A stretch of DNA of 64,000 bases, taken from positions 169,501-233,500 of the forward strand of contig NZ_JNIX01000007.1 in assembly GCF_000701445.1 (NCBI RefSeq). The letters run 5' to 3'. The first letter of the stretch is position 1, and each line of letters opens with the position of its first letter. Under the pieces are notes generated by a model. The model had not been told where the DNA came from, did not search any database, and saw nothing but the letters and a program-made list of their open reading frames with translations. The position numbers were made by a program, and so were the translations under genes. Origin of the DNA: Brevundimonas bacteroides DSM 4726. Its GTDB lineage: Bacteria > Pseudomonadota > Alphaproteobacteria > Caulobacterales > Caulobacteraceae. Shown piece after piece: positions 1 through 64,000 of this stretch.

Positions 1-30
1 GGCTGGCGCTCGACCCCAACGCCGAGGCGA

Positions 31-3000
31 TCACGCCACCAGCTTCTCCGCCTGCTTCAGGTCCACGCTGACCAGCTGGCTCACGCCCCGCTCGGGCATG
101 GTCACCCCATACAGCCGGTCCATCCGGCTCATGGTCACCGGGTTGTGGGTGATTACGATGAAGCGGGTGTCCGTCCGGTTCCGCATCTCGTTCAGCATGC
201 GGCAGAACCGGTCCACGTTGGCGTCGTCCAGCGGGGCGTCGACCTCGTCCAGCACGCAGACGGGCGCCGGATTGGCCAGGAAGACCGCGAAGATCAACGC
301 CGCCGCCGTCAGGGCCTGCTCGCCGCCCGACATCAGGCTCATGACCGACAGCCGCTTGCCCGGCGGGCAGGCGTAGATCTCCAGCCCCGCCTCCAGCGGG
401 TCGTCGGACTCGACCAGCTTCAGCTCCGCCTGGCCGCCGCCGAACAGGGCCTCGAACAGGCTCTTGAAGTTGTCGTTGATGACGTCGAAGGCGGCGGTCA
501 GCCGTTCGCGGCCCTCGGCGTTCAGCTCGTCGATGCCGTCCCTCAGGCGGGCGATGGCGCCGGTCAGGTCCGACCGCTCCAGCCGCATGGTCTGCAGCCG
601 TTCGCCGTATTCCTCGGCCTCGTCCTCGGCGCGCAGGTTGACCGGGCCCAGCTGCTCGCGCTCGCGCTCCAGGCCGTAGAGCAGGCTCTCGGCCCCGGCG
701 GTGTCGGGTGGGCGGGCGATGGCGTCGTCTATCAGCTTCTGGCCGAGCTGTTCCGGCGACATCTGCGCCGTCTCGCGCACCTGGGCGTCCATTTCGGCGA
801 GCCGATCGGCCGCGCTCTCGGCCCGCGCCGCCAAGCCCGCGCGGGCTTCACGGGCTTGCCCCGCCGCCGCGTCGGCCGCCCGGCTGGCGCGATCGGCATC
901 GCCTGCTTCGCCCTCGGCGACCGCCAGAGCATCCGCCGCCGCCTTGCGCCGCGTCTCCGCCGCCGTCAGCCCGTCCATCAGCCTGGACCGCTGCGCCGCC
1001 AGGGCTTCCGGGGCACGCTCGGCCTCCGACAGCAGGGCGGTCGTCCGGCCCGCGTCCTTCTCCAGCGCAGTGATCCGAGCCGCGCTGTCCTTCGCGCGCC
1101 CGGCCCAACCGTCCCGTTCGCGGGTGATCGAGGCCAGTCGTTGCTCGCGCCCACTGCGTTCGCGGGCTTCCGCGTCCCGATCCGCCCGCGCCGCCGCCGA
1201 GGCCGCCCGCGCCGTCTCCGCCGCCGCCCGCGCCTCAGCCAGCTCGGCCTTCAGCGCGTCCAGCGTCTCGCCCGAGGCGCCGTCCGCCGCCGCCTCCGCC
1301 AGCGCCGCTTCGGCCGCCTCGCGCTCGTCGGACAGCCGCGTCAGGCTCTCGTCCAGCGCCTGGGCCCGGGCCTCGCGTCGGGCCTGTTCGCGGTCGAGCG
1401 CCTCGACCCGCTCGCGCGCGGTTGTCACCGCCTTGTCGGCGGCGAAGGGCTTCAGCCGCGCCGCCTTGACCGCTTCCTCCGCCGCCCGGAACGCTTCGGT
1501 CGCCGCCTTCAGCGCGCCCTGCGCGGCCTCCAGCGCGGGCTTGCCCGTATCGATCTCGACTTCCAGCTCCGACAGTCGCGTCCGCTGGGCCAGCCGCACG
1601 GCGGCCGGGCGCGGCGCCTCCGCCCGGCTGACGAAGCCGTCCCAGCGATAGAGGTCGCCCTCCTTCGTCACCAATCGCGCGCCGGGCGGCAAGGTCCTGG
1701 CCAGACCCGCCGCCGCCGCCCGATCCGCCACCCCGCACAGCGCCAGCCGCGCCGCCAGGGCCTCGGGCGCATCGACGACTTTCGCCAGCGGCTCCACGCC
1801 CTCCGGCCATACAGGGGAGGGCACCGCCGCCCCGCCCCAATAGGCCGCCGCCTTCGCATCCAGCGCCGCGTCCAGATCGTCGCCCAGCGCCGCCGCCAGC
1901 GCGGCCTCGTATCCCTTGGCCGCCGTGACCTTCTCCAGCGCCGGCGGATGATCCCGCCGCGTCGTGACCAGCAGCGACGCCAGTCCCCGCGCCTCGGTCT
2001 GCAACCGCCCAAGCCGGTCCTCGGCCGCCCGAGCCGCCGTGCGCGCCTCCTGCTCGGCCCGCGCCAGATCGCCCCGCCGCGTCTCCGCCGCCTCGACCTC
2101 GGCGCGTGCCTCGGCGAGGGTCACCGTCGCCGTCTCCAGCGCGGCCCTGGCGCCGGCCAGTTCCGGCGTCTCCACCGCGCCCAGCGCCTCGCGCTCGCGC
2201 CGCGCGGCCTCCAGCGCGCTCTCGGCCCGCGCCAGCCGCGCCTCGGCGTCGCGCCTGCGCGCCGTCTCCGCATTGGCCCTCGCCTCGACGGCGGCCAGCG
2301 TGCCCGCGACCCGCTCGACCTCCGCGTCCGCCGCCCGCCGCGCCTCCTCGGCCGAGGCCAGCGCTGCCTCCAGTTCGGGGCCCCGCGTTGGGGCCGCCGC
2401 GATCTCGGCCGACAGGGCGTCGATCTCCGCCTTCAGTCGCTCCAGCTGAACCCCCGCGTCCTCGGCCATCGCCGCCTCGCGCTCGGCGTCGGCGGCGATG
2501 CGGGCCTGTTCGGCCTTCAGCCGCTCGACCTCGGCCCGCGCCGCCTGCTCGGCCATGTCCAGCCGGTCGCGCTCCAGGGTCGCCCGATGCAACAGGGCCG
2601 CCGCGACCGCGTCCTCTTCTCGCGCCGGCTTCAGCGCCTCCTGGGCCCTCAGCGCCTCCGTCTGCGCTCGCGCCGCCGCCGCCGTCGCCTCGCCTACGGC
2701 CCGCTCTGCCTCGGCCAGCTCCTCGGCCGCCGCCTCCGCCGCCAGCCGCGCGTCGTTCCAGCGGACGTAGAGCAGGGCCGCCTGCAGAGCCCGGATCTCG
2801 GCCGAGATCTTCTTGTACTTCTCCGCCTGCCGCGCCTCGCGCTTCAGTCGCGCCAGCGAGGTCTCCAGCTCGCGCCCGATGTCGTCCAGCCGCTCCAGAT
2901 TGGCCTCGGCGGCCTTCAGTCTCAGCTCGGCCTCGTGCCGACGCGTGTGCAGCCCGGCCACGCCGCCCGCCTCTTCCAGGATCCGTCGGCGGTTCTGGGG

Positions 3001-3468
3001 CTTGGCGGCGATCAGCTCGCTGATCTGCCCCTGCCGCACCAGCGCTGGAGAGTTCGCCCCGGTCGAGGCGTCGGCGAAGAGCAGCTGAACATCGCGCGCC
3101 CGCACCTCTTTGCCGTTGATGCGATAGGTCGAGCCCTGACCCCGGTCGATCCGGCGGCTGACCTCGATCACGGCCGCGTCGGTGAAGGGCTGGGGCGCGC
3201 GGCGGGCCGAGTTGTCGATCGTCAGCTGGACTTCGGCGTGGTTGCGGGGCGGCCGGTCCGAAGCGCCGGCGAAGATGACGTCGTCCATTCCCTGGCCGCG
3301 CATGGCCTTGGCCGAGTTGGCCCCCATGACCCAGCGCATTCCCTCCAGCACATTGGACTTGCCGCAGCCGTTGGGTCCGACGATCCCTGTCAGGCCGGGC
3401 TCGATGAAGACCTCGGCCGGATCGACGAAGGACTTGAACCCGACGAGCCGCAGCCGCTGGAACTGCAT
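31..3468 (-). CDS. smc: Chromosome segregation ATPase SMC
   Basis: This is the core ATPase of bacterial condensin, which compacts and separates sister chromosomes with ScpA/ScpB. The 1145-residue length fits bacterial SMC. The N-terminal head carries Walker [10 protein letters not shown] near residue 33. Long Ala/Glu/Arg-rich coiled coils follow, with a hinge at about residues 510-640. The C-terminal head has the ABC signature LMSGGEQAL and Walker [17 protein letters not shown]. It is the last gene of a minus-strand operon and starts 7 bases after the stop of a DsbA-like gene. The coiled coil is unusually alanine-rich, as expected at this GC content. Long frames antisense to it are composition artefacts. 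Confidence 0.97.
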
Positions 3469-3475
3469 CCGTTCG

Positions 3476-4084
3476 TCAGCGCCCCGCCACCAAAGGCTGA
3501 ATCGCGGCGGTCAGGCCCGCGAGCGAGCTGTCGTCCACCATCCGCCCGTTGACAAAGAAGGTGGGCGTGCCTTGAACGCCCGCGGCGTTCGCTCCAGCGA
3601 TGCTCGAACGGATGCCATTCAGCGTCGCGGGATCGGCCAGACAGGCCTCAATCTGGGCCGACGTCCTGCCGCTCGCGGCGATCCCGGCGTCGAACCACGC
3701 CTCGACCGGCCCGCCGTCGAACAGGGCCTGTTGTCCGTTCATCAGCGCCGAGGCCACGTCATAGAAGCGTTCGGGCGCGGCGCATCGGGCGATGCCCGCG
3801 GCCTGTGCGGCGAGTTGCGCCGGTGGTGTGGGCAGGTCGCGCAGGACGAGCCGCACCTGCCCTGTATCCACGAACCGGGCCTTGAACGCCGGATAGACGC
3901 TGCGGTGCCAATCGCCACAGTGAGAACATGTAAACGAGGCGTACTCGATCACCGTCACCGGCGCATCGGCTCGGCCGAGCACCCGGTCCGCCGCCGTCAG
4001 CGGCGGTAGCGCAGCCTGCGCCGAGGCGACCGCAGGCGCCGCGACAAGCGCGACGGCCAGGAGCAGGGCGCGGAGGCCTGTCAC
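3476..4084 (-). CDS. DsbA-family thioredoxin-fold protein, periplasmic
   Basis: This is a 202-residue thiol-disulfide oxidoreductase-like protein. Residues 1-22 form a signal peptide ending near ASA. The thioredoxin-fold motif CSHC is at residues 53-56, and a cis-proline segment GTPTFFVNG lies near the C-terminus. The GTG at 4084 is chosen because it starts the signal peptide and lies 5 bases after the upstream gene's stop; an in-frame extension further upstream would run through that gene. It probably handles disulfides in exported proteins, but no substrate is evident. A close relative lies just upstream and smc just downstream in the same operon. Oxidase versus isomerase activity cannot be told from sequence. 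Confidence 0.88.
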
Positions 4085-4089
4085 TCCGA

Positions 4090-4734
4090 TCAACCCTCCG
4101 CCAAGGCGGCGTCGACCGCGGCCGACAGTCCGGCCAGCGAGGGGTCCTGCACCTGCTGACCGTTCACCATGAAGGTCGGGGTGCCGCCGACGCCGGCGTC
4201 CAGCGCGGCCTTGATGCGCGCGTCCATCGCCGCGATCGACTCTTCGTTGGTCACGCACTGCTGGAACTGTTCCTCGCTCAGACCCACGCCATTGGCGATG
4301 CGCAGCAGCACCGGACGCGGACCGGCCGGGCCGAACATCTCCTGCTGGCTGGCCATGATCTCCTCGATCACGGGGAAGTAGTTCTCCTCGCCTGCGCAGC
4401 GCGCCATCAGGAAGCCGGCGACGGCGACGGGCTCCGGCGCTGTCGGGAACTCGCGGAACACGAAGCGCACCTGGTTGGTATCGACATACTTGGCCTTGAA
4501 CTCGGGCCATACGTCGCGTTGCCAGGCGGCGCAGACGCCGCAGGTGACCGAGGCGTATTCCACCACCGTGACCTTGGCGCCCTCGGCCGCGCCCTTGGCC
4601 ATGTCGCCTTCGGCCGGAGCTCCAGCGTTGGAACCCGTGCACCCCGCCAGCGCCGCCATGGCGGCCAGCGCCGCGGCTGTGACGGCCGCGCGGCGGCTCA
4701 TGGAAGCGAACTTGAAACGACCGTCGGCGCGCAT
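4090..4734 (-). CDS. DsbA-family thioredoxin-fold lipoprotein
   Basis: This is a 214-residue DsbA-like protein. Its N-terminus has a basic region, a hydrophobic stretch and a lipobox LAGC with Cys32, so it is probably a membrane-anchored lipoprotein. The redox motif is CGVC at residues 65-68, and the cis-Pro motif GGTPTFMVNG is near the end. ATG at 4734 is preferred because an AAGGGA ribosome binding site lies about 7 bases upstream; a second ATG 11 codons in is possible. It is the first gene of the operon leading to the second DsbA-like gene and smc. The pair looks like a tandem duplication that diverged into anchored and soluble forms. Confidence 0.87.
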   Translation of the reverse strand: MRADGRFKFASMSRRAAVTAAALAAMAALAGCTGSNAGAPAEGDMAKGAAEGAKVTVVEYASVTCGVCAAWQRDVWPEFKAKYVDTNQVRFVFREFPTAPEPVAVAGFLMARCAGEENYFPVIEEIMASQQEMFGPAGPRPVLLRIANGVGLSEEQFQQCVTNEESIAAMDARIKAALDAGVGGTPTFMVNGQQVQDPSLAGLSAAVDAALAEG

Positions 4735-4978
4735 GGCGTGTCCCTTGAAGCGAGCGAATGCGGATGATCGCGCGATTCCCCGGGGTTCGCGCGAATTCCC
4801 TGTTTGTCGAGAACAGGTGCGGCGGAAAAAGGTCAAGGGGGCGTGAGCCGAATCCTGCTGCCACGGACCGTGCGATCTTGCGTCGATCGACCCGCCGGGT
4901 CCGTCAGAAGCCGTCGGTTGATCGACCGCCAGTCATTCGTCATCGTCCGGCACAGATCTGCAAAGGGGAGCGGCGATC

Positions 4979-5407
4979 GTGAAGCGGCTGACGTCGGGTT
5001 TGAAGAACGCCGTCGCCTTCGGGGCGGTGGGGCCGGCGATCGGCGTCGTCATCTACGGGCTCTGGGGATGGGCGTTGTCGCAGGATGACGGCCCGGCGTC
5101 ATTGCTGGGCATCCTCTGGCTGCTTCCGTTCGGCTACATTCTGGCGGGCATCCCCGCGGTTATCACGGGCTTCGTCATCGGCCTGGTGGTCGGGCCCGAC
5201 CGGCCCGGGCTCTATGTCGGCGGCTCGGGCCTCGTCGGCGGGCTCACGGCCGGTGGCGTGGCCTTTCTCGACGCCGCCGCGCCGTCCGTCAGCGAAGGGG
5301 TGGTGAACCTCACGCTCATCGGCGCGCTCGCCGGGTTCGGCGTCGCCGGGGCGAGACTGCTTTTCCGCAGGCTCCGCTCCCGACGGATGGCCAACGCCGT
5401 TGCCTGA
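4979..5407 (+). CDS. Small integral membrane protein, unknown
   Basis: This is a 142-residue protein that I do not recognise. It has about four hydrophobic segments, near residues 11-33, 42-71, 78-98 and 108-130, rich in Gly, Ala and Val, and a basic C-terminal tail (FRRLRSRR). It starts at GTG 4979 behind an AGGGGAG-type ribosome binding site. It stands alone between the DsbA/smc operon and the DciA/mutY pair, in a place where these conserved genes are usually closer together, so it may be an accessory insertion. Its function is unknown. Confidence 0.7.
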   Translation: MKRLTSGLKNAVAFGAVGPAIGVVIYGLWGWALSQDDGPASLLGILWLLPFGYILAGIPAVITGFVIGLVVGPDRPGLYVGGSGLVGGLTAGGVAFLDAAAPSVSEGVVNLTLIGALAGFGVAGARLLFRRLRSRRMANAVA

Positions 5408-5524
5408 TCCGATGGCTGCGCAGGCCGGGCACGGTCAGTGCGAAGGCGCCCATCGTCTCGAACCATCAGCTTGACCTGGATGGCGCCTCCGGCAATCTGA
5501 CGGACTGCGAGCAGGAGGACCCAA

Positions 5525-5920
5525 GTGTCTATGAAGGTTTGCGTAGGAGCGGTCCTGATCCTGTCGGCTGTGGGCTCCGCGACGCAGGCCGCTATGCAAT
5601 CGGGTCCCGGCTATCTGCGGCCACCGCTCGAGCGCGTCTATGGCTTCTGTCAGGCTTCCGAGCCGAACACGCGCGCCTACTTCGCCGTCAGTTCGGTCTT
5701 CAGCGTGCCCGGTTCTGCCGACGCGCAACAGGTCGCCGAGCGGTTCGAACGCTTCGCCGAGAGCGCCGTGCAAAAGGATTTCGCAAGTCCAGAGTGTCGG
5801 CTCTTTTTCGGAGATGAGGACCGGGCGAACGGCGGTCGAAGGTTCACGCTGCAGGATCTCCAAAACACAGGCAGACAGGTCCATTTTCTGGAGTGGTCGG
5901 ACCCGCAGCCCGACCCATAG
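5525..5920 (+). CDS. Exported protein of unknown function
   Basis: This 131-residue protein has an N-terminal signal peptide (about residues 1-22, ending near TQA) and a small soluble domain with two cysteines (in YGFCQAS and SPECRLFF) that could form a disulfide. I do not recognise the family. The start is GTG 5525 because a strong AGGAGG at 5513-5518 lies 6 bases upstream; the in-frame ATG at 5531 would be spaced 12. Base composition is somewhat less GC-rich than its neighbours. With the gene at 4979 it forms a two-gene accessory stretch. Confidence 0.68.
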   Translation: MSMKVCVGAVLILSAVGSATQAAMQSGPGYLRPPLERVYGFCQASEPNTRAYFAVSSVFSVPGSADAQQVAERFERFAESAVQKDFASPECRLFFGDEDRANGGRRFTLQDLQNTGRQVHFLEWSDPQPDP

Positions 5921-5949
5921 ACCCCGTCAGAGCGACCTGCGCGCCGTCT

Positions 5950-6507
5950 CTACCGACCCCGCCTCGCCTGATCCGACAGCACCGCCCGGCCGAGGTTCGC
6001 CAGGGCCGTCCTCAGCGCGTCAGGGGCCGCCGCGACGGACTGCTTCAGCTCGACTTCCGCTGAGGCGTCGAGGGGCTCGATCCGCCGGCGCGCGCCCTTG
6101 GTCGAGGCGGCGGGGGCGGGCAGGGGCTTCACCGGGCCTTGCGCGATCCGCAAGCGTTCGACCGCGCCCTCGCCGAGGAACAGGTTCACGCGCTTCAGGA
6201 TGTCGGCCGACTGGTGCTGGACCAGCAGGGCCGCCGGGCCCGCGACGCGCAGCTCCAGCGTGCCGCCCGCGCCCGCCCGCCCCTTGGTCAGCTTCTGCGG
6301 GCGGGTGACGCGGGCCAGCTGATCGCCGACGATCTCGCGCCAGCGAGGCTCCAGCGCACCCGCGCCGCGTCCGAACTTGGCGTCCAGCTCCTTGATGAAG
6401 GGGGCCAGCGAACGGCCGGCCGGCGGCGCGGGGCGCGGCACGGGCCGGGTCCGTCGCCGCGACAGGATCTCGCGGGCCTCGCTTTCGGTGGGCAGATCGC
6501 GCGCCAT
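5950..6507 (-). CDS. DUF721/DciA-like protein
   Basis: This is a 185-residue protein with a DUF721 domain at about residues 40-125 (FIKELDAKFG, WREIVGDQLA, and a late GTLELRVAGPAALLVQHQSADILKRVNLFLG). DciA-type DUF721 proteins help load the replicative helicase in bacteria lacking DnaC; the alphaproteobacterial members are less studied, so that role is an inference here. The ATG at 6507 starts MARDLPTE. The gene diverges from mutY, whose start is only 21 bases away. DUF721 next to mutY, thioredoxin and smc genes is, as I recall, a recurrent alphaproteobacterial arrangement. Confidence 0.85.
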   Translation of the reverse strand: MARDLPTESEAREILSRRRTRPVPRPAPPAGRSLAPFIKELDAKFGRGAGALEPRWREIVGDQLARVTRPQKLTKGRAGAGGTLELRVAGPAALLVQHQSADILKRVNLFLGEGAVERLRIAQGPVKPLPAPAASTKGARRRIEPLDASAEVELKQSVAAAPDALRTALANLGRAVLSDQARRGR

Positions 6508-6528
6508 GGCCTCTATATAGCGCGGCCC

Positions 6529-7608
6529 ATGCCAGCCGTCGCCCCAAGCCCCGCCGACCTCGACGTCTCCGCCGTGCGCGCCGCCGTGCTCGACTGGTAC
6601 GACGCCAACGCCCGCGTCCTGCCGTGGCGCCGGCCACCGGGATCGGACGCGGCGGTCGATCCCTACAGGGTCTGGCTGTCGGAGGTGATGCTGCAGCAGA
6701 CGACGGTGCCGCACGCCAAGCCCTATTTCGAGCGGTTCACCGCCCGCTGGCCGACGGTCTCGGATCTCGCGGCGGCCGAAGACGGAGCTCTGATGGCCGC
6801 TTGGGCGGGGTTGGGCTACTACGCCCGCGCCCGGAACCTGCTGGCCTGCGCCCGGGCGGTGGCCAGGGATCACGCGGGCGTCTTCCCGGACACCGAGGCC
6901 GGGCTCCTGGCCCTACCGGGAGTGGGCGCCTACACCGCCGCCGCCGTCGCCGCCATCGCCTTCGATCGCCCCGCCAATGTGGTCGACGGCAATGTCGAGC
7001 GGGTCGTCGCCCGCCTGTTCGCCGTCGAGACGCCGATGCCCGCCGCCAAGCCGGAGCTGAAGCGGCTGGCGGCTATGCTGATCGCCGACGACCGCCCAGG
7101 GGACTGGGCCCAGGCCTTGATGGACCTAGGCTCGACAATCTGTCGGCCCAAGTCACCGCTTTGCCTGATGTGCCCGATCCGCGCCCACTGCGCCGGCCGC
7201 GCCACCGGCGATCCCGAACGCTACCCGGTCAAGACGAAGAAGGCCGCCAAGCCTCATCGCCAGGGTGTCGCGTGGGTGCTCCGCGATGGACAGGGCCGCG
7301 TCGCCCTCGTCCGCCGTCCTGACAAGGGCTTGCTCGGCGGAATGCTCGGTCTGCCGACCGGAACTTGGTCCGACGGCCCGCCGGATGAAGCGCCGCCTTC
7401 GGTCGCGGACTGGCGCGACGCGGGTGCCGTGGAGCACGTCTTCACCCACTTTTCCCTGACGCTGGCGGTGCGGGTCGCCCGCGGCGAGGGTGACTTCGAC
7501 TGGACGCCGGAAGCCGAGGCCCTCGACGCCCTCCCCACCGTCTTCCGCAAGGCGCTCGAACGGGGCCTGGGCGCGGAGGACCCGTTGGAACCGGGCTCCG
7601 AGCCCTGA
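6529..7608 (+). CDS. mutY: A/G-specific adenine DNA glycosylase MutY
   Basis: This enzyme removes adenine mispaired with 8-oxoguanine. The 359-residue protein has an HhH-GPD core with catalytic Glu in WLSEVMLQQ, helix-hairpin-helix LPGVGAYTAAAV and catalytic Asp in VVDGNVERV. The iron-sulfur cluster motif Cys-x6-Cys-x2-Cys-x5-Cys is present as CRPKSPLCLMCPIRAHC. A C-terminal NUDIX-like 8-oxoG recognition domain (about residues 235-350) follows. ATG 6529 starts the recognisable N-terminus MPAVAPSPADLD; longer upstream extensions would run antisense through the DUF721 gene. Confidence 0.97.
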   Translation: MPAVAPSPADLDVSAVRAAVLDWYDANARVLPWRRPPGSDAAVDPYRVWLSEVMLQQTTVPHAKPYFERFTARWPTVSDLAAAEDGALMAAWAGLGYYARARNLLACARAVARDHAGVFPDTEAGLLALPGVGAYTAAAVAAIAFDRPANVVDGNVERVVARLFAVETPMPAAKPELKRLAAMLIADDRPGDWAQALMDLGSTICRPKSPLCLMCPIRAHCAGRATGDPERYPVKTKKAAKPHRQGVAWVLRDGQGRVALVRRPDKGLLGGMLGLPTGTWSDGPPDEAPPSVADWRDAGAVEHVFTHFSLTLAVRVARGEGDFDWTPEAEALDALPTVFRKALERGLGAEDPLEPGSEP

Positions 7609-7758
7609 TCGTTGTCCCGGACAGCGCTGGGCGCGCACTCGCGTGGCGCACAGTTCCATTATGAATTACAAAGGTTTAGGGCAAGTCTCTGCGTTCAGCC
7701 CGCAGGGTTTGGACTCGTTGTACTCGGTGAACCGAGAGTCCAATGCGGCGTTTGGCAT

Positions 7759-9906
7759 CTAGCGCGTTGTGACGATCCTGAGGTCGCCCATCCGGTTCCT
7801 GGGCATGACCACAACCTGGTCGCCGACCCGCTCGAAGGCCAGGTCGACCGTGGCGTCGCCCACCTGAAGCCGGCTGACGGTCAGACGTTCGGTCCCTGTG
7901 GGCAGGGTCGGCGCGGTCAGGGTCACGGTGCGCGACAGGGCGTCGATCTCGATCCCCAGCGCGGCCTGCAGCATCAGGAACACCGACCCCGCCGCCCAGG
8001 CCTGGGGCAGGCAGGCGACCGGGTAGGCGATGGGGCCTTCGCCCGGCTCGCGCTCGAAGCCGCAGAACAGCTCGGGCAGACGCATCTGGAACCGGCTGGC
8101 CGCGCCGTAGATCTCGCCCAGGATCAGGGCCACGGCGTCCCTCTCCCCGTATCGCGCCATGCCAGCGACGCCGAGCGAGGTGTCGTGCGGCCAGACCGAG
8201 CCGTTGTGATAGCTCATGGGATTGAACCGGGCTTGCCCCCTGGCGAGCGTCCGGATGCCCCAGCCGGAGCGGAACTCCGCCCCCAGCAATCGCCGCGTCA
8301 CCGCCTCGGCGCGGGCGGGCGTCGGCAGGCCGGTGAACAGCAGATGCCCGGCGTTGGAGCCGATGGCCTCGCAAGGGTTCCCGTCGCCGTCCAGCGCGAT
8401 GGCGTAGAAGGACTGGTCCTCCATCCAGAACCGTTCCTCGACCAGCTGCCGAACCTCCTCGGCGCGGATGCCCCAGGCGCGGGCGCGGCCGTCGGTCAGC
8501 CGCTCGCCCAGCTCGGCCATCGCCTGCCAGGCGGCATAGGCGTAGCCCTGGACCTCCAGCAGGGCGACGGGGCCTTTGGGGAAGCGGCCGTCGGCGTGGA
8601 AGATGGAGTCCTCGCTATCCTTCCAGCCCTGGTTGGACAGCCCCGTCTCGGCCGCGCGCTGATAGTCGATCAGGCCGTCGCCGTTGCTATCGCCCCAGTC
8701 CCGCATCCACTCGGTCGCGGCGATCAGGTTGGGCCAGAGCCGGCGGATCAGGTCCAGGTCGCCGGTCCGCCGCGCATAGGCTCCGGCCAGGGCCACGAAC
8801 AGGCAGGTGGTGTCGACGCCGCCGTAGTAAAGGCCGAACGGCACTTCGCCGAGCGCGCTCATCTCGCCGCCCCGGGTCTCGTGCATGATCTTCCCGGGCT
8901 GGCTGTCCTTGAAGGCGTCGACCTCGGTCGCCTGGCGCGCGGCCAGATAGGTCAGGACGCCTTTGGCCAGCGAGGGGTCCAGCCAAAGCATCTGCCACGC
9001 CGTGATGATCCCATCGCGCCCGAACGGCGTCGAGAACCAGGGCGTGCCGGCATAGGGATACGGCCCGGTCGGCAGGTCGGTGGTCAGGAGCGCGATGTCG
9101 GCGCGGGACTGATCCAGCCAGGCGTTAAAGCGGGGGCTGCGCGGGCCTCGCACCGAGGCGCCCCGCCGCCGCCTGCGCCGCATGGCCAACCGCGCGGCGA
9201 CGGCGTTCTCGCGCCAGCGCCGGGCCTCCGGGGTCGCGCACAGGTCGGGTCCGCACTCGATGTAGAGGTCCAGTTCCTTGCCCATCGGCAGGCTGAACAT
9301 GAACTCGGCTCGTGATCCGGTCAGGCGGGCGGGCGGCTCCGAGAAGGACAGGCAGCTGGTGCGCGTGACATCGTCGAGCCCGGCGTAGGCGAAGGTCACC
9401 GTGCGCCCGTCGTGCGTCGGGGGCCGGGCCGCGCCCCGCTTGTCCCGCAGCGTGCCGCGCACCTGGAAAATGTCGGCGAAGTCGGCGGCGAAGTCGAAGG
9501 CGAGCGGCAGCAGCACGTCCTCGATGCCGTGGTTGACCATGCGCACCCGCTCGAACATCCGCCGGTCCCAGATGAAGCGGCGTCGTTCGATGTGCAGCAC
9601 GCCCGCAGGTGCGGACCGCCCGCCCATCGGAGGCAGGGGGCGGTTGGTGACGTGGGCGGTGAAGAAGACGTTGTCTCGCGACACACCGGAGCTCAGCCGC
9701 GAGGGCCGCGCCAGCCCCACGGTCATGACGAAGCGCGACAGGATGCGGGTGTCCTGATGGAACAGGCCATCAGCCCCGCCCTTCAGATCGCCCCAGTTAT
9801 CGGCCACCAAGAAGGTGTCGGCGTCCTTGAGCGCCTGGAGGGTGTCCAGGCCGCCGGTTTCGCCGGCCTCCGCCGCCGTGGTCTGAACCGAATAGCCGTC
9901 GTCCAT
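7759..9906 (-). CDS. Amylo-alpha-1,6-glucosidase / glycogen debranching family protein
   Basis: This is a 715-residue protein of the family with an N-terminal GDE_N-type beta domain (FLVADNWGDLKGGADGLFHQDTRILSRF) and a C-terminal GH15/GH63-like (alpha/alpha)6 barrel. Conserved barrel segments include PWFSTPFGRDGIITAWQ, GKIMHETRGGEM, YYGGVDTT and SYHNGSVWPHDT. It probably acts on alpha-1,6 branches of a glucan or a related oligosaccharide in the cytoplasm. A GT4 glycosyltransferase lies upstream on the same strand, split from it by a GNAT gene on the other strand. These two enzymes may act on the same glucan or compatible solute. The exact substrate is not visible. Confidence 0.9.
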   Translation of the reverse strand: MDDGYSVQTTAAEAGETGGLDTLQALKDADTFLVADNWGDLKGGADGLFHQDTRILSRFVMTVGLARPSRLSSGVSRDNVFFTAHVTNRPLPPMGGRSAPAGVLHIERRRFIWDRRMFERVRMVNHGIEDVLLPLAFDFAADFADIFQVRGTLRDKRGAARPPTHDGRTVTFAYAGLDDVTRTSCLSFSEPPARLTGSRAEFMFSLPMGKELDLYIECGPDLCATPEARRWRENAVAARLAMRRRRRRGASVRGPRSPRFNAWLDQSRADIALLTTDLPTGPYPYAGTPWFSTPFGRDGIITAWQMLWLDPSLAKGVLTYLAARQATEVDAFKDSQPGKIMHETRGGEMSALGEVPFGLYYGGVDTTCLFVALAGAYARRTGDLDLIRRLWPNLIAATEWMRDWGDSNGDGLIDYQRAAETGLSNQGWKDSEDSIFHADGRFPKGPVALLEVQGYAYAAWQAMAELGERLTDGRARAWGIRAEEVRQLVEERFWMEDQSFYAIALDGDGNPCEAIGSNAGHLLFTGLPTPARAEAVTRRLLGAEFRSGWGIRTLARGQARFNPMSYHNGSVWPHDTSLGVAGMARYGERDAVALILGEIYGAASRFQMRLPELFCGFEREPGEGPIAYPVACLPQAWAAGSVFLMLQAALGIEIDALSRTVTLTAPTLPTGTERLTVSRLQVGDATVDLAFERVGDQVVVMPRNRMGDLRIVTTR

Positions 9907-10007
9907 GAAACCTCGCCGTCGTGACCGTCAGCCGCGCGGTCTAGCTGTCGAATGCGAGGGGAAAATGGCCTTGACGCCAATCGGTTCAGTCGGCTTTCGA
10001 TGGCCGT

Positions 10008-10433
10008 ATGATAGACAGGCCTATCCAAATCCGAGCCCTGCGCACCGACGACTGGCCCGTCGTCCATCCGCTTATCGCCGAGTTGCGCTCTCTGTCCGAG
10101 GCGGAGTTCCTTGAGGCGATGACGCGCCAGACCCAGCACGGGTACCAGATGGTCGGGGCATGGTCGGTGGATCGCTGGGTCGGAGTGGTCGGATATCGAC
10201 CGGTACGGACGCTCGCGCGCGGGCTGCACCTTCATGTCGATGATCTGGTCGTGGATCCTGGCGTCCGGGCTTCGGGGATCGGCCGTGCCCTGTTGGCCCA
10301 TGTCGAGGGCGAGGCGCGGCTGGCGGGTGCCAAGTCCATCTTCCTCGATGCCCGTCCGGAATCGATCGGCTTCTACGAGCGAGAGGGTTTCGTGCCTCAC
10401 ACGTCGCCGTCCATGGTGAAGCGAATGCTCTGA
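10008..10433 (+). CDS. GNAT-family N-acetyltransferase
   Basis: This is a 141-residue GCN5-related acetyltransferase. The order of elements fits the fold: N-terminal IQIRALRTDDW, central beta strand LHVDDLVVDPGVRASGIGRALLAHVE (the acetyl-CoA pyrophosphate-binding loop, pattern R-x-x-G-I-G-R-A), and C-terminal GFYEREGF. The substrate is unknown. It lies opposite in strand to the two glucan enzymes on either side and converges on the glycosyltransferase with 21 bases between the stops. Confidence 0.88.
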   Translation: MIDRPIQIRALRTDDWPVVHPLIAELRSLSEAEFLEAMTRQTQHGYQMVGAWSVDRWVGVVGYRPVRTLARGLHLHVDDLVVDPGVRASGIGRALLAHVEGEARLAGAKSIFLDARPESIGFYEREGFVPHTSPSMVKRML

Positions 10434-10454
10434 GGGCGATCGGCCTGGGCGCGG

Positions 10455-11561
10455 TCAGGCTATCGCGGCGAAGCTGCGGTCCTCGTGCAGCGGGACGACC
10501 ACGTCGCTGAGCGCCGGCTCGGCGAAGGGGCGCTTGGCCAGCAGATCGCCGTAGACGTCCAGATACCGCCGGGCCATCGCCGTGGCCGAGAAGCGCAGTT
10601 CGAACCGCGCTCGGATGGCCTCGCGATCCAGCAGGGGCGCGCGGTCGGCGGCCGCGATGGCCTGTTCGATGGTGTCGACCAGGAAGCCGGTCGCGCCGTC
10701 CTCGATGATCTCCGGCGTCGAGCCGCAGCGGAAGGCGACCACGGGCGTGCCGCACGCCATCGCCTCGATCATCACCAGGCCGAAGGGCTCGGGCCAGTCG
10801 ATGGGGAACAACAGGGCGTCCGCGCCGCCCAGGAAATCCGACTTCTGGTGGTCGCCGATCTCGCCGATGAACTCGATCAGGGGGTTGCCGTCGATCAGCG
10901 GCTTGATCTTGGTCTCGAAGTAGATCTTGTCCGCCGCGTCGACCTTGGCCGCCATCTTGAGCGTCTTGCCCAGCTTGGTGGCGATCTCGATGGCGCGGTC
11001 CGGCCGCTTCTCCGGCGAGATGCGGCCGAGGAAGGCGAGGTACCCGTCGGACTTCGGCGAGAAGCGGTACTGCTCGGCCGGCATGCCGTGGTGAACCGTC
11101 GCCTTCCAGTTGGCGAAGGCCAGCGGGCGACGCTGATGGTCCGAGATGGAGATCAGGCCGAAGTCGGGCCACCGCTCATAGACCTCGGGCAGGTCCTTCA
11201 TGTCGAGGCGGCCGTGCAGTGTCGTCACCGTCTTGTCCGCGAACCGCTCGAAGAACGGGAAATGGATCATGTCGGTGTGGAAATGGATCACGTCGAAGTC
11301 GTCGGCGCGGGCCAAGACCTCGGAGAGCATCGTCATATGCGCGGCTAGATCCGACTTCAGCGGTGCCGGGTCCAATCGGATGGCCTGATCGCGTACAGGG
11401 ATCAGCCGGGCCTTGGTCCGGGCCTCCGCCGACGCGAACAGGGTCACGTCATGACCCAGCTCGACCAGGGCGTCGGTGAGGTGGGCAACGACGCGCTCAG
11501 TGCCGCCATAGAGCTTGGGCGGCACGGCTTCGTACAGCGGCGTGACCTGGGCGATTTTCAT
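10455..11561 (-). CDS. Glycosyltransferase family 4 protein
   Basis: This GT-B fold retaining glycosyltransferase has 368 residues from the ATG at 11561 (MKIAQVTPLYEAVPPKLYGGTERVV); an in-frame start five codons earlier is possible. The donor-binding C-terminal half shows FLGRISPEKRPDRAIEIA and the E-x7-E motif region EPFGLVMIEAMACGTPVVAF. The sugar donor and acceptor are not known. The neighbouring glycogen-debranching-type gene suggests alpha-glucan or trehalose-type metabolism. Divergent from nothing; ccrM follows on the same strand upstream after a gap of about 130 bases. Confidence 0.9.
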   Translation of the reverse strand: MKIAQVTPLYEAVPPKLYGGTERVVAHLTDALVELGHDVTLFASAEARTKARLIPVRDQAIRLDPAPLKSDLAAHMTMLSEVLARADDFDVIHFHTDMIHFPFFERFADKTVTTLHGRLDMKDLPEVYERWPDFGLISISDHQRRPLAFANWKATVHHGMPAEQYRFSPKSDGYLAFLGRISPEKRPDRAIEIATKLGKTLKMAAKVDAADKIYFETKIKPLIDGNPLIEFIGEIGDHQKSDFLGGADALLFPIDWPEPFGLVMIEAMACGTPVVAFRCGSTPEIIEDGATGFLVDTIEQAIAAADRAPLLDREAIRARFELRFSATAMARRYLDVYGDLLAKRPFAEPALSDVVVPLHEDRSFAAIA

Positions 11562-11695
11562 GGCGAGCGTTCCCACGCCCCGGGCAGCAGCGGGCGCGAG
11601 AGTTGAAACCGGTCACCTCTGGAAAGGTTCCGTTCCCACGATCGATTTCCACCAATGTTTTCGGTAGGTTACAGGAGCGCTATGTACGTTGGCCG

Positions 11696-12892
<1,197 letters not shown>

Positions 12893-12905
12893 CTAAGCGG
12901 CTCGG

Positions 12906-14336
12906 ATGATCGCGCGCCTTCGACCCGTCCCCTTCGACCTCGGCCCCGTCCACTTCGTCGGCATCGGCGGCATCGGCATGAGCGGCATCGCCGAGATCAT
13001 GCTCAAGATCGGCTATTCGGTGCAGGGCTCCGATGCCAAGTCGAGCGCCAACACCGAGCGGCTGGAGAAGCTGGGCGCGAAGATCTTCATCGGCCATGAC
13101 GCTGCTCATGTCGGCGAGGGGGTCTCGGCCGTCGTCTACTCCACGGCCGTCAAGCCGACGAACCCCGAGATGATGGTGGCGCGCGAGCGGCGGATCCCGC
13201 TGGTGCGGCGGGCCGAGATGCTGGCCGAACTGATGCGGCTGCAGTTCTCGATCGCGGTCGGGGGCACCCACGGCAAGACCACGACGACGTCCATGGTGGC
13301 GGCCCTGCTGGACGCGGCGGGGCTGGATCCCACGGTGGTCAACGGCGGGATCATCAACGCCTATGGCACCAACGCCAAGGTCGGCGACGGTGACTGGATC
13401 GTGGTCGAGGCGGACGAGAGCGACGGCAGCTTTCTGCGCCTGAAGTCGACGGTGGCCATCGTCACCAACATCGACCCGGAGCACCTGGATCACTACGGCG
13501 ACTTCGACGCGGTGCGGAAGGCGTTCTGCGACTTCGTCGAGAACATTCCCTTCTACGGGTTCGCGGCCGTGTGCCTGGACCACCCGGAGGTCCAGCGGCT
13601 GGTGGCCTCGATCGATAACCGGCGCATCGTCACCTATGGCATGAACCCCCAGGCGATGGTCCGGGCAGACAAGGTCGAGATGGCCCCCGACGGGGCGCGC
13701 TTCGACGTGCTGATCCAGGGGCGGGGTCTGGCGGCGCTGGACGAGCCGGTGCGGATCGAGAATGTCCACCTCCCCATGGCCGGCTGGCACAATGTCGCCA
13801 ACGCTCTCGCCGCCATCGCCGTGGCGCGCGAGCTGGACGTCTCGGACGAGGCGATCCGGGCGGGCCTGGCTGCCTTCGCGGGGGTCAAGCGGCGCTTCAC
13901 CACAACCGGTGTCGTCAACGGCGTTCGCATCGTCGACGACTATGGGCACCATCCGGTCGAGATCGCGGCCGTGCTGAAGGCCGCGCGCCAGGTGGCCGAG
14001 GGCCGAGTGATCGCCGTGGTGCAGCCCCACCGCTTCACCCGCCTGCGCGACCTGATGGACGAGTTCTCGACCAGCTTCTCGGACGCCGACAGCGTCATCG
14101 TCGCCGATGTCTATGCGGCGGGCGAACAGCCCATCAAGGGCGTAGATAAACAGGCCCTGGTCGACGGCATCCGTCGCTATGGCCACCTGAGGGTCTCGGC
14201 GCTGGAGAACGCGGCCGTCCTGCCGCGCGTCATCGCCGAGGAGGCCAAGGCGGGTGACGTGGTGGTGCTGTTGGGCGCCGGCGATATCACCGCCTGGGCC
14301 TATGCCCTGCCGGCGCAACTGGAGGCGCTCGCGTGA
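12906..14336 (+). CDS. murC: UDP-N-acetylmuramate--L-alanine ligase MurC
   Basis: This cytoplasmic enzyme adds L-Ala to UDP-MurNAc using ATP, the first amino-acid addition of peptidoglycan precursor synthesis. The 476-residue protein has an N-terminal Rossmann domain ([15 protein letters not shown], residues 16-30), the ATP loop GTHGKTTTT (120-128), central [10 protein letters not shown], and a C-terminal ligase domain with [11 protein letters not shown]. It opens the mur-ddl-fts cluster and diverges from ccrM. It overlaps murB by four bases (GTGA), suggesting coupled translation. Confidence 0.98.
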
Positions 14337-15244
14337 GCTGGCGCGATGCTCTGCCCGCCGTGCGTGGAAAGCTGGTGCGCGATGAGCCGTTGGCCCCCTA
14401 CACCTGGTTTCGGGTCGGCGGGGCGGCGGACGTGCTGTTCATTCCCGCGGATGCGGAGGATCTGGCGAGCTTCCTGAGGGCGCTCGATCCGGTCGTGCCG
14501 GTGACGGTCCTGGGCGTGGGCTCCAACGTCATCGTGCGGGACGGAGGCGTCGAGGGCGTGGTGATCCGGCTGGCGGGGCGGCTCTTCGCCGGGATCACGA
14601 CCGAGGGCGACACGATCACGGCCGGCGCGGGCGCGCTGGACGCCATGGTGGCCAAGGCCTCGGCCAAAGCCGGGATCGCGGGACTGGAGTTCTACGCCGG
14701 CATTCCGGGCACGATCGGCGGCGCCCTGACCATGAACGCGGGGTGCTATGGGTCCGAGACCAAGGACGTCCTGGTGTCCGCGAGGGGCGTCATGCGAAGC
14801 GGGGAATTGAGGGAGTACTCGCTGGAGAACTTCGGCTACTCATATCGCCACAACAGCTACGACGAAGACATCCTCTGGACCGAGGCGACCTTTCGCGGAA
14901 CGCCCGACGATCCTGAGGCTGTCGCCGCCCGCATCGCCGAGATCACCGCGCGGCGCGAGCAGACCCAGCCGATCCGCGAGAAGACCGGCGGCTCGACCTT
15001 CAAGAATCCGCGGGGCCATTCGTCCTGGAAGTTGGTCGACGAGGCGGGCTGGCGCGGGCGGCTGCACAGGGTCACCGGCGGCGGGGCCAAGTTCAGCGAG
15101 CTCCATTCCAACTTCATGATCAACCCCGGCGAGGCGACCGCCGCCGACATCGAGGGTCTGGGCGAAACTGTCCGCGCCGACGTCCTGGCCAAGACCGGCA
15201 TCCAGTTGGACTGGGAGATCAAGCGCCTCGGCCGTGTCGGCTGA
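14333..15244 (+). CDS. murB: UDP-N-acetylenolpyruvoylglucosamine reductase MurB
   Basis: This FAD enzyme reduces UDP-GlcNAc-enolpyruvate to UDP-MurNAc with NADPH. It has 303 residues: the FAD-binding segments [15 protein letters not shown] and [14 protein letters not shown], the catalytic region [29 protein letters not shown], and HSNFMIN near the end. The GTG start overlaps murC. The last codons encode [13 protein letters not shown] near-copy of this tail, LEWEIKRIGRPS, recurs after the next gene at 15748-15783, so the current 3' end may have been created when the DUF5946 gene inserted. Confidence 0.97.
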
Positions 15245-15734
15245 TCTCCAGCTGTGTCCCGGCTGCGGCTCGCAACTGGCGGCCGTCGACGGACCGACCC
15301 ACGCCTATATGACGTCATCACCGGCCTGCTGGGCCGCGTTCAACGCCGTGATCGCACGGGAGTTCGCCGATCCCGGCCTGATGGACATTCACCGCCTGAC
15401 GGTTGACGCCTGGGCCGTACAGCATCCCGGCGACGGTTCGCGCCGGGCCATCCAGTCAGTCGGCTTGCATCTGGCGCGGCTGTGGGTCCAGCTGGATCAG
15501 GGGATTTCCGGGCCGACGGCGAACGCGGCCATGCTCGGGTTCGCCGAGCGGAAGGCCGATCTTCCGGAGTTGCCGCCACGCCAAGTCTATACTGTCACGG
15601 TCGCGTACGTGGTGGATGCGTCCGAGCCCGATGCGCATCGCTCGGCCGTCATGACCTGGGCGCGGGCGGTCTGGACCGATTGGGCCGATCAGCACGAATT
15701 CATCCGGCAGTGGGCGATCGGGGGATCAAAGTAA
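15234..15734 (+). CDS. DUF5946-like protein inserted in the mur cluster
   Basis: This is a 166-residue protein resembling DUF5946: CPGCG at residues 8-12, then [11 protein letters not shown] with Cys32, and a helical remainder with conserved Trp and His ([10 protein letters not shown]). Cys8, Cys11, His23 and Cys32 may bind zinc. Its function is unknown. The GTG start overlaps the murB 3' end by 11 bases. It is not a normal member of the mur-fts cluster. A second copy of the murB tail lies directly behind it, which points to an insertion. The family call is from memory of the N-terminal motif. Confidence 0.75.
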
Positions 15735-15744
15735 ACTCGACGTA

Positions 15745-15786
15745 AACCTTGAATGGGAGATCAAGAGGATCGGCCGCCCGTCATAA
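15745..15786 (+). pseudogene. Orphan copy of murB 3' tail
   Basis: In frame +1 from 15745 the DNA reads NLEWEIKRIGRPS then TAA (15784-15786). The true murB ends [13 protein letters not shown]. Nine of thirteen residues are identical and the rest are mostly conservative. The shared DNA core is GGGAGATCAAG. There is no start codon and the stretch is too short to be a gene. It is best read as the former murB 3' end left behind after the upstream gene was inserted. Confidence 0.7.
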
Positions 15787-15807
15787 GCCCAAGCTAGAAC
15801 AGCCCTC

Positions 15808-16746
15808 ATGTCCCCACCCCTGTCAGAGCTGCACGTCGCCGTCCTGATGGGGGGGCTCTCCTCGGAGCGGGAGGTGTCGCTGTCGTCGGGCAAGGGCTGC
15901 GCCGACGCCCTGGAAGGCCAGGTCGCGCGGGTCAGCCGGGTCGACGCGGGTCGCGACCTGGCGCAGGTGCTGACCGAGCTCAAGCCTGACGTCGTCCTGA
16001 ACGCGCTGCACGGCGAGTGGGGCGAGGACGGGTGCGTTCAGGGCATCCTCGAGACGCTGCGGATCCCCTACACCCACTCCGGCGTCCTGGCCTCGGCGCT
16101 GACGATGGACAAGGACAAGACCAAGTCGATCCTGAAGGCGGCGGGCGTGGCCGTGCCCGGCGGCGGCCTGTTCGACCGGCATGAGGTGGCCCGCCGCCAC
16201 GTCATCGACCCGCCCTACGTCATCAAGCCCAACGCCGAGGGCTCCTCGGTCGGGGTTTATCTGGTGCGAGAAGGTGCCAACGGCCCCCAGACCGAAGTTG
16301 GGTCCGACGACTGGACCTATGGCGACCTGGTGATGGTCGAGCCCTATATCCCCGGCAAGGAACTGGCCGTCGCCGTCATCGGCGAGGTGACCGGGCCGCG
16401 GGCCCTGACGGTGACCGACATCACCCCCGTCAAGGGCTTCTACGACTATGAGGCCAAGTACGCGCCGGGGGGATCGGTCCACAAGCTTCCGGCCGACATC
16501 CCGGCCCACGTTTTCGAGGCGGCGCTGAGGGAATCCGAGCTGGCGCATGCGGCGCTGGGGTGTCGGGGGGTCAGCCGGACCGATTTTCGTTATGACGATG
16601 TTAAGGATGTGCTCGTCCTTCTGGAGGTCAACACCCAGCCCGGCATGACGCCGACCTCGCTCGTTCCAGAGCAGGCCGCGCATCTGGGCATGAGTTATCA
16701 AGACCTGGTCCGGTGGATGGTGGAGGACGCCTCATGCCCGCGGTAG
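15808..16746 (+). CDS. ddl: D-alanine--D-alanine ligase
   Basis: This enzyme joins two D-Ala with ATP for the peptidoglycan stem peptide. The 312-residue ATP-grasp protein has N-terminal [19 protein letters not shown], the ATP-binding [17 protein letters not shown], and C-terminal [24 protein letters not shown] with metal-binding Glu and Asn. It sits in the usual place between murB and ftsQ, apart from the inserted DUF5946 gene. Its 3' end overlaps ftsQ by 13 bases. Confidence 0.97.
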
Positions 16747-17618
16747 TTCGCGGCGGTCGACGCGCGCAGTCCGCGCCGGCTCCGAAACGCAGCGCGGGTC
16801 CGCGAGGACAGGGACGCGGTCGCGCGCCCCGGAACGTCGGCGGGGTGCCCGGCAAGATGGCGGCCTTGGGTCGGCTGGACCTCAGCCCGCGCGCCGTCGT
16901 CATTTCCATCTGCGCGGGCGTGGCTGTGCTGGCCTTGGTCATGGCGACGGGATCGCGCGCCGAGCGGATCGGGCAGTCGTTGTCGAGCGGCCTCGACGGT
17001 GTCACCGCGGGCCTCGGGCTGAAGCTGAACCGCGTGCACATCACCGGCGCCTCCGATGAGGCGACGCCGGCGATCCAGCGGGCGCTGGACGTCGAGGCGG
17101 GTCAGCCGATCACGACGCTGGACCTCGACGCGCTGAAGGCCAGCGTGGAAGAGGTGGGCTGGGTCAGGGAGGCGCGGGTGGTCCGCCTGCTGCCCGACAC
17201 CCTGATCGTCGAGGTCAAGGAGCACGACCGCCTCGCCGTCTGGCAGACCGGCGGGCGAACCTACGTCATCGACAGCGAGGGGCGCGCCATTCCGGGCGCC
17301 GACGCCGGGCGCTATCCCAACCTACCGCTGGTGGTCGGCAAGGGCGCCGATGCGGCGGCCGGAGCCCTGCTGCCGCTGCTCGCCCAGCGTCCCCGCCTGA
17401 TGGGCCGGGTGGACGCCATCGTGCGGGTGGACGAGCGGCGCTGGGACCTGCGGCTTAGGGACGGCGGCATCATCCAGCTGCCGGCGCTCAATCAGGAGGC
17501 GGCCCTGATCCAGCTGGACGCGCTGGATCAACGCGAGCGGCTGCTGGAGCTGGGCTTCGCCCGCATCGACCTTCGCACCGAGGGCCAGGTGGCCGTGCGG
17601 CCCGGCGCCTCGGCCTGA
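16734..17618 (+). CDS. ftsQ: Cell division protein FtsQ
   Basis: FtsQ is a bitopic inner-membrane divisome scaffold that links FtsB/FtsL to the septal synthase. From ATG 16734 it has 294 residues: a basic cytoplasmic N-terminus, a transmembrane segment [18 protein letters not shown] (about residues 47-65), a POTRA domain ([17 protein letters not shown] to [14 protein letters not shown]), and the beta domain. ATG 16734 has GGAGG about 7 bases upstream and is preferred over the in-frame ATG at 16713. Neighbours ddl and ftsA fit the canonical order. Confidence 0.94.
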
Positions 17619-17646
17619 GCGACAGTAGAGTAGGGGATTTCACGGG

Positions 17647-18987
17647 ATGGCGGGCAAGAAGGGCGATCCGGCGGCTGACGGCGCGAAGTTCGACAAGGGC
17701 GGCCTGAACAATCGCGCGCCAGTCGTCGCCGCGCTGGATCTGGGCCAGTCCAAGGTCGCCTGCTTCATCATGAAGCCCGACGGCGTTCGCCACGCCGACC
17801 GCACCATTCGCGTGGCGGGGGCCAGTCACGTCCAGTCCAAGGGCGTGAAAGGTGGCTCCATCGTCAATATGGACGAGGCCGCCCAGGCCATCGGCCACGC
17901 CGTCGAGCGGGCCGAGCGCACGGCAGGGGCCCCCGTGTCCGGCGTTATCGTCACGACCGCCATCGGCCAGATGGCCAGCCACCGGGTGCAGGCCCGGGTG
18001 TCACTGGGGGCCAATCCGATCGGCGACGCCGATCTGGCCCGCGCCATCGGCATGGCTCTGGCCCAGATTCGCCTGCCCAACCGGCGGCCAATCCATGTTC
18101 TGCCCATCGCTTGGTCGGTGGACGGAGCGCGCGGCGTGCACGATCCGCGCTCCATGCGCGGCGGCTCTCTGGGGCTCGACCTGCTGGTCGTGTCCATGGC
18201 CGAGAGCGCTTTCAACGCGCTCAGCCACTGTCTGGAGCTGGCCCATCTCGATCTTCAGGGCGTAGCCGCCGCGCCCGTCGTGTCGTCGCTCGCCGCGCTG
18301 GAAGAGGACGAGATGGATCTGGGCTGTGTCTGCATCGACATGGGCGGGGGCTCGACCTCGGCCGCGGTCTGGGGCGGACGCTCCTTGCTGCATGTCGAGT
18401 CGCTGAATGTCGGCGGCGATCACGTGACGGCCGACATCGCGCGAGGTCTGTCAACGTCCAAGGCCGGCGCGGAACGGCTGAAAACCTTGCACGGCTCGGC
18501 CATGGCAGCCGCCCATGAGGACCGCGAGATGCTGGAGGCCCCGCCGCGCGGCGAGGAGCCCGGAGCGGGGCCCGTGATCGTGCCCCGCGCCATGCTGAAG
18601 ACCGTCATCGCGCCGCGCGTCGAGGAGACGTTGGAGCTGTTGCGTGACCGACTCAAGGCGGCTGGCGCGGGCCTCGATCCTGGCGCGGGTCTGGTTCTGA
18701 CAGGCGGTGCCAGCCAGCTGAACGGCGTGCGGGAGCTAGCAGTCCGCGTGTTCGATCGCCCTGTGCGACTGGGGCGACCGCAGCGCGCCCCGCACTTGGC
18801 CGACTCGGCGGCGGGTCCAGCCTTCTGTTCGGCAGCGGGGGTGTTGCTAAGGGCAGCCTACGGCCCCCGAGAGGCGGTCTCGGCCCGCAAACTCATGTCG
18901 CGACAGATCACCGCAGCGGACGCGCCTCGCGTTCATCGAGGAAATCTGGTCGCGCGCGCAGCGGGTTGGTTACGCGACAACCTTTGA
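17647..18987 (+). CDS. ftsA: Cell division protein FtsA
   Basis: This actin-like ATPase tethers FtsZ to the membrane and recruits later divisome proteins. The 446-residue length fits. Key segments are VAALDLGQSKVACFI (phosphate 1), a 1C subdomain with RPIHVLPIAWSVDG, CVCIDMGGGSTSAAVW (phosphate 2), and VLTGGASQLNGV (adenosine). The C-terminal NLVARAAGWLRDNL is an amphipathic membrane-targeting helix. In Caulobacter ftsZ follows directly; here a TonB receptor gene lies between them. Confidence 0.96.
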   Translation: MAGKKGDPAADGAKFDKGGLNNRAPVVAALDLGQSKVACFIMKPDGVRHADRTIRVAGASHVQSKGVKGGSIVNMDEAAQAIGHAVERAERTAGAPVSGVIVTTAIGQMASHRVQARVSLGANPIGDADLARAIGMALAQIRLPNRRPIHVLPIAWSVDGARGVHDPRSMRGGSLGLDLLVVSMAESAFNALSHCLELAHLDLQGVAAAPVVSSLAALEEDEMDLGCVCIDMGGGSTSAAVWGGRSLLHVESLNVGGDHVTADIARGLSTSKAGAERLKTLHGSAMAAAHEDREMLEAPPRGEEPGAGPVIVPRAMLKTVIAPRVEETLELLRDRLKAAGAGLDPGAGLVLTGGASQLNGVRELAVRVFDRPVRLGRPQRAPHLADSAAGPAFCSAAGVLLRAAYGPREAVSARKLMSRQITAADAPRVHRGNLVARAAGWLRDNL

Positions 18988-19155
18988 CCGTTGCTGGACC
19001 TGTGTCCGGACTGTGTCCTCGCTGTAACAAAAACGCCGCTTGAAGGGCTTTTCGCCGCCGTAATCGTTGCAGTCACGTAATTTATCGCTAGCGTCTCCGA
19101 CCGACGGTCACCATCCGACAAGAGTGGCCATAGTTTCAGGGCTCAAGGGGCACGC

Positions 19156-22100
19156 ATGAATACGTCAAAGCGCAACTATCTCTTCGGAACCACGGTCTTG
19201 GCAGGCATGCTGGCCGTCGCCGCCCCGGCCTTCGCCCAGGACGCCGCTCCTCAGCAGGACGAAGAGGCGACCGAGGTCGAAGAGATCGTCGTCACCGGCT
19301 CGCTGATCCGTCGCGACCCGACAACGGCCCCGACTCCGCTGATCCAGACGACCCGTGAGGAAATCATTCAGCAGGGTGAACAGAACGTCGTCGACTTCCT
19401 GGCCGACATCCCGGCCCTGCAGAACAGCCAGGTGCCGGAAGACACCACCGGCGGCTTCGTCGGCATCGGCGGTCTGTCCACCCTGAACCTGCGCAACCTC
19501 GGCGGCGCCCGCACCCTGGTGCTGGTGGATGGCCGTCGTCACGTCGGTGGCAACCGCGGCGGCGTGAGCGTCGACGTCGACACCATTCCGACCCCGCTGA
19601 TCCAGAGCGTGGAGATCATCACCGGCGGCGCCTCGTCGCTGTACGGCGCCGACGCCGTCTCTGGCGTGGTCAACTTCATCATGCGCACGGACTTCGAAGG
19701 GATCGAGTTGGACGCGGGCGTCAGCCAGCTGACGCAGGACGAGGGCTCGCTGAACCAGCGCTACTCCGTGCTGGTCGGTCGCAACTTCCTGGACGACCGC
19801 CTGAATATCTACGGCTTCGCCGAGTATCAGACCTCCGACATCGTCAACGACCGCGAACTTCAGATCGACTGGATTCAGAACGAAGAGCGTCTACAGAACG
19901 TGGATTTCGATCCTGCCAGCGCGCCGAACGATGGCAACCGCGACATTGAGCGGATCGCCGGTCTGCGGACCCTCAGCCGTCCGTTCGGCGGGATCCTGAC
20001 CATCGCCAACGGCCAGCAGCCCTCGCCGACGTCAGATCCGGATATTGGCTACTCGGGTTGCGGTAGCAACGGCACCGCCTTGGTCCCGCTGACCGCCGCT
20101 CAGAACAACACCTTCGGCAACACGGGTTGTTTCCCGATCAACGTAGGTTCCAGCTTCCGCTTCCGTGAAGGCGGCACCCCTTACGCGATCGATATCGGTA
20201 CGGGCTTCATCCCCAACGGTACCGCCGGTCGCACGCTCACCGTCGGCGGCAACGGCGACGGCCTGGTCGTTCAGGATATCAACCGCCTTCCCGAGCAGGA
20301 GAATAAGCGCTTCCAGGTCGGTCTGAATTTCGAAGTCACAGACAACATTGATGCCTTCGCCGAGTTTAAGTACGTCGACGACTATAATCTCGACGTCTTC
20401 CAGCCACACTTCTCAGACGTCGGTATTCGGCCGTTCGTGGGCAACGAGTACGGCATTGTCGACGCGGCGACCCTGACATCGGGTCGCATCGGTTTGGACA
20501 ATGCTTATCTTGATCCGGCGCTGCGGACAGCGATCCAAAACAACGTCCGTACTGTATACGCCGCCAACGGGACCGTGTTGGGTACCCAGGCCGATCCGCG
20601 CGCCGCTTTCCGCCTGTTTAGCTACGACCTTGGCTTCCGTCCGCAGACGAATGAGCGCGAATTGACCCGCTTCGTGGGCGGCTTCCGTGGCGATTTCGAC
20701 CAGTTGCTTTTCCTCAGGGACGGCCAGTGGGAACTGGGCTACACTTTTGGCCAGACCGACATCGTCAACAACGAGCCTGAGACGATCGATCTCCAGCGCT
20801 GGTTCTTCTCGGCCGACGCCGTGCGCGACACCGCCAACGTCGTGGGTCAAGGTGCCAACGCCATCGTCTGCCGGGTCCAAATCTTGTCGCGTCAGGGCGT
20901 GCCGATCATCAACCAGGCGACCGGCACGGCCTATGCCGCCAACGATCCGACCATCACGGGCTGCGTGCCGCAGAACATCTTCGGCCTTGGGGGGCAGGCG
21001 GTCGCCCGCAACTACATCCTGACGGACTTCCTCCGGACCGACACCAATACCCAGGAAGACTGGCGCGGGTTTGTGTCCGGCAACCTTTGGGATTTCTGGG
21101 GCGCGGGTCCCATCGGCATCGCGCTGGGCGGCGAGTACCGCAAGGAAAGCTGGGAATCGACAGTCGCTGACTTTGGTCCGCGGGTGCTGTTCGGCAACAG
21201 CGGCTCAAACCTCGATGAGGTCAGCTATGATGTGACCGAAGGGTTCGTCGAACTCCGTGTGCCGTTGCTGACAGACGTGCCGTTCGCTCAGACGCTGGAA
21301 CTCAGCGGTGCCTTCCGTTACTCGGACTACTCGACGGGTGACCAGACGGAAACCTACAGCACCGCCCTGTTCTGGCAGCCGATCGACGACATCGCCTTCC
21401 GCGGAACGTACGGCGAAGCGTCGCGTGCGCCGACCCTGAGCGAGTTGTTCAATCCGCTCGCTGCGACCTTCCCGAACATCACGGACGGTTGCTCACTACC
21501 GGTGATCAATGCGACCAGCGACACGCGCATCCGCAACAACCGCATTGCCAACTGCGCGGCGCGGGGCGTGCCGGCGACTTATGTCGACCCGAACCCAAAT
21601 ACGTCCAACTCGGGCTTCTCGGGCTCAAATCCGAACCTCCTCACCGAGACCTCGACGTCCTATACCCTGTCGACCATCCTGACCCCGACGTTCTTCCCCA
21701 ACTTCGAGGTCGTGCTGGACTACTATTCGATCGACATCGACGACGCGATCGCAACTCTCGGCATCCAGACGCTCGTCAATCTCTGCTATGACGAGGACGT
21801 GTCGAACACCAACGCCTGCGGACAGTTCACCCGCGATCCGACGACCTTCGAGATCACGAACTTCATCCAGGGGCCGTTCAACTTCGCGGGTCTGCGCGCC
21901 CGCGGCATGGACTTCCAGGCCAGCTACCGCACCGACCTGCTGGACCTGATCGGCCGTGACTGGGGTACGCTGAACTTCTCGTTGGCGGGCAACTATCTGA
22001 TCCGCCGTCAGGACTTCACCAGCCCGACGGACCCGAACTTCCCGACCCAGATCGACGGCACGGCGAACAACCCGCGGGTTCGTTTCCGGACCAACACGAC

Positions 22101-22395
22101 CTGGACGCAAGGTCCGCTGCAGGTCTCGTGGCGGGTCGACTTCCAGCGCGCCTACGACATCGTCTATCGTCGCAACATCGTGACCAACCTGGACTCCCGC
22201 GACTTCGAATACCTGCGGGCGCCGAACTTCTGGCAGCACGACGTCAGCTTCCGCTACAACTTCAACGACGAGATCACGCTCCGTGGCGGCGTGACCAACC
22301 TGTTCGACGCCGAGCCCTCCATTCAGGCGGGCCTGCAGGACCAGTACGACCTGTTCGGTCGCCGGTTCTTCTTCGGCATCAACTACCGCTATTGA
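19156..22395 (+). CDS. TonB-dependent outer membrane receptor (between ftsA and ftsZ)
   Basis: This is a 1079-residue receptor. It has a signal peptide of about 27 residues (ending APAFA), a TonB-box-like EEIVVTGSLIRR, a plug domain (LRNLGGARTLVLVDGRRH, VEIITGGASSLYGADAVSGVVNFI), and a long beta barrel ending in FFGINYRY with the terminal aromatic residue expected for Bam insertion. An AAGGGG ribosome binding site precedes the ATG. The ligand is unknown. Its middle is visibly less GC-rich than ftsA and ftsZ, and it has its own leader and terminator, so it is a separate unit placed inside the division cluster. Confidence 0.95.
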   Translation: MNTSKRNYLFGTTVLAGMLAVAAPAFAQDAAPQQDEEATEVEEIVVTGSLIRRDPTTAPTPLIQTTREEIIQQGEQNVVDFLADIPALQNSQVPEDTTGGFVGIGGLSTLNLRNLGGARTLVLVDGRRHVGGNRGGVSVDVDTIPTPLIQSVEIITGGASSLYGADAVSGVVNFIMRTDFEGIELDAGVSQLTQDEGSLNQRYSVLVGRNFLDDRLNIYGFAEYQTSDIVNDRELQIDWIQNEERLQNVDFDPASAPNDGNRDIERIAGLRTLSRPFGGILTIANGQQPSPTSDPDIGYSGCGSNGTALVPLTAAQNNTFGNTGCFPINVGSSFRFREGGTPYAIDIGTGFIPNGTAGRTLTVGGNGDGLVVQDINRLPEQENKRFQVGLNFEVTDNIDAFAEFKYVDDYNLDVFQPHFSDVGIRPFVGNEYGIVDAATLTSGRIGLDNAYLDPALRTAIQNNVRTVYAANGTVLGTQADPRAAFRLFSYDLGFRPQTNERELTRFVGGFRGDFDQLLFLRDGQWELGYTFGQTDIVNNEPETIDLQRWFFSADAVRDTANVVGQGANAIVCRVQILSRQGVPIINQATGTAYAANDPTITGCVPQNIFGLGGQAVARNYILTDFLRTDTNTQEDWRGFVSGNLWDFWGAGPIGIALGGEYRKESWESTVADFGPRVLFGNSGSNLDEVSYDVTEGFVELRVPLLTDVPFAQTLELSGAFRYSDYSTGDQTETYSTALFWQPIDDIAFRGTYGEASRAPTLSELFNPLAATFPNITDGCSLPVINATSDTRIRNNRIANCAARGVPATYVDPNPNTSNSGFSGSNPNLLTETSTSYTLSTILTPTFFPNFEVVLDYYSIDIDDAIATLGIQTLVNLCYDEDVSNTNACGQFTRDPTTFEITNFIQGPFNFAGLRARGMDFQASYRTDLLDLIGRDWGTLNFSLAGNYLIRRQDFTSPTDPNFPTQIDGTANNPRVRFRTNTTWTQGPLQVSWRVDFQRAYDIVYRRNIVTNLDSRDFEYLRAPNFWQHDVSFRYNFNDEITLRGGVTNLFDAEPSIQAGLQDQYDLFGRRFFFGINYRY

Positions 22396-22420
22396 TCGCA
22401 TTCGCGATCGAGGTCTGAAG

Positions 22421-22450
22421 GGGAGGGGTCCGAAAGGGCCCCTCCCTTTT
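22421..22450 (+). terminator. Rho-independent terminator after TonB receptor
   Basis: A GGGAGGGGTCC arm, loop GAAA and GGGCCCCTCCC arm are followed by TTTT. One G-T pair is present in the stem. It lies 25 bases after the receptor stop codon and isolates ftsZ from upstream transcription. Confidence 0.85.
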
Positions 22451-22513
22451 CGTTTGAGCCGGCCGTGCGGAAAAACTCCGGCCACGCTGGCTTTCAGGCC
22501 TTCAAGCCAGTCC

Positions 22514-22645
22514 GACTCACGCTATCCGGTAACCTTCTCTTAACGGCGCTGGGTGATCCTTAACGCGCTTATAACCAATGCGAACCGGCGGGGACGTCGC
22601 ATCGGGGCCGTTCAGGGCAGGGTCGGAACAGAAGGTCGGTTAACG
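22514..22645 (+). promoter_or_regulatory. ftsZ upstream region: GACTC site and TTAACG half-sites
   Basis: This holds a GANTC site (GACTC, 22514-22518) and three TTAACG copies at 22540, 22560 and 22640. The first two are exactly 20 bases apart; the last touches the ftsZ start. CtrA recognises TTAA half-sites, and Caulobacter ftsZ is controlled by CtrA and by CcrM methylation. The arrangement here is compatible with that, but no perfect TTAA-N7-TTAA is present. Confidence 0.5.
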
Positions 22646-22646
22646 G

Positions 22647-24182
22647 ATGTCTCTCTCACTGGTGCGGCCGCAGGCCACGGAACTGAAGCCCCGGATCGTC
22701 GTGTTCGGCGTCGGCGGCGCGGGCGGCAACGCGGTCAACAACATGATCGACGCCGGCCTGGAAGGCGTCGAGTTCGTGGTCGCCAACACCGACGCCCAGC
22801 ACCTGTCATTCGCCAAGACCGACCGCCGCATCCAGCTGGGCGAGACGATCACGCAAGGCTTGGGCGCGGGCGCCCACCCCGAAGTCGGCATGAACGCCGC
22901 TGAGGAGAGCGCCGACGAGATCCACGCGCACCTGGAAGGCGCGCACATGGTCTTCATCACCGCCGGCATGGGCGGCGGCACCGGCACGGGGGCGGCCCCG
23001 ATCATCGCCAAGTGCGCGCGTGATCGCGGCATCCTGACTGTCGGCGTCGTGACCAAGCCCTTCACCTTCGAGGGCCGCCACCGCATGCGTCTGGCCGACG
23101 CCGGGATCGCCGAGCTGCAGCGATATGTCGACACCCTGATCGTCATTCCGAACCAGAACCTGTTCCGCGTCGCCAACGAGCGCACGACCTTCGCTGATGC
23201 CTTCGGCATGGCCGATCAGGTGCTGCACTCGGGCGTGCGCTCGATCACGGACCTGATGATCCTGCCGGGCCTGATCAACCTGGACTTCGCCGACGTCCGC
23301 GCCGTCATGTCCGAGATGGGCAAGGCGATGATGGGCACCGGCGAAGCGACCGGCGACGACCGCGCCCTGCTGGCCGCCCAGAACGCCATTGCCAACCCCC
23401 TGCTGGACGAGACCAGCTTGAAGGGCGCCAAAGCCGTGCTGGTCAACATCACCGGCGGCCTGGACATGACCCTGCTGGAAGTCGACGAGGCCGCCAACGC
23501 CATCTCGGCCGAGGTGGACGGCGACGCCAACATCATCTTCGGCGCGGCCTTCGATCCGGCGCTGGACGGCAAGATCCGCGTCTCGGTGGTCGCCACCGGC
23601 ATGGACGAGGTCGCCACCGCCAAGATCGAACCGGTCGCCACCCGCCAGCCCGCATTCCACGAGTCGCGCCGCGCCGAGTCGGTCGCCCAGGCTCCGCTGC
23701 GGAGCGAGCCGGCCCGCCGTGAGGCCACGGTCGCCGCCGCCTATCGCGCGTCCGAGCCCGCGCCGATCGTCCCGACCTTCCAAGCCCCCGAGCCCGCCCT
23801 GGCGCGCGCGCCCGAGCCGGTCATCCACGTCGCCGAGGACGAGCGCAAGCTGGAGCCCATCGTCGATCCCTGGGTCGAGGCGTTTGAACTGGACCACGGC
23901 CGCGTGGGCGCGACTGCATCGGATCAGGGTGACCTCTACTTCAACGCCCCCGCTCCAGCGCGCGCCGAGGAGCCGGTCTATCAGGAGCCGGATCATCGCC
24001 GTTCGGGCTGGAGCCTGTTCGGCAAGAAGCCGCGCGCACAGACGGCCTACGCCCCGGTTCAGCCGTCGCGCCAGCCCCAGCCGCAACCCGAACTGCGCCA
24101 GACGGCCCAGGCCGCGCCTGAGCCCGCTCCGGCCGAGGACGATCTGGAAATCCCGTCGTTCCTGCGTCGACTGGCCAACTGA
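22647..24182 (+). CDS. ftsZ: Cell division GTPase FtsZ
   Basis: This tubulin-like GTPase forms the division ring. It has 511 residues. The GTPase domain carries the tubulin signature GGGTGTG (109-115), [15 protein letters not shown] at the N-terminus and the T7 loop region [18 protein letters not shown] proline/glutamate-rich linker of roughly 170 residues follows, then a conserved C-terminal peptide [14 protein letters not shown] that binds FtsA and other anchors. The length matches Caulobacter FtsZ. It starts behind a leader of its own because a TonB receptor and terminator separate it from ftsA. Confidence 0.98.
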
Positions 24183-24269
24183 TCCACGGCCGGTTCGGAC
24201 GGCAAGCGATTGCCTGTCCACTGCAGGATTGACGTAACACCGGCCAGCTCCGCTGGTCGGTGAGAGCCG

Positions 24270-25553
24270 TCAGCTCGTCTCGATCAGGCTCTTGTCCCGG
24301 GTGTCGCGCATCGTGACGTAGGTGATCAGGGACAGGCCGATCATCGCGGTGACGTACCAGAAATATAGGCTCTCGCGCCCGTCCAGCTTGAACCACAGGG
24401 CCACATATTCGGCCGTGCCGCCGAAGGCCGCGTTGGCGATGGCGTAGGGCAGGGCGACGCCCAGCGCCCGAATGTGGGCGGGGAACAGCTCGGCCTTCAC
24501 CACGGCGTTGATGGCGGTGTAGCCCGACACGATCACCAGAGCCGAAAGGGCCAGCAGGAAGGCGGTGAACGGGCTGTCAGTCGCCGCCAGGCTGGTCATG
24601 ATCGGCACGGTGCAGAACACGCCCAGGATCCCGAAGCACATCATCACAGGCTTGCGTCCGACGCGGTCCGACAGCGCTCCGACAGCCGGCTGGAGGAGCA
24701 TGAAGATGAGCAGGGCGGCGGCGCTGATCTCCGTTGCCTGGGCCTTGGTGAAGCCCGAGGTGTTCACCAGGAACTTCTGCAGGTAAGTCGTATAGGTGTA
24801 GAAGGCGAGCGTGCCCCCGGCGGTCAGGCCGATGACGATCAGCGCCTCCTTGGGATGACGCAGGATCAGTTCGAGCGCGCTGGATTTCGGGCCTGAGCGG
24901 GTCTCGAAGGCGCGGGTTTCGTCCAGGCCGCGCCGTAGCCAGAAGACCACTACGGCGAGGGCCGCACCGACGAAAAAGGGGATACGCCAGGCCCAGGCTT
25001 CCAGCGCCGCCTCTCCGAGCGTGCGCTGGAGCAGTATAAGAAGGGCGAGCGCCAAGAGCTGGCCTGAAATCAGGGTGACGTACTGAAAGCTGGACCAAAA
25101 GCCGCGATGCTTGGCCGTTGCCATTTCGGACAGATAGGTGGCGCTGGAGCCGTATTCCCCGCCAACACTGAGCCCCTGCATCATGCGCGCGAGCAAAAGC
25201 AGGGCCGGGGCCAGCACGCCGATCGTGGCGTAGCCGGGCGTCAACGCGATGATCAGGGAGCCGGCGCACATCAGGCTGACCGAAAGGGTCAGGCCGGCCT
25301 TCCTGCCCTTGCGGTCGGAGTAGACGCCCATAAGCCAGGCCCCGATCGGGCGCATCAGGAAGCCGACGGCGAAGATGGCAGCGGTCGCCAGCAGCTGGGC
25401 CGTCGATGAGCCCTCGGGAAAGAAGACCGGCGCGAAGTAGACGGTGAAGGCCGCATAGGCGAACCAGTCGAACCACTCGACCAGATTGCCGGCCGAGCCG
25501 CCGACGATGTTCTTGAGGCGGCGTGCGGGGCGCATGGCGACGGCGTCTGTCAT
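24270..25553 (-). CDS. MFS transporter, metabolite:H+ symporter (MHS) family
   Basis: This is a 427-residue, 12-helix major facilitator protein of the KgtP/ProP-like MHS group. The N-terminus has GNLVEWFDWFAYAAFTVYFAPVFFP. Loop 2-3 carries GVYSDRKGRKAGL and helix 4-5 has RMMQGLSVGGEYGSSATYLSE, all typical. The likely substrate is a dicarboxylate such as 2-oxoglutarate or a small organic acid, inferred from family only. It converges with ftsZ. A GNAT gene lies upstream on the same strand, 12 bases from its start. Confidence 0.9.
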   Translation of the reverse strand: MTDAVAMRPARRLKNIVGGSAGNLVEWFDWFAYAAFTVYFAPVFFPEGSSTAQLLATAAIFAVGFLMRPIGAWLMGVYSDRKGRKAGLTLSVSLMCAGSLIIALTPGYATIGVLAPALLLLARMMQGLSVGGEYGSSATYLSEMATAKHRGFWSSFQYVTLISGQLLALALLILLQRTLGEAALEAWAWRIPFFVGAALAVVVFWLRRGLDETRAFETRSGPKSSALELILRHPKEALIVIGLTAGGTLAFYTYTTYLQKFLVNTSGFTKAQATEISAAALLIFMLLQPAVGALSDRVGRKPVMMCFGILGVFCTVPIMTSLAATDSPFTAFLLALSALVIVSGYTAINAVVKAELFPAHIRALGVALPYAIANAAFGGTAEYVALWFKLDGRESLYFWYVTAMIGLSLITYVTMRDTRDKSLIETS

Positions 25554-25565
25554 GCCCCTTGGCTA

Positions 25566-26102
25566 TCAGGCGATCAGCGACTTGCCCATCCGCACCAGCG
25601 GCACCGGCACGCCGCCCCGGTCGTCCTCGAACCGTTCGATCGCGACATAGCCCGCGGAGAGGTACAGGGGCTCGCCGCCCATCGTGGCGACCAGTTCGAC
25701 CCGGTCGTATCCGGCGTCGCGCGCGCCCGCCTCGCACAGGTCGAGGATCATCCGCCCGATGCCGCGCCGGACGTGGCCGGGGTGGGTGTACATGGCGCGG
25801 ACGCGGGCGGCGTCGACGCCGGGTGTCAGGGGCGCAGGTTCGCGGCCGGGGGTGTGGTCGCCGCCATAGGTCGTGATCCTCCGGCTCCAGCCGCCGCAGC
25901 CAACGAGGACGCCATCGGCCTCGACGACGAAATAGGTGTGGTCGGCGATGATCTGGCTGTCGAGACCCATCAAGATGCGGCTGGCTGCGATCTGGTCGGC
26001 CGTCAGGAAGGTGGCGAGGGGCCCCGCGATGGCCCGGTCCATCAGGACGACGATGGCTGGAATGTCGGCCTCGGTGGCGACGCGGTGGGTCAGGTCCGCC
26101 AT
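25566..26102 (-). CDS. GNAT-family N-acetyltransferase
   Basis: This is a 178-residue acetyltransferase with HRVATEADIPAIVVLMDRAI, FVVEADGVLVGCGGWSRR, the acetyl-CoA loop ARVRAMYTHPGHVRRGIGRMILDL (R-x-x-G-I-G pattern) and PLYLSAGYVAIERF. ATG 26102 overlaps the 3' end of the small membrane protein gene by 13 bases, so the two are probably co-transcribed. The substrate is unknown. Confidence 0.9.
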   Translation of the reverse strand: MADLTHRVATEADIPAIVVLMDRAIAGPLATFLTADQIAASRILMGLDSQIIADHTYFVVEADGVLVGCGGWSRRITTYGGDHTPGREPAPLTPGVDAARVRAMYTHPGHVRRGIGRMILDLCEAGARDAGYDRVELVATMGGEPLYLSAGYVAIERFEDDRGGVPVPLVRMGKSLIA

Positions 26103-26512
26103 AGCACGATCAGCCCGATCAGGTGGACGACGCCGTAGACGAGCACGATCAGCGAGCTCCACAGAACGAAAGGCGTCACGCCGCCCCAGTTCAGGGCGAG
26201 CGCCGGGACCAGCACAAGGCCGCGCAGAAGATAGACGGCGGTGATCAGCACGAGCGCGGTCTTTAGGAGCGGCAGGCGCGGGATCAGACCGGCCCCGGAG
26301 AAGGCGTAGGCCGCCCATACCGACAGGACTGTGGCGATGCCGATCGTGATCAGCGTCGGCCCGATCGCGCCGCGCTCGGCCATGCGCGCCATCCGTTCTC
26401 CGGCGCCGAAGAAGCGATACCAGGCGGGACCGCCGAGGATCACCGCCAGGTGCAGCACCGCCGCGAGCCCGCTGAGCAAGCCGCCTGTGACCAGCCACGG
26501 GTTCTTCGTCAT
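26090..26512 (-). CDS. Small integral membrane protein, unknown
   Basis: This 140-residue protein has four hydrophobic segments (near residues 7-28, 50-72, 80-101 and 113-136). Their residues and order resemble small DoxX-like or DUF-type four-helix proteins, but I cannot name the family. Charged residues FFGAGERMARMAERG lie between helices 1 and 2. It follows astB in the same direction after 12 bases and overlaps the GNAT gene, so it may be the tail of the ast transcription unit. Confidence 0.75.
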   Translation of the reverse strand: MTKNPWLVTGGLLSGLAAVLHLAVILGGPAWYRFFGAGERMARMAERGAIGPTLITIGIATVLSVWAAYAFSGAGLIPRLPLLKTALVLITAVYLLRGLVLVPALALNWGGVTPFVLWSSLIVLVYGVVHLIGLIVLWRT

Positions 26513-26524
26513 GGCGACGTCCTG

Positions 26525-27859
26525 TCAGTTTCTCTGGAATGGATAGAACCCCGACCCGAGACCCAGCAATGGTGCGAGTTGATCCAGCGCGGTCCGGCTC
26601 TCTTCGATCAGGGCCGGATCGGCGAGGTCGGCCGGGGTCAGGCGCTCGCGGTAGTGGCGATCGGCCCAGGCGGACAGACGGGCGTGCAGGTCGTCGGTCA
26701 GCCGCATCGCCGGGTTGGTCGCGGCGAGCTCCGCCTCGGTCAGGACGACGCGCAGGCGCAGGCAGGCGGGGCCGCCGCCGTTCCTCATCGACTGACGCAC
26801 GTCGACGTATTCGACTCGCCCGATGGGTCCGTTGGAGGCGGTCAGGGATTGGGCGACCGCGTGGCTGCGCGGATTGTCGCGCGTCTCGGTCGGGCAGATC
26901 AGGGTCAGGCGGTCCTCGCCCGGCAGGCTGACCAGCATGGAGTTGAACAGATAGCTCGAGATGGCGTCGGCCAGCGGCAGGTCGGCTGAGGAGACTTCGA
27001 CGAAGATCGGGTCGAAGCCTTTCGCGGCCGCTTGTATGGCGGCGTGGGTTCCGGCGGTGTCCTCGAAGGCCAGGTCGTGGTGGAACAAGGTGCCCAGGGC
27101 GCCGACGCAGACGACGTCGTTGTGGAAGGTCCCGCCGGCGATGGCGGCGCGGGACTGCTGGGCCAGCACCGCGCCGGACGCGCCGTGGCGACGGGCGATG
27201 GCCTCCGACGCCTGCCGGGTCTGGCGGGCGGGATAGGGGCCGTCCCAGGTTTCGAAGGCGTCGCGGCCCCAGACCAGCAGGTTGACGCCGGGCGATCCGT
27301 GCTCGGCGCAGAGGCGGACGTGGTTGGCCGCGCCCTCGTCGGCGAGATGGGCGACGGGCGACAGGGCGTCGTGGACGGCGAACCGGGTGGAATCCGGGAA
27401 CAGGGCGTTCAGCGACCGCTTCGTCTGGGCGTGCTCCAGGCTGCGGTGCAGGTTGGTGACCAGATTGGCGGGGGTGAAATGGACGCGGCCGTCGGCGGCG
27501 TCGGCGGAGGGAGTCACCGTCGCGGCGTTGGCGGCCCACATCGGGCTGGCCGAGCAGGCGGCGGCGGCGAAGCTGGGGGCGTCCTTCCAGGCGCGTTCCA
27601 GCACCGCGGCGTCGGAGCCGGTGAAGCCCAGGCTGCGCAGGAAGGGGATGTTGGGTCGCTCGTGCGGCGGCAAGACGAACTGCGGCAGGCCCAGGTCCGC
27701 CAGCCGCTTCATCTTGTCGAGGCCCTGCAGGATCGCCGCGCGCGGGTTGGACGCCTCGCCCTTGTTCAGGCTGGAGGCGAGGTTGCCGGGGCTCAGGCCC
27801 GCATAGGAATGCGTCGGCCCGATCAGGCCGTCGGCGTTGGCTTCGACGGCGGGGATCAT
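26525..27859 (-). CDS. astB: N-succinylarginine dihydrolase AstB
   Basis: This converts N2-succinylarginine to N2-succinylornithine, CO2 and ammonia in the arginine succinyltransferase pathway. It has 444 residues, close to the 447 of E. coli. The start is ATG 27859 (MIPAVEANADGLIGPTHSYAG, the typical N-terminus). Guanidine-modifying active-site segments include GGTFHNDVVCVG (catalytic His) and RNGGGPACLRLRVVL (catalytic Cys). The start codon overlaps the stop of the upstream membrane-protein gene (ATGA). Confidence 0.96.
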   Translation of the reverse strand: MIPAVEANADGLIGPTHSYAGLSPGNLASSLNKGEASNPRAAILQGLDKMKRLADLGLPQFVLPPHERPNIPFLRSLGFTGSDAAVLERAWKDAPSFAAAACSASPMWAANAATVTPSADAADGRVHFTPANLVTNLHRSLEHAQTKRSLNALFPDSTRFAVHDALSPVAHLADEGAANHVRLCAEHGSPGVNLLVWGRDAFETWDGPYPARQTRQASEAIARRHGASGAVLAQQSRAAIAGGTFHNDVVCVGALGTLFHHDLAFEDTAGTHAAIQAAAKGFDPIFVEVSSADLPLADAISSYLFNSMLVSLPGEDRLTLICPTETRDNPRSHAVAQSLTASNGPIGRVEYVDVRQSMRNGGGPACLRLRVVLTEAELAATNPAMRLTDDLHARLSAWADRHYRERLTPADLADPALIEESRTALDQLAPLLGLGSGFYPFQRN

Positions 27860-28236
27860 CGGAATGTGTCCCGCAGAAACTGTGCGATCAGGAACTGACT
27901 GATCACGACCGATCTTTGCCAATGCACAACAGTTAACCAGGCGAGCGGAAGCATTGCGATCATGGCGATGAGACCATGAACACTGAGCGTCAGGCGCATT
28001 TCACGCGGGGCCTGCAGAATCTGGAAAAAGGCAGCAAGCGCTACCACCCCCCAAAATCCGACCAGTGGAAAGACGATGATCGGCGCGTCATCCAGCCACC
28101 AGAGTGCCAAGCTCATGACATTGCAAAGATAGCCAGCAGCAAACATGAACGCAGCGGTCGCTATAGCCCGGACTGCAATGTCAGCTGACGGCCTCAGGGA
28201 CTCTCCAGGTGATGGAGGACCTTGCCACTCAATCAT
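27856..28236 (-). CDS. Low-GC membrane protein embedded in the ast operon
   Basis: This 126-residue protein has three to four hydrophobic helices (about residues 20-48, 52-76 and 86-108) and a short hydrophilic N-terminus WQGPPSPGESLRPS. I do not recognise it. Its base composition is visibly poorer in GC than astB and astD on either side. It nevertheless overlaps both: its ATG shares a base with the astD stop (TGATG) and its stop overlaps the astB start (ATGA). That suggests a recently acquired gene that has become translationally coupled. Confidence 0.72.
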   Translation of the reverse strand: MIEWQGPPSPGESLRPSADIAVRAIATAAFMFAAGYLCNVMSLALWWLDDAPIIVFPLVGFWGVVALAAFFQILQAPREMRLTLSVHGLIAMIAMLPLAWLTVVHWQRSVVISQFLIAQFLRDTFR

Positions 28237-29699
28237 CACCTCAGCCCCTTCATCTCGCCCTCGATGTTCCGCACCGCCCCGGCCTCGAAACTGGCGACCG
28301 GATAGGCGCAGTAGTCGGCGGCGTAGTAGGCGCTGGGCCGATGGTTGCCGCTGGCGCCGAGGCCTCCGAAGGGCATGTCTCCGGCGGCCCCGGTGGTCGG
28401 GCGGTTGAGGTTGACGACGCCCGCGCGGATGCGGCGGATGAAGCGGTCCCAGTTCGCCGGGTCGTCGGAGATCAGGCCGGTGGACAGGCCGTAACGGGTG
28501 GCGTTGGCCTGCGCGATCGCCTCATCGAAGGAGGCGACGCGGGTGACCGACAGGAAGGGGGCGAACATCTCCTCGTCGGGGACATCGACGCCGGTGACGT
28601 CGAGGATGGCGGGGCGGACGAAGGCGGCGGGCAGGTTGTCGACGGGGCCGGAGGCGCGGATGACCTTCGCGCCAAGAGCGATACGTTGCTGGAGCGCGGA
28701 CAGCGCCTGCTCGGCCGCGCGCTTGGAGATCAGGGGGCCGCCGTAGGGCTCCGGCGTCGCGTCCCAGGGGGCGAAAATCAACCGATCAACCAGGCTGTTG
28801 ACGGCCTCGATCACGGCGTCCCCGGCCGCGCCCTCGGGCACGATCAGGCGGCGCGCGCAGCTGCACCGCTGGCCCGTGGTGACGAAGGCGGACTGGACGA
28901 CGAGCCCGGCGACGGCCTCGGCATCCGCGGCGTCCCAGACGACCAGCGGATTGTTGCCGCCCAGCTCCAGCGCCAGGATCACGTGCGGATCGTCCGCGAA
29001 CTTGCGCCGGAAGTGGGCTCCCGCCGCGCCCGAGCCGGTGAACATCAGGGCGTCGATGGGCTGGTCCAGCAACGCGGCCCCGACGTCACGCCCGCCCTGG
29101 ACGAGGTTGAAGACGCCCGCCGGCAGGTCGGCCTCCTCCAGGCATTCGGCGATCAGCTGGCCCGCATGCGGCGTCTCTTCGGACGGCTTGAATACGACCG
29201 TGTCGCCGGCGAGCAGCGCCGGGACGATGTGGCCGTTGGGTAGATGGCCGGGGAAGTTGAACGGCCCCAGCACAGCCGCCACGCCGTGCGGACGATGGCG
29301 CAGGGTGGCGTGGCCGAAGGTGGTCTCGGACGTGCGCTCTCCGGTTCGCTCGTCATAGGCGCGGATGGAGATGTCGACCTTGCCCGCCATTGAGCCCAGT
29401 TCGGCGGTGGTCTCCCACAGGGCCTTGCCGGTCTCTCTGGAGATGGCCTCGGCGAAAGCAGGGGCGCGGGCCTTGAGCGCGGCCTGGTAGCGCTTCATCG
29501 CCGCGATGCGCTCTTCGCGCGGGCGGTCGGCCCAGTCGGGAAAGGCGGCGCGGGCGGCGGCGACGGCCTGTCCGACTTGATCGGTAGAGGCCTCATTGCC
29601 GCGCCAGACGCGGGCCTCAGTGGCCGGGTCGAAGGAGGCGAAGCCGTCGCCGCCGCCTTCGGTCCACCGGCCGTCGATGTAGAGCCTGCCGTCCGTCAT
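28236..29699 (-). CDS. astD: N-succinylglutamate 5-semialdehyde dehydrogenase AstD
   Basis: This NAD-dependent aldehyde dehydrogenase oxidises succinylglutamate semialdehyde to succinylglutamate. It has 487 residues with the family hallmarks: LGPFNFPGHLPNGHIVPALLAGDTVVFKPSEETP (cofactor site), LELGGNNPLVVWD (general-base Glu), and TTGQRCSCARRL (catalytic Cys). It lies directly downstream of astA, 7 bases away, in the ast operon. Confidence 0.96.
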   Translation of the reverse strand: MTDGRLYIDGRWTEGGGDGFASFDPATEARVWRGNEASTDQVGQAVAAARAAFPDWADRPREERIAAMKRYQAALKARAPAFAEAISRETGKALWETTAELGSMAGKVDISIRAYDERTGERTSETTFGHATLRHRPHGVAAVLGPFNFPGHLPNGHIVPALLAGDTVVFKPSEETPHAGQLIAECLEEADLPAGVFNLVQGGRDVGAALLDQPIDALMFTGSGAAGAHFRRKFADDPHVILALELGGNNPLVVWDAADAEAVAGLVVQSAFVTTGQRCSCARRLIVPEGAAGDAVIEAVNSLVDRLIFAPWDATPEPYGGPLISKRAAEQALSALQQRIALGAKVIRASGPVDNLPAAFVRPAILDVTGVDVPDEEMFAPFLSVTRVASFDEAIAQANATRYGLSTGLISDDPANWDRFIRRIRAGVVNLNRPTTGAAGDMPFGGLGASGNHRPSAYYAADYCAYPVASFEAGAVRNIEGEMKGLR

Positions 29700-29706
29700 G
29701 GGGTTC

Positions 29707-30714
29707 TCACGTCTTGACCCGCGCGACCTCGCCGTCGCCGAGCTTGAGCGCGTCCGCGACCTCGGGGGTCAGGCGCACGGTTTCGCCTTCGATCTGGGCC
29801 TTGGCCCGGACCGCGCGGAAGGCGGAGACGCTGTCGGTCGAAATCAGGGCAGGCAGTTCGGCGTCAACATCCTCAGTGATGCGGACGGTCAGGCGGCGCG
29901 CGTCGCGCACGGTGCGGATGTGGTCGCGTTGGCACGACACAGTCGGGCCAGCGTCGAAGATGTCGACCAGTCCGTTGGGCCGGAATCCTTCGGATTCCAG
30001 CAAGGCCATCGCCGCCACCCCTTGAGGATGCACCTTGCCGATCACGGCGCGGGCGGGTTCGGGCAGGAGGTCGACGTAGATCGGGTGGCGAGGGGCCAGA
30101 TCCAGGATGAACTGCTTGTCCGTCGCGCCGGTCATGAGATCGGCCTGATCGAACTCCATCGGGAAGAACTTGTGGGCGACATGATCCCAGAAGGGGCAGG
30201 CGCCGTCGGGGGTGAAGACGCCGCGCAGCTCGGCCAGCACCATGTCGGCGAACAGCTCGGGCTCGGCCCCGATCAGCATGTAGCGGGACTGGCTGAGCAG
30301 TCGGCCCGCGCCGCCCTTTCGCCGGTCAGCCTTCAGGAACAGGGACCCGACCTCGGTCCAGCCGGTGCATTCATTGACCAGTTGAAGCGTCTGGTGATCC
30401 AGGCGGATGTTTAAGGAGGGCGAAGACGCCGCCTGATTGGCCAGGCGGAACGAGAAGAACGGCCGCTTCAGGCCGACCGCCGCTTTGACCGAGGCGATGC
30501 CGTCCACGTCGCCTGTGTCGGTCTCCTCCATCATCAGGGTGTACCAGCGGTCCTGGGGCGGCAGGACGCCCGAGAAACTGTCGCGGCTGACGTCGAGCCG
30601 CTCGACCAGCTGATCCGGGTCTTCGGGCAGACTGGTGAAGCCGGGACCGGACAGGATGGCCAGCTCCAGCAGGTGATCCAGGTCAGCGGGACCGGCAGGA
30701 CGGACGACGAGCAT
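29707..30714 (-). CDS. astA: Arginine N-succinyltransferase AstA
   Basis: This catalyses the first step of the AST pathway, the succinyl-CoA dependent succinylation of arginine. The 335-residue protein starts MLVVRPAGPADLDHLLELA and contains LFLKADRRKGGAGRLLSQSRYMLI, FWDHVAHKFFPMEFDQADLMTG and VFTPDGACPFWDHV, all characteristic. The start codon shares one base with the stop of the upstream M20 hydrolase (TGATG). A single subunit is encoded, as in enterics, not the aruF/aruG pair. Confidence 0.95.
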   Translation of the reverse strand: MLVVRPAGPADLDHLLELAILSGPGFTSLPEDPDQLVERLDVSRDSFSGVLPPQDRWYTLMMEETDTGDVDGIASVKAAVGLKRPFFSFRLANQAASSPSLNIRLDHQTLQLVNECTGWTEVGSLFLKADRRKGGAGRLLSQSRYMLIGAEPELFADMVLAELRGVFTPDGACPFWDHVAHKFFPMEFDQADLMTGATDKQFILDLAPRHPIYVDLLPEPARAVIGKVHPQGVAAMALLESEGFRPNGLVDIFDAGPTVSCQRDHIRTVRDARRLTVRITEDVDAELPALISTDSVSAFRAVRAKAQIEGETVRLTPEVADALKLGDGEVARVKT

Positions 30715-31964
30715 CAGGTGCTCTCCATCCGCAGGCGCTTCAGGGCCAGCGCGTCGATCTCGCCGGATGCGATCTTGCAGAGCATTAGGAGCGACAGCTG
30801 CGCCCGCTCAACGAAGCTGTCGGGCCAGGCGAACTCGTCGGTTGAGTGGATCAGCCCGCCCCGGACGCCCAGGGTGTCGATGTTGGGCAGGCCCGCGGCG
30901 TGCAGGTTGTTGCCCTCGCAGACGCCGCCGGAGGGGGACCAGGCGATGGTCTGGCCCAGCAGTGCGCCGGTCTGGCGAACGGCCTCGAACAGGGCGGTTT
31001 GGGCGGCGTCCATCGGCTTCGGCGGGCGGGTGAAGCCGCCGTGCAGCGCCAGCGTCAGGCCTTCGAAGGGCGGGGAGGCGGCGATATCATTGATGGCGGC
31101 CTTGATCCAGTCGGCGGCGGCCTGGTCCGGGACTCGGACGTTGAAGCGAACCACGGCGTTGTCGGCCACGACGTTGAGCGCCCCGCCGCCCGAGATGCGC
31201 GCGACGTTGACGGTGACGCCGTCGCGCTGGCCGTTGAGCACGTGCAGCGCCGCCGCGACCACGGCGGCGCCGGCGACGGCGTTCCGGCCCTCGTCGAAGG
31301 CGCGGCCGGCGTGGGCAGCCTTGCCGGTGACGATCAGATGGAAGTTGCCGCTGCCCTTGCGGGCCCCGGCCAGGGTTCCGTCGGCCAGCGCCGGCTCATA
31401 GGTCATGCCCACATGGCCCCGCGCGCCGAGCTCGGCCAACAATGGTGCCGAAGCTGGCGAGCCGATCTCCTCGTCCGGCGACAGCAGGACGGTCCAGCCG
31501 ACGCGGTCCTTGTCCGGATGGGTCTCGAACGCCTCCAGCGCGCCGAGCATGACGGAAATGCCGCCCTTCATGTCGGCGATGCCGGGGCCGTTCAGCGCGC
31601 CGTCGGGGCGCGGGGTCACGGTCTGGAAGGCGCTGTCGGCCGGATAGACGGTGTCGTAGTGGCCGGTCAGGACGACCTGGATCGGCGCCTCGGGCCGGGC
31701 CGTGATCTTCAGGGCGTCCGCGCGGGCCTGGGGCCTGAGCGAGCCGTCATCGGCGACCGTGGAAAAGCCTTGGGTCGCAACACGCGTCACGTCGGCGGGC
31801 AGGCGGGCGGCTTCGGCCTCCAGCAATGCCAGGGTCGCCTCAAGCCCCTCGGCATGATCGCTGCCGGAGTTGACGTTGGCCCATTGGATCGCGCGGTCGA
31901 CAAGGACCGCGCCCCCCCGCCCGACCAGGTCGAGGGCGGCATGATCCTGCTGTAGAATCCGCAT
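30714..31964 (-). CDS. M20-family metallohydrolase heading the ast operon
   Basis: This is a 416-residue zinc amidohydrolase/peptidase. Metal-ligand segments are LTGHYDTVYP (His, Asp), GPGIADMKGGI (bridging Asp), LLSPDEEIGS (catalytic Glu pair), and a late IHSTDEF (His). A dimerisation-domain insert contains TGKAAHAGRAFDEGRNA. Related enzymes deacylate N-acyl amino acids. Its place at the head of the ast operon, with no astE nearby, suggests it may act as the succinylglutamate desuccinylase; this is inference. Confidence 0.88.
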   Translation of the reverse strand: MRILQQDHAALDLVGRGGAVLVDRAIQWANVNSGSDHAEGLEATLALLEAEAARLPADVTRVATQGFSTVADDGSLRPQARADALKITARPEAPIQVVLTGHYDTVYPADSAFQTVTPRPDGALNGPGIADMKGGISVMLGALEAFETHPDKDRVGWTVLLSPDEEIGSPASAPLLAELGARGHVGMTYEPALADGTLAGARKGSGNFHLIVTGKAAHAGRAFDEGRNAVAGAAVVAAALHVLNGQRDGVTVNVARISGGGALNVVADNAVVRFNVRVPDQAAADWIKAAINDIAASPPFEGLTLALHGGFTRPPKPMDAAQTALFEAVRQTGALLGQTIAWSPSGGVCEGNNLHAAGLPNIDTLGVRGGLIHSTDEFAWPDSFVERAQLSLLMLCKIASGEIDALALKRLRMEST

Positions 31965-32079
31965 GGACCGCTTCTAGCCGGGCGCGCGGCAAAGGTGAAC
32001 CCCGGCGATCGTCACAGCTCCGCTTGTGTAAGGGTTCCTTGTCATGTAAAGGATCATTGTCATTTGCAGGGAGGGCCCC

Positions 32080-32598
32080 ATGGCCAGCGTGATCACAGGA
32101 ATGAACCCCACCGCCCCGCTCCGGACCGAAGCGGACGCCGAAGCCGCGGCGAAGGCCAGCGCGATCTCGATCTTCATCGGGGTGATCGTCGCCCTGGTCA
32201 GCGTGGGCTGGTCCTTCGCCAATCCCCAGGCCATGCAGGACGCGGTCGCCTCGGCCGCCGGCGGGGGCGAGGTGAACGCTGAGGCCGCTGCGATGGGCGC
32301 GCAGTTCGCCCTGTATCTGACCGGTGGGCTCGCCCTGGTTCAGCTGATCTTCGGCATCGTGCAGTGGCGCAATCCGGGCAAGTGGATCGCCATTCTGTTT
32401 CTGGTGCTCTTGGCCTACGGCATCCTGTCGACGGCGGCGACGCCGCTGCTGGCGGGCATGGTCCCGAACGCGCCGGTGATCCCGACCTGGCAGATCGCTT
32501 TGTCGCTGGTAATCATGGTGATCCAGGTGGTGCTGCACATCGCGGGCCTGCGCGGCATCAACAAGCTGGATCAGTTCCAGATGGAAGCGGCGCGCTAA
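32080..32598 (+). CDS. Four-helix membrane protein, unknown
   Basis: This 172-residue protein has four hydrophobic helices (about residues 27-49, 70-97, 105-131 and 138-160) after a short polar N-terminus. A GGAGGG ribosome binding site is 6 bases upstream of the ATG. It diverges from the ast operon and converges on tamB, with which its stop overlaps by four bases. I do not recognise a named domain. Confidence 0.75.
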   Translation: MASVITGMNPTAPLRTEADAEAAAKASAISIFIGVIVALVSVGWSFANPQAMQDAVASAAGGGEVNAEAAAMGAQFALYLTGGLALVQLIFGIVQWRNPGKWIAILFLVLLAYGILSTAATPLLAGMVPNAPVIPTWQIALSLVIMVIQVVLHIAGLRGINKLDQFQMEAAR

Positions 32599-35500
32599 TC
32601 CGCGTCGCGGTTGGGGCGTCGGTCTTCGCGGCCCGTACCAGGCACGCGGGATTGGCGCCGCCAGCGGATCGACAGGCTGGCGTCGCCCTGGCCGCCGAAG
32701 CGTGAGCTGACCGCGAGGTTGCGGCGCACCTGCCATTCGACGTTGACGGCGGCTCCGCCTTCGCCGCCACCGATGATCTCCAGATAGACGTCGTCGGTGA
32801 TGTAGCGGCCGCCCGCCACCGTCAGGGCCGAAGCCTCGCCGCCGAAGGACAGGCGGTCCAGGCCGGCCAGTTCGCGCAAGTTTCCGATCACGTCGAAGCC
32901 GCCGCCGCCCGCCAGCGAGGCTACGCCCGCCGCCAGCTGAGCCGCCTCGAAGGCTGACAGCTGAGACGCCGAGCGGCCGAACAGAACCTGGGACAGGATC
33001 TCGTCCTGCGGCAGCTGGGGCGTGGAGGTCAGGGTGATCTCGGGCCGGGCCGCCGTGCCCGTGACGCGGATGGTGGCGGTCAGGGCCGGGTCATCGCGCG
33101 TGGCGGTAAGGTCGAGCCGGATCAGGGAAGGATTTGTCGACAGCGACACCGAGCCCCGTTCGTCGAAGACGAAGCGCTTGCCGGCGAAGTCGTAGTCGCC
33201 ACGGACGATGCGGGCCGTGCCGGTCAGCTGGGGCTGGCTGACCGTGCCCTGGACGCGGGCGTTGACGTTCAGGAGCACGTTCAGGCCTCGACCCGCGACG
33301 CGCACCTCGCCGCCCCGCGAGCGCAGGCGGATGTCCAGGCCGATCTGAGGACCGCGTGAAGCGGTGGCCGCCTCGTCGTCCTGGACGGGGTCGCCGCCGG
33401 GGCGGTTGATCTCGACCACGTCCATGCGGACGATGCCGCTGGAGCCCGGCGGATTGGCCTCGATCCGGGCTTCGTCAACGTTGATTTCGCCCGACAGGGT
33501 GATGTTGCCGTCGGCGGCGCGGACCACGGTCAGGGGACCGGAGGCGCGGGCCTCGGCGATGTCGTTGTCGATGATGCGGAAGCGGGTGAGGGCCAGCTCG
33601 AAGTTGGAGCCGGAGCCCTCGCGCAGGCCAATGCGGCCGTCGCCGGAGACCGTGCCGCCGGAACCATCGGTGGCGGTGAAGGTCTGGATCAGGGCGGTGG
33701 CGTCGTCGAAGCGGGCGGCCAGCGTCACGTCGTTCAGCGTCAGGCCCGAGCCGTTGTCGCGGAAGCGGCCCTGGGCCAGCGTCAGGTTGCCGTTGATGAG
33801 CGGCGCGGCCAGGGTGCCCCCCAGCGTAGCGGAGGCGTCGACCTGGCCGGCCAGGGAGCGTTCGCCGCCGAAGAAGACGTCCCAGATCGGCTGGATCTGG
33901 CCGTCGATGTCGACCTCGCCCGACATGGGCCGGGTGCGGGCGATGGCGAGGCGCAGGGGCGCGGCGGAGGCCTCGACCGGCAGGGTGACGTCGGCGGTGG
34001 CGGTGACGGCGTTCGTTCCGGACGCATCGGCCTGGAGCCGCAGGGTGTCGTTCACGAGCGTGGCGACCACGGCGCCGTCGACGCTGAGCCCGCGCGGGGC
34101 GTCGATGCTGCGCAGGCCGACGAGGCGTACGTTGGCCGAGCCGGAGAGGTCGTCGTCGGTTCCTCGAAGCGAGACGCGGCCGGTGACGCTGCCGCGCAGG
34201 TCGGGCGCGATGGAGCCCAGTTCGACGCTGGTCAGGTCGGCCTGGATGACGGCCGCGTCGGCGTCCTGACGCAGCTCGCCCAGCAGCACGCCGCCGCCGA
34301 TGGCGAGGTCGACGCGGGCGACGCGGCCGTCGCCGGCGAGCGCGATGACGGCGGGGTTGCGGGTCGAGAAGGCGATCTCGCGCACCCGGCCGTCGCCCGA
34401 CAGGGTGACGCTGGTGGCCTCGCCCTGGCGCGAGAAGACGCCGGAGCCGTCGAAGGCGACGGGCGTGGCGCCCCCCACGTCGGCGACGAGGGTGAAGGGC
34501 AGCCGCTCCAGCGTGCCGCGACCGTTCAGCTCGAGCGTGCGGATGGTGTAGCCCGACCCGGCGAAGCGGACGTCGCGGCCGGTCACGTCGAGAATGGCGG
34601 TCTCCGATCCCGCGCCCTCGGTCAGGCGCACTCGGCCGTCGGCGGTCCCGGCGGCGAGGAAGGCGCCGGGGCGCGCCGTGAACGTCAGATCGGCGCTGGA
34701 GGGCGTGTTGTTCGCGAGGGCGATGGAGCCCTGGGCCGTGACGCCGCCGGCGTTCAGGTCGACATCGGAGAGACGGATGCGGTGGCCGCCGAGGAAGAAG
34801 TTTCCCGACGCCCGGGCGGGGCCGTAGTTCGATCCGGCCGTCAGCATGACGCGGCCATCGGAGGCGTCGGCGCCCCGACGGAAGCTGAGGATCAGGTCGG
34901 CATCGGTCAGGCGGAGCGCGCCCGCCGCGAGGCTGGCGAATCGGGCTGTCAGGTCGGCGCGGGGCTGGGCGAGGGTGCCGGTCAGGGCGCCCTGTCCGGT
35001 CATGGCGCCGTCGATGGCGACCGGGCCGACGCCGAAGGGGCCGCGGGCGATCCAGTTCAGGGCGAGGCGGAGGCGACCCTGGGGCTCGATCACGCCGCGC
35101 GCCGAGGCTGTGCCGGCCGCCCCGGTCAGATTGGCGCGCTCGACGGCGATGCGACCGTCGTCGAGGCCGCCGACGAACTGAAGCCGGGGCGCGGCGCCGA
35201 GCAGGCGGTCGAGTTCCTCCAGCCCGGTGGCGAGGCGGGTTCCTCGTCCGTCGAAGTTGAGGGTCCAGGGCGCGCCGGAGCGGGTGGACGCCGCGGTGAT
35301 CGGGCCGCCGAAGGCGCCGCGCGCGCCCCGGCGGATGCGGCCGACGTCGGTGATGCGGGCGTCGCCCCGGAAGCTTAGGCCGCCGAGCAGGTTCCGTTGG
35401 CCGGCGCCCGTCAGGGTCAGAGCCTGGCCACGCGCGTCGATGCGCTGGAGCAGGAGGGCGCCGTCGGCGAGGCGGGCGGCTTCGAATTGCACGCGCGGCG

Positions 35501-36836
35501 AGGCCCCGAGCAGGGCGCCGACGATGCCGGCGCTGCGTCCTCCCGCCGCGGTCAGGTCGCCCGCGATCTCGTAGCGGCGGGCGTCGGCGGAGACCGAGAG
35601 GGGGCCGGAGACGACGGCGGCGGCGTAGCTGGCGAGCGTGGCCTGTTCCAGCCGCACGGCGCCGTCGAGCGCCCAGAGGTCCGCGTCCCCGGTGAAGACA
35701 CCCTCGTAGCGGGCCGGGCCGCCGGTCGGGGCGCCCGTCAGGCGGGTCAGTGACGGGGTGGAGACGGCGAGCGACACGCCCTCGTCCAGCACGCTGCGGT
35801 CGGTCAGGTTCACCCGGCCCCGGGCGCTGGACTGCAGGTTCTCGGATATCAGCCGCCAGGCGACGCCGTGGACCGTAGCGTCGTCGCCTTCCGGCACGGA
35901 GGCGAAGCCGAAGCGGGCCGTGCGGCCGATGCGGCGGACGAAGGGATCGAGCAGGTCCGAGCCGCTGAAGTCGAAATAGCCCGAGATGCGCGACCCGGAC
36001 GCGCCGTAACGGCCCCGGATGGTCAGGGGCGTGAAGTCGCCGGTGCGCACCGTGGCGCTTACCGCCTCTCCGTTGACCACGGCCGAGGCGTAGAAGGGCT
36101 GGTCGGGCGAATAGCCGAGCGACCCGGCCAGCGGGCCGCCGTTGGCCTCGTTGGCGCGCAGGTTCAGCCGCAGGTCCTCGGGGCCGTCGCCGATCGTGCC
36201 GACGAGGCGCAGATAGTCGCCCGGCCGGTTCAGACTGACGGCGTTGATGGTGGCGGATTTGTTTCCGCGACGCGGCGCGTTCGCCTCGCCGTTCAGGCGC
36301 CAGCGACCGTACTCCTTGGAGAAGCCTTCCAGCAGTTCGACGTTCGCCTGGAAACGGTCGATGTCGATGTCGAGCGGGAGGGGGCGGGGCGGGCGGCCGT
36401 CGGGCGGCTCGACCTGGGGGCGGCGCAGCAGCTGAATCCGATCCGCCGTGATCTCGGTGGCGTGGAAACGGCGGGTCAGGAGCGGCCAGTAGGTCCAGTC
36501 GACGCGCACATTGCGGGCGTCCAGCCAGACGCCCTGGGCGTCGGTGACGGTGACGCGCCGGAGGGTGAAGTCGTCGAACAGATCGCCCGACAGGCCCTCG
36601 ACGTTGATGCGGCCATAGCGGCCGATCTTCTTGCCCGCGACGAAGCTGGTGACCAGTTCGCGGCCCGGGCCGGAGACCAGATACATCCGCCCGCCGATGG
36701 CCAGGATCAGGGCGAGCGCCAGAAGGCCCGCGAGCGCCATGCCGCCGAAGAAGGCCAGGGCCTGCAACCGCGTGCGGCGACGCTTTTCGGCTTTCGCCGG
36801 GGTCTCGGGTTCGGGCGTCTCTGGCGTGTCGGTCAA
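32595..36836 (-). CDS. tamB: Translocation and assembly module subunit TamB
   Basis: TamB is a large inner-membrane-anchored periplasmic protein implicated with TamA in outer-membrane protein assembly and phospholipid transport. It has 1413 residues: an N-terminal signal anchor (ALAFFGGMALAGLLALALILAIGG), a very long repetitive beta-rich AsmA-like body, and the C-terminal DUF490 domain (VRGDYDFAGKRFVFDERGSVSLS, LPQDEILSQVLFGRSASQLSAFEAAQLA). Its start overlaps the tamA stop by four bases, so the two are coupled. Confidence 0.95.
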   Translation of the reverse strand: MTDTPETPEPETPAKAEKRRRTRLQALAFFGGMALAGLLALALILAIGGRMYLVSGPGRELVTSFVAGKKIGRYGRINVEGLSGDLFDDFTLRRVTVTDAQGVWLDARNVRVDWTYWPLLTRRFHATEITADRIQLLRRPQVEPPDGRPPRPLPLDIDIDRFQANVELLEGFSKEYGRWRLNGEANAPRRGNKSATINAVSLNRPGDYLRLVGTIGDGPEDLRLNLRANEANGGPLAGSLGYSPDQPFYASAVVNGEAVSATVRTGDFTPLTIRGRYGASGSRISGYFDFSGSDLLDPFVRRIGRTARFGFASVPEGDDATVHGVAWRLISENLQSSARGRVNLTDRSVLDEGVSLAVSTPSLTRLTGAPTGGPARYEGVFTGDADLWALDGAVRLEQATLASYAAAVVSGPLSVSADARRYEIAGDLTAAGGRSAGIVGALLGASPRVQFEAARLADGALLLQRIDARGQALTLTGAGQRNLLGGLSFRGDARITDVGRIRRGARGAFGGPITAASTRSGAPWTLNFDGRGTRLATGLEELDRLLGAAPRLQFVGGLDDGRIAVERANLTGAAGTASARGVIEPQGRLRLALNWIARGPFGVGPVAIDGAMTGQGALTGTLAQPRADLTARFASLAAGALRLTDADLILSFRRGADASDGRVMLTAGSNYGPARASGNFFLGGHRIRLSDVDLNAGGVTAQGSIALANNTPSSADLTFTARPGAFLAAGTADGRVRLTEGAGSETAILDVTGRDVRFAGSGYTIRTLELNGRGTLERLPFTLVADVGGATPVAFDGSGVFSRQGEATSVTLSGDGRVREIAFSTRNPAVIALAGDGRVARVDLAIGGGVLLGELRQDADAAVIQADLTSVELGSIAPDLRGSVTGRVSLRGTDDDLSGSANVRLVGLRSIDAPRGLSVDGAVVATLVNDTLRLQADASGTNAVTATADVTLPVEASAAPLRLAIARTRPMSGEVDIDGQIQPIWDVFFGGERSLAGQVDASATLGGTLAAPLINGNLTLAQGRFRDNGSGLTLNDVTLAARFDDATALIQTFTATDGSGGTVSGDGRIGLREGSGSNFELALTRFRIIDNDIAEARASGPLTVVRAADGNITLSGEINVDEARIEANPPGSSGIVRMDVVEINRPGGDPVQDDEAATASRGPQIGLDIRLRSRGGEVRVAGRGLNVLLNVNARVQGTVSQPQLTGTARIVRGDYDFAGKRFVFDERGSVSLSTNPSLIRLDLTATRDDPALTATIRVTGTAARPEITLTSTPQLPQDEILSQVLFGRSASQLSAFEAAQLAAGVASLAGGGGFDVIGNLRELAGLDRLSFGGEASALTVAGGRYITDDVYLEIIGGGEGGAAVNVEWQVRRNLAVSSRFGGQGDASLSIRWRRQSRVPGTGREDRRPNRDAD

Positions 36837-38632
36837 AACGCCTGACCGATGCTGACGTAGATTTGGAAGTCGGCGTCGCCCTCGCGCTTGTCGAGCGGGA
36901 AGGCGATGTCGGCGCGGATCGGTCCGAAGGACAGGTTGTAGCGCGCGCCGACGCCCACGGCGTAGCGCAGGTTGGAGAAGTCCGGCGCCTCGTCGAACCC
37001 GACGGCCCCGGCGTCGACGAAGGCGACGGCGCCGAAGTTGCGGCCCAGGTCACGGCGGATCTCGGCCGACACCTCGAACAGGCTGAGGCCGCCGCGCGGG
37101 GTGTTGTCGGGCAGGCGAGGGGCGACGCCCTGATACTCATAGCCCCGGACCGAGCCGCCGCCGCCCGAGTAGAACAGCCGGTCGGCCGGAATGGTCAGTC
37201 CGTCGCCGCCGAGGATGGAACCGAGCCGGATGCGCCCGGCGGCAACCGTCTTCGCCCCATCCTGCACCGGGATGTAGCCGGTCAGCTGGGCCTCGGCGCG
37301 GAGGAACAACAGCGAGTCCTCACCGGTCACAGCCGTGGGCTGGACGTTCAGCGTGGCGCGCCAACCTGTCGTCGGGTTCAGCGGATCGTTGGACTGGTCC
37401 AGATAGGCCGAACCGCGAGCCGTCAGGAGGGCTAGGTCGCGGCTGATGGCCAGGGGCGCCTGGGTGACGGGATCGAAGCGGCTCTCATCGTACTTGCCGG
37501 CGTCCAGGCCCAGGCCGTAGCTGAACCAGGAAGTCTTTCCGAGCCTCTGGCGGATGTCGGCGGCGAGAACGGCGGCCGTGCGTTCGTAGGCGTCGGTGTC
37601 CTCATTCACCACGGCGGCGGAAAGCGCCAGAGTCTGGCCGGGCTGGCGCCAGTGGGGCAGGGACAAATCCACGCCCAGACGGCTGTCGATATCAGCCAGG
37701 CGCAGCTGGAACCGCAGGGTGTCGGCGCGACCGAAGCGGTTATGATAGGTCCACAGACCTTCGATGCCCGAGCCGTCGGCGGTCGAGAAGGTGGCGCCGG
37801 CCTCGACGATCCGCCGGGGACGGTCGGTCAGGGTGACCATGACCGGCCGGGTTCCGTCCGGCAGCGCCTGATCCGCCGGGGTCAGGGCGACGTTGACGCC
37901 GTCATAGACGCCGGTTTCCAGAAGGCGGCGCTCCAACTCGGCGACCTGTTCGGGATCGTATCGATCACCTTCGCGCCAGGGAGCCAGGGCGGCGACCCAG
38001 GCCGGATTGGTGCGTCCCGCGGTCTCGACCCGAACGTCGTCCAGGCGCACCAGCGGGCCCGAGGCGATTCGATAGGTCGGAGCTACGGTGAGGGCGGCGT
38101 GGTCGACGACGACGCGGCGGGGCTGGACGGCGGCGTCGGGATAGCCCTGCTCGGTCAGGCTGGCGATGATCCGGCCTTCAGCGGCGATGACGTCGGCGGC
38201 GCGGCCGGGCTCGCCGGGCTCCAGATCCAGTTCGGCCCGGGCGGTCTGGATGACCTCTGGCGTCGGCTCTGGAGAAACCCACTGGATGGCCGGCTCGGCG
38301 AGCCTGAATCGTTCGCCGGGCTGGACGGAGACGATGGCGACCGGCGTCTCCTCGCCCTCGACGATGTCATCCAGCACCGGCTGATAGTAGCCCTCCGACC
38401 GCAACAGCGCCTCGGCGGACTCCAGTGCGGTTCGGGCGCGGCGACGCGCCTCGAAGCGGTTCGAAGGCGGGCCGTCGACCTCACCGATCGCCTGACGCAG
38501 CTGTGCGCGGAGATCGTCAGGCAGGTCGCCTCGGATCTCGGCGCGGGGATCGGCCCGGGCGACGCTGACACACAGCCCGGCCGCCAGAACCGCTCCGGCA
38601 AGGATGCTGAACTGGTGACTGGCTGGGGGCAA
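36833..38632 (-). CDS. tamA: Outer membrane assembly factor TamA (Omp85 family)
   Basis: This 599-residue Omp85-superfamily protein has a signal peptide (to about residue 27, AGLCVSVARA), POTRA-like repeats over about 30-260, and a 16-strand barrel. Barrel landmarks are GGGGSVRGYEYQGVAPR (the lid/RGY motif) and the terminal DFQIYVSIGQAF ending in Phe. It partners the overlapping tamB gene. It starts 90 bases before a separate lipoprotein gene on the same strand. Confidence 0.95.
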   Translation of the reverse strand: MPPASHQFSILAGAVLAAGLCVSVARADPRAEIRGDLPDDLRAQLRQAIGEVDGPPSNRFEARRRARTALESAEALLRSEGYYQPVLDDIVEGEETPVAIVSVQPGERFRLAEPAIQWVSPEPTPEVIQTARAELDLEPGEPGRAADVIAAEGRIIASLTEQGYPDAAVQPRRVVVDHAALTVAPTYRIASGPLVRLDDVRVETAGRTNPAWVAALAPWREGDRYDPEQVAELERRLLETGVYDGVNVALTPADQALPDGTRPVMVTLTDRPRRIVEAGATFSTADGSGIEGLWTYHNRFGRADTLRFQLRLADIDSRLGVDLSLPHWRQPGQTLALSAAVVNEDTDAYERTAAVLAADIRQRLGKTSWFSYGLGLDAGKYDESRFDPVTQAPLAISRDLALLTARGSAYLDQSNDPLNPTTGWRATLNVQPTAVTGEDSLLFLRAEAQLTGYIPVQDGAKTVAAGRIRLGSILGGDGLTIPADRLFYSGGGGSVRGYEYQGVAPRLPDNTPRGGLSLFEVSAEIRRDLGRNFGAVAFVDAGAVGFDEAPDFSNLRYAVGVGARYNLSFGPIRADIAFPLDKREGDADFQIYVSIGQAF

Positions 38633-38721
38633 ACGCGGGGCCTCGGGTCAGGATAGGTTTCGGCGGGCGGCCGAGACGACGTTTCCGCAACCAGCCAAAC
38701 ACGACAGCCTTGTGGCAGGGC

Positions 38722-38982
38722 CTAGTAGAACAGCGTCTCGCTTTCGGGCTGGACCGATTCGGCCGAGTTCGGATTGGCGGGCGGCAGCTGACCGTTGTCC
38801 AGCGGCGGCGGCTGATCCGTCGGCGCCGTCGTATCGGCGGCAGGGGCCGCCGCATCCTCGGCCGCGGGCGCAACCGGGGCCTCGATGGGCGGGGGCAGTT
38901 CCGCCTGGCGCGGGGCCGGTGCCTCGCAGCCGGACAAACCGAGAGCCAACGCCGAACCTGTAAACAAAATCAGACGCTTCAT
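38722..38982 (-). CDS. Small proline-rich lipoprotein
   Basis: This is an 86-residue protein with a lipoprotein signal (MKRLILFTGSALALGLSGC; lipobox LSGC, Cys19) followed by a low-complexity Pro/Ala-rich segment (PPPIEAPVAPAAEDAAAP). The start is ATG 38982, preceded by a GGGAGAAG ribosome binding site. No enzymatic domain is visible. It sits upstream of tamA on the same strand and may be a small envelope spacer or partner; that is speculation. Confidence 0.7.
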   Translation of the reverse strand: MKRLILFTGSALALGLSGCEAPAPRQAELPPPIEAPVAPAAEDAAAPAADTTAPTDQPPPLDNGQLPPANPNSAESVQPESETLFY

Positions 38983-39114
38983 GGAACTTCTCCCCCCGAT
39001 GTCGTGCGCACCAACGCGCGGCATGAATGCCCGTTCCATAGCTTGGCAGGGTCGTGTCGTCACGGGTCTGCGACTTCAACTGTTCCTTTGCTTCTCGGTG
39101 CCATCCTCGGCCAC

Positions 39115-40872
39115 ATGGGAGAGAGCGCAAGCATTTCTGCGAACGGCTGGGCCATGATCGCCCATGTCCGGTTCCGCGAGCTGAAGACGCGGATGGGCCT
39201 CGCCGTCTTCATCGCCGTCACGGCCTGGTTTCTGACGCGCGGCATGTGGCCGGCGATCTGGCTTGGCCTTGTGGCCACGACCCAGTTCGTGGACTGGCTG
39301 GCCTTCCGACGACTGAGACTTAACCCTTCGGTCGAACCGTCGCGTCTTTACAAGACCGTGCTGTGCGCGGTCGCGTCGATTAACGTCGTCATCTATTCCG
39401 GCATCGCGGTGATACTCTGGATCAATGGCGGAGACGCCGGACGGCTGTTCGCCTTGATTCAGGTGGCCGGGGGTCTGCTGCACGTCAGCCTGCACATGCA
39501 CCATGTCCGGCCGCTGCTTTTTTCGGCCGTCATCCCACACAGCCTCTACTTTCTGGGCATACCCATTGCGGATGGCATCGTCGCCGGGAGGTGGGAGGAC
39601 TTCCTGATCGCTATCGGTGGCGTGCTGTTCATGACTCACCTGGTCGTGGCCGTGCGTCAGAGTTCCATGACGACGAAGGCGCTGCAGGAGGCCAACGCCG
39701 AAGCCCAAGCCCAGCGCAGGAAAGCCGAAGTGGCCAGCGCCGCCAAGTCGGACTTCCTGGCTGTCGTCAGCCATGAGATCCGCACGCCAATGAATGCGGT
39801 CATCTCGGCGGCAAACCTGCTGCGTCGCACCCGGCTGGATCGGGAGCAGCGCGAGCATGTGTCAATGCTGCTGGACGCCGGCGACATGCTGGTGGGCTTG
39901 CTCAACGACGTGCTCGACTTCTCCAAGATCGAAGCCGGCAAGATGCAGCTGGAATCGTCGGAGATGGACCTGCGCGACAAGCTCGCCTCGCTTGGGCGCC
40001 TGTGGCAGCCGAAGGCCGAGGCCAACGGGGTCCGACTGGCCATCCAGATCGCGCCGAACGTGCCTGACTGCGTGCGGACCGATCCGCTGCGCTTCCAGCA
40101 GATGCTGTTCAATCTGCTTTCCAACGCCGTGAAGTTCACCGAGGACGGGTCGATCACTGTGTCCGTGGATTGGCGCGAGGCCGATCGGCGGCTTATCGTG
40201 GCGGTCGCCGACACCGGCTGTGGCATCGCCCCGGACCGGCTGGGCAACATCTTTGACAGCTTCGAACAGGCCGACGCGGGGACGACGCGCAAGTATGGCG
40301 GGACGGGGCTGGGTCTGGCGATCAGCCGCCGTCTGGCCGAGATCATGGGCGGCAGGCTGACGGCCGAAAGCGTTGTTGGCGAGGGCTCGACCTTCACCCT
40401 GGATCTGCCGGTCGAGCCGGTCCAGAGGACCGAAAACGCGCCGAAGCGCGCGGCGGCTGACGAGAACATGCTGGCCGGCCGGGTCATTCTCGCGGCGGAT
40501 GATCACGCGGTGAACCGGCACATCCTGTCGCTTCTGCTGGAGCCTCACGGGTGCCAGCTGGTGCTGGTCGAGAACGGCGCCGAGGCGGTCGAGGCGGCGA
40601 TGAGCCAACCCTTCGACGCCATTCTGATGGACATGCAGATGCCGGTGATGGACGGGCTGACCGCTACGGCGCGCATCCGGGCCGAAGGCATGAACCGCAA
40701 GACGCCGCTGATCGCCCTGACCGCCAATGCGATGGATGTGCACCGCGCCGCCTGGGACGCGGAGGGGGTCCACGCCTTTCTGACCAAGCCGATCGATCCG
40801 GTGCTGCTGGCTGCGACCCTGGCCGAGGCTTGCGCCGAGGCGGTCGAGGTGCGTGAGGCGGCGGTCGCCTAG
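39115..40872 (+). CDS. Hybrid sensor histidine kinase/response regulator
   Basis: This is a 585-residue membrane sensor. Five to six N-terminal hydrophobic helices (about residues 27-185) are followed by a HisKA domain with FLAVVSHEIRTPMNAV (phospho-His220). A HATPase domain has the N-box FNLLSNAVKFTEDG and glycine boxes VADTGCGIAP and GGTGLGLAISRRL. The C-terminal receiver has the acidic pair ADDHAVNRH, phospho-acceptor Asp506 in LMDMQMPVMDG and Lys in FLTKPID. The start is uncertain because no strong ribosome binding site is seen; ATG 39154 is an alternative. No cognate regulator is adjacent. The stop overlaps the convergent CoA-transferase stop. Confidence 0.92.
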   Translation: MGESASISANGWAMIAHVRFRELKTRMGLAVFIAVTAWFLTRGMWPAIWLGLVATTQFVDWLAFRRLRLNPSVEPSRLYKTVLCAVASINVVIYSGIAVILWINGGDAGRLFALIQVAGGLLHVSLHMHHVRPLLFSAVIPHSLYFLGIPIADGIVAGRWEDFLIAIGGVLFMTHLVVAVRQSSMTTKALQEANAEAQAQRRKAEVASAAKSDFLAVVSHEIRTPMNAVISAANLLRRTRLDREQREHVSMLLDAGDMLVGLLNDVLDFSKIEAGKMQLESSEMDLRDKLASLGRLWQPKAEANGVRLAIQIAPNVPDCVRTDPLRFQQMLFNLLSNAVKFTEDGSITVSVDWREADRRLIVAVADTGCGIAPDRLGNIFDSFEQADAGTTRKYGGTGLGLAISRRLAEIMGGRLTAESVVGEGSTFTLDLPVEPVQRTENAPKRAAADENMLAGRVILAADDHAVNRHILSLLLEPHGCQLVLVENGAEAVEAAMSQPFDAILMDMQMPVMDGLTATARIRAEGMNRKTPLIALTANAMDVHRAAWDAEGVHAFLTKPIDPVLLAATLAEACAEAVEVREAAVA

Positions 40873-41939
40873 GTCCAGCGCGCCAGGACCGAGGCCAGGG
40901 CTTCCGTCGAGGCGCGCTCCGGCGTGTGGACCGCTCCGTCGAAACGCGGCGCGGGCGAAGGCTGAACCGGGTCGCCAGACAGGGTGGCGCGCGCGACGTT
41001 GTGCGGATGCTGCGCGGCCTCGGCGAACGTCAGCACTGGCGTGACGCAGGCCTCGCTCCCCTCGAAGTGCGCCGCCCAATCGTCGCGGGTGCGGGTCGCG
41101 AAGATTTCGGCGAAGCGGGCGTGGAGCGTGGGCCAGCCGCTGGGCGGAAACTGGGGCGCTCGGGCTGGATCGAGGCCCAGGCCGACGAGCAGGGCGGCGT
41201 AGAAACGGGGCTCCAGCGCGCCCACGGCGACGAACTTGCCGTCGGCGCAGGCGTAGCAGCGATAGAAGGGCGCTCCGCCGTCCAGCAGGTTGGTGCCGCG
41301 CCCGGTCGACCAGAGGCCGCTGGCCGACAGGGCGTGGAACAGGCTGGATAGCAGCGACGTCCCGTCCGTCATTGCGGCGTCGACGACGCGGCCCTGTCCG
41401 GTTTGGCGCGCCTCGATGATGCCCGCGAGCACGCCCGTGACCAGCAGCATGGCCCCGCCGCCGTAATCGCCGACGAGGTTCAGCGGCGGGCGGGGCGGGC
41501 GATCGGGCTCGCCCATGGCGTGTAGCGCGCCGGTCAGGGCGATGTAGTTGATGTCGTGGCCGACGCTGTTCGCCAGCAGCCCCGTCTGGCCCCAGCCGGT
41601 GATGCGGCCATAGACGAGGCGGGGGTTGCGGGCCTGACAGGCATCCGGACCGAGACCCAGACGCTCCAGCACGCCGGGGCGGAAGCCCTCGATGACGGCG
41701 TCGGCATGGGCGATCAGATCGAGGACGGCGGCGCGGTCTTCGTTTGATTTCAGGTCCACGGGCACGGCAGCGCGGCCGCGATGGAGCACCGCCCCGCCGA
41801 CGTCAGCGAAAGCCGAGGCGCCGTCGGCGCGGGTCAGGCGCAGCACCTCCGCGCCGAGGTCGGCCAGCATCATCCCGGCCAGGGTGACTGGCCCCAGCCC
41901 GTCGAACTCGATGATGCGGACCCCCGCCAGAGGCTGCAT
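40869..41939 (-). CDS. CoA-transferase class III (CaiB/BaiF family)
   Basis: This 356-residue protein resembles alpha-methylacyl-CoA racemase and class III CoA-transferases: start MQPLAGVRIIEFDGLGP, LADLGAEVLRLTRADG, DLKSNEDRAAVLDLI, EGFRPGVLERLGLGP, and GHDINYIALTGALHAMG with an Asp in the position of the catalytic residue. The racemase-like group is favoured by the whole pattern. It probably handles branched-chain acyl-CoA. ATG 41939 has an AAGGA ribosome binding site; a longer in-frame start at 41984 is less likely. Confidence 0.9.
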   Translation of the reverse strand: MQPLAGVRIIEFDGLGPVTLAGMMLADLGAEVLRLTRADGASAFADVGGAVLHRGRAAVPVDLKSNEDRAAVLDLIAHADAVIEGFRPGVLERLGLGPDACQARNPRLVYGRITGWGQTGLLANSVGHDINYIALTGALHAMGEPDRPPRPPLNLVGDYGGGAMLLVTGVLAGIIEARQTGQGRVVDAAMTDGTSLLSSLFHALSASGLWSTGRGTNLLDGGAPFYRCYACADGKFVAVGALEPRFYAALLVGLGLDPARAPQFPPSGWPTLHARFAEIFATRTRDDWAAHFEGSEACVTPVLTFAEAAQHPHNVARATLSGDPVQPSPAPRFDGAVHTPERASTEALASVLARWT

Positions 41940-42036
41940 GCGCCTGTCCTTTTTCCCTGCCGGTCTTGACCCGGCGCCTGTCATGAACCAGAAGGCGCAA
42001 CCGCGAAACGGCCAGCCCGTTTCCGCGCCGCGATGT

Positions 42037-42113
42037 GCGTCCTTAGCTCAGTTGGTTAGAGCATCTGACTTTTAATCAGAGGGTCCTCGGTTCGAGCCCG
42101 AGAGGACGTACCA
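42037..42113 (+). tRNA. tRNA-Lys (TTT anticodon)
   Basis: A 77-base cloverleaf is seen. Acceptor GCGTCCT pairs with AGGACGT (one G-T pair). The D arm is GCTC...GAGC. The anticodon stem TCTGA/TCAGA encloses loop CTTTTAA, giving anticodon TTT. The T arm CTCGG/CCGAG holds TTCGAGC. The CCA is encoded. Two copies of a short hairpin repeat follow immediately. Confidence 0.97.
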
Positions 42114-42120
42114 TTCTTTC

Positions 42121-42162
42121 TGGCGCTACCGCTCGCGACGCGGTCGCTCGCTGCTTGAGCGC
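42121..42162 (+). repeat. Hairpin repeat, copy 1
   Basis: It begins TGGCGCTACCGC and ends CTGCTTGAGCGC, with an inner palindrome GCGAC-GCG-GTCGC. The ends pair GCGCT with AGCGC. It begins 7 bases after tRNA-Lys. Other copies are at 42169 and 44891. Confidence 0.65.
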
Positions 42163-42168
42163 ATGTTT

Positions 42169-42212
42169 GTGGCGCTACCGCTCGGCTCGGGGGGCCTCGT
42201 TGCTTGAGCGCG
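42169..42212 (+). repeat. Hairpin repeat, copy 2
   Basis: It begins GTGGCGCTACCGC and ends TTGCTTGAGCGC, in direct orientation with copy 1. The outer GCGCT/AGCGC stem is kept but the inner stem is degenerate. Confidence 0.6.
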
Positions 42213-42260
42213 CGATCGTTTGCATCCTATGGTGACGGCTGAAAGCCGAGGGGGATCGCC

Positions 42261-42917
42261 ATGAAGTTCGTCGTCGTCGCCGCTGTTTCCGCGTTCGCGC
42301 TGGCCGCATGCCAGCAGCCCGCAGAGCCCGCCGACGCGCCGGCCGCGACCGGCGCGGCCGATCCGCAGCCGTCCGAGATGATGCAGCAGACCTTCTCGTC
42401 CTGCGAATGGGGCAAGGTGGAGGGATCGGGCCTGGCGGTGTGGAGCTTCGCCTGTCCCGCGGAGTTCGGGAACGTGCGGCTGGTGGCCGATCCGGCGCTG
42501 CCTGGGTTCTCGCTGGAGGGGACCCAGGACGGGGTGACGTCGCGCAGCCCCGCGATCGTCGTGTTCGAGAAGGCGACGGGTGACGACGTGTCGGCCATCA
42601 TCGAGCAGGTCCGGGCCAAGTCGCCGGGGCCGGATACGGCGACCTGCGCGCTGGAACAGATCGAGGGCGAGAGCATGCTGCCCAACGCCTGGACCTTCGT
42701 GCCGACGGGCGAGGCCAAGGCGCGCTGGGAGGCGGCGGTCGGCGGCGATGAGCTGGGCGATGCGCCCGAGCAGGGGCCGTGCGGGCCGCTGGGGCCGCAG
42801 ATCGTGGGCGATCGGGCCTTCGTCGTCGTGCCAGGCGATCCGACCAAGGTGGCCTTCATCGAGTTCGGCTCGGAGATCCAGATCTTCGATCCGGCGACGC
42901 TGCGCGCCGGGGGCTGA
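42261..42917 (+). CDS. Lipoprotein of unknown function
   Basis: This 218-residue protein has a lipoprotein signal (MKFVVVAAVSAFALAAC; Cys17) and a Pro/Ala spacer, then a compact domain with several Cys (SSCEWGK, FACPAEFG, ATCALEQIE, GPCGPLG) that may form disulfides. GGGGGA 6 bases before the ATG is a good ribosome binding site. I cannot name the family. The next lipoprotein-like gene begins just after its stop, so they probably form an operon. Confidence 0.75.
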   Translation: MKFVVVAAVSAFALAACQQPAEPADAPAATGAADPQPSEMMQQTFSSCEWGKVEGSGLAVWSFACPAEFGNVRLVADPALPGFSLEGTQDGVTSRSPAIVVFEKATGDDVSAIIEQVRAKSPGPDTATCALEQIEGESMLPNAWTFVPTGEAKARWEAAVGGDELGDAPEQGPCGPLGPQIVGDRAFVVVPGDPTKVAFIEFGSEIQIFDPATLRAGG

Positions 42918-42923
42918 TTGGGC

Positions 42924-43454
42924 GTGAGGGTCGTCGGCGTCCTCGCCTGCGTGCTTCTGGTCTGCGGCTGTTCGGCGGCGCGGCAGATCGGCGAGGGCTT
43001 CGGCGATGCGGCGACACAGCCGCTGGTCGATCTGAACGTGCGGCGCGAGCAGATCCCGACCGTCCTGCTGCAGGCCCAGGCCAATCCGTATGACCGGCGC
43101 AATCTGAACCAGTGCACGACGATCCGGGCCGAGGTGCTGCGGCTGGACGAGGCGCTGGGGCCGGATCGGGATGAGCCGCCGCGGCCGGATGCGCCGACGC
43201 TGAACGAGCAGGCGCAGGATGCGTTGGCGGAGGCGGCGCTGGACGCCATTCGGGACGCGACGACGGACTTCATTCCCTATCGCAGCTGGGTGCGGCGGCT
43301 GTCGGGGGCGCAGGCGCGGTCGCGGGCGGTGCAGGACGCGGTCGAGGCCGGGCGGCTGAGGCGCGCCTATCTCAAGGGGCTGGGCATGCGGGCCAACTGC
43401 GCGCCGCCGGCCTCGCCCGCGTGGTTCCGGCCGACGGGGGCGTCGCGGCGCTAG
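42924..43454 (+). CDS. Putative lipoprotein, unknown
   Basis: This 176-residue protein has an N-terminal hydrophobic segment [17 protein letters not shown] that looks like a lipoprotein signal. The remainder is helical and charged, with a conserved-looking [22 protein letters not shown] 42924 is favoured; TTG 42918 is the alternative. The stop overlaps the convergent tgt stop by four bases. No domain is recognised. Confidence 0.72.
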
Positions 43455-44563
43455 TTCGAGACGTGCCGCGCATGGAAGTCGCGGCGGAACTGTTCGAACC
43501 GGCCCGCCGTGATGGCGTCGCGCATGGCCGCCGTCAGGGCCTGGAAGAAGGCGATGTTGTGCCAGCTGAGCAGGGTCTTGCCGAGGATCTCGTCGGCGCG
43601 GATCAGGTGGTGGAGATAGGCCTTCGAGTAGGCTGAGGACGCCGGGCAGGGGATGGTCGGGTCCAGCGGGTCCTGGTCCTCGGCGAAGCGGGCGTTCTTC
43701 AGATTGACGGGGCCGCCCCAGGTCCAGGCCTGGCCGTGGCGACCGGCGCGGGTCGGGAGAACGCAGTCGAACATGTCCACCCCGCGCCAGACGGCCTCGA
43801 CCAGATCGATGGGCTTGCCCACGCCCATCAGATAGCGGGGCCGATCGGCGGGCAGCATGGCAGGCGCAAAGTCCAGCGTCTCGCACATGGCCTGATGGCC
43901 CTCGCCGACGGCGAGGCCGCCGATGGCGTAGCCGTCGAAGCCGATCTCGATCAGGCGGTCGGCGGATTCCTTGCGCAGCCCTTCGAAGGTCGAGCCCTGC
44001 TGGATGCCGAACAGGGCTTGCGTCTCGCGCGTGCCGAAGGCGGCCTTGGAGCGGGCGGCCCAGCGGGCGGAGAGTTCCATGGCGGCCTTGGCGCGGGGCT
44101 CCTCCGCCGGCCAGGAGACGCATTCGTCCAGCTGCATGACGATGTCGGAGCCCAGGCGGTCGGCCTGGATCTCGATGGAGCGTTCCGGCGACAGGACGTG
44201 CTTGGAGCCGTCGATGTGGCTGGAGAAGGTGACGGCGTCCTCCTTCACCTTGGAGATGCCCGCCAGGGACATGACCTGGAAGCCGCCGGAATCGGTCAGG
44301 ATGGGTTTGGTCCAGCCCATGAAGCGGTGCAGCCCGCCCAGCCGCTCCATCCGCTCGGGCCCGGGGCGCAGCATCAGGTGATAGGTGTTGCCCAGGATGA
44401 TGTCGGCCCCGGTCGCGGCGACCTGATCGACCGTCATCGCCTTGACCGTGGCGGCGGTGCCGACCGGCATGAAGGCCGGGGTGCGGATGTCGCCGCGCGC
44501 GGTCTGCAGCACCCCGGTTCGGGCGCGGCCGTCGGTGGCGGCGATGTCGAAGGCGAACGGCAT
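43451..44563 (-). CDS. tgt: tRNA-guanine transglycosylase (queuine/preQ1) Tgt
   Basis: This enzyme exchanges guanine-34 for preQ1 in GUN-anticodon tRNAs. The 370-residue TIM barrel has [14 protein letters not shown], the substrate segment [16 protein letters not shown] with the catalytic Asp, and [33 protein letters not shown] with the nucleophile Asp. The zinc site is odd: E. coli has Cys302, Cys304 and Cys307, but the aligned stretch here is [17 protein letters not shown], which keeps only the middle cysteine (Cys306). The later His (SWHN) is present. Confidence 0.93.
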
Positions 44564-44860
44564 GGGCGGCGGGTTCTAGAGGCTTGGCGATGCGGGGTCG
44601 AGAGCGGCCATGCGCCATCGCTCTTCCGCTGTGAACGGGTGGGAAGGGCGGGCGGAGCAGCCGGGCCTTCGCCCGGAGACCGTGAGGGTTTGTGTTTCGG
44701 CGAACGCTGACTGCTCCGCGCGGCTGGTCTGATCGGAAGCGGACGGCCCCGCGTCGCTCGAAGCCGACTGACCGGGGACCAACGGCCCTGTTAGAGCCTT
44801 GCCGCTACTGACGCCTCCGGCGGGAAGGTCGGCGTGCTTGCGAAAGCCGATCCCCTGAAC

Positions 44861-44889
44861 GCGGCAGGTCTTCTGCCTGCCGCCTTTTT
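44861..44889 (+). terminator. Rho-independent terminator, orphan
   Basis: GCGGCAGG pairs with CCTGCCGC across a 7-base loop, then CTTTTT. No coding gene precedes it on this strand, so it may end an unidentified small RNA. Confidence 0.75.
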
Positions 44890-44890
44890 G

Positions 44891-44932
44891 GTGGGCTACC
44901 GCCTGGAACGCGGTTCCAGGCTACTTGAGCCC
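44891..44932 (+). repeat. Hairpin repeat, copy 3
   Basis: It begins GTGGGCTACCGC and ends GCTACTTGAGCCC. The inner palindrome is CCTGGAAC-GC-GGTTCCAGG and the outer pair is GGGCT/AGCCC, a compensatory change from copies 1 and 2. Confidence 0.62.
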
Positions 44933-45244
44933 GGGACCCTCGCTCCTGACAGGGAGCCCACGCCACCCCCTTGATCCGGACGCCGGACGACCGCTCTTCA
45001 CGGCCTCCGGTCGTTGGACCTCGGGAGCCCCCGCTCCAACCGCTCCCGCCGCGACAAGCTCGCAAGGCCTTGCGCCCTTCCCACGCGACGGAACCGGAGG
45101 TGATTGTAAGGCAGGTTTCAATGAGGGCGCGTTCGCGACGTCTCGAACGCGACGGGCGTTGATTTTACTCGCTGATTCCGGGCGTCGTTGGATGATTGAG
45201 AAAAACAGCGCGAGTGCCTCCCTCTCCCTCTGGAAGAGGGAAAT

Positions 45245-45646
45245 CTAATCCCCGTGCTTGCCGATGCTTTCCCACTCGGGCGGGGCGGCCTTGTGGATGT
45301 ACTGCTCGGAGACGAGCCAGCCCTTGAACGGGCGCAAGACCAGCACGCAGGCGAGCGCGATCAGGGGGAAGGTCACGGCGAAGTGGACCCAGATCGGGGG
45401 CTGGACCGTGAACTCGAAGGCCATGAAGGCGATCATGCCGACCACGCCGATGGCGCTCATGGCGAAGAAGGCGGGGCCGTCGGCGGGCTCGGCGAAGCCG
45501 TAGTCCAGGCCGCAGACGGGGCAGGCGTCTCGGATCGTCAGCAGGCCCTTCAGCAGAGGCCCCTTGCCGCAGCGGGGACAGCGGCAGCGGAGACCCGTCG
45601 ACAGGGTCGACAGGCGGGGCCATTCGGCGGGGGTGGGGTCGGTCAT
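45245..45646 (-). CDS. DUF983 family membrane protein
   Basis: This is a 133-residue protein with a zinc-ribbon-like N-terminus (LRCRCPRCGKGPLLKG and CPVCGLDYGF, four cysteine-containing knuckle residues), then two hydrophobic helices (FFAMSAIGVVGMIAFMAFEF and VHFAVTFPLIALACVLVLRPF). This pattern defines DUF983, a family common in alphaproteobacteria and often near cytochrome oxidase or tRNA genes. Function is unknown. ATG 45646 has AGGAG 5-6 bases upstream. Confidence 0.88.
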   Translation of the reverse strand: MTDPTPAEWPRLSTLSTGLRCRCPRCGKGPLLKGLLTIRDACPVCGLDYGFAEPADGPAFFAMSAIGVVGMIAFMAFEFTVQPPIWVHFAVTFPLIALACVLVLRPFKGWLVSEQYIHKAAPPEWESIGKHGD

Positions 45647-45744
45647 GGGGGCTCCTGTCGGCCTTTGGGGCCAAGGCATCAAGGGGTGTTCGGTCACACC
45701 CCGTTAACCGGGTCGAAAGGGCGATCGGGCGATTCAGGGCCGAC

Positions 45745-48699
45745 ATGGCCCGCGCGCGATCCAGGACCGCGATAGGACGCACTTCGACGGCGCTCGGCGT
45801 CGCGGGGACGATCGTGCTCGCGCCCGTGCTGACGGGCGTTGCGCCGGTGCTGGCCCAGGAGGCGGGGCAGGCGGCGCTGGACCCGGTGACGATCCGGGTC
45901 GGGGCCAATGAGGGCTTCACGCGGGTCGAGTTCGCAGGAGTCGTCGGCAGCCGGGCGCGGGTGCGTCGGGAAGGGCAGACCGTCATCGTTCGCGTCGGCA
46001 CGACGGCGGCACCGGATGTTAGCCGGCTGAAGGTCGATCCGCCGCCAGGGGTGGCCGAGGTCCAGACCCGCGCGGTCATGGATGCGACCGAGATCGTCGT
46101 CAACCTGGCCGAGGGCGCGGATGCGCGCTCGGGCGTCGCCGACGGGGCGGTGTTCCTGAACCTGTATCCGGCCGGTGCCGCAGCCCCGGTCGAGGCCGCC
46201 AGCGCCGTTCCGGCCGGCGGGGCGGTTCCGGTTGCGGCGACGACGGCTGAGGATCGCGTCACCCTGACCTTCGGCTGGGCTGCGCCGGTGGGGGCGGCCG
46301 TGTTCCGACGCGGGGAGGCGGTCTGGGTCGTGTTCGACACCGCCGCCCGCATGGACATGAGCCGGGCCCGCGAGCTGGGCGTGGCGTCAGACGCGCGCTG
46401 GGCGGTCGGGCCGGACTATACCGCCATCCGCATCGCCGCGCCTGAAGGGCTGGCGGTCACGGCCAGTGGGCAGGGCGCGCAATGGACCGTCACCATCGGT
46501 GGGCCGGGCGGCGGCGGCTCGGGCGTTACGGTTGATCGCAACGATGCGGGCACGACCTCGCTGGTGGCGACCATGGCTGGCGCGACCAAGACGGTCTGGC
46601 TTACCGATCCGATGGTCGGCGACCGGTTTGCGGCGGTGACGGCGCTGGCCCCGGGCAAGGGGTTCGGCGACCGGCGCCAGACCGTGGATCTGACGCTGCT
46701 GCCCACCGCGCATGGTCTGGCAGTCGAGACGCCGACGGACGACCTGATGATCCGCGCCGAGGGCGATCTGGTGACGCTGGGGCGGCCCGGGGGGCTGATG
46801 CTGTCGCCGCCGTCGATGGGGCTGGAGGCGGCCGCGCCCGCCGAGGCAGAGACGCCCCGGAGGGCGGATTTTCCGGCTCTGGTTCTGGCGGACTGGGCCG
46901 GGGTCGGCGAGGAAGGCTTTTCGGCGCGGCACCGGCGGTTACAGGACGCGGCGGCGGAAGAATCGATCGCGGCGTCTGACAATCCGCGCGCGCCCATCGC
47001 GGCGCGGCTGGCCTATGTCCGGTTCCTCGTCGGATCAGGGCTGGGCTATGAGGCCATCGGCGTGGTCAACGCCATGTTCGCGCAAACCCCCTCCTTACAG
47101 GGCGAGCCGGAGCTGAGGGGGCTGCGCGGGGCCGCGCGGGCCTCCATCGGTCGGGTGGAGGAGGCGGCGCTGGACTTCGGCGCGGGCGCGCTGGCGGGGG
47201 ATCCGTCGGCGAAGGTGTGGCAGGGCTGGATCGCGGCCGAGCAGGGTGACTGGGCCGGCGCGCGCCAGGCCTTCGCGGCGGGCGCGGCGGCGATCGACCA
47301 GTTCCCGGCGGAGTGGCGGGCGCGGTTCGGGGCGGCGCATGCCATGGCGGCGCTGGCGACCGGCGACCTGAACGCGGCGCGGGCCTTGCTGGCCTACAGC
47401 TTCTCGCAGGACGCGCCGGCGGCGGACCAGCTGACGGCGCGGCTGGTGCAGGCGCGGCTGTTCGAGATCGACGGACAGACCGATCGGGCGCTGGCGGTCT
47501 ACAAGGCCATCGCGCGGGCGCCGCTGGACGCGATCGCCACGCCGGCGAAACTGGGCGTCATCAAGATCGAGATGGCCAAGGGGACGATGACGGCGGACGC
47601 CGCGGCCGGTCAGCTGGAGCAGCTGAAGTGGCGCTGGCGGGGCGATGCGACCGAGCTGGCGGTGATCCGGACGCTGGGCGAGCTCTATCTGTCGCAAGGC
47701 CGCTATCGCGAGGCGATGGATACGCTGAAGCGGGCGGGGAACCGGTTGGCCAATCTGCCCGGAGCGGCGGAGATCCAGGCGGACCTGAGCGAGGCGTTCA
47801 AGGCGCTGTTCCTCGACGGGGCGGCCGACGGGCTGCAGCCCGTGCAGGCGCTGGCCCTGTTCTATGACTTCCGCGACCTGACGCCGGTGGGGGCGGACGG
47901 GGACGAGATGGTGCGGCGCCTGGCGCGGCGGCTGGTGGACGTGGACCTGCTGGATCAGGCGGCGGAGCTGCTGCGCTATCAGGTCGAGAACCGGCTGGAG
48001 GGTGTAGCCAAGGCCCAGGTGGCGACGACGCTGGCGACGGTGCTCTTGATGGATCGACAGCCCGAGCCGGCGTTACAGGCGATCTGGAACTCGCGCACCA
48101 CGCTGCTGCCGAGCGCCCTGAACGCCGAGCGCCGCGCGCTGGAGGCGCGGGCCCTGATGGAGCTGGGTCGCTACGACCATGCGCTGGAGGTGCTGGGCGA
48201 CGACCGCTCGGCGGAGGCCAATGGCGTGCGCGCCGACACCTTCTGGAAGCAGGAGAACTGGTCCGGCGCGGCGGCGCTGTACGAGGCCCGGCTGGGGGAT
48301 CGGCACGCGGACACGGCGCGGCCCCTGACGCCGGACGAGGAGAGCCGGGTGATCCGGGCGGGCGTGGGCTATTCGCTGGCGCGCGACGGCGGGGCGCTGG
48401 CGCGGCTGTCGCGGAACTATGCGCCGTTCGTGGCCAATGCGCGGTCACAGGCGGCCATGCGGATCGCGCTCGATGGGCTGGACGGCATGGACGGCGTGGC
48501 GCGGGCCCAGGACTTCGCCGGGCTGACGGCCTCGGCGGATACCTTCACGGGCTGGATCACCCAGATGAAGCAGCAGATGCGGGAGCGGACGGGCGCGGCT
48601 CAGGCCGGGGCCGGACAAGCGACGGGCGGGAGCCGCCCTGCGACCCCCGCCCGTGCTCAGGCTCAAGCCCCAGCGGCCGCGAGACCCGCGGCCGGCTAA
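45745..48699 (+). CDS. Large exported TPR protein, unknown
   Basis: This 984-residue protein has a signal peptide to about residue 38 (ending PVLAQ) and a beta-rich N-terminal domain with AMIN-like character (IRVGANEGFTRVEFAGVVG). Tetratricopeptide-type helical repeats cover roughly residues 410-900. The tail is low-complexity Ala/Gln/Pro. I recognise no catalytic motif. It is probably periplasmic. Its position next to HU and the fliOP/flgBC block raises a link to flagellar or envelope assembly, but that is only positional. The start codon has no strong ribosome binding site. Confidence 0.82.
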   Translation: MARARSRTAIGRTSTALGVAGTIVLAPVLTGVAPVLAQEAGQAALDPVTIRVGANEGFTRVEFAGVVGSRARVRREGQTVIVRVGTTAAPDVSRLKVDPPPGVAEVQTRAVMDATEIVVNLAEGADARSGVADGAVFLNLYPAGAAAPVEAASAVPAGGAVPVAATTAEDRVTLTFGWAAPVGAAVFRRGEAVWVVFDTAARMDMSRARELGVASDARWAVGPDYTAIRIAAPEGLAVTASGQGAQWTVTIGGPGGGGSGVTVDRNDAGTTSLVATMAGATKTVWLTDPMVGDRFAAVTALAPGKGFGDRRQTVDLTLLPTAHGLAVETPTDDLMIRAEGDLVTLGRPGGLMLSPPSMGLEAAAPAEAETPRRADFPALVLADWAGVGEEGFSARHRRLQDAAAEESIAASDNPRAPIAARLAYVRFLVGSGLGYEAIGVVNAMFAQTPSLQGEPELRGLRGAARASIGRVEEAALDFGAGALAGDPSAKVWQGWIAAEQGDWAGARQAFAAGAAAIDQFPAEWRARFGAAHAMAALATGDLNAARALLAYSFSQDAPAADQLTARLVQARLFEIDGQTDRALAVYKAIARAPLDAIATPAKLGVIKIEMAKGTMTADAAAGQLEQLKWRWRGDATELAVIRTLGELYLSQGRYREAMDTLKRAGNRLANLPGAAEIQADLSEAFKALFLDGAADGLQPVQALALFYDFRDLTPVGADGDEMVRRLARRLVDVDLLDQAAELLRYQVENRLEGVAKAQVATTLATVLLMDRQPEPALQAIWNSRTTLLPSALNAERRALEARALMELGRYDHALEVLGDDRSAEANGVRADTFWKQENWSGAAALYEARLGDRHADTARPLTPDEESRVIRAGVGYSLARDGGALARLSRNYAPFVANARSQAAMRIALDGLDGMDGVARAQDFAGLTASADTFTGWITQMKQQMRERTGAAQAGAGQATGGSRPATPARAQAQAPAAARPAAG

Positions 48700-48704
48700 G
48701 CGGC

Positions 48705-48983
48705 TTACTTGTTGACCGCGTCCTTGAGCGGCTTGGACACGCGGAAGCGCACGGCCTTCGACGCGGCGATCTTGATGGTCGCGCCGGTGGCCGGGTTGCG
48801 GCCTTCGCGGGCGGCGCGGGCCGCGGTGTCGAACACGCCCAGGTTGGAGATGCGGACGTCGCCGCCAGCCGTCAGCGACTTGTGGATGTTCTTGACGATG
48901 GCGTCCAGAACGCGGCCGGCGTCGGCCTGCGAGACACCGGCATCCTTGGCGACGGCGGCGATGAGTTCAGCTTGAGTGGTCAT
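48705..48983 (-). CDS. HU-family DNA-binding protein
   Basis: This 92-residue nucleoid protein bends DNA non-specifically. It shows the HU fold: ELIAAVAKDAGVSQADAGRVLDAI helix pair, VRISNLGVFDTAARAAREGRNPATG arm signature with the GRNP turn, and KAVRFRVSKPLKDAVN at the C-terminus. It converges on the large TPR gene, whose stop is only 5 bases away. Confidence 0.95.
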   Translation of the reverse strand: MTTQAELIAAVAKDAGVSQADAGRVLDAIVKNIHKSLTAGGDVRISNLGVFDTAARAAREGRNPATGATIKIAASKAVRFRVSKPLKDAVNK

Positions 48984-49101
48984 AAGGGTCGTTTCCCGAA
49001 AAGCTCGCTACCGATTCCCGGAAGCGATGACGGGGGGATCAACGCGCCTTTCCCCGGACAATGCAAGCGGGAATGGCGCTGAAACCCTTTGAGGGCGGGC
49101 T

Positions 49102-49926
49102 CTAGCCGGTGCCCGAGGCCTGTCGGAAGCTCTCGATCAGGCTGCCCGCGACCAGTCTCCAGCCGTCCACGAGGACGAAGAAGATGAGCTTGAACGGGAG
49201 CGATATGACCACCGGCGGGAGCATCATCATGCCCATCGACATGAGCACGCTGGCGACCACCAGATCGATCACAAGGAACGGAACGAAAAGGAGAAATCCG
49301 ATCACAAAGGCGCGCTTCAGCTCGCTGATCATGAAGCTGGGGATGATGACGCGCAGCGGCAGTTCGTCGGGGGTCGTGGCGGTCTCCAGATTGCTCAGGC
49401 GGGTGAAGAGGGCGAGGTCCTCGGGCTCCACCTGGGCCAGCATGAAATCTTTCACAGGTTCCGACGCCAGATCGAAGGCCTGGGGCAATTCCATCTCCTG
49501 ATCCATCAGGGGGCGGATGCCCGAATCATAGGCGTCCTGCCAGGTCGGGGCCATGACGATGGCGCTGAGGAACAGGGCCAGCGACACCAGAACGGCGTTC
49601 GGCGGCGACTGCTGCATGCCCAGCGCGGTGCGCAGCAGGCTGAGCACGACGACGATCCGCACGAAGCTGGTCGTCATGATGACGATGGACGGCGCCAGCG
49701 ACAGGACGGTCATCAGGCCGACGAGCTGGACCACCCGCTCGGTCAGGCCCGCGCCGGTGCCGAGGTCGATGTTGATGGCCGAGCCGGAAGCGGCGGCGGC
49801 CGCCGCGTCCTGGGCAAAGGCGGCGATCGGCCAGACGAGGCAGATCAGGGTGGCGAGCGCGGAGAGCTTCAGCGCGCGGAAGAGCTCGGCGCGGGTGGGG
49901 ATGACGAAAATGTCCTTCGCCTTCAC
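49102..49926 (-). CDS. fliP: Flagellar export protein FliP
   Basis: This is a core subunit of the flagellar type III export gate in the inner membrane. It has 274 residues: a cleavable signal (ending AAFAQ), then the FliP domain with VVLSLLRTALGMQQSPPNAVLVSLALFLSAIVM, RVIIPSFMISELKRAFVIGFLLFVPFLVIDLVVASVLMSMGMMMLPP and LFFVLVDGW-type end, all diagnostic. GTG 49926 overlaps the fliO stop (GTGA). Confidence 0.97.
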   Translation of the reverse strand: MKAKDIFVIPTRAELFRALKLSALATLICLVWPIAAFAQDAAAAAASGSAINIDLGTGAGLTERVVQLVGLMTVLSLAPSIVIMTTSFVRIVVVLSLLRTALGMQQSPPNAVLVSLALFLSAIVMAPTWQDAYDSGIRPLMDQEMELPQAFDLASEPVKDFMLAQVEPEDLALFTRLSNLETATTPDELPLRVIIPSFMISELKRAFVIGFLLFVPFLVIDLVVASVLMSMGMMMLPPVVISLPFKLIFFVLVDGWRLVAGSLIESFRQASGTG

Positions 49927-50192
49927 TTCCCTTTCCCCTTCGGTTCGATCAGCTCCTTGCCTTCGCCGAGCAGGAGAATGCGCTCCTCGTCGTCGATCTT
50001 CACGAGAACCAGACGGCGGGCGGGATCCAGCACCAGTGTCTCGACCACCGTCATGCGCCGCTCGCCGCGCTCGGCGTTCAGGCGCGCCAGGAGCTGGGGG
50101 GCGTAGCGGCGGGCGGCCCAGGCGGCCAGGCCGATCAGGCCCAGCGTGAAGGCCAGGCCGAACAGGGCGCGCAACAGGTCGAGGAAGTTCAT
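49923..50192 (-). CDS. fliO: Flagellar biosynthesis protein FliO
   Basis: This 89-residue small membrane protein aids stability of FliP in the export gate. It shows one N-terminal transmembrane helix (LLRALFGLAFTLGLIGLAAWAARRY) and a short cytoplasmic domain with LVLDPARRLVLVKIDDEERILLLG, the FliO hallmark. ATG 50192 is preferred to a TTG 10 codons upstream. It is coupled to fliP and diverges from flgB. Confidence 0.9.
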   Translation of the reverse strand: MNFLDLLRALFGLAFTLGLIGLAAWAARRYAPQLLARLNAERGERRMTVVETLVLDPARRLVLVKIDDEERILLLGEGKELIEPKGKGK

Positions 50193-50238
50193 GCGAGAGG
50201 CCGGCCCCAAAGACTGACCCAAGCCTTAAGGAACTCGG

Positions 50239-50271
50239 TTAACGCCGCGTTTAGATAAGGCCTCGTTAACC
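50239..50271. promoter_or_regulatory. CtrA-like box between fliO and flgB
   Basis: TTAA-CGCCGCG-TTTA occupies 50239-50253, one base from the CtrA consensus TTAA-N7-TTAA. A second half-site TTAACC is at 50266-50271. It lies in the 123-base gap between divergent flagellar genes, where an early class II flagellar promoter is expected. Confidence 0.6.
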
Positions 50272-50315
50272 ACACAGGCGGCATTTTCTGCCCATCTTGA
50301 ACGTGGAGACGACCG

Positions 50316-50732
50316 ATGGGCGTCGCCGACCTGCCGCTGCTGGGCCAGATCCGGGGCCGCCTGACGTGGCTCGACGAGCGTCAGCGGCTGATCGCTCAAA
50401 ACGTCGCCAACTCCGATACGCCGGGCTACGTCGGACGCGACCTGAGACAGCCGACCGATTTCGCCGCCGCCCTGCGCGAGGGCGGGCCGCTGACGATGGC
50501 GCAAACGCGGCCGGGCCATATGCCGGTGGGCGGGCCGAACGGAGCGCCGGTGGCGCGCTTCACCTCTCAGGCCGCGCCCGATTCGGAGACCACGCTCGAC
50601 GGCAATGCGGTGGTGGTCGAGGAGCAGATGCTGAAAATGGCCGAGAGCCGCATGGCTTACGATGCCGCCATCGGCCTGTATCAGAAGTCGCTGGCCATGC
50701 TGCGGCTGGCGGCGAAACCGCCGGGCCGCTGA
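50316..50732 (+). CDS. flgB: Flagellar basal-body rod protein FlgB
   Basis: This is a proximal rod protein of 138 residues. It has N-terminal LTWLDERQRLIAQNVANSDTPGYVGRDL (the rod signature with NVANSDTPGY) and C-terminal VVVEEQMLKMAESRMAYDAAIGLYQKSLAMLRLA forming the paired coiled helix. It is the first gene of flgB-flgC-fliE, downstream of the CtrA-like box. Confidence 0.96.
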   Translation: MGVADLPLLGQIRGRLTWLDERQRLIAQNVANSDTPGYVGRDLRQPTDFAAALREGGPLTMAQTRPGHMPVGGPNGAPVARFTSQAAPDSETTLDGNAVVVEEQMLKMAESRMAYDAAIGLYQKSLAMLRLAAKPPGR

Positions 50733-50744
50733 GGGAGATGACAC

Positions 50745-51179
50745 ATGCCTGATCCGATCAACGGCCGGGGCGGAAACCAGCGCAACAGCGCCATGCAGGT
50801 GGCTGCCTCGGCCCTTACCGCCCAGCAGTCGCGCATGCGCATCATCGCCGAGAACATCGCCAATGCGGAATCGACCGCGCGAACGGCCGGCGGAGAGCCG
50901 TATCGCCGTCAGGTGCCGGTGTTCGAGGCGCGGCGGATCGACGGGGCCATGGGCGTGTCCCTGGCCGAGGTCAGGCCGGATCAGCGGGAGTTCCGGCGCG
51001 AGTACGACCCGTCCCATCCCGCGGCGGACGCGGAAGGCTATGTGCTGCGGCCCAACGTCGACACCCTGATCGAGGCGATGGACATGCGCGAGGCGCAGCG
51101 CGCCTACGAGGCCAATCTGAACGTCATCGAGACGGCGCGGACGATGGCCAGCCGCACCCTCGACATTCTCAAGCGATAG
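50745..51179 (+). CDS. flgC: Flagellar basal-body rod protein FlgC
   Basis: This is a rod protein of 144 residues. It has MQVAASALTAQQSRMRIIAENIANAESTARTAGGEPYRRQ at the N-terminus, YDPSHPAADAEGYVLRPNVDTLIEAMDMREAQRAYEANLNVIETARTM at the C-terminus. It lies 12 bases after flgB with a GGGAG ribosome binding site and is followed by fliE after 10 bases. Confidence 0.97.
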   Translation: MPDPINGRGGNQRNSAMQVAASALTAQQSRMRIIAENIANAESTARTAGGEPYRRQVPVFEARRIDGAMGVSLAEVRPDQREFRREYDPSHPAADAEGYVLRPNVDTLIEAMDMREAQRAYEANLNVIETARTMASRTLDILKR

Positions 51180-51189
51180 GACCTAGCCG

Positions 51190-51495
51190 ATGAATCCGTT
51201 GATGGCGGCGCGCGCCTATGCGGCGGCGCAAGGGGCAGGCGGGGCGAGCGCCGGCGCGGCAGTGGCGGAGGCCGGCGGGGGAGAGTTCTCCCAGCTGGTC
51301 CAGAACGCCATGACCGACATGACCCAGGCCACGCGGGCGGCCGAGACCCAGATGATCCAGACCGTTCAGGGCCAAAGCTCGATGATCGACGTGGTGACGG
51401 CGGTGGCGTCTGCCGAAGCGTCGCTGGAGACGGTGATCGCGGTGCGGGATCAGGTGATCCAAGCGTACCAGGAAATTATGCGGATGCCGATCTAG
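51190..51495 (+). CDS. fliE: Flagellar hook-basal body protein FliE
   Basis: FliE joins the MS ring to the rod. The 101-residue length and the C-terminal segment MIDVVTAVASAEASLETVIAVRDQVIQAYQEIMRMPI are typical. In Caulobacter fliQ-fliR-flhB follow in the same operon; here the operon ends with fliE, and a repeat array starts at the last base of the gene. Confidence 0.95.
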   Translation: MNPLMAARAYAAAQGAGGASAGAAVAEAGGGEFSQLVQNAMTDMTQATRAAETQMIQTVQGQSSMIDVVTAVASAEASLETVIAVRDQVIQAYQEIMRMPI

Positions 51496-51525
51496 GGAGT
51501 AGGGATTGGGGAGTAGGGATTAGGG
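51495..51525 (+). repeat. G-rich AGGGATT-type repeat, left arm
   Basis: Five runs of three or four G separated by AGTA or ATT(A): two AGTAGGGATT-like units end in TAGGG. It faces a C-rich partner at 51584. It could form a G-quadruplex or pair with the partner. Confidence 0.75.
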
Positions 51526-51583
51526 TGGAGTTGGGTGGTTGCTGATCGAGCCAGGATCGGCGTTGTCGCCAGCGTGGCCATTT

Positions 51584-51608
51584 CCCTAATCCCTAATCCC
51601 TAATCCCT
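51584..51608 (-). repeat. AGGGATT repeat, right arm (inverted)
   Basis: On the plus strand CCCTAAT occurs three times in a row followed by CCC, the inverse of the left arm. The last base is the end of the following minus-strand gene's stop codon. Confidence 0.8.
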
Positions 51609-53092
51609 CACCTCGGCTGGACGTCGAACGCGATCGTCATCCGCGTGCCGGCAGAGCGGAACGGCTCGGTGCCGTGCCACATCCAGGAGGGGAAGAGGGC
51701 GACGACGCCGGGGCGGGGCTCGATCCAGTGCTCGGCGGGAAGCTCGAAGCCGACACCGAGCCGAACCGCGCCGAAGCGGAGCCAGCCGGCCCGGGGGTCG
51801 CTCGCGTCGACCTGGGGCGTCGTGATGTAAAGCGCCGAGGAGACCCAGCCTTCGGGATGGATGTGGTCGCTATGGCGGCCGCCCGCGGTCAGTCGGACCG
51901 ACCAGGCTCCGATGATCTCGTGACCCAATCCGGCGCGTTGGCTCATCGGGTCGTCGTGGCCCGCCATGTCGGCGATGTAGCGGCTGATGGGAGTCTCCAG
52001 GGCGTCGAAGACGGCGTCGATGTCGGGATTCCCCGCATGGCGAGGGTCGAGCGCCGCCTGAACGCCTGAGCGGATGGACTGGCCGAGCGGTTGCGCGGCG
52101 AACGGGTGCAGGAGGTCGAGGCCAGCAGCCACGCATTCCAGCGTCCCCGCTTCCAGGCCGATCTGGAACGGTCGACATAGACGCTTGTAATCTGTCGCGG
52201 ACAGGGCGCGGGGGTCGCCCAGCAACCGCCAAGCCACGGTTCGCAAGGCCAGAGCGTATTGATCCAGCGGGCGGGCCGCTATGATCGAGTCCAACCGGGG
52301 CAAGGCCTCTGCCGCGCGGCCCGCTGCGATCTGGGCGGCGCACAGGGTGTTGGCAGCCCGGACGTCCGTCGGCGCTTGGCGCGCAGCCTCTTCGGCGTGG
52401 CGCAGCGCGAGAGCAGGATCAATCTCGGCCGCAGCGGCCGCGGCCGCCGAAGCGATGCCTGACAGGCCCGCGATGAAGCCCGGCTCCAGTGCGTGGTAGG
52501 CGGCCTGCGGACCCGCGATGTCCAGCAGAACAGCGGATCGCAGAGCGTGAAGAGCGGCATTGGACGGGGCGGCGGCGATCGCCTGCTCCAGCGGCGCGCA
52601 CGCCCTGACAGCGTCGCCCGTTCGCATCCAGATCAACTGGGACAGGTCGCGCAAGGCGTCAACATAGGCGGGGCGTCGGGCGAGCGCCTGATCCAGGGCG
52701 GCCTGCGCTTCGTCCAGGCTCGACAGGGCTGTCAGGGCGCGGGCCAGGACAAGCCAGGTCTCCGGCGCGTCTCCGCCCTTGGTCAGAGACGATCGCGCGT
52801 ATTCCGCAGCGGCCGCGGCGTCGCCCATGTCGCCGAGAGCCGCGGCGAGATTGTGCGCGGCGACGGCGCTCTCCGGCTGCAGGCGCACCAAGCGTTCCAG
52901 CAACGGCCTGGCTTCGCGGTCTCGCCTGAGACTTCGAAGAGATGACGCCAAGAGCCGCAGCACCGGCACGGGCGCCGCCAGATCGTCACGCGCCGGGGCA
53001 AGCCCCGCCACCGCAGCGGGTACATCGCCGCGGGCCAGGTCGGATTGCGCCCTGGCGTGAAGCGCGAGCCAGTCGGGCGCGGAGGCGCTCAC
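51608..53092 (-). CDS. TPR protein with 2OG-Fe(II) oxygenase domain
   Basis: This 494-residue protein has TPR helices over about residues 10-270 (repeated Ala/Leu-rich pairs such as RPAYVDALRDLSQL) and a C-terminal double-stranded beta-helix domain. That domain shows HSDHIHPEGWVSSALYI (iron ligand His and Asp), VVALFPSWMWHGTEPF (second His) and TRMTIAFDV with the 2OG-binding Arg, as in the 'putative 2OG-Fe(II) oxygenase' family. It probably hydroxylates a protein or small molecule; the substrate is unknown. It converges on fliE. Confidence 0.88.
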   Translation of the reverse strand: MSASAPDWLALHARAQSDLARGDVPAAVAGLAPARDDLAAPVPVLRLLASSLRSLRRDREARPLLERLVRLQPESAVAAHNLAAALGDMGDAAAAAEYARSSLTKGGDAPETWLVLARALTALSSLDEAQAALDQALARRPAYVDALRDLSQLIWMRTGDAVRACAPLEQAIAAAPSNAALHALRSAVLLDIAGPQAAYHALEPGFIAGLSGIASAAAAAAAEIDPALALRHAEEAARQAPTDVRAANTLCAAQIAAGRAAEALPRLDSIIAARPLDQYALALRTVAWRLLGDPRALSATDYKRLCRPFQIGLEAGTLECVAAGLDLLHPFAAQPLGQSIRSGVQAALDPRHAGNPDIDAVFDALETPISRYIADMAGHDDPMSQRAGLGHEIIGAWSVRLTAGGRHSDHIHPEGWVSSALYITTPQVDASDPRAGWLRFGAVRLGVGFELPAEHWIEPRPGVVALFPSWMWHGTEPFRSAGTRMTIAFDVQPR

Positions 53093-53102
53093 GCCGGACG
53101 CT

Positions 53103-53630
53103 TCAGCGCTCGCGACGCACGCGCAATGAACGGGCGCCGCTGATGCTGAGCATGTAGCTTCCCAACGCCGCCTGACGGATCCGGACCGGCGCGCCCGGTT
53201 CTGCGCGGGTCATCAGACGGTTGGTGTCGATCTGGAGCCAGGTCGATCCGTCAGCAAGCTCGAAGGTCCATTGGTCCCTGTGGTTCTGGCGCGCGCCGAC
53301 GAGGGTCGTCTCGATGGCCTCGACGGGGGTGTCGTCCCGCAGATTGCCGAAGATGTTCACAGCGTCCAGGTCGAGGCCGAACAGGCGCTGGCGGGTCTGG
53401 CGAGCCTGGGCCTGATCGACAACGGTCACCTCGCCCGCGGCTTCGGCCGTCTCGAAGGCGGCGGCGGCGCGGTCGAAACAGACCAGTCTCTGGGCCTCGC
53501 CGACGACGCTGCGGCAGGCCAGGAGGGTCTCAATCAGCGCGGGTCTCTGGACGGTGCCGTCCTGGGCCACAGCGGAGCCGACACCGCCGAAAGTCGCCGA
53601 CAAGACGAACAGAACTGTAATCGATTTCAT
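53103..53630 (-). CDS. Exported protein, unknown
   Basis: This 175-residue protein has a signal peptide (MKSITVLFVLSATFGG, cleavage near AVAQ). After it come a helical segment with LLACRSVVGEAQRLVCFDRAAAAFE and a beta domain with DQWTFELADGSTWLQIDTNRL. The two cysteines and the domain order recall a family of alphaproteobacterial exported proteins, but I cannot name it. The ATG at 53630 has AGGA 9 bases upstream; starts further up are weaker. Confidence 0.75.
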   Translation of the reverse strand: MKSITVLFVLSATFGGVGSAVAQDGTVQRPALIETLLACRSVVGEAQRLVCFDRAAAAFETAEAAGEVTVVDQAQARQTRQRLFGLDLDAVNIFGNLRDDTPVEAIETTLVGARQNHRDQWTFELADGSTWLQIDTNRLMTRAEPGAPVRIRQAALGSYMLSISGARSLRVRRER

Positions 53631-53915
53631 GGCGCTCATCCTGCGACAAACCAGTAGCATTTTGTCTGAAATGCGCTCTTCAAGCCAGTCGGCCGACAAC
53701 TGCAAGAAATCGTCACGTTATTGCGCCAAGGGCGTGGTCTGAATGTGACATTCGTTCACGAAAGCGTCGTCTTTTCGCCATTCCGATTGACCCGGAAGCG
53801 TGGCCGCCTCATGGGAGGCTTCAAGCTCTGAATCCGCCTCCTCAGGAGGGGGCGAAGGGGCGGGCGGGCTCACCGAGAGCCCTGCTTTCGACAAACGGCT
53901 CACGGAGAAGCAGCT

Positions 53916-56882
53916 TTGACCGACACAACCTATCGCCGCCGACTTCTCGGCACTTCGATGCTCGCGGGTGCCGCGATCGTCGCCGCCAGCGCCCTGATGT
54001 CTACGCCGGTCCTGGCTCAGGACGCCGAGGACGACCAGGTCGAAGACATCGTCGTCACCGGCTCGCGCATCGCGCGTCAGGATTATGTCGCCAACTCGCC
54101 GATCGTGACCGTGAGCCAGGAAGATTTCCAGGCGACCGGCTCGGTGACCATCGACACCCTGATCAACGACCTGCCGCAGTTCACCCCCGCGACCAACGCC
54201 ACCTCGAACAATCCGTCGAACGGCGGTCAGGCCAACGTGCAGCTGCGCGGCCTGGGCACGACCCGCACCCTGGTGCTGATGAACGGTCGCCGCATCGTTC
54301 CGTCGAACGCCTCGTCGGTGGTCGACCTGAACATCCTGCCGACCGCCCTGATCCAGAACATCGAGACGATCACGGGCGGCGCCTCGTCGACCTACGGCTC
54401 GGACGCCGTGGCCGGCGTGCTGAACTTCCTGCTGAACGACGACTTCGAAGGCGTGCAGGTCGACTTCCAGTACGGTGAGACCGACCGCAACGACGGCGGC
54501 ACCGACTCCATCAACCTGACCGTTGGCGGCGATATCGCCGACGGCCGCGGCAACGCCGTGATCTCGCTGGGCTATTCGCACCGTGAGGCCATCTTCAACG
54601 CCGCGCGCGATTTCGCGCAGATCGGCGGCTTCTCGGGTGCCTCGCCCCTTGGCAACACCGTGTTCGACGCGACCAACCTGCCCAGCGCGGCGGCGGTTAC
54701 CGCCGCGATCAACGGCGCGATCCCCAGCCATACGTTTGGCTTCAACAACAACGGCACGCTGTTCACGCACCAGGGCTACCGCGACTTTGTCAGCCCCGGC
54801 GGCATCGACTATGACGGCTCGCGTCAACCGGGTCCGCTTCAGTCGGCCGACTTCCTGTATACGACGGCTCCGCTGAACTACATGATCCTGCCTCAGGATC
54901 GCTACAATGTGTTCGGCGCGGTCAACTACGAGATCAACCCGGCCGCCGAGGTCTACACCGAGTTCCTTTTCTCGCAGTATGAGACCGCCAACGTCCTGGC
55001 CGCCACGCCGGCAGCCGGTCCGGTGACGGGCTTCCGCGTGCCCTCGACCAACCCCTTCATCCCGGCCGAACTCGCCGCTCTTCTGGCCAGCCGCCCGAAC
55101 CCGACGGGGACCTTCCGCCTCGACAAGCGCTTCTCGGCTCTGGGGCCGCGCCGTGGTTCGGAGAACTACAGCGTCTACCAGATCACCACGGGCATCCGCG
55201 GCGACCTGGCCGGCACCCGCGACTGGACTTACGACATGTTCCTGTCGTACGGCCGCGTGGACAACGTCACGACCCAGTCGGGCAACGTCTCGCGCTCGGC
55301 CGTCCAGCGTCTGCTGGAAGCGCCGGATGGCGGCCGCAGCCTGTGCGCCGGCGGCTTCAACCCGTTCGGTGAGACGCAGCTGAGCGCGGCCTGCGCCAGC
55401 TTCATCGGTCGCCTCTCGAAGAACACGGTTACCAACGACCAGCGCGTCTTCGAAATCAACCTGCAGGGCGGCTGGTTCGACCTGCCGGCCGGCGAGGTCC
55501 GCGTCGCCCTCGGTGGCGGCTATCGCGAGCAGAACTACAACTTCGTTCCCGACGCCCTGCTGTCCGGCACCTTCGTCCTGAACGGTGTGACGGGTCCTGA
55601 CGTCGCCGGCTTCAACGCCGCCCAGCCGCTGTCGGGCGCCCAGAAGGTCTACGAAGGCTACGGTGAAATCCTGATCCCGCTGCTGCGCGATCTGCCTCTG
55701 ATCCGCAACCTCGAGACCAACCTGGGCTACCGCCTGTCGAGCTATGACCGGATCGGGACGACCGAGGCCTACAAGGCCGACCTGAACTGGGAAATCGTGG
55801 ATGGCCTGCGTCTGCGCGGCGGCATCCAGCGCGCCGTTCGCGCGCCCTCGATCGGTGAACTGTTCGGGCCCCAGAACCTGAACTTCCCCAACGTCGGCGC
55901 TCCGACCTCGACGACCGGCGCTCGCCAGTTCTCGGGCGATCCCTGCGACATCCGCGGCGCTTACCGCGCTCCGGGCGCCGCGGGCGCGGCCAGTGTCCGG
56001 ACCCTCTGCCTGGCGCAGGGCGTCCCGGCCGCCGTCATCGACACCTACACCTTCGCCAACCAGCAGGTGTCGGGTCTGACGGGTGGCAACCCGAATCTGA
56101 CGGAAGAAACGGCCGATTCGTTCACGGTCGGTCTCACCTGGCAGTCGCCGTTCTCGAACCCCTGGCTGTCGAACCTGTCGGCCTCGATCGACTACTACGA
56201 CATCGCCATCGAAAACGTCGTCGGCACGGTCTCGGTGACGGAACAGTTCCGTCGCTGCTTCAACTTCGACGGCACCTCGAACCCGAGCTACGATCAGAAC
56301 AACTTCTTCTGCACCCTGTTCCAGCGTGATCCGAACTCGGGTCAGGTGATCAATACCTTCGAAACGAACGCCAACCTGGCGACGCTCGAAACCTCGGGCA
56401 TCGACTTCCAGGTCGACTGGGCGGCGGAACTCGCTGACCTCGGCGCGCCGGACTGGGGCCGTCTGGCCTTCAACATCACCGGCACCAAGCTGGAGGAGTG
56501 GCAGCGTCAGGACCTGCCGGGCGGTGCCTTCACCGACCGTCTCGGCACGGTGTCGAACACGCTGGGCCTGACCTTCCCCGAGTGGAAGTGGCTGTCGTCG
56601 CTGAACTGGTCCTATGGTCCGGTCAACCTGGGCGTCCGCTGGCGCTATCAGGGTGAAGTCGCCAACTTCAACAACCGCACCCAGATCATCGAAGCGATCG
56701 ACTACTTCGACCTGAACGCGTCCTGGGCCGTCAACGACACGGTGTCGCTGCGCGCCGGTGTGAACAACCTCACCGACGAGCTGGCTCCGGTCTACACCCC
56801 GTCGATCGCGTCCAACACCGACCCGTCGACCTATGACGTCCTGGGTCGTCGCTACTATGTCGGCCTGACCGCCCGCTTCTAA
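53916..56882 (+). CDS. TonB-dependent outer membrane receptor
   Basis: This 988-residue receptor has a signal peptide (ending PVLAQ, about residue 35) and a TonB-box-like EDIVVTGSRIARQ. The plug contains LRGLGTTRTLVLMNGRRI and ETITGGASSTYGSDAVAGVLNFLL. The barrel ends YYVGLTARF with a terminal Phe. The start is a rare TTG at 53916 behind GGAGAAG, which is the only sensible start upstream of the signal peptide. The ligand is unknown. It resembles the receptor at 19156 in plug layout, so they are paralogues of the same subfamily. Confidence 0.94.
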   Translation: MTDTTYRRRLLGTSMLAGAAIVAASALMSTPVLAQDAEDDQVEDIVVTGSRIARQDYVANSPIVTVSQEDFQATGSVTIDTLINDLPQFTPATNATSNNPSNGGQANVQLRGLGTTRTLVLMNGRRIVPSNASSVVDLNILPTALIQNIETITGGASSTYGSDAVAGVLNFLLNDDFEGVQVDFQYGETDRNDGGTDSINLTVGGDIADGRGNAVISLGYSHREAIFNAARDFAQIGGFSGASPLGNTVFDATNLPSAAAVTAAINGAIPSHTFGFNNNGTLFTHQGYRDFVSPGGIDYDGSRQPGPLQSADFLYTTAPLNYMILPQDRYNVFGAVNYEINPAAEVYTEFLFSQYETANVLAATPAAGPVTGFRVPSTNPFIPAELAALLASRPNPTGTFRLDKRFSALGPRRGSENYSVYQITTGIRGDLAGTRDWTYDMFLSYGRVDNVTTQSGNVSRSAVQRLLEAPDGGRSLCAGGFNPFGETQLSAACASFIGRLSKNTVTNDQRVFEINLQGGWFDLPAGEVRVALGGGYREQNYNFVPDALLSGTFVLNGVTGPDVAGFNAAQPLSGAQKVYEGYGEILIPLLRDLPLIRNLETNLGYRLSSYDRIGTTEAYKADLNWEIVDGLRLRGGIQRAVRAPSIGELFGPQNLNFPNVGAPTSTTGARQFSGDPCDIRGAYRAPGAAGAASVRTLCLAQGVPAAVIDTYTFANQQVSGLTGGNPNLTEETADSFTVGLTWQSPFSNPWLSNLSASIDYYDIAIENVVGTVSVTEQFRRCFNFDGTSNPSYDQNNFFCTLFQRDPNSGQVINTFETNANLATLETSGIDFQVDWAAELADLGAPDWGRLAFNITGTKLEEWQRQDLPGGAFTDRLGTVSNTLGLTFPEWKWLSSLNWSYGPVNLGVRWRYQGEVANFNNRTQIIEAIDYFDLNASWAVNDTVSLRAGVNNLTDELAPVYTPSIASNTDPSTYDVLGRRYYVGLTARF

Positions 56883-56905
56883 GCAGGGGTTCGACTGAAA
56901 AGATT

Positions 56906-56940
56906 GGGCGGCTGGTCTCGCACTAGCCGCCCTTTTCTTT
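56906..56940 (+). terminator. Rho-independent terminator after second TonB receptor
   Basis: GGGCGGCT (56906-56913) pairs perfectly with AGCCGCCC (56925-56932) across an 11-base loop, followed by TTTTCTTT. Confidence 0.88.
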
Positions 56941-56986
56941 TGTCCGGGTTGCGGCAGTCTGTGCATGGGCGGGGAGGCCCGCGTGG

Positions 56987-58648
56987 ATGACCGACACTGC
57001 CGAACCGACAGCCGACGCCAGGCTCAAGCGCGATGACCGGCTGGTGATCCTGGCCTCTTCGGTCGGGACGGTGATCGAGTGGTACGACTTCTATCTGTAC
57101 GGCTCGCTGGCGGCGATCATCACGGCCCAGTTCTTCTCGGGCGTGAATGAGACGACCGGTTTCATCTTCGCCCTGATGGCGTTCGCGGCCGGGTTCGCGG
57201 TCAGGCCGTTCGGGGCGGTGTTCTTCGGGCGGCTCGGCGACCTGTGGGGGAGGAAGAACACCTTTCTGGTGACCATGCTGCTGATGGGGCTGTCGACCTT
57301 CGTGGTCGGGCTGTTGCCGTCCTATGCCGCGATCGGGGTGGCGGCGCCGGTGATCCTGATCGCCATGCGGCTGATCCAGGGGCTGGCCCTGGGCGGGGAG
57401 TACGGCGGGGCCGCGACCTATGTGGCCGAGCATGCGCCGCCGGGCCGGCGGGGGCTCTACACCAGCTTCATCCAGATCACGGCGACGGCCGGGCTGATGC
57501 TGAGCCTGGTGGTCATCCTGGGCGTGCGGACGACGGTGGGGGAGGAGGCCTTTACCGACTGGGGGTGGCGGATCCCCTTTCTGGTGTCGATCCTGCTGCT
57601 CGGCGTGTCCTTGTGGATCCGGCTGAAGCTGGCGGAAAGCCCGGCGTTCGCACGTATGAAGGCGGAAGGGCGGGGGTCGGCGACGCCGCTGAAGGACAGT
57701 TTCGGGCGCTGGCCCAATCTGAAGCTGGTGCTGATCGCGCTCGTGGGCCTGACGGCCGGCCAGGCGGTGGTCTGGTACACGGGGCAGTTCTACGCCCTGT
57801 TCTTCCTGGAGAAGGTGCTGAGGGTCGAGGCGGCGTTGGCCAATGTGCTGATCGCGACGGCGCTTCTGCTGGCCACGCCCTTCTTCATCTTCTGGGGCTG
57901 GCTGTCGGACAAGGTGGGGCGAAAGCCGATCATTCTGGTCGGGTGCCTGCTGGCGGCGGCGACCTATTTTCCGCTGTTCGGCATGCTGACCGAGGCGGCC
58001 AATCCAAGGCTGGCGGCGGCGACGGCCTCGGCGCCGGTGACAATCGTGGCCGATCCGGCGGACTGTTCGGTGCAGTTCGATCCCGTGGGCAAGACCGTGT
58101 TCGACAGCTCCTGCGACCTGGCCAAGGGCTGGCTGGCCAAGGCCGGCGTCAGCTACGCCAATGAGGCGGCGCCGGCCGGCACGGTGGCCCAGGTGCGGAT
58201 CGGGCAGGCCACGGTGGCCAGCTTCGGCGGGGCCGCGCTGGACCCGGCGGCGTTCGGGGAGGCCAAGACCGCGTTCGAGGCGGAGCTCGGGGCGGCCCTG
58301 ACCGCGGCGGGGTATCCGGCCAGGGCGGACAGCGCGCTGGTGAACCGGCCGCTGGTGGTGGCGATCCTGTTCGTGCTCGTCTTCTATGTGACCATGGTCT
58401 ACGGGCCGATCGCCGCAACGCTGGTGGAGATGTTCCCCACCAACATCCGCTACACCTCCATGTCGCTGCCCTATCACATCGGCAACGGCTGGTTCGGAGG
58501 CTTCCTGCCGACCACGGCCTTCGCCATCGTGGCGGCGACGGGCAACATCTACGCCGGGCTGTGGTACCCGGTCGCTGTGGCGGTGATGACGGTGGTGCTG
58601 GGCGCCCTGCTGGTCAGGGAGCGCAAGGACGTCGACCTGTCCGCCTGA
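56987..58648 (+). CDS. MFS transporter (MHS family) with an extra extracytoplasmic domain
   Basis: This is a 553-residue MHS-type major facilitator. It has SSVGTVIEWYDFYLYGSLAAI, FFGRLGDLWGRKNTFLVTML and RLIQGLALGGEYGGAATYVAE in the N-half, and GWLSDKVGRKPIILVG in the loop before helix 9. About 110 extra residues (roughly 337-449) follow, containing ADPADCSVQFDP and SSCDLAKGWLAKAG with two cysteines. Then the last helices appear (FYVTMVYGPIAATLVEMFPTNIRYTSMSLPYHIGNGWFGG). The insert makes it about 120 residues longer than ordinary MHS members. It ends one base before the convergent next gene. Confidence 0.9.
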   Translation: MTDTAEPTADARLKRDDRLVILASSVGTVIEWYDFYLYGSLAAIITAQFFSGVNETTGFIFALMAFAAGFAVRPFGAVFFGRLGDLWGRKNTFLVTMLLMGLSTFVVGLLPSYAAIGVAAPVILIAMRLIQGLALGGEYGGAATYVAEHAPPGRRGLYTSFIQITATAGLMLSLVVILGVRTTVGEEAFTDWGWRIPFLVSILLLGVSLWIRLKLAESPAFARMKAEGRGSATPLKDSFGRWPNLKLVLIALVGLTAGQAVVWYTGQFYALFFLEKVLRVEAALANVLIATALLLATPFFIFWGWLSDKVGRKPIILVGCLLAAATYFPLFGMLTEAANPRLAAATASAPVTIVADPADCSVQFDPVGKTVFDSSCDLAKGWLAKAGVSYANEAAPAGTVAQVRIGQATVASFGGAALDPAAFGEAKTAFEAELGAALTAAGYPARADSALVNRPLVVAILFVLVFYVTMVYGPIAATLVEMFPTNIRYTSMSLPYHIGNGWFGGFLPTTAFAIVAATGNIYAGLWYPVAVAVMTVVLGALLVRERKDVDLSA

Positions 58649-59431
58649 TCAGCGCTCGACCATACGGGTGTAGAGGTGCCAGGTCGCATAGCCGAGCACC
58701 GGCAGGACCACCGCCAGACCGACGAACAGCGGCAGGGCGCCGAGCACCAGCAGCACCGCGACGCGGACACCCCAGGAGGCGACGGTGGGAATGTTGGCCC
58801 CGACGGCGCGGAGCGAGGTACCGACGGCGGTTCCGGCGTCGACCGGCTTGTCCACCACCATCGGGAAGGACACCAGCGTCAGGAAGACCGTCAGGACGGC
58901 GAAGACGGCGCCGACGGCGTTGCCGATGACGACCATCTGCAGGCCCTCGGGCGTGGAAAGCAGCTGCTCGAAGCCGCCGGCGATGGTCATGGGCGCGACG
59001 CGGGCGAGCGTGAACTCATAGATGATCCAGGCCGCCGCGATCCAGGCGGCGAAGAAGACCAGCGACATCAGGGTCAGCATGATCAGAGGCGTTCGGCTGC
59101 GGCCGTTCAGCGGATCGAAGAAGTGGCGATAGCTGGACGAGATGCCGAGGTCGCGGCGACGGGCGATCTCGTAGAAACCTGCGGCCACCGCCGGTCCCAT
59201 GACCGACAGGCCGGCCACCAGCGGGAAGAACACGGGGAGCAGACGGTCGTTCAGGGCGATGGCGGCGGCGAGCAGGCCGAGCACCGGATAGAGCACCGCG
59301 AGCACCAGGATGTCGCCGCGCTTGGCGTTGAAGTCCTTCCACCCTTCGGCCAGGGCCCAGTCGAGGTCGCGTCCGGTGATGCGGCGGACGGCGGGGGCGG
59401 CGGCGCGCGGGGAGACGGGAATGCTGGACAT
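58649..59431 (-). CDS. DUF2189 family membrane protein
   Basis: This 260-residue protein has about six transmembrane helices and the DUF2189 pattern: ALAEGWKDFNAKRGDILVLAVLYPVLGLL, GPAVAAGFYEIARRRDLGISSSYRHFFDP, and VVDKPVDAGTAVGTSLRAVGANIPTVASWG. This family is often found near cytochrome oxidase genes; the role is unknown. It ends adjacent to the MHS transporter on the opposite strand. Confidence 0.88.
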   Translation of the reverse strand: MSSIPVSPRAAAPAVRRITGRDLDWALAEGWKDFNAKRGDILVLAVLYPVLGLLAAAIALNDRLLPVFFPLVAGLSVMGPAVAAGFYEIARRRDLGISSSYRHFFDPLNGRSRTPLIMLTLMSLVFFAAWIAAAWIIYEFTLARVAPMTIAGGFEQLLSTPEGLQMVVIGNAVGAVFAVLTVFLTLVSFPMVVDKPVDAGTAVGTSLRAVGANIPTVASWGVRVAVLLVLGALPLFVGLAVVLPVLGYATWHLYTRMVER

Positions 59432-59572
59432 CGTGGACTCCGGAAGGCGGTGGGCGGCGGGGGTTCTCTTCGGTCTGGATACGCTGGGCGTGTGGGTTCG
59501 TTACCGGGAACCTAGGCGCGAGGGCGTGGCGCGGCTACCGGGGCGGGGTCACGGTTGGGTGATCGGGGCCGG

Positions 59573-59645
59573 ACCCCTCTCCCAGAGGGAGAGGGCTTGA
59601 GGCTCGCAGAGCGAAGCGATGCGCCAGCCGAAAGGGTGAGGGGTT
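59573..59645. repeat. Left inverted repeat flanking DUF559 gene
   Basis: It opens with CCCTCTCCC-AGA-GGGAGAGGG, a 9-pair hairpin, and ends GAAAGGGTGAGGGGTT. About 70 bases are nearly identical, in inverse orientation, to 60007-60077. The end overlaps the DUF559 stop codon. Confidence 0.88.
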
Positions 59646-60000
59646 ACGGTCTCGCCAGCCTGGCGTGATCGCGGATCGCCGACAGCACATCATCGAGGCG
59701 GGCGAACACATCGTCATTGCGGAAGCGGAGGACGCTCCAGCCGAGATGTTCAAGGTCCCGTTGCCGGTACTGATTCTTGAGGTCACGCTCGTCCTGGTCG
59801 TGGACACCGCCGTCCAGCTCGATGATGAGCCTGAGCTTCTCGCAGGCGAAGTCGGCGTAGTAGCGGCCGATTGTGTGCTGGCGGCGAAACTTGTGACCAT
59901 CGAGCTTGCCGCCGCGCAGGGCCGTCCAGAGGCGGGCTTCAGCGGGGGTCTGGTTCTGGCGAAGTCGGCGGGCGAAAGCGCTTCGGCGATCAGACGGCAA
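59644..60000 (-). CDS. DUF559 endonuclease-like protein
   Basis: This 118-residue protein of the DUF559 family has a Vsr/restriction-endonuclease-like fold: LRQNQTPAEARLWTALR, GHKFRRQHTIGRYYADFACEKLRLIIELDGGVHD (the D...E-x-D active-site pattern) and GWSVLRFRNDDVF. It starts at TTG 60000, with the GAGGGG ribosome binding site lying inside the flanking repeat. The repeats abut both ends of the gene, so the unit looks like a compact mobile cassette. Biological role is unknown. Confidence 0.88.
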   Translation of the reverse strand: MPSDRRSAFARRLRQNQTPAEARLWTALRGGKLDGHKFRRQHTIGRYYADFACEKLRLIIELDGGVHDQDERDLKNQYRQRDLEHLGWSVLRFRNDDVFARLDDVLSAIRDHARLARP

Positions 60001-60006
60001 GATGGA

Positions 60007-60077
60007 AACCCCTCACCCTTTCGGCTGGCGGATCGCTGCGCTCTCCGAGCCTCAAGCCCTCTCCCTCTGGGAGAGGG
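60007..60077. repeat. Right inverted repeat flanking DUF559 gene
   Basis: It reads as the reverse complement of the left repeat with only a few differences (for example GAGAGCGCAGCGATC for AGAGCGAAGCGATG). Its inner end supplies the DUF559 ribosome binding site, and its outer end lies just after hemA. Confidence 0.88.
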
Positions 60078-60080
60078 CTA

Positions 60081-61298
60081 TCAAGCCGCGACCGACGTCC
60101 TCGCCAACGCGCAGTGGCTCCAGATCTCGGACAGGGCGTCGATCAGGCGGTCGATGTCCTCGTCGGTGTGGACCGGGGAGGGGGTGATCCGCAGCCGCTC
60201 GGTGCCCTTGGGTACGGTCGGGTAGTTGATGGGCTGCACATAGATGCCGTGGTGCTCCATCAGCCAGTCGGAGATCATCTTGCACTTATGCGGGTCGCCG
60301 ACCATCACCGGGATGATGTGGCTGTCGTTCGGCATATGCGGGATGCCGGCGAGGTCCAGCCGCCAGCGGACGCGGGACACACGGTCCTGGTGGCGGGCGC
60401 GCTCCATCTCGGATGACTTCAGGTGGCGAACGCTAGCGCAGGCGCCGGCGGCGACGGCGGGCGGAAGCGCCGTTGTGAAGATGAAGCCCGAGGCATAGCT
60501 GCGCACCCAGTCGCACAGGGCGGTCGAGGCGGCGATGTAGCCGCCCATGACGCCGAACGCCTTGCCCAGCGTGCCCTCGATGACGGTGATGCGGTCCATC
60601 AGGCCTTCGCGCTCAGCCACGCCCGCGCCGCGCGGGCCGTACAGGCCGACGCCGTGGACCTCGTCCAGATAGGTCATGGCCCCGTGGGCCTCGGACACCT
60701 CGACGATCTCGCGGATCGGGCCGATGTCGCCGTCCATGGAATAGACGCTCTCGAAGGCGACCAGCTTGGGCCGCGAGGGGTCGATCGCGGACAGGAGTTG
60801 GTTCAGGTGCTCGGGGTCGTTGTGGCGGAAGATCTGGCGTTCCGCGCGGCTGTGGCGGATGCCCTCGATCATGGAGGCGTGGTTCTGGGCATCGGACAGG
60901 ACCACGCAATTCGGCAGCCGCGCCGCCAGAGTGCCCAGCGCCGCCCAGTTGGAGACATAGCCGGAGGTGAACAGCAGCGCCGCCTCCTTGCCGTGGAGGT
61001 CGGCGAGCTCGCGTTCCAGCAGGACGTGGTGGTGGTTGGTGCCGGAGATGTTGCGCGTGCCGCCCGCGCCGGCGCCGCAGCTGTCGAGCGCCTCGTGCAT
61101 GGCCTTCAGGACGTGGGCGGACTGGCCCATGCCGAGATAGTCGTTGGAGCACCAGACGGTGACCTCGTCGGGGCCGTCGCCGTGCTTGACGGCCCGCGGG
61201 AACGAGCCGCGCTTGCGCTCCAGCTCGGCGAAGACGCGGTAGTTGCCGCTGTCACGAAGGCTGTCGAGCTCCGCCTGGAAGAAGGTTTCATAGTTCAT
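60081..61298 (-). CDS. hemA: 5-aminolevulinate synthase
   Basis: This PLP enzyme condenses glycine and succinyl-CoA into 5-aminolevulinate, the precursor of heme and bacteriochlorophyll. It has 405 residues: [75 protein letters not shown] and the PLP Lys in [16 protein letters not shown] 61298 matches the family N-terminus; ATG 61328, which overlaps the puhE stop (ATGA), is an alternative giving ten more residues. It is the last gene of the puh operon in view. Confidence 0.96.
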
Positions 61299-61324
61299 GG
61301 CGGACAGTCCCCCGGTGGTCTTTG

Positions 61325-62131
61325 TCATTGGTCGGCCTTTGCGAGGGCGACGTGGTTGGATTTGGCGTTGCGGCCCAGCGCCCAGGCCCACAGCGCGCTC
61401 TCGGGCGCAGGGCGGCGGCGATTGGCCGGAAGCATGAGAAAGCCGTGTTCGAGCAGGCCCAGCGCCGCCAGCGACAGCATCAGGACGTAGCCGGTGCGGG
61501 CGCCGCCGCTGCTGAGCAAGGCGGCCTCGGCCAGCAGGATGGTCACGATGATGGAGGCGGCGAGCGAGACCGGGAACAGGGCGTTGAAGCGGGCGCGGCG
61601 GAAGTAGCTGCCCAGATAGGCCAGGCCCTTTGGCAGGAGGCTCGACGGCGGATTGGGCACGCCGAGGAAGATGTTGAGCTTGGTCGACAACCGCATGCCG
61701 AAGAGCAGCAGGAAGGTCAGGGTCCCGACCTGATTGGGCTGGCCCCAGGTCAGGGCGATGAACAGCAGGGCGGTCAGGGCCAGCGCGATCTCGTGGTGGA
61801 TCACGGTTTCCGTCGATACGGCGAAGCGGCGCCAGCCGGCGGCCTCGGGCGGGCAGGGCGTGCGGCGTGGGCCGGTCAGCTTGCCCATCAGAAAGCCCAT
61901 CTCGTGCCAGCCCCAGACCGCGAGCGCGGCGCCGAAGGCGACGTAGGCGCCGTTCGCGGTGGTGTCGTCGGCCGACATCCACAGCCCCAGCATGGCCGCG
62001 CAGGCCACGATCGCGCCGAGCATCAGCGACACGCCGAAGCTGGCGGCGTCACGACGCACCAGCCACAGGATCAGTCCCGTGGACGCCCACCACAGACCGG
62101 CGGCGACGATGAGGGGCTGAACCGCGTCCAT
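61325..62131 (-). CDS. puhE: Photosynthetic complex assembly protein PuhE
   Basis: This is a 268-residue polytopic membrane protein (six to eight helices) of the DUF3623/PuhE family: [87 protein letters not shown], and [14 protein letters not shown]. PuhE influences reaction centre/light-harvesting assembly and bacteriochlorophyll synthesis in purple bacteria. Its location between acsF and hemA is standard in photosynthesis clusters. Confidence 0.93.
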
Positions 62132-62133
62132 GA

Positions 62134-63255
62134 CTACCAGCGAGGATCCATGCGGACGTCAGCGGGAAGGGGGTGACGGTCGACCGGCAGGAGCAGCAGG
62201 CCGAGGAACGTCGCCCCCGCCTTCAGCGTCAGGCCGAGGCGCTGGATGCCGGCGACCAGGCCGCCCCTGGCCTTGGCGTCGCCCAGGGCGTCCGAGGTCC
62301 GGCGCAGGCGCTCCATGCCGGTGCGGAACCGGGGCTCATCGGTGCGGAGCGAGACCGGATAGATCTGCTTGGAGATTTCCGTGCAGATCCGGAAGACCTC
62401 GTAATCGTAGTCCGTGATGTCGACGCCCAGCGCCTTGTGGAAGGCCGGTCGCATGTGGTCGCGGACGTACATCGTGGCGTAGACGGACAGCAGGAAAAAG
62501 CGGATCCACCAGACGTTTCCGCCCGACAGCAGTTTCGGGTCATTGCGCATCAGCAGCGCGAAGGCCTCGCCGTGCTTGAACTCGTCGTTGCACCACTGCT
62601 CGAACCATTTGAAGATCGGGTGGAAGCGACGGTCCGGGTTCCGTTGCAGGTGGCGGTGGATGGCGATGTAGCGGGCGTAGCCGATCTTCTCCGACAGATA
62701 GACGGCGTAGAAGATGAACTTGGGCTTGAAGTGGGTGTACTTCTTGACCTTGGTCAGGAAGCTCAGGTCAACGCCGATCTTCGCGTCCTTCAGCGTGTCG
62801 TTGATGAAGCCGGCGTGGCGGCTCTCGTCGCGGCTCATGTATTTGAACAGGGCGCGGATGTCGGGGTTCTGAACCCGCTTGGCGATTTCGGCATAGAGGA
62901 CGCAGCCGGAGAACTCCGAGGTCAGGGACGAGACCAGGAAGTCGGTGAACTCCTTCCTCAGGTCCTCGGGCAGGTTCTCGATGATGCCGTCGAAGGCCGC
63001 GTCGCGCTTGAAATGGTCCTTGTTTCGGTCCTCGGCGAACTCGGCCATCAGGGCGTCCCACTGGGCCCGGACGGGGGTGACGTCGATGCGGTCCAGCGCG
63101 GCGAAGTCGGTGGTGTAGAACCGGGGCGACAGGACCGTGTCCTGGGTCGCCAGTTTCAGGGAGGACTCGGCGTTGACCTTCTGGCGCGCCGCCTCTCTGC
63201 GGAGTTCGGTCAGGCCGGGGGTTTCTTCATATTGATCGAAGGGGACGGCGGTCAC
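62134..63255 (-). CDS. acsF: Mg-protoporphyrin IX monomethyl ester (oxidative) cyclase AcsF
   Basis: This diiron oxygenase forms the isocyclic ring of bacteriochlorophyll under aerobic conditions. The 373-residue protein has [14 protein letters not shown], the diiron motif region [15 protein letters not shown] and [16 protein letters not shown] (E-x-x-R-H), [21 protein letters not shown] (second E-x-x-x-H), and [12 protein letters not shown]. Use of AcsF rather than BchE fits an aerobic phototroph. Its start overlaps the preceding small gene by four bases. Confidence 0.97.
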
Positions 63256-63536
63256 AGGGTCCTCCGGGGTGTGAAGCTGACGTCGTAGAGTTCGCCGAAC
63301 TCCAGACCCGACGTCAGCCGGGTGAAGGTGCGTTCCAGCCAGGTGGCGCGGGTCACCGTGGCGGTGCGGCGGAAGGTGCGGCGTTCGCCAAACGCGACGT
63401 GGATTGGCTCGCCATGCACCTGGACCGCGTCGCCGGGGCCGATGACGGGATCGCCGTCGAGCGCCACATGGGCGCAGAGATTTTCGTCGGAGTGCTCGAC
63501 CTCGATCGTGCAGCCGGTGTCAAAACGACGGCTCAT
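63252..63536 (-). CDS. Small puh-operon protein, unknown
   Basis: This 94-residue protein with [42 protein letters not shown] and [44 protein letters not shown] is a conserved hypothetical usually found between puhC and acsF in proteobacterial photosynthesis clusters. Its role is not established. ATG 63536 overlaps the puhC stop (ATGA) and the stop overlaps the acsF start, so the three are translationally coupled. Confidence 0.85.
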
Positions 63537-63991
63537 GCGGCGGTCTCCGAAGGCGGGGTCATCAGGTCCAGGAAGGCCTGGCGGTTGGTGGGGCCAAAGG
63601 CGTCCAGCTTGACCACGCGGCCGGTGGCCAGGTCCTGGATCGTCACCTTGCCGTCGGACCATTCGGTGACCCGGAAGGGCTGTTCGGAGCCCAGGCCCTG
63701 GGCGCGGCGGTCGCGGACCAGGCCGCGCAGCACGCCCCGGACGAAGCCGCCGGTGGCGGGCGGGATGATCCGCTCGCCGTCGTCGATCACCGTCACCAGC
63801 ACGCCGCCGTCATCCATGTCGGCAAAGCGCATGTCGGCCGCAGTGACGGGGGTGGCGTTCGACGCCTCGGCCACGCTGGGCGAGATCAGGCCCAGCCGCG
63901 TCGCCCCGACGCCGGCCACCGTCAGCCCGACCACCAGGATGGCGGCGATCAGGGGCGCTCGGGGAAAGGGCTGTTCGTCGAGGTTGGACAT
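63533..63991 (-). CDS. puhC: Photosynthetic complex assembly protein PuhC
   Basis: This 152-residue protein has one N-terminal transmembrane helix (LIAAILVVGLTVAGVGATRLG) and a periplasmic domain (DMRFADMDDGGVLVTVIDDGERIIPPATGGFVRGVLRGLVRDRR, FRVTEWSDGKVTIQDLATGRVVKLDAFGPTN) that match PuhC, an assembly factor for the reaction centre/LH1 core. The gene seems complete and is followed by acsF, puhE and hemA. puhA and puhB would be expected beyond the right edge. Confidence 0.92.
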   Translation of the reverse strand: MSNLDEQPFPRAPLIAAILVVGLTVAGVGATRLGLISPSVAEASNATPVTAADMRFADMDDGGVLVTVIDDGERIIPPATGGFVRGVLRGLVRDRRAQGLGSEQPFRVTEWSDGKVTIQDLATGRVVKLDAFGPTNRQAFLDLMTPPSETAA

Positions 63992-64000
63992 CTTCGTTTC

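Follow-up and report, generated by a model that had tools for sequence, protein, structure and literature searches.

Organization of the murB-ddl locus

The analysed window is a stretch of 64,000 nucleotides from Brevundimonas bacteroides DSM 4726 (genome G000, 3.22 Mb). In this window, an intact murB gene is followed by a DUF5946 gene, a second murB 3' end, and the genes ddl, ftsQ, and ftsA. The features are listed below, with the two classes of murB end defined in the next section.

14333-15244, forward strand: murB, intact (open reading frame; Pfam MurB_C and FAD_binding_4)
Within 15158-15184, forward strand: breakpoint in murB, preceded by recipient-type sequence (identity break against G088)
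15185-15244, with the left edge somewhere in 15158-15184, forward strand: murB tail of class b type, imported on our reading (mismatch counts)
15234-15734, forward strand: DUF5946 cargo gene, 166 amino acids (PF19371; GTG start inside murB)
15727-15786, forward strand: orphan murB 3' end of class A type, on our reading the former tail of the recipient (homology to G088)
15731-15747, forward strand: direct repeat GTAAAC-N5-GTAAAC, the presumed regulatory box of ddl-ftsQ-ftsA
15787-15807, forward strand: ddl leader of the neighbours' type, ..GCTAGAACAGCC.. (compare the leaders of G088, G091, and G005)
15808-16746, forward strand: ddl (open reading frame; Pfam)
16713-17618, after ddl in the presumed operon served by the box: ftsQ (open reading frame; Pfam)
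17647-18987, after ftsQ in the same presumed operon: ftsA (open reading frame; Pfam)

The DUF5946 gene overlaps murB by 11 nt, and the orphan frame at 15727-15786 has no start codon of its own. An earlier note on this DNA had placed the true end of murB at 15244 and a second murB tail behind the DUF5946 gene, which the open reading frames and homology confirm. The orphan frame that it drew at 15745-15786 is real, although the orphan is longer and begins at 15727. From the orphan to the ddl ATG (85 nt, 15726-15810), 80 positions are identical to the true murB end and ddl leader of G088, 81 to G005, and 81 to the orphan of the sister genome G039. These identities to the murB ends of relatives identify the orphan as homologous and rule out chance similarity. 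The two murB tails of the window form a 26-nt direct repeat with 85% identity (15209-15234 and 15751-15776).

Two types of murB end across Brevundimonas

murB was found in 130 of 131 genomes of the genus, and 129 loci were analysed (the window and the regions fetched from 128 other genomes, with G011 left out). They were labeled as 28 class A, 92 class b, and 9 with a relic. Class A was defined by GTAAAC-N5-GTAAAC in the last murB codons, so the box is present in class A by definition, while class b includes default assignments (G067, truncated; G003 and G029, frame-broken; G001, a short gap without the box). Six loci have no ddl in the stretch examined. The murB genes of class A (28 genomes) mostly end in ..QSKLGVNLEWEIKRIGRPL or PS, and those of class b (92 loci) are followed by a spacer or other genes. 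The distance to ddl provides a box count independent of the class A definition: ddl starts -4 to 21 bp after murB in 28 genomes without DUF5946, of which 27 carry the box (the exception is G001). The prediction of the earlier note, that relatives lacking DUF5946 have the orphan-type murB end before ddl, thus holds in 27 of the 28 genomes with ddl at most 21 bp from murB. Relatives with the current tail type of the window and no orphan, named in the same note as counting against its reading, do exist (class b, 92 of 129 loci); we read them as the donor type, and they are not the nearest relatives. In the window and G039, the order is a class b type murB tail, DUF5946, and a class A tail.

The synonymous-codon identity of class A is 0.84 in the tail (18 codons) against 0.63 in the rest of murB (277 codons; 28 genomes), with a p value of 1e-4 that is overstated by the relatedness of many class A genomes; the class b control, which is more reliable, gives 0.64 in the tail against 0.66 in the rest (88 genomes). 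The last 20 codons of class A murB (e.g., L037 of G088 and L034 of G091) are near-invariant in DNA and resemble sequence with dual use, coding and regulatory.

Outside Brevundimonas, b-like murB tails occur in 15 loci of one genus (15 of the 31 genomes searched, with ddl beyond the stretch). Another genus, also with 15 loci, has murB tails such as KFGVTLEWEIKRIGR, and in the seven with an identified ddl this gene lies at -4 to 386 bp. Because none of these 30 murB loci of two other genera has the GTAAAC pair, the box inside murB looks like a derived trait on sequence comparison; the sharing of LEWEI between the second genus and class A runs counter to this.

The DUF5946 gene

The product of the gene matches PF19371 with an E value of 2e-35 and 122.8 bits, against a Pfam gathering cut-off of 28. 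PF19371 was found in 13 of the 390 family genomes searched, and the 10 copies in Brevundimonas, that of the window and orthologues in nine other genomes, all lie between murB and ddl. The gene is not beside murB, within the stretch examined, in two of the three other Caulobacteraceae carriers (L164 and L165). In eight genomes DUF5946 stands behind a class b murB with no relic found. The sequence ATT-GG near the murB end provides the TTG start of DUF5946 in seven of these eight class b carriers and in G039; G026 has ATC-GG at that position, and the GTG start of the window lies 6 nt later. All eight class b carriers have the DUF5946 stop codon within the box that precedes ddl (GGTTGA..); in the window, where it is TAA, and in G039, the stop falls in the class A box. 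Since DUF5946 starts inside murB, moving the gene moves the murB end, and the tail and DUF5946 travel together. The murB end of G117 (L069) retains the ATT GGC codons of the DUF5946 carriers, yet no DUF5946 follows it; the copy has perhaps been lost.

The window DUF5946 DNA is 71-75% identical to the class b copies, and its fourfold divergence from G039 (13 of 82 sites) is lower than that of murC and ddl. Cys and His residues are invariant in 11 aligned sequences. The AlphaFold2 model (mean pLDDT 84) has a predicted helical fold, with no match in the PDB at E <= 0.001. Distant DUF5946 genes are found on two Deinococcus plasmids. There was no match among 50,697 phage records that would indicate a phage origin and none in the PADLOC families, and a literature search for the word DUF5946 found no paper.

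Breakpoint in murB and history of the locus

The murB genes of G000 and G088 are 95% identical in alignment columns 900-1020 and 72% identical in columns 990-1110. In the last 135 nt, 5 mismatches to G088 fall in the first 75 nt and 25 in the last 60, and these last 60 nt have 10 mismatches to the DUF5946 genome G108. This identity break against G088 indicates an exchange that is limited to the last 60-87 nt of murB. The switch from the neighbour type to the class b type keeps the frame, and the left side has the character of a homologous junction.

A tree of rpoB was built from 39 of the 40 fetched genomes (G120 was dropped for stop codons, and G107 is absent) and gives (G116,(G000,(G088,G039))) with support of 1.0, 1.0, and 0.96. 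A four-gene dcw tree, which carries no support values, pairs G000 with G039 and groups both with G088 and G091. G088 has a plain class A junction without an insert, and its nesting with G039 inside the inserted pair on rpoB (0.96) implies either that G088 lost the insert or that a second transfer took place. As the donor lies outside the sample, the direction of transfer rests on tail type and phylogeny. Together, the tail types, the grouping with G088, and the identity break uphold the proposal of the earlier note that a gene arrived with a replacement murB 3' end and left the old end orphaned. On the four-gene tree, the states class A, class b, and relic change 18 times, where shuffling gives a mean of 33.2; on rpoB, they change 15 times, with 17.7 as the mean and 12 as the minimum of the shuffles. 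The history of the locus is tangled, and on rpoB the state tracks descent hardly above chance. G097 has two full-length rpoB genes (contigs C28 and C26), of which the tree includes the C28 copy, on a long branch.

Conservation of the orphan and the presumed ddl promoter

The orphan differs between the window and G039 at 1 of 61 positions, and the working tail at 12 of 63 (Fisher p 0.002). Given the fourfold divergence of 26% for murC and ddl between the two genomes, the probability of 1 in 61 in the orphan is 1.6e-7. In the adjoining ddl, 47 of 192 fourfold sites differ, and the conservation is therefore not explained by a recent regional exchange. The orphan overlaps the box GTAAAC-N5-GTAAAC, which resembles a CtrA-type site. 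Being better conserved than the working tail and overlapping the presumed promoter, the orphan is probably not debris; it probably serves as the promoter of ddl-ftsQ-ftsA.

The exact box occurs once in the window (0 of 100 shuffles) and once in the whole genome, and TTAAC-N6-TTAAC occurs twice in the genome. A general regulon for the box was rejected, as the exact pair is found once in this genome. The box GTAAACTCGACGTAAAC reads TAAA-N7-TAAA and departs from the CtrA consensus TTAA-N7-TTAA. For comparison, the CtrA-controlled ftsQA site of Caulobacter is given as GTTATGACGACATTAAC in the available portion of PMC3751295. The CenR motif, TGA-N8-TGA in the excerpted text of PMC9275681, was also rejected, as GTAAACTCGACGTAAAC by eye holds no TGA. 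The accessible part of a Brevundimonas GcrA/CcrM paper (PMC7987155) has no murB, ddl, or ftsQ. In class b, TTNA-N7-TTAA, a motif of the CtrA kind, lies at most 160 bp from ddl in 50 of 87 genomes, against 5 of 4350 shuffled stretches. Near ddl in the same 87 genomes, the GTAAAC pair occurs in 10, GTTAAC alone in 18, and none of these motifs in 9.

Recurrence of the relic layout with other cargo

The relic layout was identified in 9 of the 129 Brevundimonas loci: G000 and G039, with DUF5946, and seven others with five further types of cargo, each followed by a class A-like relic:

G116: S15 peptidase (Pfam)
G106 and G114: Phd antitoxin and PIN toxin (family call in G106; G114 by similarity)
G107: DUF2189 (family call)
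G025: a 257-amino-acid protein with no Pfam match
G071 and G100: cytochrome b561-YceI (family call in G100; G071 by similarity)

At least four of these genomes (G116, G106, G114, and G071) are metagenome assemblies, and single cases need caution. Relics were recognized by an intact box together with a short peptide pattern; this search overlooks those whose box has decayed, and box retention among the relics is circular. The distribution of relic and no relic requires a minimum of seven changes, gains or losses, on the four-gene tree and six on rpoB. Phd-PIN pairs also stand between murB and ddl without a relic in G124 and G055. All seven other relics carry missense changes, and one has a stop.

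The left edges of the relics vary. The relics of G107 (0 of 100 shuffles), G114 (1 of 100), and perhaps G106 (3 of 100) reach about 25 nt further left. The left extension is 48 nt in G100 (2 of 100 shuffles), only 10 nt in its relative G071 (59 of 100), and absent in G116. In G000 and G039, the class A match beyond TCAAA is weak and is reached by 10 and 5 of 100 shuffles, respectively. In G114 (L049 and L222), two related Phd-PIN pairs flank the relic; the second cargo separates it from ddl, and the box is about 840 bp from ddl.

Comparable arrangements were observed in two genomes of another Caulobacteraceae genus. In G145, an intact murB is followed by three opposite-strand open reading frames, a murB 3' fragment (L321, 4207-4332) that stops about 300 bp short of ddl, and ddl itself. 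In G148, an inner piece of murB (L322, 2726-2857) stands behind a PIN/antitoxin pair, and no ddl was found.

Traces of the box also occur in class b spacers. ATCAAG lies 10-11 nt behind the spacer GTAAAC pair in 6 of 10 class b genomes, against 11 nt in class A. Five of the six (G113, G086, G075, G074, and G118) have no cargo and keep the box and ATCAAG in the spacer within 1 nt of the class A register; the sixth is G006. The spacer pair and ATCAAG in these six genomes are possibly older tail relics.

Proposed mechanism and alternative explanations

We consider it likely that homologous recombination brought a class b tail together with DUF5946 into a class A murB, and that the old tail was kept with the promoter it bears. 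Before the event, murB would have run almost directly into ddl, with the box in its last 20 codons, as is seen in class A relatives. The incoming DNA would have come from another Brevundimonas, in which a class b murB tail was overlapped by the DUF5946 gene. Its left end may have been joined by homologous recombination inside murB, and its right end, sharing little homology or none, immediately to the left of the box. The route could be homology-facilitated illegitimate recombination; alternatively, a single crossover of the Campbell type could have occurred, with subsequent loss. Afterwards, murB is intact with what would be the imported tail, DUF5946 lies behind it, and the presumed former tail is non-coding. 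With the ddl promoter of class A inside murB, there would be no neutral insertion point between the two genes, and an insert would survive only if it brought a spare murB end and left the box in place, which would act as a selective filter. The orphan would then be retained as the ddl-ftsQA promoter, and neither an integrase nor a fixed attachment site would be required.

The strongest rival is that the murB end was first duplicated in tandem, and that cargo later entered the new spacer while the first copy diverged or was converted. This would provide the two tails and account for the varied cargo. The ten class b genomes that keep a spacer GTAAAC pair, six of them with ATCAAG in near register, fit it as well, and the five of these six without cargo (gaps of 81-267 bp) could be empty duplications or could have lost their cargo; these possible empty duplications make recombination slightly weaker as an explanation and tandem duplication slightly stronger. 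Against it, the first tail copy matches the class b type seen in other Brevundimonas, in G039 this copy contains the ATT codon from which DUF5946 takes its start, and a readable two-tail genome without an insert was found in none of the 129 loci when searched by an intact box and short peptide pattern. We regard duplication before cargo arrival as unlikely. It is still less probable, in our view, that DUF5946 stood behind murB in the ancestor of the genus and was lost in class A by deletion between the tails. The gene does occupy this place in scattered Brevundimonas, its divergence is not in itself a sign of transfer, and a loss of this kind could lie behind the nesting of G088 with G039 in the rpoB tree; yet precise in-frame deletions would be required in many lineages, and the orphan would have had to stay codable though non-coding, against the missense changes in all seven other relics and the stop in one.

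The earlier note had likened the insert to a site-specific element that preserves its target, and we find this likeness hard to sustain. A restored target gene, a 26-nt direct repeat at both ends, and repeated use of the murB-ddl locus are all in keeping with such an element, whose integrase might have been lost or have acted in trans. Nevertheless, no recombinase Pfam family was found in DUF5946, murB, ddl, murC, ftsQ, ftsA, the neighbouring methylase, or six further open reading frames, and no tRNA in 10000-22000. The two copies of the repeat share only 85% identity, and their differences are those between class b and class A tails. The cargo is unrelated between cases and the left edges of the orphans vary, which leaves no common attachment core, and DUF5946 lacks a match in the phage records. 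An integrative element of this kind is thus very improbable.

Extending the recombination reading to the genus is more tentative, and we put it a little short of an even chance. The murB-ddl junction of Brevundimonas might be a site of integrase-free cargo exchange created by the promoter in the murB coding end, where incoming genes would persist only with a spare murB end and each event would leave the old end as a working non-coding promoter. Similar logic may apply at other tightly packed essential gene pairs. If true, accessory genes could become established between essential genes without the help of a specialized integration enzyme, and the orphan gene end would be a readable scar that can be counted across genomes. 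A regulatory site within murB codons may then govern how ddl and the division genes are expressed in some members of Brevundimonas.

Comparison with known systems

Some phages and islands that insert at the ends of tRNA and protein genes supply their target with a new 3' end. The murB locus is similar in that the target receives a replacement end and the old end is left at the far side; unlike in those elements, no integrase was found, there is no fixed core, the cargo can be a single gene, and the edges are variable. Our literature search, in the portions of text it returned, found no published description of this murB-ddl locus.

Homology-facilitated illegitimate recombination is described, in the part of PMC3240628 available to us, from laboratory conjugation in E. 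coli, with three naturally competent species cited. It shares with the proposed route a homologous joining at one end, an illegitimate joining at the other, and the lack of an integrase. In contrast to that system, the events here would be anchored in murB, involve several types of cargo, and are deduced from genomes. Chromosomal hotspots of horizontal transfer, as outlined in the excerpt of PMC5635113, likewise hold varied accessory genes at one place between conserved genes, whereas here the end of the core gene itself appears to be swapped and a relic left. The box is also comparable to the CtrA-controlled ftsQA promoter of Caulobacter, for which the available text of PMC3751295 gives a pair of half-sites spaced by 11 bp and located upstream of division genes. 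Unlike that promoter, the box reads TAAA-N7-TAAA and, in class A, lies inside the coding end of murB.
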